A stretch of DNA of 64,000 bases from Larimichthys crocea (lineage: Eukaryota > Chordata > Actinopteri > Sciaenidae), in the NCBI RefSeq assembly GCF_000972845.2, contig NC_040032.1, forward strand, positions 471,583-535,582, given 5' to 3'. How positions within the stretch are numbered: position 1 is the stretch's first letter; each line of letters begins with the position of its first letter. Of this stretch, positions 1 to 64,000 are shown piece by piece. The notes beneath the pieces are model-generated. The model did no database searches and was not told the origin of the DNA. It worked only from the letters and a program-made list of their open reading frames with translations. Position numbers and translations under genes: made by a program.

Positions 1-240
1 GACGGCGGACGGGGGGGGGGTTGGAGTCCCTCCCACAACGAAAGCTTATTGGTGTATTTTGCTGACCAAACCAATCGGCGCGCTCTCTCTCGCAACCAGT
101 CGCCCGCACTCGCATTTTTTTTAATCTCTCTCGCGTAATCCAAAATCCGGGATGTTTTACCTAGCTCGCGGGCATCAGGGAGCCACTGTCAATATCAGGG
201 AGACTCCCGGAACTTCCGGGAGACTTGGGATGTCTGTAGT
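1..240. repeat. GC-rich repeat-like segment at left edge
   Basis: This segment is rich in CpG and contains a short imperfect palindrome around 'gggagactcccggaacttcc' (about 191-222) followed by a further 'gggagacttggga'. It abuts the LINE fragment to its right. The texture suggests the end of a DNA-transposon-derived repeat, but I cannot assign a family. No coding potential is seen. Confidence 0.3.
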
Positions 241-955
241 TATAATTTTATCATTAGAATAGAGGGCTCAATGGAGCTGTGATTCTCTGTTAGCTCTGTG
301 CGCCTCTTGCTTTAATTTATGAGTCTGCTGGCTATACCATGGTGCTAGCCTTCTTTGTTTAATTATCTTCTTTTTCAGAGGTGCAATAGAGTCTAGAGTT
401 GTCCGTAATGAGCCTGTAGTACTATCAACAAGATGGTCTATTTGTGAGGGGCTAAAGGAAGCAGACAAGTCCTCTGTTACAGTTAGACATGGCATTGAAT
501 TCAATGCTGAAGGAATCACTTCCTTAAATTTGGCTACAGCACTATCAGATAAACATCTGCTGTAGAAGCTTCTACACAAAGGCTTATAGTCCGGTAGTAT
601 GAACTCAAAGGTTATTAAAATATGGTCAGACAGAAGAGGATTCTGTGGGAAGACTATTATATTATCAATTTCAATGCCATATGAAAGAACAAGATCAAGA
701 GTGTGGTTCAGACAATGAGTCGGTTTATTTACACTTTGACAAAAGCCAATTCAGTCTAATAGAGAGATAAAAGCAGTACTAAGACTATCATTGTGGTTGT
801 CCACATGAATGTTAAAATCACCTACAATAATTACTTTATCTGTTTTAAGGATCAAGCCTGATGCAAATTCTGCAAATTCAGATAAAAATTCAGAATAAGG
901 ACCAGGAGCTCGATATACTGTAACAAATAAAATTGGCTGCGATGTTTTCCAGGTT
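241..955 (-). mobile_element. L2/CR1-type LINE fragment: endonuclease to linker
   Basis: Read on the minus strand, this encodes part of an APE-type endonuclease domain, including the VGDFNIH motif typical of these LINEs (about 800-830). It continues into the linker before the reverse transcriptase. The linker (residues [13 protein letters not shown] onward, near 410-470) is nearly the same as the start of the long LINE open frame at 15.4 kb, so both belong to one family. At least one stop interrupts the endonuclease part, so it is a dead 3'-truncated fragment. It lies in an intron of slc13a2, antisense to that gene. Confidence 0.8.
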
Positions 956-1347
956 GGGTGAGTGAGGCTAAGAAGGGTACAAGGTGCAGTAAGTCATTAT
1001 CAGGGACAAATCAAGGACACTGTTTATTTGTGCTGCTGCTATCAGGTAAGCATCAAGGCCCACGGCACTCCTTTAAAGAGGCTGTAAAACAAAATTCTAC
1101 TGCTTCTGTTTGGTCAAGACTTTTTTACAGGTTATTCTTTAACATGACTCCGTTTTTTTGTAGCTCTGTCCAAACCTGCTATTCCATGTATCGGCTGTAC
1201 TATGAAAAGATATTGTAAATCCATAGTTTGCTCTCTTGTAAACCTTAACCAGTTCACTGAACAGAGTCCATGCTTATAAATCTTCAAACATTTCCTTGAT
1301 TTATTGAACAATCTGCAGCATCTTTGCACTTTGTACTTCCCTTTTAG

Positions 1348-4300
1348 CCTGAAGCAGACGTTTGGCTGTGGTGAAAAGACAGAGAGAGATAGGGAGGCTT
1401 ACATGGTGATGAAGGAGGAATACAAAAAACTGGGGCGCATGAAGTTTGCTGAGGTGGCAGTGCTGACCATCTTCATCCTGCTGGTGGTCCTGTGGTTCAC
1501 CAGGGAGCCGGGCTTCATAGATGGCTGGGCGACATTGCTCTTTAATCAGGATGGAACGTGAGTCCCCCCCCCTTGTTTGGCATGAATAAATGTGGTGATA
1601 TTCTGTATATTTGTATTATAAACAAATGCTATGAAAAGCAGTGAACCAATCTGCATGCAGCTGTTTTATGAAATGATTAGCTGATGTATTTGTGAGATGT
1701 GCAAAAATTCTTAAACCCCCAGTTCTCTGGTCTTTTGATCTCTTTTACACAAATGATGATGGAGCAGTTTTACATCAGTATAATACGTCAGCATTATTTA
1801 AACAATATGTCGAATGATGTTATGTTGTCCTCCTCAGGTATGTGTCAGATGGAACTGTTGCTATCTTAATGTCCATGCTCTTCTTTATCATCCCCTCCCG
1901 GCTGCCTAAGTTTGGAAGCTATGGTTACGACGACACAGGTGAACTGCTGATTTTAACCCCACTAAATTACAGAGAAAAAGTCCCTATTAATAATAACAAC
2001 AATAGAATTCATTAATAATGTTAATGTAACCAAAATTTCAGCTCGTCAGAGCACTAGGTGATAATTACCCAGCGGATATGACCCTGCTCTAATTACTGTT
2101 TCATGTTCACACTCTATCGGGGTCTCACAGGTAAGCTGGTGAAGGCTCCCAAAACTCTGCTGAACTGGCAGGTGGTTCACGAGAGAATGCCCTGGAACGT
2201 CATCCTGCTGCTAGGAGGAGGCTTCGCTCTGGCTGCTGGCAGTGAGGTAAACATGCATGCATGAACACTGTGTTTTTTCCTTTTTTGACTGATTATCTGT
2301 ATTGTGCTGAAAGGATGGGATCAGATAGTGCATGCTAATTTTGAAAATCATTTAGGCCTCATAGATTACTTTAAATTACTACAGATTACTACAGATAGAT
2401 TAATACAAATCGTCCTTTAGAGTTCTTAGACTTAATGGTTATGTGACAAATTAACAAAATACCTGATGGACTTATTTCTACTTATTACTGAATTCATTCT
2501 TCATTAAACAATTGGAGCTTCACTTTCATAATAGGTAGTTTAAAAAAAAGGAACTACAGTAGTTCAAAGCCCAAAATAAACATAATCAACTGAAAATATA
2601 AAATGTCACAGTGTCATCCATATTACTTTGTTAACAAGTGATTTCTGGGTTATTGCAGTGTAGAATCTTCACAGTCTTGACCATGAAGCATCAACAATGT
2701 TGTCAAATTAATAATGTGGCAGAACATATTTTTGCTGCTACTAAGTGGCCAAAAATCAGTTACTGCAGGGTTAAAGGCTACAGAGGCTATAAAGTTATTA
2801 AAATGTGTTCAAATGAAATGTCAGTCTAATCAAACAGTCAAATGCCTACCTCATGAGAAAAAAACCCCTGAAAGTCAACAGATGCGAAGTAGGTAGTGTA
2901 CTATCTTATATTGTTTTGATGATTTGATTTTCTTCCTTGTAAAGTGTCTTTGAGTATCTTGAAAAGCACTTTTAAATAAAATTTATTATTATTATTATTA
3001 TTAAATTTCAGTATAGTAGATCTTCACAGGATAAGTGAACTCCTGAATTTTATGTATGTCAGCCAGTGGTTGTTGACATATTTCAATCTGGCAGTAATGA
3101 AGACTACTTTGTTGGCTAGAATGAGTGATTTGGATTTAATGCTGTCTGCCATAGGTAGCCAATGGAGCTCAAAGAGCAACGGGGTAACATGTGCCTTTTT
3201 CGGTTGGTTGAAAACCCAGTAAGCCAACGCGTTCTGGATAATCTGAAATAGTTTCATTGTGCAGGTTGGGTGGCCTATCAGGAGGGCGTTACAGTAACCT
3301 AGTCGACCACAGCCTGTATCAGGAGTTGAGTAGCATGTTGAGTTAGGTAAGGCCTGATTTCTCTGATGTTGTGGAGTGCAAAGCAACACGACAGCTGAGG
3401 CGACATGATTAGAGAAAGTTAGTTGCTCATCAATCATGACCCCTATGTTTCTCGCTACCCTGGTGATGAGGTGGTGAGATGTTTGAATGAATGATGATGA
3501 AGCCAGGGTACACAGAACGAGCGCCCTGTGAGGTCGGAATTAAACCAGGAAAGAGCCAAACTGGCCAAACATGGGCATCTCTGCATGTTTGAGATAATAA
3601 AGATGGATGTTCATGTCTCCCAGGATGAGCAAGGGACAGTCATGGTAAGGGATGGAGGACAACAGGGTGTCCAACTTATCCATAAAGCCACCCAGTTGAC
3701 CTGGTGGATAATATATGACAACAAGGTAGGCTTTAACTGGGGCCAGCCGTCAATGCAAAAGCAGTCTCAGTCTCAGTGAGAGCAAGGAGATCTAGAGAAA
3801 GGTGGTTGGTAGGCTGCCATGAAATCCGTTTTGTTAACTGCTTATTGGTTGTTCCATAAACCCAGTGGAAAAGGAGGCAACAGTGTGTGAGGACTGTTTT
3901 AGAGGCTGGAGGTTAGTCAGATTTCTGCACCTTGTGACAAAATGATGTTTTCTACTTGGACCGGAGACGACAACAGGCATAGAGGAGTGGCACATATTGT
4001 AATAACATGAGAGTTGGTGGGTATTGTCACCTATGCTTAGTGAGGTGTAAATTAATCACACCTGATCACACGTAGATGAACGAAACTTACACCTCTTATT
4101 GTTCACTTGTTCTCAGTTGTTGAATGAATTCAGAATTCAGAAAGATTCAGAGCGCCCCAGCAGTGTAAAACTTACACTTTCATTCTCCAAATGCACCAAA
4201 GGACCATATCCAAATTAGATGGAGAGATACTTTGACCCCTATCATCCCTAGAGCTACACTGCTAACACCACTAATGACAATATTAAGACTCCATTCCCAA

Positions 4301-5743
4301 AAAGCCCAACATCTTTGCTTGTAATATTTACAGAATTCAGGTCTGTCTAAGTGGTTGGGAAAGAGTCTGGCACCTCTGGAGGAAATTCCCCCCTTTGCCA
4401 TCTCGTTGTTGCTCTCCCTGCTGGTGGCGACATTCACAGAGTGCTCCAGCAACACAGCCACCACCACCCTGTTCCTGCCCATACTGGCCTCAATGGTAAC
4501 CAGAACTCACATGTGCATTTGCAAATGTAGCAAGCTGAGCTGACACATAACATCTCTATTGATTTAATCGTGTTGTGTTGGCATGTTTTTTTAGGCTGTA
4601 ACTATTAAGATACACCCACTGTATGTGATGCTGCCCTGTACCGTTGCTGCCTCTCTAGCCTTCATGCTGCCTGTGGCCACGCCACCCAACGCCATTGCAT
4701 TCTCATTTGGAAAACTCAGAGTCATTGACATGGTGAGACACATATTCAGTTATGATCTAATTCAAATTTTTTGGAGTTATTTGGAGCCAGCACTCATTAA
4801 AGAAGCTGCATTTAGTGCAATTTTGTACTGGCTTCAGGATTGAGTTATGGTGGAAGCAATATATACAATAATTTATATGTAAAAATAATTCAATTTCTAT
4901 GATTAAATAATCTGATGCACACAGTCCTGACCCCCCTGGGTAAGTGTCAGAAATGAATGATTTAACCAAAACAATTTATTTATTTAGGTTCATTGAAATG
5001 TTCTGCTACACACAAAAAATATTTCAGGCACTTATGCATTTCAATTACATAGTAAATTCCCATCCATTTAAATTCCATTGTTTTCATGTAAATTAACTAA
5101 CAAACTAACAAACTTAATGTGAAGCAAGTAATAAGATTTATATCATAGAACTAATAAACTCAAAATGACTGCATTCACACACATTGGCTTTATTAATATT
5201 GAATGCATAAACCTGGCTACTACTATGTAGTAAAAGCACATTGAGTTTATTAGTAGTACTACGTAACTGGTATGATTTGCTTCACATTAAGTTTATTAGT
5301 TAATTTATATTAAACCTGTCATTCAAATGGATGGAAATTTTCGGTGTAATTGAAATGCATAAGTCCTGCATTTTGAGTGTAGAACTGATACTTGCCCATT
5401 ATGATACAACAAGCTTCCTAGCTAACGTGGCTAGCATTACTGATTACAGACTGCAGGTCTGATAGTGCTGACTGACACACAAAAAGGATTGTGCACACGA
5501 TCCTGTCACAACAATCCCAGTGTAAAACTAAAAAGCATGACTTTTTAAGACCTTGGTTTTTGAATACATACTGTCTACTGATCTCAATGTGACTGTCTCT
5601 TCCTCCAGGTGAAAGCTGGCTTCATGCTGAACATCATTGGAATTTTGAGCATTAATTTAGCCATCAACACCTGGGGATATGCCATGTTTGACATGGGCAC
5701 CTTCCCTGCATGGGCCAACATTACAGACATCCTTGGGCCTTGA
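1348..5743 (+). CDS. slc13a2: Solute carrier family 13 member 2 (Na+/dicarboxylate cotransporter), C-terminal exons
   Basis: Six coding exons fit splice consensus and phase: 1348-1557, 1838-1938, 2131-2246, 4334-4495, 4595-4732 and 5609-5743 (stop TGA). The 5' exons lie left of the window. The protein is a plasma-membrane cotransporter that carries sodium with Krebs-cycle dicarboxylates or citrate (DASS/SLC13 family). Diagnostic stretches are EEYKKLG followed by the membrane segment [19 protein letters not shown] in the first exon, a MPWN...[10 protein letters not shown] segment in the third, [19 protein letters not shown] in the fourth, and [16 protein letters not shown] in the fifth. The last two match the SNT and TPPNA signature regions of the substrate and Na+ sites. 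The carboxy end is short, after [13 protein letters not shown]13A2 is preferred over SLC13A5 or SLC13A3 mainly because unc119 is the neighbour, as I recall for human 17q11.2. Introns hold two antisense LINE fragments and one MITE. Confidence 0.9.
3005..3900 (-). mobile_element. Degenerate L2-type LINE fragment in slc13a2 intron
   Basis: On the minus strand, about 3780-3590 translates to endonuclease-like sequence with the core [10 protein letters not shown] (preceded by VIYHPPGQ). About 3440-3024 translates to the reverse transcriptase C-terminal end, including [19 protein letters not shown] and FELHWLP. The middle of the reverse transcriptase is missing, so the copy is internally deleted. 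An (ATT)n run at 2984-3003 marks one edge. It is a different subfamily from the 15.4-kb element, judging by the carboxy-terminal wording. Confidence 0.75.
5005..5390. mobile_element. Palindromic MITE in last slc13a2 intron
   Basis: The two halves are inverted copies. The left arm holds 'cttatgcatttcaattaca' (5031-5049) and 'aacttaatgtgaagcaa'. The right arm holds the reverse complements 'tgtaattgaaatgcataag' and 'ttgcttcacattaagtt'. The arms are roughly 130-160 bp and diverged. The whole is a foldback, MITE-like non-autonomous element with no coding capacity. Confidence 0.65.
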
Positions 5744-5889
5744 GTATCGAGGGCCAAGCGAGATAGAAAGGAATGGTGCAGAACTGTTTTTAAAGCTCCT
5801 GAAACTAAACAAATTCAAAAATCTGAAGTGAAAACAGCTTCATCAGGATTGTGCTGGTGTGGTTTTGATCAGATTCCATTGACAGTGAC

Positions 5890-5895
5890 AATAAA
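5890..5895 (+). terminator. slc13a2: slc13a2 polyadenylation signal
   Basis: This AATAAA lies about 150 bases after the slc13a2 stop codon. It is the first canonical signal downstream and is therefore the likely 3' end. Confidence 0.6.
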
Positions 5896-6574
5896 AACAC
5901 ACCAGCTGTCATCAGATCAGATTCAAATGTTGCTTAATCCTGATTCACACACACAAATAGAGACATGTCTCATGTAAAATGAGCCAGACTGTTCAAACTT
6001 TGGAAGAAAAATCATCTGATTTACTATGAAGCTGTTTGAGAAAAAGAAAGAGGAGAAAGACAGAAAGAAGTAGAGTGAATGAAAGGCTGGTTAGATGACC
6101 TGATCCAAACTAAAATACCATTTAGACCCAGTTTCACTCAGCAGAACTGCACAACCACATACTCTGAATCAATCAAGTGCTATCAGGCTCTTAGCTGTAG
6201 TATTAAACAGACTCTCTGCTTGGTGTTCAGCACTTCCTCATGTCATTCCAGTGGCCAAACTAAACAAATAAAAAAAACGAGGTCAGTTCCCTGTACCATT
6301 TCCTGAATGCGATGTAATCGTGTTAATCTTTTTTGCACAAATGATGTGAAGATGCAGCACACTGCGTTTTAGTGATAATTTAAAATAATTAAATCATTCT
6401 CAGTGATGTTCTGTGTACAGACAATATGTAAATGTAATTAATTGTATCAGTAAATTTAACTTATTAATGTGGTTCTTCTGTTGGTCCATAAGTCTTTGTT
6501 TTTTGTTGCATATTTTATTTTTTTAGCAGTGTTTGTCACACTGTTTTTAGCATTAACAAGATATTACATACAAC
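5896..6574. other. Intergenic DNA with no gene seen
   Basis: AT-rich sequence between the slc13a2 3' end and the next repeat. The short open frames here have no recognisable protein features. Confidence 0.5.
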
Positions 6575-6940
6575 TCAGCTGTGCACAACTAGAGCCAGCA
6601 GCTGGTTAACTTACCTCAGATTAGCATAAAGACTGGAACTAATTAACATTTTAATAATAACATATCTGGTTTATTTAATCCATACAAAGACTTTTTATTG
6701 AACAGGTGTAGAGACCACCAGGAGTTATGTCATTGCCCTGCAAGAAATAGTCCAGCAAAAAACTCCTGCGAAACCTTATATAATACTTATATATATTTAG
6801 ACTTTGTATGGATTAAACAAGCAAGATATAACATCTTAATTAGTGAGCATTAGAAGTGTTGGTAGGCTAAATGTTCACCAGGCAGAGCCAGACTAGCTGT
6901 GTTTCCCGTTATGCTAAGCTAAGCCAAGCATCTCTTAGCA
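6575..6940. repeat. Foldback repeat (MITE-like)
   Basis: The arms are inverted copies. The left arm has 'gattagcataaagactgga' and 'tttaatccatacaaagac'. The right arm has 'gtctttgtatggattaaa'-like sequence (actually 'gactttgtatggattaaac') and 'gttatgctaagctaag'. The sequence resembles a repeat common in teleosts, recalled by texture only. It has no coding capacity. Confidence 0.5.
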
Positions 6941-8591
6941 GCAAACATGAGAGTGGTTTCAGTCGGACTAACTCTGAACATGAAAGCAAACTTGTTTCCT
7001 AAAATGTCTAAACTATTCCTTTGACAGAACAGTAATTTTGGAGACGTGTACAAATGGCCGGTGACAGAGACAATCGTCCTTCAGCACTGAGGAAGTTAAA
7101 ACTGGCTCAGCGCACAAATCAATAACAGGAATAACAGGAGGTTACTAATATGTACATATGAAAAGGTTGGTTAAAGGATAACTCTGAGATAGAAGGGTTC
7201 CAACAGGATATGATTATAGTGCAGGACAGTCTGTATTGTGGTTATTAAACGTGATGAAAAGAACATGTAGAAGAGACTCAATGTCTCTGCAGAGTAATGT
7301 CTTTTTGTCATATTACATGTGCTGTTAGTATTCTGAAATAAAGCATCATCATGTAAACAGTGTCTTCTCTCTGAATTTCTCACAATACTGACAGTCAAGA
7401 CACTGTGATATGTCCAAAAAAAAAATTCTTTATTTTACTTTTGTTCATTCACACCAACATTTGAATTGTCAAAAACTTACTGTACATCTGTTCAAAATCA
7501 TTTGTACATGAATCACAATTGGTCATAAATAAATCTGTTCTATGTATCTGTTACATTTTTGATGTAACATTCAAGTCAACATGTTTTATCTGATTAACAA
7601 TCTAAGTCCCGTCCTGGCTGTTTCACTACTTTTAGCACATTTGCCGTTTTGTCCCTCATCCTTGATCACAATTAGCATCATGTGTAAGCAGTTTTGTAGT
7701 CTTGATCTGAACAGGTGAATTCAAGTAACTGCCGGCACTTTTCCACAGACCTGGCTCAACTAGTACTTCCGAATAATTTGCAGTGTTTGTTTGAACACTC
7801 TTTATACACAGTAACAGTTAATGGGTGGGTGGAGTTTACTGCCATTAAAGTAGAGTCAATCAAGTCATCAAACACAGACAATAAACTGATCAGACAATAT
7901 GTGCAAAAAATAGGATACTATTTGAGTCAGGTTGTGTTTCAGACAGAAAGATAACTGTACGTATTACAGTTTAGAGGCACCCCAAGTTCGGTTACTGATT
8001 CTCTGTGTGATCTGTGTAAGAAATGCCCTCAAATATCAAGAGATCAACACACTCTGGTCCTAACTCACTGGAATGTGTCAGAGTAAAACAAGATAGAGAT
8101 AGAATTGTATGAGGCAGAAATCAGAATGCCACAGAAGATTACACAGGCAAAAAAATATACGAGATATAAGCCTGATTTGTGTTTAAACTGCTACATTCCC
8201 AAATGTTCCGTTGCTGCAACATGATTCTGACTGAAAGATATCAACATTTACAAATCAAGTTTTCCTTTTCTTCTCTTATTTTTTCCAAACCAAAATTTTA
8301 ACTCGGACACATGTGATAGGTACAACTTAAAGTTTTGAACAACTTTTTTATCACCTAAACGAAGCAACATGAGGCTGGAAAAGTACACTTGGTACCAAGA
8401 TGACGAAGTACGTTTATGGTTGTATCAGATGAGCTCACCTTTACAAGTTTCTAAGTTGTTGTCTTTGTAGAGATGTGCTTTAAACAAAGACAACATGCAA
8501 CACATATGCCCTACAGGTTAATACAGGCCTCACCACTCAGGAAGTAAATAATGAACAAAGAAATAAAGAAAACAGGAAAATGGTCTGATCT
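6941..8591. other. Intergenic DNA with no gene seen
   Basis: No exon-like sequence was recognised on either strand. A 'tttatt' at 7429-7434 could be a distal minus-strand polyadenylation signal for unc119, but this is speculative. Confidence 0.4.
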
Positions 8592-9234
8592 ACGGAAGCC
8601 CTAAAGGGTCATACATACATACATTTTATTCCACACTTTTTCCTGTGATAACGAGATCATTTTCCTCCATTTTCCTGTGATAACGAGAAAATTAATTCGA
8701 GATCTCGAGAAAACAAAACGATAGTCTAGTGTATTTAATCATTGCAGGAAACATCATTTAGTGTAGCAATGTCAACTGCGGTCAAGTGAGCAGACGTTCG
8801 TCTTTTCCTGATTTCAAGTGCGCCCGTATTACAGAATGTATGGCAAATGCATGTAGTCCATAATACGGAGTGAGCAAACCTATTACGCCACTGTAAAATC
8901 CCTTTGATCCATAATTTCTGAAAAAAAGGCCAGTATAAAGCATATTTACTGTATCATTTTGGAGAAATTCAGCCTCAAAGTTCATTATTTTAAATTGAAA
9001 AGGGCATTATGTACAATATTTACTCTACTGTAAAATCTTTTTGATCCATAATTTCGGACAAAGGTTGATACACTTTGGCTAATCCTAACTCCAGTCCTGA
9101 GAGTCTGTTTTGTTTTCTCGAGATCTCGAATTAATGATCTCGTTATCACGGGAAAATGGAGGAAATTACCTCGTTATCACAGGAAAACGGATGAAATAAA
9201 ATGTATGTATGTATGACTCGTTAGGGCTTCCGTA
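8592..9234. mobile_element. MITE with long terminal inverted repeats
   Basis: The element begins 'tacggaagccctaa' and ends with its reverse complement 'ttagggcttccgta'. The inverted arms run for roughly 110 bp each and include '(cata)n', 'cctgtgataacgag' twice per arm, and 'ctcgagatctcgaatta'. 'CTGAT' flanks both ends and may be part of a target duplication. The interior also has a short direct repeat ('gatccataattt', near 8910 and 9040). It has no transposase and is non-autonomous. I cannot name the superfamily. Confidence 0.75.
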
Positions 9235-9398
9235 CTGATTAACTCAAAATGACTAAACTGCCTACTGTGCTAACAGGTTTTGGAAATCTATTCTGCAAAC
9301 CAGATCACCACATCACTAACATTTAATTATTATATTTTTACCAGACCAGTAATTATTCAAACTGAGACGGACAAAAAGTACAGAAACACACACACACT

Positions 9399-9406
9399 CT
9401 ATAAAA

Positions 9407-9441
<35 letters not shown>
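9399..9441. repeat. (CA)n microsatellite
   Basis: Dinucleotide repeat, nearly perfect, in the region downstream of unc119. Confidence 0.9.
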
Positions 9442-9444
<3 letters not shown>

Positions 9445-9931
9445 CACTAAATCTGAGAAATAATAACAGTTTTTTAAGTCCTAAAAACACATTTTCAAAT
9501 GCAGGATGTGTTCCTAAAACCTAACATGTCCAGGAATAAAAAAACAAAAAAAATTTCTGGCATTATTTGAAGACATGATTTTCTTTTTTTTTCACTTTAT
9601 AATTTGAGTTGCTGGTTTATCATGTTACAAACACACTTACAACGGCGCCACACCAACCCGTGAACCGTGTCTGTGTTTGTGTGTACCGTATGTGCGTTTC
9701 TTTTTGGCTTTGACAAACTTATAAATGATTACACACACAGACACACACACAGATTACAACTGACACCTGACACATCTGAACGGGTGTTTTGTTGGGTGGT
9801 GTCCTCACAGCTGGAGAAAGAGATAGAGAAAGAGAGAAATAAAGAGTGTGCTGGATGTTAACCACACCAGTGTGCTCTGATCGTCCCTCCGGTCCGTACA
9901 TCCACCTGGCTCTAGGGTCAGTGTGCCGTCT

Positions 9932-11198
9932 CTACGTCCCACCGTTGTATGAGTAATCTGCCTTGTTGTGCATCACCAGCTTATTGTCCACAAAGTAGAA
10001 GCTGTCGGACTGTGTCTCATACGGGTGCAGGATCATCTCTCTGACTGTGAGAAGACACAAAACATCACCGCTGTTAGAGCACTAGTTCTGGGGTGGTCAG
10101 GCATCTCCCAAGAGGTCTTAGGATTATAACGGGTGAATAGACAAGAGAGAATAACTCCACACATACCTTTTATATTTGATTTTATGGCTATGTTAGTGGC
10201 TCCAGGCTGAAATAGCTTGATAACCATTGGTCAGATTGCCATGAAGGTTTGTTCATACAGTCTGGTCTAATGACTTCCTTCTAGTGCCACCATGAGATTG
10301 ACATTTTTAGTTTTGAGCGAAATATCACAACAACCTTAGGACGGATTGACATGAAATTTGTCTCACAAATTGAAGTCTCCCTGTGATCACTGCTGATTCC
10401 ATAACTTTTCATGTAGCGCCATCATCAGGTCAAACTTTCACTTTGCCTAGTACTTTGGTTCATGACTAAATACCAATGACAGTAAAAAGAACTGACAGCG
10501 CACGAGTGATGTGACCCACAGGTTTTCAAAGCGCTGTTTTGAAGCTAAAGATATGCGGTGCTGGCTGCCACCATGTTGCCTCTTCTGCCTCCAGGCTAAT
10601 CTAAATATCAGCAAAGACGTGGTTCATCAGTGGACCTGAGGCAGGCTGAATGACGCCTGGGTACTCAAACAAACAACCTGTAAGCGGTCACACTGTTAAT
10701 TATGTGTTTTATTTATTTATTTTAAATGAAGTCTTAGTTCTGAAGAAAAGATGTCTAATTTTCTCAGTTTCTAGCATCGGTTTGATGGTTTGTCAAACAT
10801 GCAATTTACTGTACTGAGCATTTTCATTATTTTTGACTTTTTTTTGTCTACACCATTAATTGAATTGAAAAATAATCAGCAGATTACTTTGTGATAGCAA
10901 ATTAGGAGTATGCAAAAATAACTTCTATGAAACAGAGGAGTATACGAGCATGCTTCCACAAGTCCTCTAGTGCGTGTGTGTGTGTGTGTATGTGTGTGTG
11001 GACTTACTGCTGTTCTCAGACAGAGGTGGGAATTCATAGATGTGTTCACACGTGTTCTTGCTGCTGGGCATGCAGAAGCCAAACTCAAAGTCAAAACTCT
11101 TCAGCAGCTTCTCTCTGAAATAATGTCTCTCGATCATCCTGAAGTTTTCTATTGGCATGTCTCCAACCGTGAACTCAACACTGGAAAGACGAAATCGA

Positions 11199-11235
<37 letters not shown>

Positions 11236-13131
11236 GACAGACAGACAGACAGACAGGAAAGGTCAGTAAGAGGAACTCACACGCACCAAAACAAAGAGAA
11301 AGAGAGAGAGAGAGACAGAGAAACTTCATCCATGTAAATAAAATTCACACACGTTCTCACTTACGTGGCTCCAACTTGCCGCAGTCGGAGGAAAGCGGGG
11401 GTGAACTGATAACGGACAAATCGTCCAGCGTTTGGGTCAACATCCTTCTTCTCCCCTGCTTTGTCTAATGTGATGATCAGTTTGTATGGGACAAGACAGA
11501 ATACATTGAAATAATATATTTTTAGAGATGGAAATGTTCCCTTTCTCAACAAATATAATATCAAACTATCCAGAAAACTAGAACAGTTTTATTTTCCAGT
11601 TCATGTCTACTACAAAGAAATTCAAAAAAATATTATATTTCTTTGGTATAGAATACAAAAACACAGTTTTTTTCCTGACAGATCTTTTATTCATAAGACT
11701 AAATTAGTACAATTAAAAGTATGTTACTCAGGCTATGACCTAGACTTCCTGAAGAAAACTGAGTTTAAAATACCTCAACTGCCTCCATGAGCTGCTTGTC
11801 ACAGCTGCAGGTCCAACAGCTGACGCTGATGGTAAGAGGACCAAACTACAGTAACAATAAACTACCAGCATGCAACTGCTTATAACAACAATACAGTTAT
11901 TACATTGAATTATAGTATAAACCATTGATCAAATGCTAAAAGAGACTGTTAAAGAGTAACTGATACTTTAGTGTTGTTTCACTGCTTGTTAGAGTGATTA
12001 AGCAGTTTTTACATAAAGCTTCTTTTAAGGATGATTCTGCAGGTTAATAAATTTTTTTTTTAATCTTAGTGTGTGCAGCCAACATGTATGAAGCAGCTTT
12101 ATATATATTTATATTTATTTATATATGTTTGTGTTGAAAGGTTAAATGAAGTGACTCACCTGTGGATGGAGGCTTGGTGATTTCAAACAGCACAGTGCCA
12201 GTCTCCATGTCTCTGATCTTGAACCTGGTGAAGTCAATGTTGTAAATGTTCTCGTCCGGGCTGCACAGATAATCTGTGAGGGAAAGTGAAAGAGGGTAGA
12301 GAGATTAGATATAAAGTTCATGTAACATCATAAATCAAACCTCAGTACTTTTTGAAGCTGGACAGACTTTTTTTTAAAAAAACGTATTCTTTGTTTAGAT
12401 ATTTTCTGCTCACATTTAGAATATACTATATCATGGCTAAGTTTTTCATTTTAACACTGAGCTCTATATGAGCATGCGATCCATGCATCTTTAGATTCGT
12501 TTTGAAATTAAATCTACGAAATCTGTTTCCTTGATTAATTTTGGAAATTATGCCTCTATAAACTTCTTGTCACAATTTAACAACTTTTCCACTGACAAAT
12601 AACCTTTCTGAACTGTGTATTTATTTCTTCTGTATCTGAGTGTCTATTGTCAGTAGTTCCCAAACTGGCATCTGAATTGGGAAGCACTGCTCTTTGATTT
12701 GCTGAATATTTTAACTTATTTATAATAAACTTTTGTTTGAGGTTCATATAAAGAAAAAGTATTAATGCTGATGCTCATCTCACTGTTGTTAAGAAAAAGA
12801 ATGATTGTATTATCAAAGATGTTGAGCACTGAGCAGTTTGGCATATTTTGTTGTAAGAAAAAACTTGTTAGTAATCTAAGAGACAGGTTCAGTTACATTC
12901 TTACAATATTAAAATCTAGTATATATGTGTATTATCTCTCTTAATTAAAGAGATAGAGATTATATTACTGAAAATATGACTGGAAATAAATAAAAAACAA
13001 TAAAAAACAATACATTCAAATAAATACCAATATCAGTTCAATCCTGTTTAATGCAGTTTCAAATCATTTTCAACCTTGACCATTTTAAGTGAATTCCTGA
13101 CATGAATTAATGACAAACTGTGTTAGAGGAG

Positions 13132-13174
<43 letters not shown>

Positions 13175-15009
13175 AAGAAAGAGAAGCTAAGAGAAACAGT
13201 TATTTTTATTTCTCTAATCCTTCTTGTCTTCACCAGGCAGTGTCACTGCTTGTTAGCGTTCCACAGCAGAGCAGACACTTCCTGTTTCCTGCCTGATCCA
13301 ATGATACCACTGACTGGCAGGTGTAACTGCAACATCTCTCCAACATCTCCACTGAAGCTCCTTCAGACCACACCAGCTCATGAAGTTGGTGGTTGATAAA
13401 TGAATTAAAAATGAATTTGGGATAACATTATTTCAGGTGTGTGAGAGTGAATGACAAAAACACAAAGTGTGTGTGATAACATGCCGTGTCTATTAGCTCA
13501 GTGTTCATTTGATGAGAAGTTTTTTCTGAATGTTCTCACACAGTGTGTGCGCTGACAGTAAGACAACCACATCTGTCTGCTCAGAGACGACAGCTGAGAC
13601 ATGGGCGCCTATCAGTACAGAGGGGATAATTTAATCGCTAATGACGGCAGCTCTGACTGGCCAATAAACCCACCAGCTGTTCTTTATGACACAGTGACAG
13701 CAGCAGCAGCTTCCCACTAAAAATATGACATGATATTTCCAGATGTTACCATCAGCACCCAGCTGTGAATTTACTGCATGTCTTTTTTTCAATGTTAAAT
13801 TGAAGTTAGAGAGCTGATTTTTTATTGTCATGATTCATGATGTATTTTACTTAGTATGATATCACACTCAAGGGGAAAGGTCTGACTTGAAATTAGCTGC
13901 TGATCATGCATAACACCTGGACAGTACCAGGGGCCACATCCATATATTTATCTAGGTTTATGACTAAATATGCACAAAGATATGCATTTGTTTTTGTCAG
14001 ATTTGTGCTAATGAATGAATTTATTTGAAAAAATATATGTGTGGAACCTTTGTGGAAGTTTTTAAAGCAAAGAAGACTCGCCAGAGCAGCTGTGTGGATT
14101 CACAGCGCTTGTATGATTAACTCATCACATGTACTTGTGAACCATGTTTGATGGTGACATCTCAGCCATAATTAATTAACACCAGGAAAATGATCAAGGA
14201 TTCATTAATAACTAAGGACAAAATGAAAGCATCATTAACCCGACAGGGGCATAAAATGACATAAAATTCCAATGCGAATAAAAAGAATGATAAAATTGGT
14301 CAGAGAATGTGAGTGTGAATGGATAAGAGGTTACAGATAATAGATGGATGGAAATTGAAATGAATAAATGAATAAATATTTAGATCATAAATATTTCATC
14401 AAACTAATCAAATCATTTGAGTTTCAATGAACACAGACTCAGGAAATTATGTGATGTCTAGACATAAATCGGGTGTTGATGTACACCAATCATTGCAGGT
14501 CATCACTGGAAACTACAGAAACATGGTGGTATTTTAACAATCTCTATCAACCAAAATGACCAGAATAATAAATAAATAAATAATTAGACATTAGAAAACA
14601 TTTCAATAAGTCATCTGAAGTTCCTTCCTGTATGTGAAATGTGACTAATATGTGGGTCAGGTCTGAGTCTGAGACCTCAGCCTCCACCTGCTTCAGCCGG
14701 CTGTTTTTTTTAACTTCCTGTGTGGTGTTTATTTCTACATTTGTTCCCCCTGGAGGATCAATTACAACACTCCCTGCATGTTATTTTTCATGTTTATGTG
14801 CTCATGCTGGAGCATGCCCAATGTAGAACCATAGCCTGAAGCCACAGCGTGTTGTCAGCACCCTTTACTGTATGAGCTGAGTGTTCCTGACAGAGCTGAT
14901 CTGATTCATTGTGACACTCCAATGCCTTTGCTCCTCTGTCAGTCTGGATGCTGAGGTCAGCTCTTCTGAACACATCAACACATGAACAATCACACACATA
15001 CACAAACGA

Positions 15010-15065
<56 letters not shown>

Positions 15066-15290
15066 AATATACCTTCAGCAGTCACATAATCTTAATTAAT
15101 AACATACAAATCTATACCTGCAAGGAGTGGGATCAAATAATAACAGTTCTGCATTTGTGTGTGTGCAGAGGGTATGTGTGTAATATACTGTACCACAGCT
15201 GGTGTTGTGCTCGTTCTTTTACCAACCTAGTGCTAATAGTCACCTTTGAGCCCTTCTAATGAAGTCCCATGAGGACAATGAGTTTGAATG

Positions 15291-15363
<73 letters not shown>

Positions 15364-17660
15364 TCGTCTGTGTGTCTGGGTCTATTTGTGTGTGTGCTGG
15401 CCCTAAATTCCTTTAGCCCCTCACAAATAGACCATCTTGTTGATAGTATTACAGGCTCATTACGGACAACTCTAGACTCTATTGCACCTCTGAAAAAGAA
15501 GACAATTAAACAAAGGAGGCTAGCACCATGGTATAGCCAGCAGACTCATAAATTAAAGCAAGAGGCACGTAAATCTGAACGCAAATGGCGTGCCACTAAA
15601 CTGGAAGAATCTCATCTAGTCTGGCAAGATAATCTCAAAACATACAGGAAGGCTCTCCGTAATGCCAGAGCAGCCTATTACTCTTCTTTAATTGAGGAGA
15701 ATAAGAACAACCCCAGGTTTCTCTTCAGCACTGTAGCCAGGCTAACAGAGAATCACAGCTCTACTGAACCATCTATTCCTTTAGGTCTAAGTAGCAATGA
15801 CTTCATGAGCTTCTTTAATGATAAGATTATAACTATTAGAGACAAAATCCATCACCTCTTGCCCTCAACAGACATTGATCTGCATTCTGATACAGCAAGT
15901 TTTGAAACAGCTGTAAAACCTGATATGTATTTAGACTGTTTTTCCCCCATCGACCTTCATCAAATAACTTTAATCATTTCTGCAGCTAAGCCGTCATCCT
16001 GTCTCTTAGACTCCATCCCAACCAGGTTGCTCAAGGATGTTTTACCTGTAGTTAGTAATTCGTTATTGGATATGATTAATCTGTCTTTATTATCAGGATA
16101 TGTACCACAGTCCTTTAAGGTAGCTGTAATTAAACCTCTTCTTAAAAAGCCCACTCTAGACCCAGAGGTCTTAGCCAACTACAGACCGATATCAAACCTT
16201 CCCTTTCTGTCTAAGATACTTGAGAAAGCTGTAGCTAATCAGCTGTGTGACTTTCTCCATAACAATAGTCTATTTGAGGATTTTCAGTCAGGATTTAGAG
16301 TGCATCATAGCACAGAGACCGCATTAGTCAAAGTTACAAATGACCTCCTAATGGCATCAGACAAAGGACTCATCTCTGTACTTGTCCTGTTAGATCTTAG
16401 TGCTGCATTTGACACCATTGACCATCAAATTCTTTTACAGAGACTGGAACATCGAATTGGCATCAAAGGAACCGCCCTAAGCTGGTTTAAATCGTATTTT
16501 TTAGATCGATCTCAGTTTGTTCACGTCAATGATGAATCCTCCATGCAGACCAAAGTTTGTCATGGAGTCCCACAAGGTTCTGTACTTGGACCACTTCTAT
16601 TCAGTTTATATATGCTTCCTTTAGGGAACATTATTAGGAATCACTCTATCAATTTTCATTGTTATGCTGACGACACCCAATTATATTTATCGATCAAGCC
16701 TGATGCAACCAATCAGTTAACTAAACTCCAAGCATGCCTTAAGGATATAAAAAGTTGGATGACCTACAATTTTTTGATGTTAAATTCAGACAAAACTGAA
16801 GTTCTTGTAATTGGACCCAAACACCTCAGAAACTCTCTTTCTAGAGACTTAGTTACTTTAGATGGGATCACCCTGGCCTCCAGCTCCACTGTAAAGAATC
16901 TTGGAGTTGTTTTTGATCAGGATTTGTCCTTTAACGTCCACATAAAACAAATTTCGAGGACTGCATTCTTCCACTTACGTAACATCGCTAAAATCAGACG
17001 CATTGTCTCTCAAGCGGATGCAGAAAAACTAGTCCACGCATTTGTTACTTCAAGGCTGGACTATTGTAACTCTTTGTTATCAGGCTGCTCTAATAAGTCT
17101 CTTAGGACTTTGCAGTTAATTCAGAATGCTGCTGCATGTGTTCTGACAGGAACCAAGATCAGAGATCACATCTCTCCAATTTTGGCTTCCTTGCATTGGC
17201 TACCTATTAAATCTAGAATAGAATTTAAAATTCTTCTCCTTACTTACAAAGCTCTTCATGGTCAGGCACCATCATATCTAAAAGAGCTCATAATACCTTA
17301 CTACCCCTCTAGAACACTGTGCTCTCAGGATGCTGGGTTCCTTGTGGTTCCTATAGTCTCCAAAAGTAGATTGGGAGCCAGAGCTTTCAGCTATCAGGCT
17401 CCTCTTCTGTGGAACAAACTACCATTCTGGGTTCAGGAGGCAGACATGGTCAACACTTTTAAGAATAGACTTAAGACTTTCCTTTTTGATAAAGGCTATA
17501 GTTAGGGCTGGCTCACGTCATCTCTTAGTTATGCTGGTATATGACTAGACTGCTGGGGGACTCCCCCCTCCCTTCTCTCTCTCTCTCTCTCTCTCTCGTA
17601 GTCACATCTCCCTTTACTTAAAATTCTACTCACACCTTCTCTCTTTCTCTCTCTCTTTCT

Positions 17661-17691
<31 letters not shown>

Positions 17692-19652
17692 ACCATCACC
17701 ACCACCATCAGTAAACGTACATGTCTCATTAATGCATGTTACTAACTAAACTTCTTCGCCAGAGTTTCTGTGCTCTGTCGTCCAGCAGGTTCTCATGGAT
17801 CGTGGCTGCTGCTGTGGTCCTGCATGACGTTCACTACATATATTACTACTGTCATTATTGTTACCATATCTCCATTACAGTTTATAGTTAGTTAATGTTT
17901 TGCTGCTGCTGTTCTCTATCTCCAGAGGTTTCTGCCTGTTAAAAGGAAGTTTTTCCTCACCACTGTCGCCAAGTGCTGGCTCATGGTGGAACTGTTGGGT
18001 CTCTGTAAATAATATTATAAAGAGTACGGTCTAATTACAGATTCTCCTACTAGTGACGAGGAAAATGATAACCCTGTGTTGGCTCAGACCTCTACCTCCC
18101 ACCCTTCAACAATGGCAAGAGAGACTAAAGAATGTGTATTTGATGGAAAAGAGAACTGCAAAACTTCATGTACAAATGGATTTGTTTTTGGTTTTGTGGG
18201 CCCCTGTCATTTCCCACTTTGGATGGCCAGACAGTTAATTTGGTAACAGCTAGTCCTAAGAAGCTATTTCTGTATTGTGTTTTTTTGTTGTTTTGTGGAG
18301 GTCTCCTGCGGAGGGTACTTTCTCACCCTTATTCTGGTATTAGTTTGGTGGGATGTCCATCAAATCAAATCAAATCAAATCAATTTTATTTGTATAGCCC
18401 AAAGTCACAAAGTACATTTGCCTCAGAGGGCTTTACAATCTGTACAGGGAGTGACACCCTCTGTCCTTAGACCCTCGGTTCGAGTGAGGAAAAAACTTGC
18501 CACAAAAACCCTTTTAACAGGGAAAAATGTGGAAGAAACCAGGAAGAGCCACAGAGGAGGATCCCTCTCCCAGGACGGACAGACGTGCAATGGATGTCAC
18601 GTGCAGGACAAATCAACACAAACATAATGTACAATGACTGATAAAATGACAATGAATTATAATGAATGATAAAAAATTACAGTACAGATATGGTAGTAAA
18701 ATGACAGTAGTATATATGTAGTGGGCCATGCAGGATCACAGCAGCAGCCACGATCCACGAGAACCTGCTGGACGACAGAGCACAGAAACTCCGGGGAAGT
18801 TTGGTTAGTAACATGCATTAATGAGACATGTCCACAGATGGAGAGATATGGAGAGATATGGAGAGATATAGAGATATATATAATCTGTGTAGTTTGTCTT
18901 GATTTGGGATTGTAGGTTTGCTGAGACACTAATTGTTCCCGGGTTGTTTTGTTTTGTTTTGTTTTTAGTGTAATGTTTTGTGTTGTTCTTTATATACATA
19001 ATTTTAAATAAAAGAATGTTCAAGAAAAAAAAAGAGTACAGTCTAGACTGCTCTGTATGAAAAGTGTCATGAGATAAGTTTTGTTATGATATGGTGCTGT
19101 ATGAATAAAATTGAATTGAATTGAATTAAATTACATGCAGTCCATTACCTCAGGTCACACACACAAACTCACACACACACAGCCCTCTGAGGTTAACTTG
19201 CTGATAGAAGCTAATGAAGCCACGAACAGACTCCAGTTTATCACTGTCAGCTCTCCTGCTGGGCTGTGATATTGAACACATCCAGAGAGAACAAGTCTGT
19301 CTGTCTGTGTTTTTGTATTCTATACCAATTTTTATTTTATTTTATTTTTATTTCTTTGTAGTAGACATGAACTGGAAAATAAAACTGTTCTAGTTTTCTG
19401 GATAGTTTGATATTATATTTGTTGAGAAAGGGAACATTTCCATCTCTAAAAATATATTATTTCAATGTATTCTGTCTTGTCCCATACAAACTGATCATCA
19501 CGTTAGACAAAGCAGGGGAGAAGAAGGATGTTGAACCAAACGCTGGACGATTTGTCCGTTATCAGTTCACCCCCGCTTTCCTCCGACTGCGGCAAGTTGG
19601 AGCCACGTAAGTTTTGTTTTGGTGCGTGTGAGTTCCTCTTACTGACCTTTCC

Positions 19653-19694
<42 letters not shown>

Positions 19695-22600
19695 ACAGTG
19701 AAGTGTCTGACTAGAAACAGTTAACACTGAGCTGTGAGGGTTAACAGATCCAGAAAGCTCCAAAAACAGGAAGCTGCAAACCACTTCTTCTTCTTCAAAC
19801 TTCATCAGCAGTTTTTAAAGAGTCATGTCCTCATCACTGAATTACATACATACTTATTACATCATATTTGTTTGTTTAAAGCATTTTTGATTTCTTCATA
19901 GTTTTACAGACATGTGTTTGTAATCATTTTATTTTCATTAGATAAAATGAATACAGACAAAGTTTTGATCAGATGCACCGGTCTGTGTGCAAGAACTTTC
20001 CAAGTCAGTGTGTGAATGAACACTCCTCCACTACTTTTTTTAAATAGAGGAATGGATCATCATAGAAGTGTCACAGGATGCAAAACATGGTTGTAGTTTA
20101 TTATGATCGGGTATCTTGCATATTTTTGTTTGAATTGTTTTTTCGTGTGATGGACAATATTGATTTATTGCTGTGCGCCACAAAGGCGATTATTTTGTGT
20201 TTTGGTTTGCTGTGTGACAGACTTTCTACCCGCTCAAATGTAAACTGACACTTGTTGCTGCAGATGGGCACACCTGAACCTCATTACAGCCGTGATTACA
20301 ATCACCGGTTGCTCCTCCCAGGCTTTTTAAAGAAACCACCAGATACCTGCTGAACGCTGCACGGAGCACGGGTTGCTGTCGCCTTCTCCTCTCTTACTCT
20401 CCTGTTGCTGGATCGGACCGGCCCCACCGTCACCCCCACGGAGCTGTCTCCCTGGCTTGGTGAAATGATCTTCGGATTATTGATCAACGCTCACAATCCT
20501 CTACAAAAAGGAAAGTAGCCTACTCAAACCTCCTCACTGTGTGTGGTTTTTCCTGTGAGCGTGTGGGTGCTGAGTCTCGTTGTTGTGTTAAGGGCATCGG
20601 ACCTAGAAGGCAGAGGGCGGCGTGTTTAACTGATGGGCATTCACACAACATATTAAAGGGAAGTGTATGAATTAACGGCCAGATCGGCCGCTTGAATTTG
20701 CCGGCAGCGAGTCAAGCTGGGTGCTGATTTCCACTCTCTCTCTGGCAGCGGCAGACGGCGGCGGCGCGGGAATCCTGGCACTGGATTTGCGGAACGGACT
20801 GAAGAGTAGAGAGCCTGCTGGAGCGGCTCGCTCTCCCGGCTGGTAACCAGGGCGATCGAGGAAACCGCGGGGCGGCACGACAACACTTACTGGAACGGAC
20901 TCTCTGGTATCTTGCCTGCAGAGTTCAGTAACTGCCTGACACTGGACAGCATTTTCTTGCCTTCATTGTTTTATCCTTTTTATAAAAGAGCAATTGCATT
21001 TTAACTTGATTATTTAAATAAAAGTATATTTTAACTCTTTCGTTCTCATTGTGTTGGTGTGGCCCGGGAATCCGAACTTAAATTAAAGAGTAACATCTTT
21101 TTTTAATCTGGTACAGAAGCAACACACACTTATATGGTAGTTGCCATTGGGAGGGGTTGAGTCCACCATTCCTACCAGGATTCAAACTGCATCTCAAAGA
21201 ATGATACACAGAAAGGAATGATGCATACACGAAATATAGCATTACTGTTTTTTTATTTTATCGCACTGAGCCTCCCTGTTTTAAGTTAGGGCCAATGCAC
21301 AAAGAGCATTTCCTACAGCTGATAGTTCACATTGAACCACAGGAGCAGCCACAATGAAGAGTTGCATGTGACAGGCTTTACATCTCCAACTCTTCAGCAA
21401 GGTATCCAACTTTGTCCTGATTTTGTGAAACTGCCCACACCACGTGCAGCGTGATTGTTGATCATTTGGCGGCACTGTAAACTGATTTACCAGCTGCTGC
21501 TCTGTTTTTCTGACAAAGTAGCTGCTCAGTGAGTCTTTGCTGTATTATTATACTGCGTTTCAACTGAAATCTGAAGGATTACAACTTCAAAGTGAAATCA
21601 AAGAGCAACTCACACAGACAGAGAACGCGACATTCTGTACACCACATATCAGAAGAGTTATGTTTTTATGCTCTTCTCCTGTCATCTTTCAGCTGACATC
21701 TTTCTGCACATGCGGCAGAAATCACCAGTTTACAAGCAGACTAGGTCAGGTCCACAGTTCAGCACATACTGTACCACATGACCTAGATTCAGCCAAAATA
21801 AACAGTTCTCAGCTCGTTTTAGCAGTTCACCCAGATAACGCTGGGACAGGACAGATCTTAGGATCCTTTCAGTATGATGCTTTAAGATCACTGCCACATG
21901 AAACAATATTAAAGGCTTATAAACACAACATGCATGCTGGCACAAATTACAGCTGACACTAATAATGGGATTTAGTTAGTCTATCCCACTTGCGCTGTGG
22001 GCTGGTGGGTCCATCCTCACTAGAAGTTTCCACAGTTGCTAGTTTTCACAATACTGCAAGTAGGACTCACATTTTTAATCATGACTACATCTGGGTTGTG
22101 TCACATTTAAATAAACCTGATCATGTGCAAAAGTCACATTAGTCATGTGACAGAGATAAGCATGGGACTGCGGTAGAGATGAGAACATTTAAGACAGTAG
22201 TCCTACTGTATAAGATCGATTGGGATTGATGCGTGTGACTGTTCTGGGAAAGAGGAGCCAAGAACCTCAGAACAGGTCTGTTCATCAGTACAAGCAATTA
22301 AAGAAAACTTGTCTCCACAAAGGGAACAATGCTCAAATGACTCTAGTGACTATATGAATGAATCTTTAACACTGAACCTTCACTGTTGTCACTGGCTGAA
22401 TGTGGCTTTCAGCAGCAGAGCTCTTTTCACTGCTGTCTGAAAGCTCTGTTGGCATAACACACTGTATGTTGCAGTTTATTGAAAGACATTTGATACAATA
22501 TGTCATTTAGTATGTCTATAATCAACATTATAGACATACATGGGGGGAGTTGGGTTAAGCAGCAATGGGAAGGAAGATGGGGTTGAAATCGGGGTAATGT

Positions 22601-25600
22601 TTTCTATACACGGTGACTGCCTAACATTCAGTTTATATGAAACGTGACAAATTGCCATAATTACTTTACAACTTTTTAATTAGTGTGTGATCCAGCTGTA
22701 GTATTTGCAAAACATCCTGCAGATGAATCCTGAAGCCTGATATTATGATTGGATGCTTATTACAAGAAGACTTGTCAGGGTTTGGTAAGCTAACTGACGA
22801 TCACTCCCAAGACGGACTGGGCCTCCACTGGTTAACAGATGCACCCTTTTTGGTTTAAAATGCCGGCATAGATATTTTTTTTGACTGGTTTGTGGGTGTG
22901 TGATTGCCACAGTGTGCCCCCGTACGATGGATGGATGCCACTATCAAAGCCAAGTTACGCCAGTAACCAAAGTTTGTAAAATGTCCTATTGACGCTGATT
23001 AATCGTTCACCTCTAATTAACACTCAAAATGTTGTATTCATCATTTAGAAATGACTTTAGTCACCATGTCCTCATCTCATCTAATAAATATGCTAAGGTG
23101 TTAATATGATGCAAATGAGTATAATGTATAAGCATTCATGGTTACTGGATTTTGTGACATTCAGTTTAGATGAAACTTGTGTGACTCACTATAAAACAGG
23201 CTTGATGCGTAATGATTTCCTCTTCTGAGCAGTCTGTAAACTTTGATGAAGTTTGACAGCATGCATTTGTAGAGCAGTAACACATCGCTGCCTTACTGAC
23301 CTGGATTCACCTGTTGATGACCACAGAGTCATGGCAACATGGCTGTGATAAAAATGTGGATGCGTTTTAAAAGGCTGATGGAGGTTTATTGTCGGACGCC
23401 GGATAGGAATACAGCTTACAGCAGTTTGCTTTTATTCAATCAGTCACATATAAAAGCAGCCTCTGAATTTTTTTTTTGTCTTTCTATAATGATAATATCT
23501 GTGTTGGAACCAAATTAAATGGCCCATTCGTATCATCTTGACAAGCAAATAACCCCTGGTTTCATTTCCTGTACTCCATTTAACTTCACAGTACAGAGTA
23601 ACTACATCAGATCTGCACCAGCACGCTGTTAAAGGAGTACAGACTGACAGCCCTGAGCTTATTTTAAGTTATTTGCGTTCTGAATGCTTAACAGACCTTG
23701 TGGGTTTATTCTCACAGATCATCACTCGGTCATTTAGATTTAACACTGAAGACCTCACAGGTGACAGACTCACATAGTCATGTTTGCATGAGTACTTCTG
23801 ACACACACAAAAACGTACCTCTTCTAAAGATACTCAGGAAATGTCATTTAAAGCTGTGGAACTACATCAGTGACCTCTCAGAGACACCAAAGTGAGCTCA
23901 ACACTGACCAAAGTTCTGATCATGGGCTAAATTTCTTTAGCTTTTTTGTCATCTATTTTGGTCCCAACAGAAGCAATGTAAAAGAAACTGCTTATATAGA
24001 CTGTGGCGACAAATACACTTGTTTCTTATTGGTTTGGACGTGCCTTTTAAAACACTTGAGATAAGACTTCTCTGAACCGTAGCAATAAATTGGATGCTAT
24101 AAATTAAACTTGCTCAAGCTAACACATCAGTCCTCGGCCTCAACCATTATTTCCATATGTCAGAACAATTGATCACTCATGTGTGATGTAGCTGAATTTG
24201 AATTGTGTAGAATGCAAAAGAAATGATAAAATGCAAAAGACCCTGGATGCAGTCGACTAGTCATTTTTGCTTAGAAAGGTTCCTCACTGAATATTTGCGT
24301 AGCCGCCTTGACAAGAGCTGTTTGACTTCTCTAAAGGTTAAGAAAAAGAGCTTCGGTGCTTCCTTTCTTATCTCCTTTAGCAAAGGATACAACAGACCAT
24401 TCCAATGACATCCTACTATTCCATATGGCAGCAACATAAAAATCAATGCATCATTTGAACATTCCAGTGTTCTTTGGAGGATCTTTGGGCATTGACAACC
24501 AGACATTAAAAAAGGCTGCATTTAATGAAAAACAGTCTGATATAGACTCACAGAACAGAAAGAGCACATAGGTACAAGTAAGAGAGAACATGCAAATATG
24601 GACAGACGTGTCCATATATACAGTTGTCAAATAAAAAGTTTGAACATGAAGTTGCTCTGTGAATCTCAGATGCACGTTTCCTCTATGAAACCTGCTGTGT
24701 GTCCTCACTCTGCTGTATTCTTATAAACTCTGATGAAATGATCGTGGCTCGTTCCTTTTCATCTCCTGCAGTTCTCTGTATTCATTCTGTTGACAGTGAA
24801 GCTGCTTTAGTGTTCAGGTTTTCAGGTCTGCTGTAGTGAAAAAACTTTCTCAAGCTGCTAGAAAATGTTATTCATAACAACACAGCCAAATTAACATATA
24901 AAACCTGATGGATTTCCAGCATTCTTGGAAGTTACTGTTGATTATCAAGGATTAACCTTTTGCTATGACAGATGGTCAATATTCCTTCAAAAACATAATG
25001 ATTCTAATTTTCAGGTGATCATCATTAAGATCATTAAGATTAGATGAGATTAGATTAGATTCAACTTTATCGTCATTACACACGTACAAGTACAGGGTAA
25101 CGAAATGCAGTTAGCATCTAACTAGAAGTGCAAACAAGCAGTAGAATATAAAGTGAGTATATGCAGAGTATTAATATATATATATATATATGTGTGTGTT
25201 TGATGTACAAATTTTTACAGTATATACAGTGTTGTTATGTTCAGGTAGTGCAAAAAAAAAAGTGCAACAAGTATACAGATGTATTGTACAGAATGTGCAG
25301 GTGTGGTGTACAGATTTTTACAGTATTTACAAATTAAGTAAGCATAGCGATGCAAACTATGTTCTATTTCTGCCACATCTGTAAATAGAGAACTCTAAAT
25401 GTGTTACACTGAACCTTTAATCGACTGATTGTTGCAGCTCTAAATCTGAGGCTTGCAGTGAGAATTGTTTGTCACATTTTATAGCCTTCTAGAAAACAGT
25501 ATATAAACAAAAATATTTCGACATGATGAAGAAAAACAGCTGATCCTCTCATCAAAGAATTTAGAATCAGTGAATATTTGGCATTTTTCACAATTTTTCT

Positions 25601-28600
25601 ACTCATCTACTGATGAATTGACTTCATCTCTAAACAAAACAATTGATCCACTGGGAACAATAATCATACTGAAACAAACTGTTAGTTGCATCCCTGAAAG
25701 AGACAAGTGTCTGTAGGGGAGCCTCTCTGCAGCTCTCTCACAGAGGGATGTGATGGTTTCCACGTTGATACCACAGATTAAGATTCAGTTCTGAACAAGT
25801 TTGGATCAGATCAATCAGTCTGTGCACGTCTTTATCAATCTCTGCAGCTTGTTTTGATTACCAGATCGATGGTACACAAAATGATTACTGGCAACATTAA
25901 AAGTATCTGTTGCCACAAGTGAAAGATAATATTCAATAATATTCATAAGTATGTTTTCATTATTGAAGAAAGCTAAGAATGAGCCTTTTATATCTACAGA
26001 GAGCGACTCCTCTTTCATGGAGTGCACACAAAGCAAACACTGGCTCTAGATAGGAGCTTTTGTGTTTTTCACAACCACGATAGGCTCTCCAATATGCTTG
26101 GAAGGGAATATGAGGCGAGAGTGTTACAATTACTAACTAGACCACTAGATGCCACTAAATCCTACACTACACTGGACCTTTAACAAGAGCTGTCAGGGCA
26201 AGAGAGCTTCCCGCCTAAAAAAAAAAAAAAAAGATATGCAAATATTAGCTAAGTTGGACTGAACAGTTTCCATTTCCTGTCTGCTGGAAGCCACACGTGC
26301 ATAACCATCTAAAGTCTCACTACAATTAAATGGAGCTGAATACTACGCACTGGACCTTTAAGATATTTGACTGAATTAAATCAAACAAAAAGTTTCCTTT
26401 TTTGATTAGAAGAAAAAAGAAAAAAAATGACTCAGGGTTGTCGAGTCTGGCTGTGCTAAGTATTGTCAATTGTGTATCAAGCCACTTAGAGAATCAATTT
26501 CAGCCCCTTGAGAATGTGCAGCAGTCGGAGGTAAAAACAGACAAGCCACAAAGCAGCTTCAGTGTCTTCTCAAGAGAGAGATCACTGGCTGTTTCCAGCT
26601 TTGTGTGACCACCTGAAACTGTATTAAACAAGTGAGTGTATGTGTGTACTTATGTCCATCTCTGTCTATGTGACAGCACACTGTTAAACGGGAGACAGTC
26701 AAGAGCAAAGGAAGAAGGGAAAGTAGAGGAGGAAGTGTGTGGGAGAACAGAGATGCACACCCCGCTGCCTGTAACCACGGGGACATGCTTCACATTGCCG
26801 TAGTGATTCAAGCGTGTATCCATGTTGCTGTGGTGATTCACACGTGCCTCCTCTTGCCTCCAGCGATGACGCTGCGAGGTAGGAAAGTGAGAATTTCCAA
26901 GACCATAATAGGGTCCAGCGTGGGAGACAGAGTCACAATGTTCCCACACACGCGTGGCTGTGCAGCTGGACCATGATTCCTCACTCAGGGGGGATCACCA
27001 ACAACAAACTCACAGATAAAATCACAAAGATAGACACTCACATGCACAACACATAGTTGCAGATATTCTTCTGGTCCAAACAACTGACTAGTCAAAGGAC
27101 AATTAAAAGAAATGACCAAACTACCAGGAAGGAAAGACAACAAAGAATGTTCCCAGAGCTCTTCCTCTTCTCAGTAAGCTGTGAATACTTTGGACTGGAC
27201 AAGCAAGATCTCATTCCTCATCACAACATAAACTTCCTGTATTATCTATTATTTTATTAACAACATGAACAACACGGAGCAAAAGGAGAAGACAATAAAA
27301 GATATGATTTGAGCGGACGCATCTTTGCTGTACGACTAGCTTCAAGAGACTCCTGCGTGTGTTCAGTCAAGCTGTTCACAAAAGATGCACTACCATCAGT
27401 AACTCTGACACAGTGTTTGCATGTTATTACACTCAGTATGCATCGTAACAGCCGACGTAACTGTGTTGTGTAAGTTTGGTATTACACTGGCCTTTAAATA
27501 GTCAAGGGCCCTGCGAGGCCACCTGTTAGCTAACTGCTGGTGTAAGACCTGAGGTGTTGATAGATGTAGGTGTTCTTGTGCAGATAAAGAGCTTCTTGGC
27601 TATCTCTCCCTCTGTTTCTCTGGAGGAGGCTTATAAGAGATTTAGAGGTGTGATATAATTAAAAAGCATTAAGTAATGTGCTCTGTAATCAGCAGCTTTT
27701 TCATTAGGACATTATGAATAAGCAAAGTGGGCTATTCCAAGCTTGTTTTCAACAGCAATAATGGTAATCAGTATGTCACAAGTGGCAGAAAATACCCTTT
27801 TTATCAAATGAGTTTGTTTATGAGTGAAGCAGCTCTACTTGTGTTTACAGAGAGTACACCAAGACTAAACATCACTTTGTGAGACACATACTGTTCCTGT
27901 CGGACTGAGGTGTACACTAAATGTTTGTAACACTAGCAGAGCAGTGCTTCAGAAGAAGTTTGAATCTGCTAATCTTTTCTCTGACATAAAGCATAAAAGA
28001 ATACAGTGGTGCAATGTGAAACAACATGTAGTCAAGTACTGTATTTCAATACCCAACAACACAATATAATAGAGTTCTAATGAGCTCCAGCTCCAAGCCG
28101 TAACTGCAGCAGTAACAATAACGCAATAATATAATATAACAATCACAGAGGCGGTTTGTTTGCATTCATGTGTATGCAGGGACACATGTGTTCTTTTGCT
28201 TGGGTCGTGTATGTGATGACTTTTATTGTGACACTGTGGTATTGCTACTTTAACTTACAGGCCCAGTGTGTGTGTGTGTAGGATTTAGTAGCATTTAGCC
28301 GTATAGTTACTGATTGCAACCACCTCGTCTCAACCATTCCTTCTTAGCATGGAATGAAATGCACGAAAGGAGCCAGTTTCAACCAAAGGAACAGTTTATG
28401 GAGCCAGTGTTTATTTGTCCATTCTGGGCTACCGTAGAACAACATGGTGGACTTCATGGAAGGAGACCTGCAGCACCTGTGGAATATGACCGTTTTGTTA
28501 TGGATCGTGGCTGCTGCTGTGGTCCTGCATGACGTTCACTACATATATTACTACTGTCATTATTGTTACCATATCTCCATTACAGTTTATAGTTAGTTTA

Positions 28601-29282
28601 TGATTTGCTGCTGCTGTTCTCTGTCTCCAGAGGTTTCTGCCTGTTAAAAGGAAGTTTCTCCTCACCACTGTCGCCAAGTGCTGGCTCATGGTGGAATTGT
28701 TGAGTCTCTGTAAATAATATTACACTCTGTATACTCTGTATGGAAAGTGTCATGAGATAACTTTAGTTATGATATGGCGCTATATGAATAAAACTGAACT
28801 GAATTTTGTCAGTGACTCAGCTCTGCGCTGAACTAAATGTGAACTTGTGAAGCATAAACAGGCTGTTCTCTGCACCTTCCCTGTCAAATAAAGTCACCTT
28901 GAAAGGAAGACGTGAAAGGAAGCTTGTACATAAGGGGACACGGTAATGACGTGATACAGGACTCATTCAGCACCTTTGTCCACCTTCATCACTCAACAAC
29001 CGACACAGCAGCAGTGAACTTACTCTCTGTGATCTTCTGCAAGCCCAGCACATCCTCCGGAGTGATCACCGCGCTGGCGAGCAGGTCCTCCTCCGTGGTC
29101 ACCGGGACTCCCACGTCGGTCGAGTTGCAGCCTTTCTTCACTTTCATCGCCGCCAGTTGCTTCGGGCTGCCGTTACCGCTGCCGTCTGTGCCCCCGGTGT
29201 CTCTGTCTGGATTATTACCGGCAGGCTTCTCAGCGCTTGATGGGTCCTGACTGTTGCCTCTGCTGGTACAAGAATAGCTCAT
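9932..29282 (-). CDS. unc119: UNC119 lipid-binding chaperone (unc119 lipid binding chaperone homolog)
   Basis: UNC119 binds N-myristoylated cargo such as transducin alpha and ciliary proteins in a beta-sandwich pocket and ferries them through the cytoplasm, released by ARL2/ARL3-GTP. Five coding exons on the minus strand fit splice consensus and phase: 29282-29024, 12262-12160, 11455-11365, 11180-11008 and 10044-9932 (stop TAG). Clear family blocks are [85 protein letters not shown] and [15 protein letters not shown]. The wording (RQVGAT, KSFDF, ETQSDSF) favours UNC119 over UNC119B. The start is uncertain. The MKVKKG methionine at 29147 aligns with the human start, MSYS at 29282 is in frame upstream, and another ATG lies at 29384. 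Intron 1 is about 17 kb and full of retrotransposons, plus an inverted copy of exon 3. The gene converges with slc13a2. Confidence 0.93.
11200..11256. repeat. (CAGA)n microsatellite in unc119 intron 3
   Basis: Near-perfect tetranucleotide array. The same array type, in reverse complement, ends the inverted exon-3 copy at 19.65-19.69 kb, so it was probably included in the duplication or marks its breakpoint. Confidence 0.9.
12263..15000. other. unc119 intron 1, proximal part
   Basis: Intronic sequence. It contains a (CA)n array at 13132-13162. No exon, RNA gene or recognised transposon was found in the rest. Confidence 0.5.
15008..15067. repeat. (GAAA)n microsatellite
   Basis: About 15 units of GAAA in unc119 intron 1. 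Confidence 0.95.
15295..15361. repeat. (TG)n microsatellite at LINE 5' junction
   Basis: A long, nearly pure TG run lies directly upstream of the truncated 5' end of the LINE. It reads in frame into the LINE protein as alternating Cys-Val, which is an artefact and not part of that protein. Confidence 0.95.
15402..17505 (+). CDS. LINE reverse transcriptase (5'-truncated ORF2)
   Basis: The uninterrupted frame covers about 700 codons. It encodes the enzyme that copies LINE RNA into the target site (target-primed reverse transcription). Visible landmarks are [17 protein letters not shown] (about 16180-16230), the palm motif A region [13 protein letters not shown] (from 16387), [11 protein letters not shown] (about 16570), the catalytic YADD at 16663-16674, then the C-terminal [20 protein letters not shown]. 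The endonuclease domain is missing because the copy is truncated. There is no genuine start codon: the frame opens through the TG microsatellite. The absence of stops over 2 kb suggests a recent insertion. The family is L2/CR1-like by wording. Confidence 0.85.
17560..17698. repeat. Pyrimidine-rich (CT/CTTT)n tract in LINE 3' UTR
   Basis: Stretches of CT and CTTT, interrupted by a short unique stretch, lie just after the LINE stop codon and belong to its 3' untranslated region. Confidence 0.85.
18034..19032 (+). mobile_element. 5'-truncated L1-type LINE inserted in the L2-type LINE
   Basis: The insert is flanked by 'agagtacggtcta' (18021-18033) and 'agagtacagtcta' (from 19033), a 13-base target-site duplication with one mismatch. 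It ends in AATAAA-like sequence and an A tract (19023-19032), so it is retroposed. The 5' part translates to an L1-like ORF2 carboxy end, with [20 protein letters not shown] near 18150-18210. The middle is interrupted by a second LINE tail in the opposite orientation. Confidence 0.75.
18357..18840 (-). mobile_element. LINE 3' tail nested inside the L1 insert (minus strand)
   Basis: On the minus strand, 18840-18720 matches the host LINE 3' untranslated sequence at 17735-17830 ('gtctcattaatgcatgttac', 'cgtggctgctgctgtg'). It then continues through 'gtttcttccacattt' to 'gggctatacaaataaaattg' and a (ATTTG)n terminal repeat at 18357-18385. It is therefore a 5'-truncated LINE 3' end that landed inside the L1 copy, making a three-layer nest. 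Confidence 0.75.
19302..19690 (+). pseudogene. Inverted duplicate of unc119 exon 3 and flanks inside unc119 intron 1
   Basis: This segment is the reverse complement of about 11210-11660, which holds unc119 exon 3. The ~210 bases upstream of the exon differ only in a short A/T tract plus one base. The exon copy (about 19518-19608) has one amino-acid change (DVDPNAG becomes DVEPNAG) and intact flanking splice signals. About 70 bases just past the donor are missing from this copy. It runs into the (TGTC)n tract that matches the (CAGA)n array of the original. The copy is antisense to unc119, so it cannot be used as an exon in the unc119 transcript. Confidence 0.9.
20134..21095 (+). mobile_element. 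Candidate solo LTR or other GC-rich retroelement piece
   Basis: A ~0.9-kb island of higher GC stands out from the AT-rich intron. It begins 'tgtgatgg' and ends near 'gagtaaca', with 'ctttttaaa' upstream and 'aataaaag' (21017-21024) near the end, an LTR-like order (TG...CA, TATA-like, poly-A signal). No target-site duplication was recognised and no LTR family is recalled. It could also be an unrelated CpG-rich element. Confidence 0.35.
21096..25019. other. unc119 intron 1, no gene seen
   Basis: AT-rich intronic DNA. A perfect 12-bp stem hairpin lies at 22511-22538. The open frames here (for example 21537-21956) have no domain, no homologue I recognise and no splice context. Confidence 0.5.
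22511..22538. repeat. Perfect short hairpin
   Basis: 'tatgtctataat' and 'attatagacata' form a 12-bp stem around a 4-base 'caac' loop. It is too short for a miRNA precursor as seen and may be a relic of a small foldback element. Confidence 0.6.
25025..25345 (-). repeat. Probable LINE/SINE-derived fragment
   Basis: The 'gattagattcaactttatcg' start and the 'acaagtacagggtaacgaaatgcag' theme (split here) resemble a repeat tail that is very common in teleosts. It is followed by an AT/GT microsatellite (25172-25200) and two imperfect direct copies of 'gtgtacagatttttacagta'-like sequence. Family assignment is by texture only. Confidence 0.4.
26050..26365 (-). repeat. Two MITE-like repeat ends ('cactggacctttaa' type)
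   Basis: 'acactggacctttaa' (about 26168-26182) and 'gcactggacctttaa' (about 26349-26363) terminate two adjacent copies. A third, inverted copy, 'cccagtgtgtgtg...ggatttagtagcatttagc', starts near 28261. The conserved neighbour is 'gccactaaatcctaca'. They are short non-coding repeats found widely in fish by my recollection. Confidence 0.45.
28261..28494 (+). repeat. MITE-like repeat, plus-strand copy
   Basis: Begins 'cccagtgtgtgtgtgtgtag' then 'gatttagtagcatttagc', the inverse of the repeat ends near 26.17 and 26.35 kb. A LINE tail follows directly. Confidence 0.45.
28495..28800 (+). mobile_element. LINE 3' tail, same family as the 15.4-kb element
   Basis: From 'atggatcgtggctgctgctg' to 'aataaaactgaactgaat' it matches the 3' untranslated end of the long LINE, including 'gtttctgcctgttaaaagg'. 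It is heavily 5'-truncated. It provides the uninterrupted version of the 3' end. Confidence 0.85.
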
Positions 29283-29829
29283 TCTCCGCTCCGCCTCCCC
29301 CTCTCCTAACCCAGGGCTTCCAAGATACAAAACAGTTGCCTCCCTCCCGCTCCCCCTCCCTCCCTCCTTCACTGAATGATGCACAGTTGCTGTCTGTTAT
29401 CAGCTGCTTAATTCAAATCCGCTCCGTCTGGATGGGGCTGCAGTCTGTCCTCCGCAGACAGGGCTGCGCGCAAATGGCCTCAATACGCGGAGAGGAGAGC
29501 GCGGTCTTTTCTGCGTAGCTGCCCCCCTGAGACGTTATTTCGGTTGTGGCAAGTGAAGCTGGAAGTCGGTGGAAATGATCTGCCTGGCTTGAAATTGAAA
29601 AAGAGGCGGCAGATGGTCGTTGCTGTCAGTAAGGAGGAGGGGGGGAAAAGGGGGGGGGGGCGTCTCAGCGGCGGCCCCTCAACAGCGCCCCTCCATCCTT
29701 TGGAGGAAAGAGGTCTTTTTGGCTTCATGTAATGAGTTTATTGGAAAACAAATTAATGATTACTTTGAAATTAACAACTCAAACATCAGCTTCTATACGG
29801 TGGGAAGCATTTAAAGCATTCCTGAGAGA

Positions 29830-30520
29830 ACAGATGAAAGTTTCACAAGCTCTAAACTAATCTTGGAGATTGGAGATGGAAAAAATTGAGATCTGTAAAT
29901 GAAGCAACCAAAAGCTTGCTGAAACTGAAGCAGTCTTTGAGCAAGGGGAAAAGGCTAGTAAGCTCTTGGCCTGGCGTATTAAGCAGAAACCAAACGAGCA
30001 ATAAACACAATGCAACTAGTGACCCTAAAGAAATGAATAAAGCTTTCATGGGTTTTATAGAAATGTAAACAGCACAGTTGATTCAGTCTCAGCTTTGGAA
30101 AGACAAAAAGAATTTTTAGAATCTTTAAACATCATACTCGTTGAACAGGAATCCCGGGATGCCCTAGAAATTGATATTACTACTGAAGAATTGTCTGTGG
30201 CTATAAGCTGTATGAAAGAGGAGAAACCCCTGGGCCCGACGGGACTCCCATTGAAATTTTAAAAACTTTTTGAGACACACTAATACCACCTATGCTTGAA
30301 ATATATAAAAAGGCTCTAGATACTGGGTCTCTTCCTCTCTAAATATGGTAGTAATCGCATTATTATTAAAACCTGTGATAATGTCTCTGTTGGATTCGAT
30401 TTCTTTATGCTGATCCCCAGGCTGTAGTCTTAACAAATGGACTGTCATCAGCTTCACCTTTTAAATTACACAGGGGAACGAGGCAAGGCTGGCTTTGAGG
30501 TGCACAGTTGTTATTGGACA
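29830..30520 (+). mobile_element. Degenerate L1-type LINE fragment
   Basis: Broken frames translate to L1-like ORF2 pieces: an EQGEKASKLLAWRI-type stretch near 29940-29985, an ITTEELSVAI...KEEKPLGPTG stretch near 30175-30240 (the conserved 'PGPDG' region before the palm), and LHRGTRQG near 30470. Many stops and frameshifts are present, so it is an old relic in the region between unc119 and cryba1. Confidence 0.7.
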
Positions 30521-31824
30521 GTTGGCCAAAAAACAGAAGAAATATCTTAAAGTTACAAAGATAGATGTACACAAGTTCATGTGTATCCACCAGGTGTAAT
30601 GAACTGAAGGAAACTTGACAAAATTTGGGCTCCACTGCATCATGAGTGTGAACATGCCCCCCTGCAGAGCAATGAGCTGATGTCTCCACCTGTGGGAAAG
30701 GCTGGATGACTTGGAGTTTTTCTGAGGTCTTCCACACACCAAACATACAGTAGATTAATGCTGCACCGTACAGTGCCAGAAGAATAAAGTCATATCATGT
30801 GTGTATACTGTATAAACAGACTTCATCAGATCAGGTGGAGAATCTGAGTAGAAAACAGGAAGAATGGAAACAACTCGGTGAGCTTTTAATTCCATTTCTG
30901 TCTCTGTTTCACTCTCCACTGATGCATGTAAAATATGTGTATGACTCAGTGGACAGCTCAGTCACACATGACTGTCCATTACAGCTCTGCAATGCCACAA
31001 CAACAAAGCACCAATTAAGACACAGGCATAATAATATTAGTATATATAAGTTTATGGAGACATCAGGTCCATCAACATCTTCAAGGAGCCATTCTAAATC
31101 AGCTAAATTAATGTTTCCCAAATGGCTTTGCACTGATTGACCCCAGAAAGCTTGAGTGGTTGTTAAGAGCACGATGATTACCTCAATTAATCATGATGAA
31201 AGACCTCGAGAGTTCATGTGGAAATGTTGCACCCTAGAGGCGGTGTGCATTTACTGCAAACCCAGTACCTAATCTAGACTTTGGTTAGTCCTTTCCTGTG
31301 CAGTAAAAGAATAAATAAGAATGAATTCTGTTACCATACTGTAGCTGTGAGGGGTACCGCTGACCATGAGTGTGCAGTTTCATTCAGGTAGGATGAGAAG
31401 TGACTGTAGCTTTTACTTAATATAATATATTATATAATATCACCTGCCAAAGATGTTACAGGTTCTCCTGGCTCAGAAGTGGCACAAACATTCAACAGGG
31501 AGGAAGGGCCATGAAATTATTTAGAAACTTAGAATTAAAAAAATAACATTTAAAGTCTGCGTTTTGTAAACACTTTGCAACAGATTTGTAGTTTTAGCTT
31601 ATTTTGTCCAGGTTTGTTCATCAGTGTGTGTCTGTGAGAGATACTATATGAGCAACAGAGAGGTCTGTGAAACACGTATAGAAGAAAGTGAGGTTCTGTT
31701 GTGTGTGACAGCTGTGTGTGCATACTGAGACTCGGCTATATGGTCACTGTGGGCTCTTCATATCGGCCTGCTGAGTTTGCTCGTCCCTTTGTCACGTCTG
31801 AGTTGCTGCTGCTACCATCAGCAG

Positions 31825-31869
<45 letters not shown>

Positions 31870-33590
31870 CGCACATGAAACGCAAACATATATGCCTCTC
31901 CTGATTCCCTTTCTGATCTGAACAAATCCAGTTTGATCAGGAATGAGCTCACAAACATATTTTTTATTGAGACATTTATCTGTTTCGTTTGTGATACATA
32001 AAACAATGTGTCTTTTGCAGCAGACACATTCAGGGAATTACATGCGCACACACACACACACATGCACACACACACACGCATAGAGTCTGGGCAATGTGCT
32101 GACCTCAGTAAGCCATTCCTAAATGTTTTTTGTTCAGTGCAGCTAGAGGAGAGAGCAGGGCACAGGCTCAGCTGCTTTCTCTGTTTTGTTCACTCTGTGC
32201 TTGATTACTTAAATGACTAAAATTATGTAAAACACACTTTTTAATACATTAGAGAACAATGCTTTAAAATGGCTACAACTGTAAACTTCAAAAAAATATA
32301 ATTAGCACATAATTTTCCCTCTGTACTAATAATCTATTGGAGCTGCCAATTCCAGCTCATCAGTCGATGCCAAAGCGCCAGCGGTCCTGCCAAAGAGGTC
32401 TTTCATTTGGTGCCATTACCCCCTGCTAACCTTCATTGTTGATTTATTCACTTGTACAGGTTTTCCAAAAATAGCAACAGGTACGTTCATTCATAACTCA
32501 CATCCAAATCACAACAACAACAGTGCCATGGTTTTAACTGTGTTTGTGATCACAGAGAGGGTCAATCATCTCTGTTCTCCCACTACACTCTCATGATACA
32601 CAGCACTTTTATGACAGACCACTTACTCTATTTCCAACAATATTGTTCCTCTACACAGATTGCTGCATTTTTTAAATGATCAATAAAACAGCATGATTAG
32701 ATTTACAACACAGCCACCTTGTTCCTATTTCAAATCTAGTGTTAATGTCATTGATCTGGTTTGCCTAGCCATCATTAAACTTGATCTTCAAGTTTCAGGA
32801 AATTAGATTACTGTTGAGATGAAATGAATCAACACAGGGTGGAGACCAACAATTGATGATGTCTGGAACACATGGTGCATATATTTTAAGTAGAGACACT
32901 GGAAGTCAGTCAGAGTTGAGGGTATTAAGACAAACTCACTCAATACAAATAAAACTTCTATCCTGGCACAGTCACCAGCGTACTGCAAAATACAACAAGG
33001 AGTAAAAGAAATATGTTCATTACAGACTGATGATCTTTAGAATTCCTTATAGAATTCCATGTTAATGGGTGGTTGAATACATATAATTAATTAATAGTTC
33101 AAAGAAGATATAACTTTGACTTACTGACTAATGATTGGTTATAATTGTGTATAGGTATATATTATTATTATTTCAACAAATGTCAGGAATGTCTTTCTAA
33201 GGGTGGCTTTGAGAGAATCAAATGTAACTAAGTTAATATAACCATCAATAGTTTCTCATCTCATAAATCTTAAAATTGCTTGAATACATACTGTGAGTGT
33301 GATTACTACAAAAGCTTTCAACAATCTTACATAAGATTAAAATGAAATCAGTTCTTTTAAAATAAATCAAATCAGCAACATAAAGTGTTTCACACTTATC
33401 TGCAGTTTCACATATAAGCCTATTTGATCAGAGATCTGGTGGAGAAAGCTGTTTTGTCCCAAACATATACATTTACCACAGAAGCATAGGTAATGCAGTA
33501 TAGCCAGCCGTGTGCCCTCTTTGTATTTGCATGAATCGTTGTGTGTCTGTGTTAACCCCTCTGTGGCTCACACAACAAAACAATGGAGTC
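30521..33590. other. Intergenic DNA between unc119 and cryba1
   Basis: No gene was recognised. A (CA)n array lies at 31829-31866 and shorter CA-rich runs at 32046-32079. Open frames spanning them are repeat artefacts. Confidence 0.5.
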
Positions 33591-33596
33591 CAAAGC

Positions 33597-33727
33597 AAAA
33601 TGCTGACATGAGTCCAGGCGTGCCTGCCCCCTGGCCCCTGGCACCCAGGGGTGTATATATAGTGCCATGCACACTGACTCTGCAGACCATTCAGTGGAAC
33701 ACTGCGACACACAGCTCACCAGTTTAG
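33597..33727 (+). promoter_or_regulatory. cryba1: cryba1 promoter and first (5' UTR) exon
   Basis: A TATA box, 'tatatata' at 33654-33661, sits where a lens-crystallin promoter is expected. 'TGCTGAC' at 33601-33607 is a half Maf-response element, the site used by large Maf factors in crystallin genes (established). The first exon ends at 33727 with donor 'gtaggt'. It splices to 34093. The transcription start is inferred at about 33685 from the TATA distance. Confidence 0.65.
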
Positions 33728-34115
33728 GTAGGTCAAACTAGTTACAAATACAGTACAGTTTCCCAATCTATGGACATGATGTAGTAAGACTCTAATGCTC
33801 AATGCTGGTTTTTGCTGCCTTACCTTTACTGCAAATAAAACAGTCATTTTAAAACAAAGAAGAAAAGGAAGAAAAGAAAATAGGAGGCTTGAGCTTATAG
33901 GCTAATACAGTGTGTATGTATATAGTGTGTATATACTATACAGTGCCAAGATAAAATGCCACCCAGTGTATCAGAAAGGATGAAGAATGGTTTGTTATTC
34001 AGATATGGGAGAGAAGACAGTGTGACATAATATACAGGTTTGTTCTTGTTTTCTTCCACCCCCACCGTGACTGTGTGTGTATTTCCCCACAGGTACTACT
34101 GAAAAAAACAACAAA

Positions 34116-35243
34116 ATGGCTCAGATGAATCCTATGCCCATGGGACCATGGAAGGTAAGCATGTACCCTATATTGTTAAGACAGCATTACCCATCAGCAT
34201 ATTTAGTGTTTCCTTTGTTATGTGTCTGTTTGGACACTCATCCTTTTCGTGTTTTACAGATCACTGTGTACGATCAGGAGTACTTCCAGGGCAGGCGTAT
34301 GGAGTTCACCGCCTGCTGCCAGAACATCATGGAGTGTGGCATGGAGAACATCCGTTCCCTGAAGGTTGAGTGTGGCGCGTATGTATCCTCAGAGCTTTTC
34401 TTCATTTTTTGAAAGGCTAAAGCTGATTAAAAAAATAAAATGTATTAGCTTCTCTTTAGAGTCTGAGACCCTTATACAGAGACTGCCGATTATGTACTCT
34501 GACTGACTTTATTATTTTCACTTTCTGTTTGTAGCTGGGTGGGCTACGAGCACTCCAGCTTCTGTGGCCAGCAGTTTGTCCTGGAGAAGGGAGACTACCC
34601 CCGTTTTGAGGCCTACAGTGGCAGCAACTCTTACCGCATTGAGAGGATGATCTCCTTCAGGCCCATCTGCTGTGCTGTAGGTTTAATATGCAACACAGTA
34701 ACATCTGAACTTAGTTCACCTTAGGCTGAGATTCATCTCAAGTTGTGCTAAACCTCCTTTCTCCTCCTTTCTACAGAGCCACAAGGAGTCCCGCATGACC
34801 ATCTTCGAGATGGAGAACATGATGGGTCGTCAGTTCGAGCTGTGTGACGATTACCCCTCTCTGCAGGCCATGGGATGGATGTGCAACGAGGTTGGATCCA
34901 TGCACGTTCAGTGTGGAGCGTAAGTCCATCATTGTGATGTTTGATGTACACCAAAGCTTTACACACCTTCAACTGATCCTGAGCAACAGCTAAAAACACA
35001 GTGTTTGGAAATAGTGCACCTTCAGCTACTGAAATCAGCATTTGTTTACTCCGTTATTAAAGTGTATGAACTTCCTGCACTTTCTATTCCTGCAGCTTTG
35101 TGTGCTACCAGTACCCTGGATACCGTGGCTACCAGTACATCATGGAGTGTGACTGTCGCGGAGGAGAGTACAAGTGTTACCGCGAGTTTGGCTCCCACTC
35201 CCAGACTCCTCAGATTCAGTCCATCAGGAGGATCCAGCACTAA
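34116..35243 (+). CDS. cryba1: Crystallin beta A1 (beta-A3/A1 crystallin)
   Basis: This is a structural refractive protein of the lens with two domains, each of two Greek-key motifs. Five coding exons fit phase: 34116-34154, 34260-34378, 34535-34676, 34777-34919 and 35096-35243 (TAA), giving 196 residues. One exon per Greek key follows the usual beta-crystallin pattern. Motif 1 has [20 protein letters not shown], motif 2 [20 protein letters not shown], the linker [12 protein letters not shown], motif 3 [21 protein letters not shown] and motif 4 [18 protein letters not shown] (each quoted only in part). The tail is IQSIRRIQH, as in beta-A1. The protein is unusually rich in Cys and Met, as known for fish crystallins. 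The start MAQMNP aligns with the beta-A1 start. A beta-A3-like leader is discussed in the findings. Confidence 0.96.
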
Positions 35244-35718
35244 GAGGGGCGCTTCCTTCACACTTTCTTATCTCCTCCTCCACCCCCTCCTCCCCTCCCT
35301 GCTCCTGCACTTCCATCCCTCCTTTTCTTCCTCTTCTCCCCCAACCTCCATCTCCCAGGCTCCACTGGTCCGGCTAGTCTAAGTAGGATCCTGGGCTGGA
35401 GTTCTGGTGCTTACTGGTGTCGGTTGTTCACAGCACTTTTTTTTTAAGAAACATCACAAAAGAAAGGAAAGATGTAAGAAAGACAGAAAAAAGGAATGAC
35501 AGAATTGAGAGAAGAAGCTAAATCAGTGTGAAAGAGAGGCCTCAGCTGCCGAGGTTGGCAGCAGAACGGTGAAAACTCCTCAAAGTTTTTGCTCTTTTTC
35601 ATCACCACCATTGATGGCATCATCAGTATCATCATCATCGCCAAAGTCTTCTACATCAACACCATCGCCAGTCTTGCTATTACTGTGATACCCATGACTG
35701 CTTATGTTCAAGACAATG

Positions 35719-35724
35719 AATAAA
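35719..35724 (+). terminator. cryba1: cryba1 polyadenylation signal
   Basis: AATAAA lies about 475 bases after the stop, within a C/T-rich then AT-rich 3' untranslated region. Confidence 0.65.
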
Positions 35725-35744
35725 GAGAATGAGCAAAGAAACAG

Positions 35745-36850
35745 AGAGCTTTACAATACGAGTGACATGTACCTCAATCACACCTGTGTCTCGTCTTCAT
35801 CCATTGACATTTTGACATCACTGGTGAGAAGCAAACAGTTCAAATTATAATATTTATTATTTATTTTTGGGTTAAATATTCACACAAACTTCATTTGGGC
35901 CAGTTTCAACTGTGTTGTTACACTGTATGTGTGCTGAAAAGTAAACCACCTAAATCATCAGTTTCAAATTAATAAATTATTAGAGTTCAAGTTTCTGAAA
36001 TACCGGCTAAAACTAAGTTTTAATAGGAATAAATTAAGATTGATAAATGAGCTAAAACTAAGAGAGATTAAAAGAGTCCTGAGCTCATATCTAAATCATC
36101 TTGAATCAATATGTAACAGGCTGACACAAGCTGTATGTACTGTATCAAAGTTATGTGGCTTTCTTGCAAAGTTTCAGTTTTTATCAGATATATTGTAGCT
36201 GCACAATGAATTTACTTTGACTGACTGAAAAATGAAATGCTGTAATAGTGGACAGTAAAGTAGAATAAAGTAAAGTAAAGTCAAGTCAAGTGTAGCAGCT
36301 GTTTGAGCCACTTCTCTGTACCTGAGTAGTTCCATTTAATGCTGCTAAGTGTCCTTCAGATATACTTTACAGATCAGGATTTTACATAAAAAACAACGTG
36401 ATGAACTTTATCATTATCAGTTCAACTACAGGAGTGCCACCTGCTTCATTAAAATAGTGCTTTCACACTAATGCATTGTAATAGCCTATAAATAGCTATA
36501 ACACTGTGATGAGTCATTCTGCCTAATGACTGAGTGCTTCTACGTTTGATGTTTTAGGTAAATTCAGCTGATAATATGTCAAATGTGAAATTTTGCTCCA
36601 TAACTTCTAACGGGGTGTTTTGTGTTGGCATACACTAAAGAGGAGCCATCACCATGGAGCTACAGTACATCAGGGAACACTTGACAAGCCTTTGTGCAGC
36701 TCTGAGTGTGTTTCAATCATTGAGCAATAAGCCTGTTACTGCTCTGCTATCGTGTTTCACTCTGGACCCTCGGGATCATAATAATGATAATAATGAGCGC
36801 ACGTGCCCGCCGAGAGCTATTGATCCGCTTCAGTCAGTGATGGCCTCCGC
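35745..36850. other. Intergenic DNA between cryba1 and gosr1
   Basis: No gene recognised. The final part (36850-37080) gains CpG and is the probable gosr1 promoter region. Confidence 0.5.
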
Positions 36851-36942
36851 CGCCGGAAACCACTAGAGGCCGCTGTGACTCCAATGACAATCGCGACAGT
36901 TGTTTCGTCTTGACGACTGATGATGACATGTCAACAACAAAC

Positions 36943-39900
36943 ATGGCAGCCAGCAGCAACTATTGGGAAGGTAAACGCTGTTACACCGTCTCATTAAAGC
37001 CCCTGCGCGCGTCTGCGTGTGTTAGGCTCCTCCACTGACTCGTAACACGTCACACGGCGCGTTCATACACTTTATGTCCGCGGGGACGAGCTATATTTAG
37101 CACAGGCTAATCTGTTAGCCTGTTAGCATTTGAACACCAGGAAAAGTTGTGAGCAGTTATCAGTTATTAATGTTCCGCTCCTCTTCCAGGGGACTCAGCT
37201 GTCTGGAAACGTGTGTTTCCAGCCCACACTGACTGTACAGCTGCTAAAGCTGGGAAGACAAAATAAACACAATTATTAAAAAGTGAGAATTTCCCTCAAC
37301 TAGTATTAATTCATATCTGGGCCAGATACACAGAAAAATCAGTCTTTCATGATGTGACGTCGATGTGATGCTGTACACACACACACACACACACACACAA
37401 ACAGATGCTGTCATTAGTTTCCAGTATTATTCTTGGACAGATATAAGAATATCTGTTTTGATCATGAAATATTGGACCTGAGAATTTCTCTGTTGCTTCG
37501 CTCAGATTTGCGGAAACAGGCCAGACAGCTGGAGAACGAGCTGGACCTGAAGCTGGTGTCCTTCAGTAAACTCTGCACCAGCTACAGCAGCAGCAGCAGC
37601 CGGGACCAGAGGGCAAGAGACAGCAGGTCACGTATATAGAATTTAGATATGTATATTTGTGTACAGGTATATGTCTATAAGCTTCACTGGCTCGAATCTG
37701 TTTAAGAATTTATTTGTGGTTTCAGAATCTGTGGGAAGTAAATTTAATAGCAGTGCTTTATTGAATTTACTGTATTACTATTGCTGTCTACCATAAACAC
37801 ATAGTTTTATAATGAATAAAGCATTATTTTACATTTCTATGAAACACAATAGTAGTAATAGTAATATAATATTTTGTATTTTCCAACAATAGGGTGTTTA
37901 ATTTATTCACCAGAATCTAGGCCACATTATAACATGAACACAGAGTTCACTATGCTGAGCACAGCCACTCAGATACATAATTTTTTTTTATCCTTTAGAA
38001 ATGTAGAAAATGAAATTGTGTTGCACTAGTCTCTACACTTTTTGACATTAAGCTTTTTTATCCTTTCCCTCCCATCCTTAAATCAGGTCTGATTCTGGTG
38101 GATCGTCTCAAGACAATATGCTTGTTGCCATGACTACAGAGCTGGAGCAGCTCTTGGCCAATGTAAGTCAAGATTCACATAAATATGGTCGTTGATAGCT
38201 GTAATTGAAGGGATTTTAAGATTCCCTTCATGATCACTGTTGAAGCCTCAAGCTCAGGTGGTGGAGATGGTGTGATGAAAAAGTATAAACTGACCTGTAA
38301 TTCACTCAGGAAGAAAGTGAACAGCCAATCAAAGCTCATCTTGTCATCTTGTATTTGCTTGGAGATCATCATCAAGAGAATATCTTGCAGCTTGTTCAGA
38401 CTGTTAGAATTCCAGTGTATGCTCACGATAATACTAAAAAAAACTTAATGAAAACTATCATTTTGCTAAGTTATTCAAATTCTGAAAAGTTGTTTTAACA
38501 TGAGTTATTTCGTGATGTCAGTGCTATCTTCTTTTCTTTTTTGCAGCTCACAGCAGTCAACAACAGAATGGCAGAATACACAAACACTCCGGGAACTTCA
38601 TCTCAACATGCAGCATTGATGCACACCTTACAGAGACATAGAGACATTTTACAGGTACATAGAATTAATTCAGGTGCACTGGTTAACACTGTTGTCTCAC
38701 AGCCTAAAGGTTCCCGGTTCATACCCCAGCTGGGCTTTTCTGTGTGGAGTTTACATGTTCCCCCCGTGTCTGTGTGGATTCTCCCTGGGTACTCCAGCTT
38801 CCTCAAACAGTCCGAAGACATGAACCTGAACAGGTTAATTAGTGACTCTAAGTTGTCTGTAAGTGTGAATGTGAATGTGAGTGTGAATGGTTGTTTGTCT
38901 CTTTGTGTCCTGTGATGAACTGGTGACTTGTCCAGGGTGTCCCCCGCGTCTTACCCAAAGTCAGCTGGGATAGACTCCAGCTCCACTGTGACCCTGATGA
39001 AGATAAGAGGTTATAGATGATGGACGTATATAATTAATTCACTTTCTTGTATTATTTCTCATACTGTGTTTCAGCTCCACATGTATGTTGTTTTAAGCAT
39101 GTTTCATATATTGAAGAGACATTTATGAATTTATAACGTTTTGTCTTTATGAATCCCTCTATTGTCATTATGACAGTATGATCAGGTCTTGCTGATTCTT
39201 ATTTTATGTTTTGTCCTGTAGGACTATACTCATGAGTTCCATAAAACCAAGAGCAACTTCTTGAGCTTGCGAGAGCGAGAGGACCTGCTGGGCTCCGTTC
39301 ACAGAGACATTGAGTAAGCACTGTCATTTTTTACAAGAAAAGTTATTTTCTCCATTCAACAGTTTGGGTGACTTTTGCAAGACATGCATGTACAAAATAA
39401 GAACTGTTGACAATTCAAATGTACAGCTCCCTCACAGTATAACACCTGTCCTACAAGAAAGGGAGCCCTATTTCTCCTTCTAACCTATAATGCTATAAGT
39501 GGATTAGTCCTCCATCACATCTTTTGATGTTATTTGGGGTTAGATCTTTTCCCCATCAAGATACCCTTCTTTGAATAAACCTTAATCTTATGTTTAAGAC
39601 CCATGCTCTGCTAACATTTGTGTGTCTGGCCTCTGATAATTTCACCTCCTGGGGAAAAAAAGATTGCATTTTATTTATTTATTGGCACAGCCAAACTTTC
39701 TTTGCTTCAGTCCTTCCATCCTTTCTCTATTCAGTTTCCTACATTGTAACCCCATCTCTCCCTCTTCATCTGTGGACCTTTGCTGTGTTATCCTTAACCA
39801 GTAGGGGGCAGAAATGTCCAGTCTGTTGCTGAATTCCTCCACCCTTTGATGGTCTTCATTCCTTCTATCATGTTTCATCCTTTAATAAGAGGCACCTCTT

Positions 39901-42900
39901 CTTATTAGCCAATCTCCTTCTCTCTCTCTCTCTCCATCGGCCTCTCTCTCTTTCTCTGGGGATATCTTTCCTAAGTGCCTTCTACAGTAAATCAAACCGC
40001 AAGGCTTTCATTCAACCAAAGCTGAGGGATAGTGCTTACATCTGGCCTGCCTGAAACACAGAAATGCTTTATCAGGGGAAGAGATGGAGAGCAAAACAGT
40101 CAGACAGAGAGCCAGAAGAATGCATTGTCCTGATCTCACATGTTGACACAAAGGATGAGAGTGGATTGTAATTATTCTCATAGAGATGAGAGGTGTGGAT
40201 TCAGTGGAGGGGGGGGGGGCAGAAGGGGTAATGGTTGATGAATTGATTATCAGTCCAAATAGGGAAGGGATGGTGTAAATAAAAGATGGAGGACATAGCT
40301 GTCGGTAAAGCAGAGCTAATCACTTAAAAGCCTTAACGCAGGAAGTACATAATCAGCATCCAGGCATCAGTTAATAAGAGGCAGTCAAACTCCATACTCC
40401 TTTGATTGCAACAAAGACTTGTTTTGGGTGGAGGCTTCTTCTGTTTCTGTTTCTTCTTTTCTATTGGCTAGAACTGTTTTTGACAAAACAGTGAATTTAT
40501 TGTGATATTTTTAGAAAATAGATCCTTCATTTGGGATGTGATGTGAAGACAGCTTTGGAGTGAGTTAGAAGTTGCAGACTAAATTGAGTGATTGATTCAG
40601 TGATTACTGTTTTTACAATGTTCTTATACATAAGGGTCTATGAAAAATTTGTTAATCTGTCGTCGGCTGTACATTGTTTACTTCTGTGTAGCGTTGTCAT
40701 TATGAGCTAATGCTGAAATACAGCCGCAAAGCCCAGCTACTATGGCTGTAGACTCTTAGCTATTAGCTATTATTCTTAGTCTTAGTCATTTCCTGCCTGT
40801 GTTTCCTTAAAACACTCATAAATATTGTGTTTTAAATCTGATTGCCACAAGGCCTTATGATATCCTCCACACTATGCACTTGAACATATAAAAATGATGA
40901 TCACCTCTTTCATTGAATTTTGAGTGTTTTAATCAACCTTGTTACATCTGTTGTGTTCCCGGTCAAAAGTGACCGCCATAGGAAATGAATGGGTATCCAG
41001 AATATATACATTCATCAGACCAAAAACATCCCCATACACACCACCCCAACTCACTCACTCACTCACTCACTCACTCACTCACTCACTCACTCACTCACAC
41101 ACACATTTCAGACTGAGCAATGTATTTTGCGGGTACACATCTCTTTCCCGTGCTTATGTGCCTATCCCCCACGTGAACCAACTTTCTGATGAAACATGTT
41201 GATACAACATATCTGTATCATATCTTCACACAGACTGAACAGGTGTCTGTTATGTGAACCCACACAGACCCCATATATATAGCTTGATGTTTGCCTTGCA
41301 TTCCTTTTACTCTGAGCACAATGAGTAGGCGACTGACCAAGCAGTTCTCTGTCAAAGAGGTTCTGGTCCAGGTTAGTGGACATGATGAAGAGGGCACTGA
41401 AATCGAACCAGAGATAGAGGAGGATGTCTCAAAAGTGGAAGACAACACAGTTTTTGATCCAGACTTTGAGGAGACTGAGCAGGCACCTGAAGAACAGGCA
41501 CCTGAGAAGACATTCCAGTTCAAGAGTGGACACTTGCTCTGGTCTTCATCCCCCCAGGACAGAAGAAGTAGAGTGAGAGTGGAAAACATCATAAAGTTGA
41601 CGCCAGGGCCAACACGGTATGCAACATCTTGTGTGGATGACATCAAGTCCAGCTTCCAGCTCTTTTTACCAGAGTCCATTGAGGGAATTATACTGGAGAG
41701 TGTGTTTGGGGACACCTTGAGAGAAATTGACCTAGTAGGCCTCCAAGCCTACATAGGTCTGTTGATTTTAGCAGGAATATATCGCTCAAACAATGACACA
41801 ACAAAAAGTCTGTGGGATGCAGAGTCTGGCAGGCTTATATTCCATCCTATACTATGTCCTTACAGCAGTATATCCATATCCTTTCAAGAATTATTTGATT
41901 TGATAACAGAGATACATGATCCGTCTGCTGATGAAATGACAAACTGGCTGCCATCAGGAACATTTGGGACAGGTGGGTGGAGGGACTAACAATTGGTCGC
42001 TGTTCCTTCAAGGTGTACATTCCAAGCAAACCAGGGAAATATGGAATAAATATCTGGAATATGCAGGTATACATGAGGAAACCCAGTACTGGAAAGACCG
42101 AAAAAAACCAGGGCATGCGTGTTGTGCTGGACATGACAACCAGTCTTCAAGGGCATAATATCACATGTGACAACTTCTTCACATCATATGCTCTTGGTCA
42201 GGAGCTGCTGAAAAGAAAGCTCACCATGGTAGGGACAATGAGGAAGAACAAGCCTGAACTTCCCCCTGCACTGGTATCGACCAGAGGAAGAGAGGCACTC
42301 TCATCAAAATTTGCTTCACTGACACACACACTCTTGTGTCATATGTTCCCAAGAAGAATAGAAATGTCATCCTGATGAGCATGCTACACAAAGACAGTGG
42401 ACTGAAACAGTGGACAGTTTCAGTCCAGTCTGATGAGACAAATGTCATTTTACCTTAAGAGCAGTTACAGTAAAACAGACTGGTCAATTTTGACCGGGAA
42501 CACTAAAGTAAGGGGCGGGAGGTGAACACAACCGGAGGGTTAAAGAAAGGCAAGAAATGTATCCTGTTCCTATTTGTCAATCCAATTCCAGATCATTTGA
42601 TGTTTCTCTTGTGTTTTCTCATTCAGGTCCTACAAGAGCAGCTCAGGAGTGAATAACAGGAGGACTGAGCTCTTCCTGAAGGAACATGAACATCTCAGAA
42701 AGTAAGAGATTTCTTTAAAAATCTCTTATCACTTAAGAACAGAATGGTAGAACTTAATATTTTAGTTTTCACTCTCTGAAAGGGAGGACCCTGTTTACAG
42801 TTTGTTCTGTTTGAGTATGAAATTTAAGCTTCATGACATAGTGGCCTGAACAATTTCCACAATGTATATGTACACTACACAGCCCTAATCGAGTTATAGC

Positions 42901-43774
42901 TTCTATGTATTATTCTATTATATTCTATTATATCCTTTGTTATCTGAGTCCATTATGACAATGACTCCTCTGAAATCAGTGCACTGAAGGCAGAAGCAGC
43001 AGACTAACAGTGATTTACATAAATTCATGAACCTACAAGTTCTGAGAAAGCTCATTATCTAATACCTGTAATTAAACACTTTAGCAAAGAAAGTTTTTCT
43101 AGTGGGCAGTGTGGTGTAAAACATGACTATAGACATACTTCACACGCCAGTATTTGTACCTGATTATGTGTACATGCACATATGCAGGTAAGTGGATAAC
43201 TGGACATGCTATTAATCATGTAACCTCGTGGCTGAATATATTTCTGATGCACTTTCTCGTGACTGCACTCAAACAGAGGATTTTTTTAAAACACAGAACA
43301 AAGGAGCAGTAAAACAAAATGTGGTGAGAAAAACATGTCAAAGCTGCTCTACATGAGGGATAGACATTAACACCGAAACATACCCATGTCATATGGTTTG
43401 ATGATGGTGGTTAACACTCATTAACATCACGTTTCTTATGGCTGATAATCTATTTCTTCAGCAGTTTCACATGAGAACATTCAAACAGAGACAGAACAGA
43501 ACAAATTGCAATTGATTGCAACAACGTGTTCCCAGTGAGTAGTGGAACCGATGAGCAAACTTGGTCATCAAGAGTCCAAAATATTGTAGTGGAGATGTTC
43601 CGATCAAATTCTTTTTGGTCCTGATCCAGAACCTAACATTAGGAGTCTGCCGATAGCACAGCTGGTCTGATATGAGTTGAATCAGAATACTCATGGAATA
43701 AAAGTTATTAACAACACCTGAACTGATCTGATGTCTGCTTTAGTGAATCTTTAGAGTCACTCATATCAGAGTCA

Positions 43775-43816
<42 letters not shown>

Positions 43817-46800
43817 TGGTATATGAGAACTACAGAGCCCAGTCAATGTTAAGGATAGCAAAGCTAGCAGGGTGAGGTGAACATAGTTAGACCAAAGAGG
43901 TCTGTTTTTGTTTGTTTGTTTGTTTTAGCCTGGATTGGCTCAGGACATCTCTAGTCTTTGAATGTCTTAAGTTCTTGAGCCATCATGAACCTCCAAAACA
44001 AGCTCAGTGTTCCCCTTTCTTCAAAAATATATTCCTCCCTTTGGTAATCATGTTGGCAGTGACACAGGAGAGGACACCACGCTTCTAGTGATGTATCTTG
44101 GTGTTGATCTTGATGTTTAGTTAGGTTGAGATCCTTTTACTGTGAAGGTCACAACATAGTATGATTAACAGGTAGAAAGTCTACCACAGGCTGGATGATC
44201 TCTCTCAGGTATTGGATACATATAAGGAAAGTTTTACAGGCATTTCCCAGAGAATAAACCCTCATTACTTTGGTGATTCTGACTTTTCATCTTATGTAAT
44301 CATATGCCATAATATTTGTTTTTTTAAACAAGTACCTGTAAAGTTTTCCCAGCAGCCTCAGTTGACTGTCACATTCACTGGCAGCGAGGTAACATTTGGA
44401 CCGTCGGTGTAATTAAATACAATCCCTGAAACTGATTTCTTCTGCACGTGTCATTCATAAATAATTGTTTCCCCCATCTATACCTGTGTTTTATTATTAG
44501 GATTTATAACTAATTCACACCACAGTAATTATTCTTGAATACTCAGTTGTTATTGTTCAGAGGTGAAACTGTCCAAAATAGTTCAATAAAGACAATAAAA
44601 CAGTTATCTCCAAAAAACTTTAATCGAGACAATCAGACAGACAAGTTTGAAAAAGTGCTTTTAAAAAAACTTTTTTTGAACATTAATCTGATCAATCAAC
44701 ATGTCCACAGATTTGAATGAATTAGCATTTATTTCTTTATGTTAGGACGTACTGTGCTGTGGTCAATGGTCTTTTGTTCTGCGATTTCTGGGGGGAAGAA
44801 GTGGAGACAAAGTGACGACAAATACACAAGAATGTTTTAGATAATGCCAACAGAAAGTTTAAAATGATGCATATATGCTTTCAAATAATGCAAGCCCACC
44901 TATGTGAACACATCCAAACTGTCTTACTCACATTGACTAATGTTAATATTGTTCCCTGCACCAATCCCTCCAGCATTGGACCCGAGCACTGTGTTTGTTG
45001 CATTGCCAATATTAATTTCTACTCCCTTTCCTCCTGTTTGTTTACAATGTAAAATACATAAAATCACATCACATTAGTCAGAAATCATGAAAGCTATAAG
45101 AACCTTTCCAGCCATATAAATTACAGGACTTACCATTCACATTGCAGTTGTTTCCTACACCAATGCCTCCTGCATTGTCTCCAGCTGTCATGTTACCTAT
45201 GTTGCCAATGGCTATTTTGACTCCCTCACCTCCTGTTGACATACAGAGAATAATAAAAAAAAATCAGTGCTTATCAAAATACATCCATCAATATTTGCTG
45301 CAGTGCTGTGATAATTCCCAGAGTTCTAATATTGGCCAGAACAGTATTAACTTACTGCAGAAATATCCGTTTCGGTATTATATATCAAAGATACATTTGA
45401 GGTCATTTAAATAAGTGATGCCTTCATTATGTCCCAGCAGATCTTTAAATATCCGTATCAGTGTGCTATCTAAACACACCACCATCTCAGCCCCTTGTCT
45501 TTTTTGACTGCACTGAACACATCAGTAACAAAACAGAAATCATGTGAGACAGGTGATTCACCCATTATATTGCAGTTGTTCCCTGCACCAATGTCTCCTG
45601 TGTTGGATCCAGTATTCATGGTGCATATGTTACCAATACTGAGTTTGACACCTTTTCTGCCTGTTGAAATACAATGAATAATGAATAAATATAATCATAC
45701 TTGCATCGTAAGTCTACAGGTTCTAATTTTATTACATGAGTAACCTATCAGAAACCATTAAAGCGCTCCTTTTTATGAACTCTAATATGAGATATAGTAC
45801 TCACCACTGACATTGCAGTTGTTATTTGCACCGATGTCTCCTATGTTTTCTCCAATGGCCATATTAGTTATGTTACCAATATTGACTTCATTTCTTGTCG
45901 GTATTCCCTGAAGGAGTGGATCCAGAGCTGCCTTGTCTTTGTGTGTTACAGGATTATCATGTCAACATAAGCATATAATAATCATAATCATATCATCAAC
46001 AACAACCTGTGTGCATAGGTTGAACTCACCGCTAATACTGATGGCATTATCTGCGCCAATCTTCCCTGAGTTGTCCCCGACAATGATCTTCTCGGTGTTA
46101 CCAATTCTGTGTGCCATTGTTCCTGCTGAGATAAAAACTGTAACAAAAATAAAACATAGTTATGAAATCAGTGTTCAGACAAAAAGACAACATTGGCTAA
46201 GGATCGGCTGAATGTCTGAGATGTAAAAAAGATTTCAAACATAAAAACCTGTGTAGAAAGACAGAGTAATTGAAGCTGATTAACCAGAGATACAGACATG
46301 CATGCACTCATTATCTTACCTCTGTTCACAAATTTGTCTGTGCTTGTTGATATGACGAGAGAAGACTCGTGAGACTTGTAAGCTTTGTGATTGTCCCACA
46401 CGTGTATAGATGATTTTGGGTGGGTGACTTTCTTGTAGTCAGCAGGAGGTTTTTACGGTCGGCTCAAATCTTCCCACAGAGTCTAAAGAGGAAATTTTGT
46501 CAGCTGAGTTTCATTCTGAGAACTGATTACTGAGCGAAAACATGTTAAATATGAGCATCAATATCAGTCATTTTGTGTTTGACTAACCAAAGACAACTTT
46601 TTAGCTTCAACTGCATGACTCTGTGAATTTGAAATGGTGCCATTATAACCAGAAAGAACTGTGCACATTATCATCTCATTAGATCGAGTAACTACATTTC
46701 AAACACACACAGACACAAGAAATGTTAAATGACATTCAGAAGATGCTTGAAATGTTTGCATGAATTGTCGGGCTCTTTCCACCTTCAGTGAAGATACGAT

Positions 46801-49800
46801 CACCCAGTATATTAATATATTATTATAACATTAACATTAATATTTTTGAAGATCAGCACCAGGAAATGTTATGTAAAAAAAGTGTGTTTTACATACAGTG
46901 TATGCTAAGATGAGATTTATTTGTAATACATAACTGACATTGATTTTATGCCATTTTCTAAACATTTTCTGTACTGTGATACAGACTGTATCATATGTGC
47001 AATATATTATTTATATTGTGATATTTATTTGAATCTTACACTTAACATTTTCACTCCATCAGTTTTATATCCTCTATCTTTTAGGTCCTCTATGAAACAT
47101 TTATCTGTACCTATTTATCTTCCATACCAGTAAATTTAACTGCGCAGTTCAAAGTTTAAAGACACTGAATATATTGACATAATCTCTTGTTTCATTTGCA
47201 AATGTTGGAGGTCATCTGAAGCACCGAGCACAGATATAAAGCTTCTTTGACCGACAGTCTCACTTACAGCAGCAGCTGTCTATTAGAAAAACAATCTGCC
47301 ACGGAAGAGTTTGTTTTCTCTTTGCTGTATCTTTGCAACATAGAGCAAAGTCATATTCATTTCGACATTCGCTCACACTTGGCCTGTGTTCCCCAAAGTG
47401 AGGCTGAGCAATGAGAGCTGTTAGACAGGCTGCCAGAGGTATGGAGCAGGATGATATGACCCAACATTAAAATCTTAAAAGTATTTAACGATGGGGACTT
47501 TGAAAACAGCAACGTGCAGACAGCCCCATGAGAGAGATGCATACAAAAGCAGGCCTGTATCAAAAGACTTTTTTGTTTTGTTTTTTGCTAAGTTAAGTTT
47601 TTTGCTAATGCGTAGTCAAGACTTCAACTGTTCATCTTCTTCTACCTTTATTTCGTGTTTGCAGGATAAATTGTATAAAAATGAATGTACTTCTTAAGCG
47701 CCTTTATCTCTTGCAATGCATACCCCTTTTTATTCTGAAATGTTGGCACTCAAAGAAATGAGTTGTCCTGCACTGCCTAACTCCTTACATTACTACTGGG
47801 CTGCTGTTGTGCGGTCTGTTTTGCACTGGTGTTACACTGACAATCAACCTCCACCATGGCTCCAGATTGAGCTTGCCTAATGAAATGACTCTGTTGGCTC
47901 TTTTGTCCCTCCCTCTTACATCAGCTTCATTACGACACTCCAGTAACAGTGTTGTAAGGAACTGTCTCAAGATCTGGACTCAGTTGAAACGTCATTTTGG
48001 ATTCCAGGCAGTTCCTCTTTTATCCCCTGTGCACTCTAACCCTCGGTTTCCTCCTTTTATTACTGATGAGGATTTCACAACCTGGGAGAACTGTGGAAGT
48101 GCACCTCTTAAACATCTCTAGATTGAAGCAGTATTGGCATCTGGCACATTCAGTGCAGCAGAAAACCCACTTCTTTAGATACTTAGAAGTCAGACTTTAT
48201 TTGGCTTCCATAGCTTCCCTGCTGTCAATCCCTCTACAATAACTGAAACCATTTTAAATATTGACCCTTACCTCAAAGGTACCATTTCAGTGCTGTACAA
48301 CACACTCCTGATACATCAGTGCTCAAATTCTAATACTTTACGCACTGCCTGGTGTGAGGAACTTAAGATAGAGATAAAACCGGATGTATGGCAGTCTGCT
48401 CTATGTGCATGTTGCCCAGTAGGTGGTCTTACCATACTCTTCTTCATTTTAGAAGTCTGTGTTTGACTCACTGTCCTGTAATTTTTAAAATGTATTTATT
48501 TATTTTCTTACTTCTTACGGTTATTTTTATTTGGTCATGGGTTTGTGAGTCCATATGTGTATCGCTAATTTTGCTCTCCTGTTTTTGGCAACTCGACTGC
48601 CTCTGTTTGCATTTACTTCATTTCGTTTAATAGACTTTTGAATCTTGTTTACCATGACATATGTTTGAGACCCTATGTCTAGAGCTCTTTTTCTTGTTGA
48701 AAATTCAGTAAATAAATCATATATAAAAAAACAAAAACATTTCAAACACGGCTATTTAAATCTCTGTAATACTTATAGATCTCAAATCCTGCTTGCAATT
48801 TCTTTATGACATTTATGATCCTTCTTATATTCCTATCCATTGCTGAGCTACTGCTTAAACAAACATGATTTGTATCCAACTGTACAATGAGTTTAGACCT
48901 ATTAGAAAAATGCCATTTTCTTTTCTATTCAATTTCACAAACAACAAGAGTCTGCAGTGGTGGTCTTTGGATTATGGGAGGAAGCCGGAGTACCCGGTGA
49001 GCACTCACACAGACACAGGGAGAACATACAAACTCCACACAGAAAGAACCAGCTGAGGTTCAAACCAGGAGCCTGGATTGCTGTGAGCAGACGGTGCTAA
49101 ACACTGCACCACAGTGTCACCCCAAATAAAAAAAAATAAAAAAAGTAAATATATCCAGACAAGACAGTAGAGCAGATGGACTCTTTTTATTTCTACTTTC
49201 TTTACATTAAGTCTTTACTAACCATTAAATCAGGAATTTAACATTTGTTTTTACTTACTACTAACAACAACAACTACTACTACTACTAAGACATTTCAAT
49301 TGTATGAGAATAATGGTCACCGCTTAATAATCTTAAGAGTGGTCTTTTTGTCCATCTGTTGGAGGGCTGTTTCCTAAAAGGGAGAGAAACAAAGTGAGAA
49401 CGAACAAATAAAAGGACTGATGTGAAAATGTACATGATATTTTCTCATGTCTGATACTGTGGGTTATGCAGCAAATCAGTCTTTGACTTCTTACCTTAGC
49501 TGAGCTTAATGCGATTGCCTGCACCAATTGATCCTGAGTTATTACCAACTTTAATATTGGTAGTGTTGCCAAGATGTGTTCCATCATCCAGTCCTCCTGT
49601 TGAAATATTAAAATTTAACAACAGTAACTCAGATTTCTACCTTAGAGGTGCTAATATCTAAATCATGAGAAATTAATCAGAAATAAATTGTTCACATGGT
49701 CCCAGCAATATCAGGAATAACTCACCGGTTACATCATAGCTGTTCTTTGCTCCAATCAATCCTGTGTCTGCATTTGTCCCTGTAACATCAATGTGAGCGG

Positions 49801-52800
49801 TGTTGCTCAGAGCAACATTTTTCCCAAGGCCACCTGTAAGAGTAGTGATGAGAGAAAGATTTAATGAAACTTTCAATACAACCTGACAGAAAAGTACAGT
49901 CGCGCTCATATTTACCTTCAACTGCAACTTCATTTTCAGCACCAACCTTCCCTTCGTTGTCTCCAATGTTAACATCATCGGTGTTGGCAATGTCTGACAT
50001 TGTTCCTGTGAAAATCTGGACAGACAAAGAATCATGAGAGCACCATAAAAAAGGTTCAGACAAAATGTTATAAACTTGTTTCTCTGGATTATTTTACATA
50101 AGCACAAAGCCTAAGAGAGTCTGTCTTAACCTTGACATAAAAAGCACAATAACAGATAAGATTGAAGTACATTTGTTGTATTTAAAAGAGCCAGACATGA
50201 GACAAAGAAACAGTGCTCATGTGGACTTTGTCTTACCACTGGTCTCAGTAGTTTATCCTGTGTTAGGAAGTGAACTTGCTGAATTGAGGAGAATTGGTGC
50301 TTTTATAACTGCAAGTTCACGTCTTTGGGGGTTTAAGAGGAGGAACAGGTGTTTTGTTTGTTCAGCAAAAATCTTCATTCCCACACAGTCTAAAGGGGAT
50401 CTGTGTCTTGCTGTGCTGCATCAGCTAAGCTTAATTTCAAGAACTTGAAATTGTTTTCAGAAATCATCACGTGTCTATAAAGGGGACAATGAACTAGTGT
50501 TACATTACTTATTACAAAGTCAGTGTGGAGCATGGACCCTCATAAGACTACCTCATATTGTGGGAATAATTACCTTCACACATGTTGTATTGTTCTTAAC
50601 AGTATCCACAAAATGAACAGTTGTCATGAAGTTCACAGCAAACAATTCATCGCGTTTACATCCTTTAACAAAATATGTTTAGTCATGTGACTCTTGTATC
50701 TCTTATCTGTGTAAGTTGGCCCAATATTTTCTAGACCTGCTGGTTTATTTGTGATATTTCATAGCATGTCCTGATTTTCATTTGACATGTAACATTCAAA
50801 CACAGTTATGACAGTCATGTTAAAAAAAGTTCCACACTGAAAACATAAAAGCACTGTGAGTCATGAGTTTGAGCTCTGACATTAACCTGACTGTTTGAGA
50901 TGAAGCTTTAGTTTCAGTTTGACTTTTAGTGGTTATGAACTAAAGCCTGTGAATCAGCAATGTGGTGTCTGGGATTTTATTCTGTTTAAAGAATCGTAAC
51001 GTTCAGAGGAACAAATAAATCGTGATTTACTGTTCAAGTTCCATATTGAGGTGACATTTTGTGACATTGAGGGGCATTCTTGCTGCTCTGTGCTTTTCCC
51101 TGCAGTTTCTTTTTCCTTTCTAGAGTATTAATGTATACACTTGTTTTAAAGTGAATCCAGTAATCAGTGTGTGTTTTTGTGAAGGTTACATTACACCGGT
51201 GAACACATTTTTTGTTGAGTTAGGTCTGACAGCTGTTTTGAACTCATTTTTGGATGCGGAATCAAAAACTGATCTCAGTTTTTCTTTATCACGTCAAGTT
51301 TATGAACTATAAGATCCCTGTTTTCTTAAAAAATATGAAAAATACTGCACTTAACAGATATGTGCTTGTTTGTTGAATCCTCATGAATTTCAAAATCTGC
51401 ATCATTGCTGTCACTGCGTTCTTCAACATCACTCAGATCTTCTAGATGAGGTAGTTGTTCAAAAACTGGCACTGGAATTCAGCTGAATGAGGCATTGGTC
51501 TTATAGCTGACGGTAGATTAGGAGATTCTGTTTTACTTTTATTGTTCTTGTTAAATCCTGATGTTTTCACTAAACAAAAGTCTGTGCAATGATCTTTTTG
51601 CTCTCGCCAAACCATGGGGATACCAAATGCCAACTTTTCACGTGTCCCTTTGGTCCACTTCCGTAAACTCTCGACACACTGCTTGCACACTTTGTGAGGG
51701 GCCCATGGCTTGTCTTGATCATAGAGTTTTACTTTAAAATATGCAAAATATGCTTGTTTGACAAATGCACTGATGTTTGCCCTCTGACTTGGAATGGTGA
51801 AACTAGCACAGATATAGCAAAAGTAGTCAGGGTTGTTTAGGCATTTACGACAAGAAGTAGCAGGAGCAGACATGATCTGGAACAAAGGAAATATATACCT
51901 ATGGAAATCAAACACTAAGATGGAATAGTTCCAAGCTTTGAAAACTACAAAAACAGCATCAAACCAAATAGAACAACGGTATGCCCGTGGTTACAAGGTT
52001 AAGAGAAAAGCCAGCGCAAATCCTCTTCATTCTACTATGCCAGCTTTCTGTGTGCAGATGTTGATAGTACTGACCTATTGGGAGCTGCACACACATCTCA
52101 CCGCACTGTCGCAATTGTGACTGAACAAACAAGTTGCCACGTAGCTGTAGATGAGTCCAATCGTAATCAGCTGGCAAGTCTTACTACAGCTGATCAGTAG
52201 AATTTTGCTTATCTGGAGGGTAAACTGAGGAGAAAAAACTTGACGCAATTTTGGAAACAGCATGCCAATTTTAGTTTTAATCAGGAGAACAACAGATCAA
52301 CAGAGTGAGACAATATTACGTTCTTTAGACTACTAGATCATTGGGCAGCAGTAGCTCAGTCAAGATAGAGAGGCTGTAGAGACTTGGCTTGGGAATCAGA
52401 GGGTGGCTGGTTCAAGTCCAGTATGGAGGGTGGAGTTGTAGGTGCCACTTCACCTCCTGGGCACTCTTGAGCAAGGTCCCGACAGCCTAACTGCTCCCAG
52501 GGCGCCGCTGCCCATCACTGCACATTTGCATGTCAATGAGCCCTTTATGTGTGTGTGGTTATATTTCGGGTGAAACATATGTAAAAACTTAAAATATCTA
52601 TTCTATTCTATTCTGTTCTATTCAATAGCTTCAGAGCACCAATCACAGCTCTGTCCATAGATTTGGATATAGCCCCACCTTGCTGCCACTCAGTCATAAT
52701 ACACCAATTGGCTAGTCTGATAATGACGCTGTCATTTCCTTTCACTTTTTTATTAATTTAATATAATTCAATTTAATTCTATTCAAATCTCTGTAATACG

Positions 52801-54743
52801 TGAATATGGTGGCAGTGATTCACAGGTCTCAAATGTATGATGTTCTCCTAATCCTCCTAATAATCCTACTACTACTTAAATAAACATGATGTATCCAACT
52901 CTACAATAAGTCTAGGCCTATTAGAAAAATACCATTTTCTATTCTATTCCACAAGCTACAGCCATATTAGCAGCTCTGTCAGGCTGTTCGGCTGACAGTG
53001 GCGATTTGAGCTGAATGCGACCATTAGCATGTTAACATGTTCACAGTGACATTGCTGATATTTAGTAGTTGTAATGTTAACCATGATTGTACATGTTAAC
53101 ATTTATAGATAAAACCACGATGGGAACCCTCATCCAGGAAGTCAGTGAATCACACAAGTCAGTTAACTTCACCCTCCGGGTTCATGAATGTCAGCATTGC
53201 ATAGCAATACATCATGATTAGTGTTGAGATATTTGGACTTAAAGGGGACATATTATTATATTATTCCACAAGTTCACACAGTTCTCAGGTGTCTTAATGA
53301 CATGTCTGTGAAATTCTTTGGTCAAAATTCCCCATGGATCAAACACAGCAGCTCTCTCTGTACCCCGTCTGTAACTCTCAGTGCCCAGACAGCAGGTTTC
53401 AGTGTCTGCTCTAATGAACTGCTGGCTCATTCCGCCCGGAACCTGAGTTTGGTGTCAGGCTACCATGAGATCATGAGGTGAGATGGAGCACTGAGATAAA
53501 TATGGTTCTGGTTCTAGTCTATTAGTGATGTCACTAGGGGCTCAAAATCTGACATGCCTGTTTTAAAAACAAGCCACAAGATTCAGATGCCATTTAGTTC
53601 ATTAAGAATGTATCAACCATGTGTGTTAGATGTTTGTTCACAGAGGGCAGCATGGTGGCGCAGCAGTTAGCTGTCATTTCTTCAAACCCCAGCTGGGGCC
53701 TTTCTGTGTGGAGTTTGTGGGTTCTCTCCGTGTCCCACAGATTAATTGGTCACTCCAGCCCCCCGCCACTCTGATTTGAATTAGCAGTTAATAGATGGAG
53801 GTTCTTATAGAATGACATCCTTGTTGGAGTTGAACTTAGATAGTGAGCTGAGCTGATCTATCTGGGGCCAGTGGTACCAAGGGGCCAAAAGTCAAATCAG
53901 TGAAAAGAAATAAAGCAAAGACATTTTAACACAGCATATTGACTTTATTTTCATTTGTATTTGATACATAATCTGAAGAATCTTCATCTTTACTGATGTC
54001 AAAGAATAAAATGTAACATTTGTTATCACCAGTGAATTCCTAAGAGAGAAAATATTTGAGAAAAATGGAGAGTAAGAAAAGACAACAAATTATAAATAAT
54101 TTATTATTAACAAACACAGACATAACACATGGTATATGCACACCCACACACATTCAACAGTGTCCAATGAGAGCAGTAAATTCGTGATTCTTTCTTACCT
54201 CAGCTGATGTTAATACGGTTCAATGAACCAATCGATCCTGAGTTGTTACCAACTGTAACATTACTGATGTTGCCAACATTGGACTTTGCTGGGATTCGTC
54301 CTGCTGAGATACCAGGAACATGAGAGATTAAAAGCAGTTCCTCATGCTCAGATATGACAATGACCTCTGAACATCACAGTCACAAGAGAGATAACCCACC
54401 TGTCACAGTGTAGTTGTTTTTTCCTCCAATGCATCCTTGGTTTGTTCCAGAAACATGAATGTTGGTGATGTTACCCACAGAAACATTTTTTCCAGTATCA
54501 CCTGTCAGAGATGATGGTCTCATAAAACTCTCCAGGTGATCCCACAGGAAGTTACACTTCAGAGTTAGACTTACCTTTGACATTGTACTTGTTTTCAGCG
54601 CCTACCTTCCCATCATTGCAACTGATTAAAATGTTAAACACCGGTCGTGCTGAAATATGGAGAAAAAAAAGTGATGAAAGAAAAAATGCTGTGCTGTTAA
54701 ATTCCATGTTCACACTCTGGCTGTCTGTTTGGCTGTCTGTCTG

Positions 54744-54774
<31 letters not shown>

Positions 54775-57630
54775 CTAATGTTATTGATCAGGACTGTTGA
54801 ACATGATCACTGCGGACACCACGTCCGGTTAATGAGTAACATGTCAATGTAAACAAAAGCAGGACAGTGTGCTTGACCTGAACATGATGCAGGTGTGATC
54901 ATCATTTCAAAGATCTTTTATTGATTCACTTTATGCCCTCATTTCCACTGAAACTAAAAGAGGGTGACAGTGTTACATCAGATTACAGATTACATCAGCG
55001 CATTTTTAATGCTCAAATCAAGAACTGATGATGAATAACACACTCAAAGAGGATTTTCATAAATAGGTCATGTGACTGCTACTCCCACCATGTAAGAAGG
55101 AGAGCTACCACAGGTCCTTCATTCGAGCAGCTGGCACACTCTTTAACACCATTTTGCTAAATCAACTAATTATAATTAATAAACATTTAGATATGAAAAA
55201 TGAGTCATGATGTGCCTACATGAGGATTTCATGTCAGTACTTTATAATATAAATAAGAAATGACTAGTGAAAAGATTGAATTGTTGCATATTTGAATGTC
55301 AGTAAAGCATTTTGTAGCTTTGATGATGTTTTCCAGTTTTCACTGCATGACAAATAATTTCAGCAGTACACTCAGTATATGTCAACATATATAAATACAG
55401 TACATCAGTTAAGTGCTATCACCTCTTCGAAGCGCCGTTTAAAGACTCATATTTATTTCTTGGTGGTGGTTGTTTGCATCATGCTGAGATTCAGCTCAGT
55501 GGTTTGAACGTTAAAGCTGTTTAATGTGAGTGTGTTCTGAGAAACCAGTTTCACCATTTCTGTTTAAAATGAAGGAATTTGTGTATTTAATTATTCATGT
55601 GTACTTAGTTTGCTAATTATTTGAGTGACTACATGCTAATACGTGTAATGGCAGACAGGCCTGGTTCATGTCACAGTGAACCATTAGCTCTGTGACTTAC
55701 TGTAAATAACCAAAGCCCTAACTAATTGTATATCAGCCTCTCAGCCACAACGAACCAGAAGTGTTTCCCTCAAATGGATCCTGCAAGTCTCAAAACATGC
55801 ATGTCTCTCCAGCTCCAGCCGGCATCTCATTTGCAGCACACACAGCTGGCCTCACTTTGAAGTATGCACAAAAATATAATGTTGTATTCTTGCATAAAGC
55901 TGCATTTCATTTTTTGTGAGTTTTTTGTGGTGTTGCTCATTTGATAAAGTTTAGCTTTGCTCACTTGTGAAGTTTTTAAAATAAAATTGAGCAAACGTTC
56001 GAGCAAACATGGAGTCTGCTGTCATCTGCAGCACATGTAGCCTGTTTACTGTTGAAGCTTTAAACTGTTGCAATTATGTGATCATCAGGCCAAATAGGCC
56101 CATCCAAAATGTGTTCACAAACCAGTGATTAATCTACTTTGTGAGGTTTTCTAAGTACTGAAGAAGTTTCATGTAATAAGGTAGTAATTAAGTAAAGAAA
56201 GAAGAACATAAAGAAAAGCATGAAGCTGCCTCGCCCGTGGACTTTGTCAGCTAATGAAGAACTGAGAGAAAAAGCAGAGGACAGCAGTAGATAGATGGTG
56301 GGAGAGGTGGACGGATAGATGGAGGAAGTATAAAGCTTAGTATTGATTTCTGGTCTCCAGTGGAGTCTGCCAGGATGCACACTGCTGCCCTTATATGCTC
56401 TGCTCAGCTCCGGACTGAACACTTCATTTTTCTGTCCGTCACTTATCTTATCAGCTAATGGCAGCTGATGTACAGCTCGTCCGTGTGCTCTCAGGCTCAG
56501 CATCATACATCTGCGTGTCTGTTCTTCACCTAAAACAAATAACACAAGCATCAGTTTACCATCCTGAGATTTCTACCTCTGTGTTCAGAGTGGTTATATT
56601 AGAGATTAATTGGCTTGTGATATGATGGGATTTTGACCAATCAGATTCGGAATCTCCCCCCCAAAAAAGCCTCCTCCATTAACCAGCACTCTCTCCAGTC
56701 TCACAGGAATCATGGGAAGTGCTCCTTTTATGATTATAGACCCAAAGAGCTGTGTGGTTTCATGGCACAGGCTCCTGCACTGTACTGTACTTCATGACTC
56801 TTAATCCAGGAGAAACATATCCTGTATGTTTGAAATGTTTTTAACAGAGGTGCATGATGGGATGGATGAAGGATTCCAGGCTGACTCTGTAAATCAAAGT
56901 GTTTCAGTTGACTTCATCCGACCTCCCTCTTTTTTTTTTCCATTTCACAGCTCAGATAGTCTTATTGACAACGCAATAAGGTAAGCTTTATTGCTCTGTT
57001 CACTCTCACTCACTCATATCTATCTCTCTCTCACATACACACTTCCAAACATTCAAACCAACTTGGTGTGGAGCTGTGTAGAGAGATGCTATGTGCATCT
57101 TTTCCTGCCACTAATCCCTCGTGGTTTCTCTCGCTCCAGTATCGCCATGGCTACCAAAGAGAACATCATGTTTCAGCGTGGGATGCTCAAGTCCATTCAG
57201 ACCAGGGTCACGACTTTGGCCAGTATCCTTTATCATTTAAATCTTTTGTCCTCCTTCTCTGCATTCACCATGTCAGAATTTCACTTGTACGGAGCTAACA
57301 ACACAACCCGTCCACATGAGGCCAGAGTAACAAAACCTCACTTACAGTGAGAGCTGCTATGACAGTAAACTAAACTATTAGGCTCCATTTAGTATCTTTT
57401 TCCTGCTGATGTATTTTCCCTGCTGCTTTCTGTCTCTTACTTACTGCAAGGAAAGGAAAAACTCTTCTTAATTATTTTCCTTCACCACACTTCCCCACCC
57501 CTCAGATCGTTTCCCAGCCATCAACAATCTCATCCAGAAAATCAATTTGCGCAAGAGGCGGGACTCTTTAATTCTAGGCGGGGTGATTGGCGTCTGCACC
57601 ATACTCCTGTTGCTATACACTTTCCACTGA
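36943..57630 (+). CDS. gosr1: Golgi SNAP receptor complex member 1 (GS28 SNARE)
   Basis: GOSR1 is a Golgi Q-SNARE that acts in ER-Golgi and intra-Golgi vesicle fusion. Nine coding exons fit splice consensus and phase: 36943-36970, 37506-37626, 38087-38162, 38547-38654, 39222-39313, 42627-42701, 56951-56980, 57140-57222 and 57506-57630 (TGA). Together they give 245 residues, against 250 in human. Blocks include LRKQARQLENELDLKLVSFS, the AALMHTLQRHRDILQ helix, TELFLKEHEHLR, then the SNARE helix (IAMATKENIMFQRGMLKSI, with the central Q in FQRG). The C-terminal membrane anchor is LILGGVIGVCTILLLLYTFH. The start at 36943 aligns with the mammalian MAA start. An in-frame ATG lies five codons upstream at 36928. 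Intron 6 spans 14.2 kb and contains the antisense repeat-protein cluster. Intron 5 carries a piggyBac relic. Confidence 0.95.
38660..39025 (+). mobile_element. tRNA-derived SINE with conserved core
   Basis: The head is like 'gcactggttaacactgttgt...aaggttcccggttcatacc', with an RNA polymerase III B-box-like 'ggttcatac'. The body has the core 'tgtgtggagtttacatgttc', and the tail is 'gacatgaacctgaacaggtt...gatagactccagctcc'. It follows gosr1 exon 4 by a few bases, in sense orientation. It is V-SINE-like by recollection. Confidence 0.65.
41049..41099. repeat. (ACTC)n microsatellite
   Basis: About twelve 'ctca' units inside the left end of the piggyBac element. Confidence 0.95.
41321..42457 (+). 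pseudogene. piggyBac transposase (PGBD4-like), broken
   Basis: The first frame (41321-41960) gives an acidic N-terminus then piggyBac-like sequence with VGLQAYIGLLILAGIYRS and SLWDAESGR. The frame then jumps near 41960-41980 to GRCSFKVYIPSKPGKYGINI, followed by VVLDMTTSLQGHNITCDNFF, where CDNFFTS holds the second catalytic Asp. The segment that should carry the first catalytic Asp (xVDEQ) is deleted at the jump. A further frameshift near 42310 leads to VSYVPKKNRNVILMSMLH, and the C-terminal third Asp and zinc region are absent. It is an inactive DDE transposase relic. Confidence 0.85.
42707..44700. other. gosr1 intron 6, proximal part
   Basis: No gene recognised. A poly(T) tract at 43778-43808 may be the reverse of a retroposon A tail, but no element body is clear. 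Confidence 0.5.
44728..44733 (-). terminator. Polyadenylation signal of repeat-protein gene A
   Basis: AATAAA on the minus strand ('tttatt' on plus) lies about 55 bases past the stop of gene A, in its last exon. Confidence 0.6.
44786..46117 (-). CDS. Repeat-protein gene A: G/N/I-rich tandem-repeat protein, unrecognised family
   Basis: Six coding exons on the minus strand fit splice consensus: 46117-46030, 45927-45805, 45660-45562, 45232-45134, 45033-44932 and 44787-44786. The encoded protein has 170 residues. Exon 1 gives MAHRIGNTEKIIVGDNSGKI and ends GADNAISIS. Each later exon encodes one 33-residue unit (exon 2 has a 40-residue version) with the pattern x(V)xIxIGNIxxM...G(D/S)NxGxIGxGNNCN(V/I). 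Examples are VKIAIGNIGNM and GGIGVGNNCNV. All internal introns are phase 1. Exon 2 stays in frame only if the acceptor before 45927 is used. The stop codon is split (T at 44932, AA at 44787-44786). No signal peptide, membrane segment or known domain is seen. The ATG sits five bases after an acceptor, with a non-coding exon upstream (donor at 46319). I do not recognise the family. Confidence 0.7.
46320..46491 (-). promoter_or_regulatory. Promoter and 5' UTR exon of gene A
   Basis: A donor 'gtaaga' at 46319 closes a non-coding exon that starts near 46375. 'ctatacac' at about 46403-46410 may be a weak TATA. Upstream at 46465-46491, minus strand, is 'cctctttagactctgtgg' followed by 'gaagattt'. 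A near match ('cccctttagactgtgtgg' then 'gaatgaagattt') lies at the same relative place in front of gene B. Confidence 0.45.
46495..47745. other. gosr1 intron 6, between gene A and L1
   Basis: AT-rich, no gene or transposon recognised. Confidence 0.45.
47750..48735 (+). mobile_element. 5'-truncated L1-type LINE
   Basis: Plus-strand translation gives L1 ORF2 carboxy-terminal sequence: LPNSLHYYWAAVVRSVLHW (about 47775-47835), LKIWTQLKRHFGFQ (about 47970-48010) and PPFITDEDFTTWENCG (48050-48100). After a frameshift comes THFFRYLEVRLYLAS (about 48165-48210). Stops follow, and an A-rich end lies near 48715-48745. It separates genes A and B. Confidence 0.75.
48960..49125 (-). mobile_element. SINE fragment with conserved core (minus strand)
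   Basis: On the minus strand it reads 'acactgtggtgcagtgttta', 'ttgaacctcagctgg', 'tgtgtggagtttgtatgttc' and 'ggtactccggcttcctccc', the same SINE family as at 38.7 kb. It ends at the 3' side of gene B. Confidence 0.65.
49186..49191 (-). terminator. Polyadenylation signal of gene B
   Basis: Minus-strand AATAAA ('tttatt' on plus). A 3' untranslated exon probably begins after the acceptor 'ccctccaacag' near 49360. Confidence 0.5.
49496..50000 (-). CDS. Repeat-protein gene B: short G/N-rich tandem-repeat protein, unrecognised family
   Basis: Three coding exons on the minus strand: 50000-49916, 49833-49726 and 49596-49496 (TAA, one base before a donor). They encode 97 residues. Exon 1 reads MSDIANTDDVNIGDNEGKVG and ends AENEVAVE. 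Exon 2 carries NVALSNTAHIDVTG and GLIGAKNSYDVT. Exon 3 carries HLGNTTNIKVGNNSGSIGAG and ends NRIKLS. Each exon is one repeat unit and introns are phase 1, exactly as in gene A. The two also share the 'gaaca' before the ATG and the leader exon arrangement. There is no signal peptide or membrane segment, so a soluble cytosolic protein is inferred. The protein is acidic at its N-terminus. Function unknown. Confidence 0.7.
50237..50400 (-). promoter_or_regulatory. Promoter and 5' UTR exon of gene B
   Basis: On the minus strand there is a good TATA box, 'tataaaag' (50307-50300), with a leader exon from about 50275 to the donor 'gtaaga' at 50236. Upstream at 50398-50368 is the motif shared with gene A ('ctttagact.tgtgggaa'). 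The leader splices to the acceptor just before 50005. Confidence 0.55.
50450..51360. other. gosr1 intron 6, no gene seen
   Basis: AT-rich sequence between gene B and the zinc-knuckle-like fragment. Nothing recognised. Confidence 0.45.
51370..51873 (-). pseudogene. Cys-rich zinc-binding-like protein fragment, frameshifted, probably transposon-derived
   Basis: From the ATG at 51873 the minus strand reads MSAPATSCRKC, a C-x2-C pair, then CYICASF and, further on, HKVCKQCVESL with another C-x2-C pair. This is compatible with a ZAD-like zinc-binding fold. The frame then runs through KLAFGIPMVWREQKDHCTDF to PMPHSAE near 51475. A one-base shift there opens a second frame (VPVFEQLPHLEDLSDV, then an acidic stretch) down to about 51370. 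I recall similar repeated sequences in animal genomes and infer a transposon origin, but cannot name the element. There is no downstream domain. Confidence 0.5.
52338..52620 (+). mobile_element. tRNA-derived SINE
   Basis: An A-box-like 'tagctcagtcaa' (52351-52362) and a B-box 'ggttcaagtcc' (52409-52419) are spaced as in a tRNA gene, but the cloverleaf is degenerate. A tRNA-unrelated body follows ('ttgagcaaggtccc', 'ctgctcccagggcgccgctg'), ending in a (TTCTA)n tail. It lies between genes B and C. Confidence 0.75.
52621..53640. other. gosr1 intron 6, no gene seen
   Basis: No gene recognised. Confidence 0.45.
53645..53775 (+). mobile_element. SINE fragment with conserved core
   Basis: 'ggcagcatggtggcgcagc' head, then 'tctgtgtggagtttgtgggt' and 'ttaattggtcactccagcc'. 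Same family as the 38.7-kb SINE, shortened. Confidence 0.6.
53944..53949 (-). terminator. Polyadenylation signal of unit C
   Basis: Minus-strand AATAAA ('tttatt') about 250 bases past the stop of unit C. An intron probably intervenes. Confidence 0.45.
54200..54649 (-). pseudogene. Repeat-protein unit C: paralogue of gene B lacking the start codon
   Basis: Three exons on the minus strand match gene B exon by exon: 54649-54575, 54501-54400 and 54300-54200 (TGA, one base before a donor). Exon 2 carries NVSVGNITNIHVSG and IGGKNNYTVT. Exon 3 carries SNVGNISNVTVGNNSGSIGS. Exon 1 keeps GKVGAENKYNV, but its 5' part differs: the stretch with the ATG in gene B is missing and the 'GDN' core reads 'SCND'. 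The acceptor before exon 1 leaves phase 1, so an upstream coding exon could rescue it, but none was found. It is probably a pseudogene, or a gene with an unseen first exon. No B-like promoter motif was recognised upstream. Confidence 0.6.
54716..54776. repeat. (TGGC/TGTC)n microsatellite
   Basis: Tetranucleotide array just upstream of unit C exon 1. Its presence may have aided loss of the unit C 5' part. Confidence 0.85.
54850..56940. other. gosr1 intron 6, distal part
   Basis: No gene recognised. A 140-codon minus-strand frame at 56129-56551 has no recognisable feature. Confidence 0.45.
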
Positions 57631-57705
57631 TGCACCGGTTGGCTGACCATGTTTTTAAAAATGTTTTTATATTTTCTTCCTTCTATTATCATTTACTTTC
57701 CTTAA

Positions 57706-57711
57706 AATAAA
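57706..57711 (+). terminator. gosr1: gosr1 polyadenylation signal (proximal)
   Basis: AATAAA about 75 bases after the stop. A second AATAAA is at 57934-57939. Confidence 0.6.
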
Positions 57712-57979
57712 GGGTTAAAGAGTTAAGAAGGGATTTTATTTTGAAAATTAAAAAAGTCTTAATTTGGAAGTTTATTTATTTTCTGAATTCTAACATTTCC
57801 ATCTTGCAATTTCTATCTTGCTGCTTATATCCTGTAGTAATTTTATCTCTGTAATTGTAAAAAGTTATATTTGACTGGGATTATGTAACGATGATGTCAT
57901 ACTTCTTTCCATAGTGTTGCTGTTGCCTTATAAAATAAAGGTGGTGAGCTCACTTTCAGCTTTGTCATGCTCATTCAAG

Positions 57980-57985
57980 TTTATT
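57980..57985 (-). terminator. trarg1-like polyadenylation signal
   Basis: Minus-strand AATAAA ('tttatt') about 800 bases after the stop of the convergent gene and only about 40 bases from the distal gosr1 signal. Confidence 0.5.
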
Positions 57986-58785
57986 TCAGACATGCAGAAC
58001 TATGGCACAGGAAACCAGTCATACAGTATAAATGTATAAACATCAACATCAGAGTGCCATGAACAGTGCATACAGGGAGAACAATCCCATTCATATCTTG
58101 CAGTATATCGTAAACATAATAAGGTGTAGAGATCCAGGCGGTTAAGTCAAGTCCAAACAGGAATCTGCTGAGTTTATCATAGTAGCACGCAAAGCAAGAT
58201 ATCACACTATGACGTAACGTACATGAGTTTAAACTTGTAAACAGTGTATGAAAGTTTATACATCTTCCCATAGCCACAAAAGTCCTGATAGAACAGAGAG
58301 AGAAACAGGGCAGGCAGCGGCGGCATTACAGACTAGAGGTGCACTGATGCCTTTACTTGACTTTATCTAATGATGACATGCCTTTTTTTTTTTTTAAAGA
58401 GCAAAATATAATGACATCCAATTTTCTGTGAGTAAATCAATGCACCACTAGTTTGGACTAAGAGTAGTTACACTTCCACAGAATGTGCTGTCTGATGATC
58501 CCACACTACAGCTGTGTGCAGCCTTCATCTTCCCTCCTTTGGTTCCTGAGTTTGTGGGCTTATTGGACATGAGCGTTACCAGAAAAAGAGAAACGGCCTG
58601 CGACTTCTTTTCTTTTTCTTTCTTTCGTCCATAGCAGAAAAAGCATTAAGTTGTATGTTAGAGTCTCTTTAGTTTGTTTTCAACTCAGGTTTTGTGCTTT
58701 TTCATCTTCAAAACAATTTTTTTCCTCCTCTGTCTTCTGTGCAAATTTTAAATCAGATGAAGTAAAAGGAGACTCCTTCCATCCT

Positions 58786-60759
<1,974 letters not shown>

Positions 60760-62490
60760 TTACAGTTTTTCTCCATTGGTTTGGCTCATTTCTTGAAACT
60801 GAGATGACATTCTCATAACAACATAGACAAATCCCCAAACTATCTTGCAGTTTCTCACAACAGAATGGCATTTATCATTGCTTTCATCACATTTCCAAAT
60901 GCTTTGTACATGTGTCAAGCCTTTAGTACATCCTTGCAAATAGCTATGTACAAGTATCCTACAGTTAACACAATCAGCCAACATTTAGTACATTTTTCAA
61001 ATGAATGTATCTTGCTGATCTATCCCAATTGGTTGGTTTTCAGTGTCATGGTTATTGTCCTCAAAACATGTCAGCACATTTTCATTGTATAAGTCATCAT
61101 ATGCAGAATAGTCTGCTCAATTGTCAAAATAGTGTTAGGAAACTGGAATAGAATACAGTACATATTTTGGAAGATGTTATAGTAAATTTAGGATAATCAG
61201 GTTAGGTGAAATAAGTTTTTGACTAACGAAGGAGGCGTGTATAACCATGTGCGCGGCCATCTCAGAAAATGGTGTGGCCACCCACAATGCAAGTTTGGGC
61301 CCATACAACACAGATAAACTCCTCCGTTTCCTGGATCAACTGTATCTTGATCTGGTCCCAGAAAATGAGAGGGGTCTCGAAGGGCCCCACCTACCCCAGT
61401 TTGTAATTATATGGGACAACGTTAGTTTCCACCGGGGTCCACGCATCCGGGGATGGTTCAACATGCATCCAAGAATGCACAATGTGTTCTTGCCACCATA
61501 CTCTCCATTCCTCAATCCTATCGAGGAGTTTTTCTCTGCTTGGAGATGGAGAGTGTATGAACACCATGCGGAAAACCAGAGGGCTCTCATGACTGCAATG
61601 GACGCTGCCTGTGAGGACATAACAGGGGATCAGTGTAGAGGATGGCTCAGGCATGCACGACGCTTCTTCCCGCGCTGTATCTCAAGAGACAACATCAGAT
61701 GCGATGTGGATGAGAATCTGTGGCCGAACAGAGCACAGAGAATGGATGGCCAGGAAGATGAGGATGGTGACCAGGAGAGAGAGGGGAGTGACCGTGACTA
61801 AACAAAATGTCTTCATTTGTGACTCTTTGTATTTACAGTGCTGATTTGTTGATTTTTTTCTTTTTTGTGGGTTTTTGTATTTTGTGTACACAGTATATTT
61901 TCCTTTTTTACGGTTCCCTACCTACTGTAATGTGTACAATTTACGTTAGTTGAGAATAAAAATGAAAATTCCTCGGCAGAATGAGTGCAGTGTGTGTGTG
62001 TGGTGTGAAAATGTTATGCCTATAGTTAGAAATATGCCATGACAAAGCGTCTAAGCATTTTGACTTGCAGTACTTACACAATACCAAAGGGACAATGCAT
62101 TTTGGAGGCACTGACTAGTTATATGAGAAGGGAATGTAGTTTTGACTGAAGGGTAAACTGTTTTGGGAGCTGTACAAACATTGCCAGGTGATCCATGTAG
62201 TTGTGCAGTACCATCCAAGTTATTTTGACAGAAGTACTGAATGAATCAAAATGTGCCAAAGCAATTGAGAAGGATCCATGCCATTTTTATGGTACTGACT
62301 ATTTACATAGGAAAGGGATTTCATTTTGAAGCATGGATGAGTAGTTTTGGGAGACAAATTACATTTTGCTGGTTATCTGAAGTGTTGTGCAGAACTGCAA
62401 GTCTGTTTGGCCAAATTGCTTTATAGTTACAGTATGAGAATGTCATCTCAGTTTCAAGAAATGAGCCAAACCAATGGAGAAAAACTGTAA
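60760..62490 (+). mobile_element. IS630/Tc1-related DNA transposon with perfect 58-bp terminal inverted repeats
   Basis: The left end (60760-60817) starts 'ttacagtttttctccattgg'. The right end (62433-62490) is its exact reverse complement over 58 bases. A partial transposase frame lies between. A clean TA duplication is not obvious ('ta' precedes the left end at 60758-60759 but not the right end), so the exact boundary may be a base or two different. Confidence 0.85.
61229..61801 (+). pseudogene. DDE transposase, C-terminal catalytic part (IS630/Tc1 type)
   Basis: The plus-strand frame gives ITMCAAISENGVATH, then the second catalytic Asp in FVIIWDNVSFHRG (about 61405-61440). The Glu follows in FLPPYSPFLNPIEEFFSAW, about 36 residues after VSFH. 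The C-terminus is acidic (EDEDGDQEREGSDRD). The N-terminal helix-turn-helix DNA-binding part and the first catalytic Asp are missing: upstream of 61229 the sequence is non-coding. The element is therefore internally deleted and cannot transpose by itself, although its inverted repeats are perfect. Confidence 0.85.
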
Positions 62491-63640
62491 CACACAGATG
62501 CAGATTTTATACCACGTTCATCCACACGAGGTGGCAGTAACCCCAAGTTTTGCAGAGATCATGATTCCATCTAGTGGTGATTTTTTGAAGAAACTGCATA
62601 AAGACCCTCAAATGGAGGCAGCAGCTCTCCAGTATTGCCTTCTCTCCTCCTCAGACATCTCTCCTGTAGTTTTTTTTTTATCAGTGTAAAAAAGAAACAT
62701 CATTACAGTTTATTATATATTATTTGCTTTGCTAAACCTACAGAACTCAACCGGGTCTGTAAGTAAAATGCTGAATAGACTCTACATGCATTTGATTTGA
62801 CAATTATGATGATTGGGCTGTTTTATAAATTGACTGATTTATGAACATTGGTTCTGTTCTGAAACCAGTTTAGCTTACATTCATAAAGTAATATTTGAAC
62901 CTGCTGCTGAAGCTAAATAACTAATAAAAACTAAGAGACATTGCTGTGAATATTGGTCAGATATATAGAGACCAACCATATCAGTCGGCTGATTATCAAC
63001 CAGTGTTAGTTTATTGCAGATATAAAGTATTGCTGTGAAAACTGTAGCATAAAATGATAAAACTTTCTAGTATATAATGAAGAAGAAAAACCTTTGTGAT
63101 AATATAATGGAGTACATCAGAGTGATCTAATGATGATGTAAAACACTGTTCGAAGCAGCTCAAAGGGAGAGAGAGAGCAACTCACAGCAATGATTTAACA
63201 TGTTGGTAATCAGCGAACTGAAAATCAGTATTGCTCTCAAACATGTCATATCAGTCAGACTCTAGTCAGTAACAGATTTTATTTGACATTCAGTAAAACT
63301 TCCCTCAGTTTGATAATGTGACCAGTGAACATGCTGTGAAAGTTTGTGGAGGAATCCTTCAAGCATCTGGTAACTTTTTCAGGTCCTGAAGATCACACAT
63401 CTGGTTTTATCCTGACTAAATGTCAGCTTGTGGATTTGTTCATGTGGTGGTTAGCCTACCAGAGGACAAAGACTATAAAGTTTCTCTCTCTCTACACTGA
63501 AGGGACCCCCTTTAGACATTGAGTTAAATTGAATACATAACATATTTTTGCATACATATATTGTGTGTGAGCATTCGGTGCAGCTATGTGTTTTATTGTC
63601 CACAGTGTGCACTTGTCCATAACAATAAACCTTCACACTG
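62491..63640. other. Intergenic DNA with no gene seen
   Basis: AT-rich. No coding region or transposon recognised. Confidence 0.45.
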
Positions 63641-63656
63641 AGAAAACATTTAGTTC

Positions 63657-63662
63657 TTTATT
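63657..63662 (-). terminator. Polyadenylation signal for the right-edge gene
   Basis: Minus-strand AATAAA ('tttatt') about 165 bases past the stop at 63825. Another lies at about 63592. Confidence 0.45.
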
Positions 63663-63824
63663 GTAAGACGATGCATCATTTCAGACTATTTGTCACCACA
63701 AACTAAACATTCTGTACAGCTTAAAGTCAGATATACATGTAATCAACACAGGAATTTGAACAATGGTGGCCTAAAACTGGCAGCTTATTAAAGTCCAGTT
63801 TGAGCGTGTGAAATGCTGCTTTCC

Positions 63825-63956
63825 TCAGTCTTCTTCCCACCAACCCCCATCCACTTCCTCTTCTTGAGTCATCCGGGGCAGGGCTGACCAGAACAGTTCT
63901 TCAGCTGGCAGCTTTAGCATGTGTACAGGAACATAAAGCTTGCCAGTGAAGAACTG
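63825..63956 (-). CDS. Probable terminal exon of an unidentified minus-strand gene
   Basis: After a good acceptor ('ctgacacacag') the minus strand reads 43 codons and a TGA. The residues include FFTGKLYVPVHMLKLPAEEL and FWSALPRMTQ, and the end is very acidic with a WW pair (DGGWWEED). The composition looks like true coding sequence and the 3' signals follow in order, so I infer the last exon of a gene that extends beyond the right edge. Alternatively the ATG at 63971, in frame, would start a 48-residue protein. I do not recognise the protein. Confidence 0.5.
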   Translation of the reverse strand, partial: QFFTGKLYVPVHMLKLPAEELFWSALPRMTQEEEVDGGWWEED

Positions 63957-64000
63957 CTGTGTGTCAGCCATTCAGGGCCAAGCGTGACAGAGTACTGGGA

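What the first reader, a model, noticed from the sequence alone, without database searches (positions are those of the whole stretch)
44728..54649. A tandem cluster of unknown Gly/Asn/Ile-repeat genes nested antisense in gosr1 intron 6
Three paralogous units lie in one orientation inside one intron of a conserved SNARE gene. Each encodes a small protein made only of 33-40 residue repeats of the form (I/V)xIGN(I/T)xN(M/I)...GxNxGxIGxGNNxN(V/I). Splice sites, reading phase, start and stop fit for A and B. The encoded residues, not the DNA spacing, are conserved between units, which speaks for selection on protein. I know no family with this layout.
Basis: partly seen in the sequence, partly recalled or inferred. 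Interest (0 to 1): 0.9.

Follow-up and report, generated by a model that had tools for sequence, protein, structure and literature searches.

The report
Exon-per-coil fish solenoid protein cluster
An intron of a croaker-like fish gene holds three genes of an undescribed fish family, built of one roughly 34-residue Gly/Asn repeat per exon and conserved as protein; they are predicted to fold into small uncapped beta-solenoids that would likely stack into filaments, one version probably secreted and two inside the cell.

The parts
54575..54707 (-). gene A coding exon 1: predicted signal peptide plus first, Cys-bearing repeat
   Evidence: ATG at 54707; N-terminus aligned with P0009, P0010, P0012
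54400..54501 (-). gene A coding exon 2 (repeat 2)
   Evidence: phase-1 splice sites; repeat profile hit
54199..54300 (-). gene A coding exon 3 (repeat 3, stop codon)
53944..54039 (-). gene A presumed 3' UTR exon start and AATAAA signal
   Evidence: acceptor read; AATAAA at 53949; predicted only
50301..50307 (-). gene B TATA box
   Evidence: consensus match only
50378..50399 (-). 22-bp upstream block shared with gene C
   Evidence: 90.9% identical to 46471-46492, E 0.001; function unknown
49916..50000 (-). gene B coding exon 1 (start codon, repeat 1)
49726..49833 (-). gene B coding exon 2 (repeat 2)
49495..49596 (-). gene B coding exon 3 (repeat 3, stop codon)
49186..49373 (-). gene B presumed 3' UTR exon start and AATAAA signal
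   Evidence: acceptor at 49373 read; AATAAA at 49191; predicted only
46471..46492 (-). 22-bp upstream block shared with gene B
46030..46117 (-). gene C coding exon 1 (start codon, repeat 1)
45805..45927 (-). gene C coding exon 2 (linker and repeat 2); acceptor uncertain
   Evidence: public model P0008 implies an acceptor 9 bases upstream
45562..45660 (-). gene C coding exon 3 (repeat 3); weak donor GTGAAT
45134..45232 (-). gene C coding exon 4 (repeat 4)
44932..45033 (-). gene C coding exon 5 (repeat 5; ends in first base of the stop codon)
44728..44787 (-). gene C last exon: two bases complete the TAA stop, then 3' UTR with AATAAA at 44733
42655..57197 (+). GOSR1 host: coding matches at 42655-42687 and 57135-57197 bound the intron that holds the cluster
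   Evidence: search strings recalled

Best explanation
These are three real, tandemly duplicated genes of a small fish family in which each exon encodes one predicted coil of an Asn/Gly beta-solenoid, and the proteins likely act by stacking end to end into filaments, with A predicted to do so outside the cell and B and C inside. Shown: gene structures, repeat periodicity, protein-level conservation, relatives in other fish, an N-terminal hydrophobic stretch in A-type proteins only. Predicted: an all-beta repeat fold for a B-type relative, and secretion of A. Inferred and untested: the repeats stack as solenoid coils; neither end carries a capping domain, so edge strands are exposed and chains can add to one another, as in bacterial functional amyloids. 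The biological use (defence, mucosal or matrix scaffold) is open; I lean to defence or barrier, on no direct evidence.
Confidence: 0.4

Rival explanations
1. A monomeric beta-solenoid binding protein: the same fold, but it stays single and binds a ligand (sugar, surface or protein); A works as a secreted glycoprotein and B/C as cytosolic sensors or scaffolds.
For: Confident AlphaFold2 monomer for P0011; sequons and two conserved Cys in A-type proteins suit a stable secreted monomer; weak profile hit to a fucose-binding lectin, E 0.17, which is not significant.
Against: No capping domain at either end of the proteins; residues on the variable face show no obvious conserved binding site (by eye, not tested).
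Confidence: 0.35
2. A RHIM-type amyloid signalling family: tandem RHIM-like motifs that feed into RIPK-type necrosomes.
For: The local motif N-x-x-N-[VI]-x-[VI]-G-[DN]-N lines up with the RIPK3 RHIM; local scores against two RHIM segments are reached by 11, 119, 24, 27, 51 and 45 of 1000 shuffles in the six comparisons; profile comparison gives P 0.0038 but probability only 8.7% and a shifted register.
Against: The Pfam RHIM model hits human RIPK3 (6.9e-11) but none of 22 distinct family proteins scanned (3, 18, P0002). None of the three window proteins contains the core tetrad [IV]-Q-[IV]-G (read from the sequences). After six tests the shuffle result is not significant. A is predicted secreted.
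Confidence: 0.08
3. An ice-binding or other cold-adaptation protein on a beta-solenoid.
For: Regular solenoid-type repeats; ice-binding proteins appear in the Foldseek list at E 4 and weaker.
Against: Those hits are at noise level; relatives occur in warm-water fish such as Lates and Epinephelus (habitats recalled); no regular Thr array.
Confidence: 0.03
4. Not genes: decaying repeats or a mobile-element relic that happens to stay open.
For: Transposon-like ORFs lie nearby in the same host gene (by eye); C has two weak splice sites.
Against: Relatives in 11 named species with neighbouring A/B-type locus tags, dN below dS, intron DNA not conserved between units beyond about 30 bases from exons, A-type clade support 100/99.
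Confidence: 0.02

Closest known systems
FapC of Pseudomonas (bacterial functional amyloid, PDB 9u4u)
   Different: No sequence match; FapC has long linkers and a bacterial fap operon; the fish proteins are compact with one exon per repeat; fibril formation is untested
CsgA (curli)
   Different: rmsd 7.5 over 68 residues; no curlin family hit among Pfam results
RHIM proteins (RIPK1, RIPK3; ZBP1, TRIF)
   Same: Local [VI]-x-[VI]-G-[DN]-N motif
   Different: No Pfam RHIM hit with a working positive control; no Q in the core tetrad; no kinase, Z-alpha or TIR domain in the window proteins
Unstudied fish database entries (e.g. LOC115594365 of Sparus aurata, PFLUV_G00190470/480, EPR50_G00138980 to G00139000)
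   Same: Same family by sequence
   Different: Named hypothetical, uncharacterized or 'hyphally-regulated protein-like'; no paper found under seven of these identifiers or that name, nor under UniProt G8G930

Membership tests
RHIM | Match to the RHIM profile (PF12721) | tested here: not met
   0 of 22 distinct family proteins; positive control RIPK3 E 6.9e-11
RHIM | Core tetrad (V/I)-Q-(V/I)-G (passages of PMC12119088) | tested here: not met
   No such tetrad in the three window proteins (sequences)
FapC-type functional amyloid | Sequence homology to FapC | tested here: not met
   Profile A6 against PDB sequences: four hits up to E 10, none FapC
FapC-type functional amyloid | One cross-beta layer per imperfect repeat | tested here: inconclusive
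FapC-type functional amyloid | Forms fibrils | not testable with these tools
   Needs purified protein
Curli (CsgA) | Curlin repeat profile | tested here: inconclusive
   No such hit in Pfam scans, but no positive control was run
Ice-binding proteins | Ice-binding fold | tested here: inconclusive
   Only noise-level Foldseek rows, E 4 and weaker
This fish family | Phase-1 exon per repeat with GNxxN...GxNxGxIGxxN core | tested here: met
   Three window genes; repeat core in relatives; exon structure of relatives not seen

The most novel reading that the evidence does not exclude
A vertebrate functional-amyloid family, independent of RHIM: each exon is one cross-beta layer, proteins grow in length by exon duplication, and the same filament module comes in a secreted, glycosylated form and in cytosolic forms, convergent with bacterial FapC and curli.
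Probability: 0.27. Interest if true: 0.88.

Novelty: new variant of a known kind. Interest (0 to 1): 0.6.

Why it matters
It is an unstudied protein family in farmed and wild perch-like fish with a confident predicted repeat fold and no named domain. If the filament reading is right, it gives a vertebrate functional amyloid whose layers map one to one onto exons, so layer number, order and chemistry can be changed exon by exon. [quoted passage not shown] Even if it is only a monomeric solenoid, it is a clear case of a solenoid family grown by symmetric-phase exon duplication, with paralogues that differ in having a signal peptide.

Tried and rejected
RHIM membership (rejected, see membership test). 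A 17-residue half-repeat seen by eye: offset 17 is not above shuffles in A, B or C. Ice binding: noise-level hits only. Interferon promoter: a strict ISRE pattern occurs once, at 51117, over 800 bases upstream of B, and in neither A nor C; not used. GTGGGAA lies in the shared B/C upstream block; I recall it as a CSL-type site and make nothing of it. Weak family hits set aside: RodZ_C, LppX_LprAFG, AVR-Pik_HID, EAD10, OB-fold, a-dystroglycan N2, Binary_toxB_2, FeoB_N, PRC and DUF1455, all below cut-off; phrog_29268, unknown function, E 0.0088 for P0011 only. PDB profile hits Scone-E (0.029) and Cake (designed propellers, recalled) are short motif matches. Rows for exon 1 of A, B and C were misframed and were dropped; one search repeats them with the right frame. 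Three of the pairwise rows kept (C2-C5, B3-C5, and A1-B1) have saturated synonymous sites. First exon coordinates for C exon 2 were wrong and were corrected. Fold of P0008 failed, so no model of C is used. Literature: ten searches; searches returned nothing, one salmon-louse paper that I did not open.

Full report
What is there. The minus strand between 44.7 and 54.7 kb carries three paralogous genes inside one intron of GOSR1, whose exons run on the plus strand (matches at 37.5, 38.6, 39.2, 42.6, 57.1 and 57.5 kb, strings recalled). Gene B has three coding exons (50000-49916, 49833-49726, 49596-49495) and encodes 97 residues; gene C has five (46117-46030, 45927-45805, 45660-45562, 45232-45134, 45033-44932) and encodes 170; gene A has three (54707-54575, 54501-54400, 54300-54199) and encodes 111. 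All introns between coding exons, two in A, two in B and three of the usual kind plus one before the last coding exon in C, are phase 1 and lie between repeats; in C the final intron also splits the TAA stop codon. By eye B and C each have a non-coding first exon with a GT donor, and the three genes have AATAAA signals downstream. B has a TATA match, C has none near its start.

Is it more than chance. The 11 window repeats score 59.3 on average against each other and 24.0 (sd 0.8) when residues are shuffled (300 shuffles). The protein period is 33 to 36 residues. The profile search of the whole window returns these 11 exons only; 10 of the 11 were in the profile by construction.

Protein selection. 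A against B over 87 codons gives dN 0.35 and dS 0.84. The four C repeats, six pairs pooled and not independent, give dN 0.36 and dS 1.24; some single pairs are saturated. DNA similarity between units follows the exons and reaches at most about 30 bases into introns; the clearest other match is a 22-bp block upstream of B and C (90.9%, E 0.001), and one 30-bp A/C match outside exons (E 0.014) looks like simple TG-rich sequence.

Relatives. Three database searches gave 7, 24 and 35 proteins at E limits 1, 1 and 5, with overlaps and with some of the window's own frames among them. Every hit with a named organism is a fish: Larimichthys crocea, Perca flavescens, P. fluviatilis, Etheostoma spectabile, Lates japonicus, Pagrus major, Sparus aurata, Epinephelus coioides, Dicentrarchus labrax, Sander vitreus, S. 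lucioperca. Two were looked up and are Percomorphaceae; the others are percomorphs by recall. The search needs shared five-residue words, so absence elsewhere is not shown. P0008 of L. crocea matches C at 98% over its full length, so the window is from that species or a close relative; its model fuses B and C, which I read as an annotation error because B has its own stop and downstream signals. Locus tags are neighbours in P. flavescens (A-type 138980, B-type 138990, C-type 139000), P. fluviatilis (B-type 190460 and 190470, A-type 190480) and E. spectabile (A-type 641, B-type 642). In a tree of 15 proteins the six A-type rows, including the window's, form a clade at 100/99, while the B-type grouping is weak (67/90).

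Secreted and not. A-type relatives begin with a hydrophobic stretch and then RP or a similar pair; the window's A does the same from the ATG at 54707. The highest 12-residue hydropathy near the N-terminus is 2.0 or more in 8 of 9 A-type proteins, the exception being an isoform, and 1.15 or less in 13 B-type proteins and C. A-type proteins carry 4 to 8 sequons and keep two Cys in 9 of 9; the B-type rows carry 1 to 6 sequons, so sequons alone do not separate them. No signal-peptide predictor was available.

Mechanism. Step 1, the genes are translated to small repeat proteins: strongly supported. Step 2, each repeat is one coil of a solenoid: predicted for one B-type relative. Step 3, the coils at both ends lack caps, so molecules add end to end: inferred from the absence of any other domain. 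Step 4, A works outside and B and C inside the cell: predicted from the N-termini. Step 5, the use, perhaps barrier or defence: a guess. A monomeric solenoid that binds a ligand is nearly as likely as the filament.

RHIM. The local motif resembles the RHIM, and mammalian RHIMs form signalling amyloids (PMC7889193, passages). But the RHIM profile hits RIPK3 and none of 22 family proteins, the tetrad is missing, and shuffled controls reach the score in 11 to 119 of 1000 (six comparisons). I do not file it there.

Expression. P0033, 96 residues with three repeats, lies on a 335-base NCBI record. That leaves no room for two introns and suggests a spliced transcript, although an intronless copy would look the same. 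P0028 of Epinephelus has no genomic contig listed. No expression data were seen.

Novelty. No curated family covers these proteins and no paper was found under the identifiers searched (open-licence papers only). The kind, a beta-solenoid repeat protein, is known; the exon-per-coil fish family with secreted and cytosolic forms is a new variant.

Noticed in passing
window 41288-42458, + strand: ORFs that look like a broken piggyBac-type transposase (recalled resemblance), within GOSR1 upstream of the exon at 42.6 kb.
   Followed up: no
window 51442-51990, - strand: A 182-codon open frame between genes A and B with paired Cys motifs, likely of mobile-element origin (by eye).
   Followed up: no
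window about 52800-52960 and 48780-48950, - strand: Similar non-coding stretches downstream of A and of B (by eye), perhaps part of the duplicated unit or an old repeat.
   Followed up: no
window 50378-50399 and 46471-46492: A 22-bp block with GTGGGAA kept upstream of B and C but not A.
   Followed up: partly
P0035 (Perca fluviatilis PFLUV_G00150630): A family member on another chromosome-size contig, so the family is not confined to one cluster.
   Followed up: no
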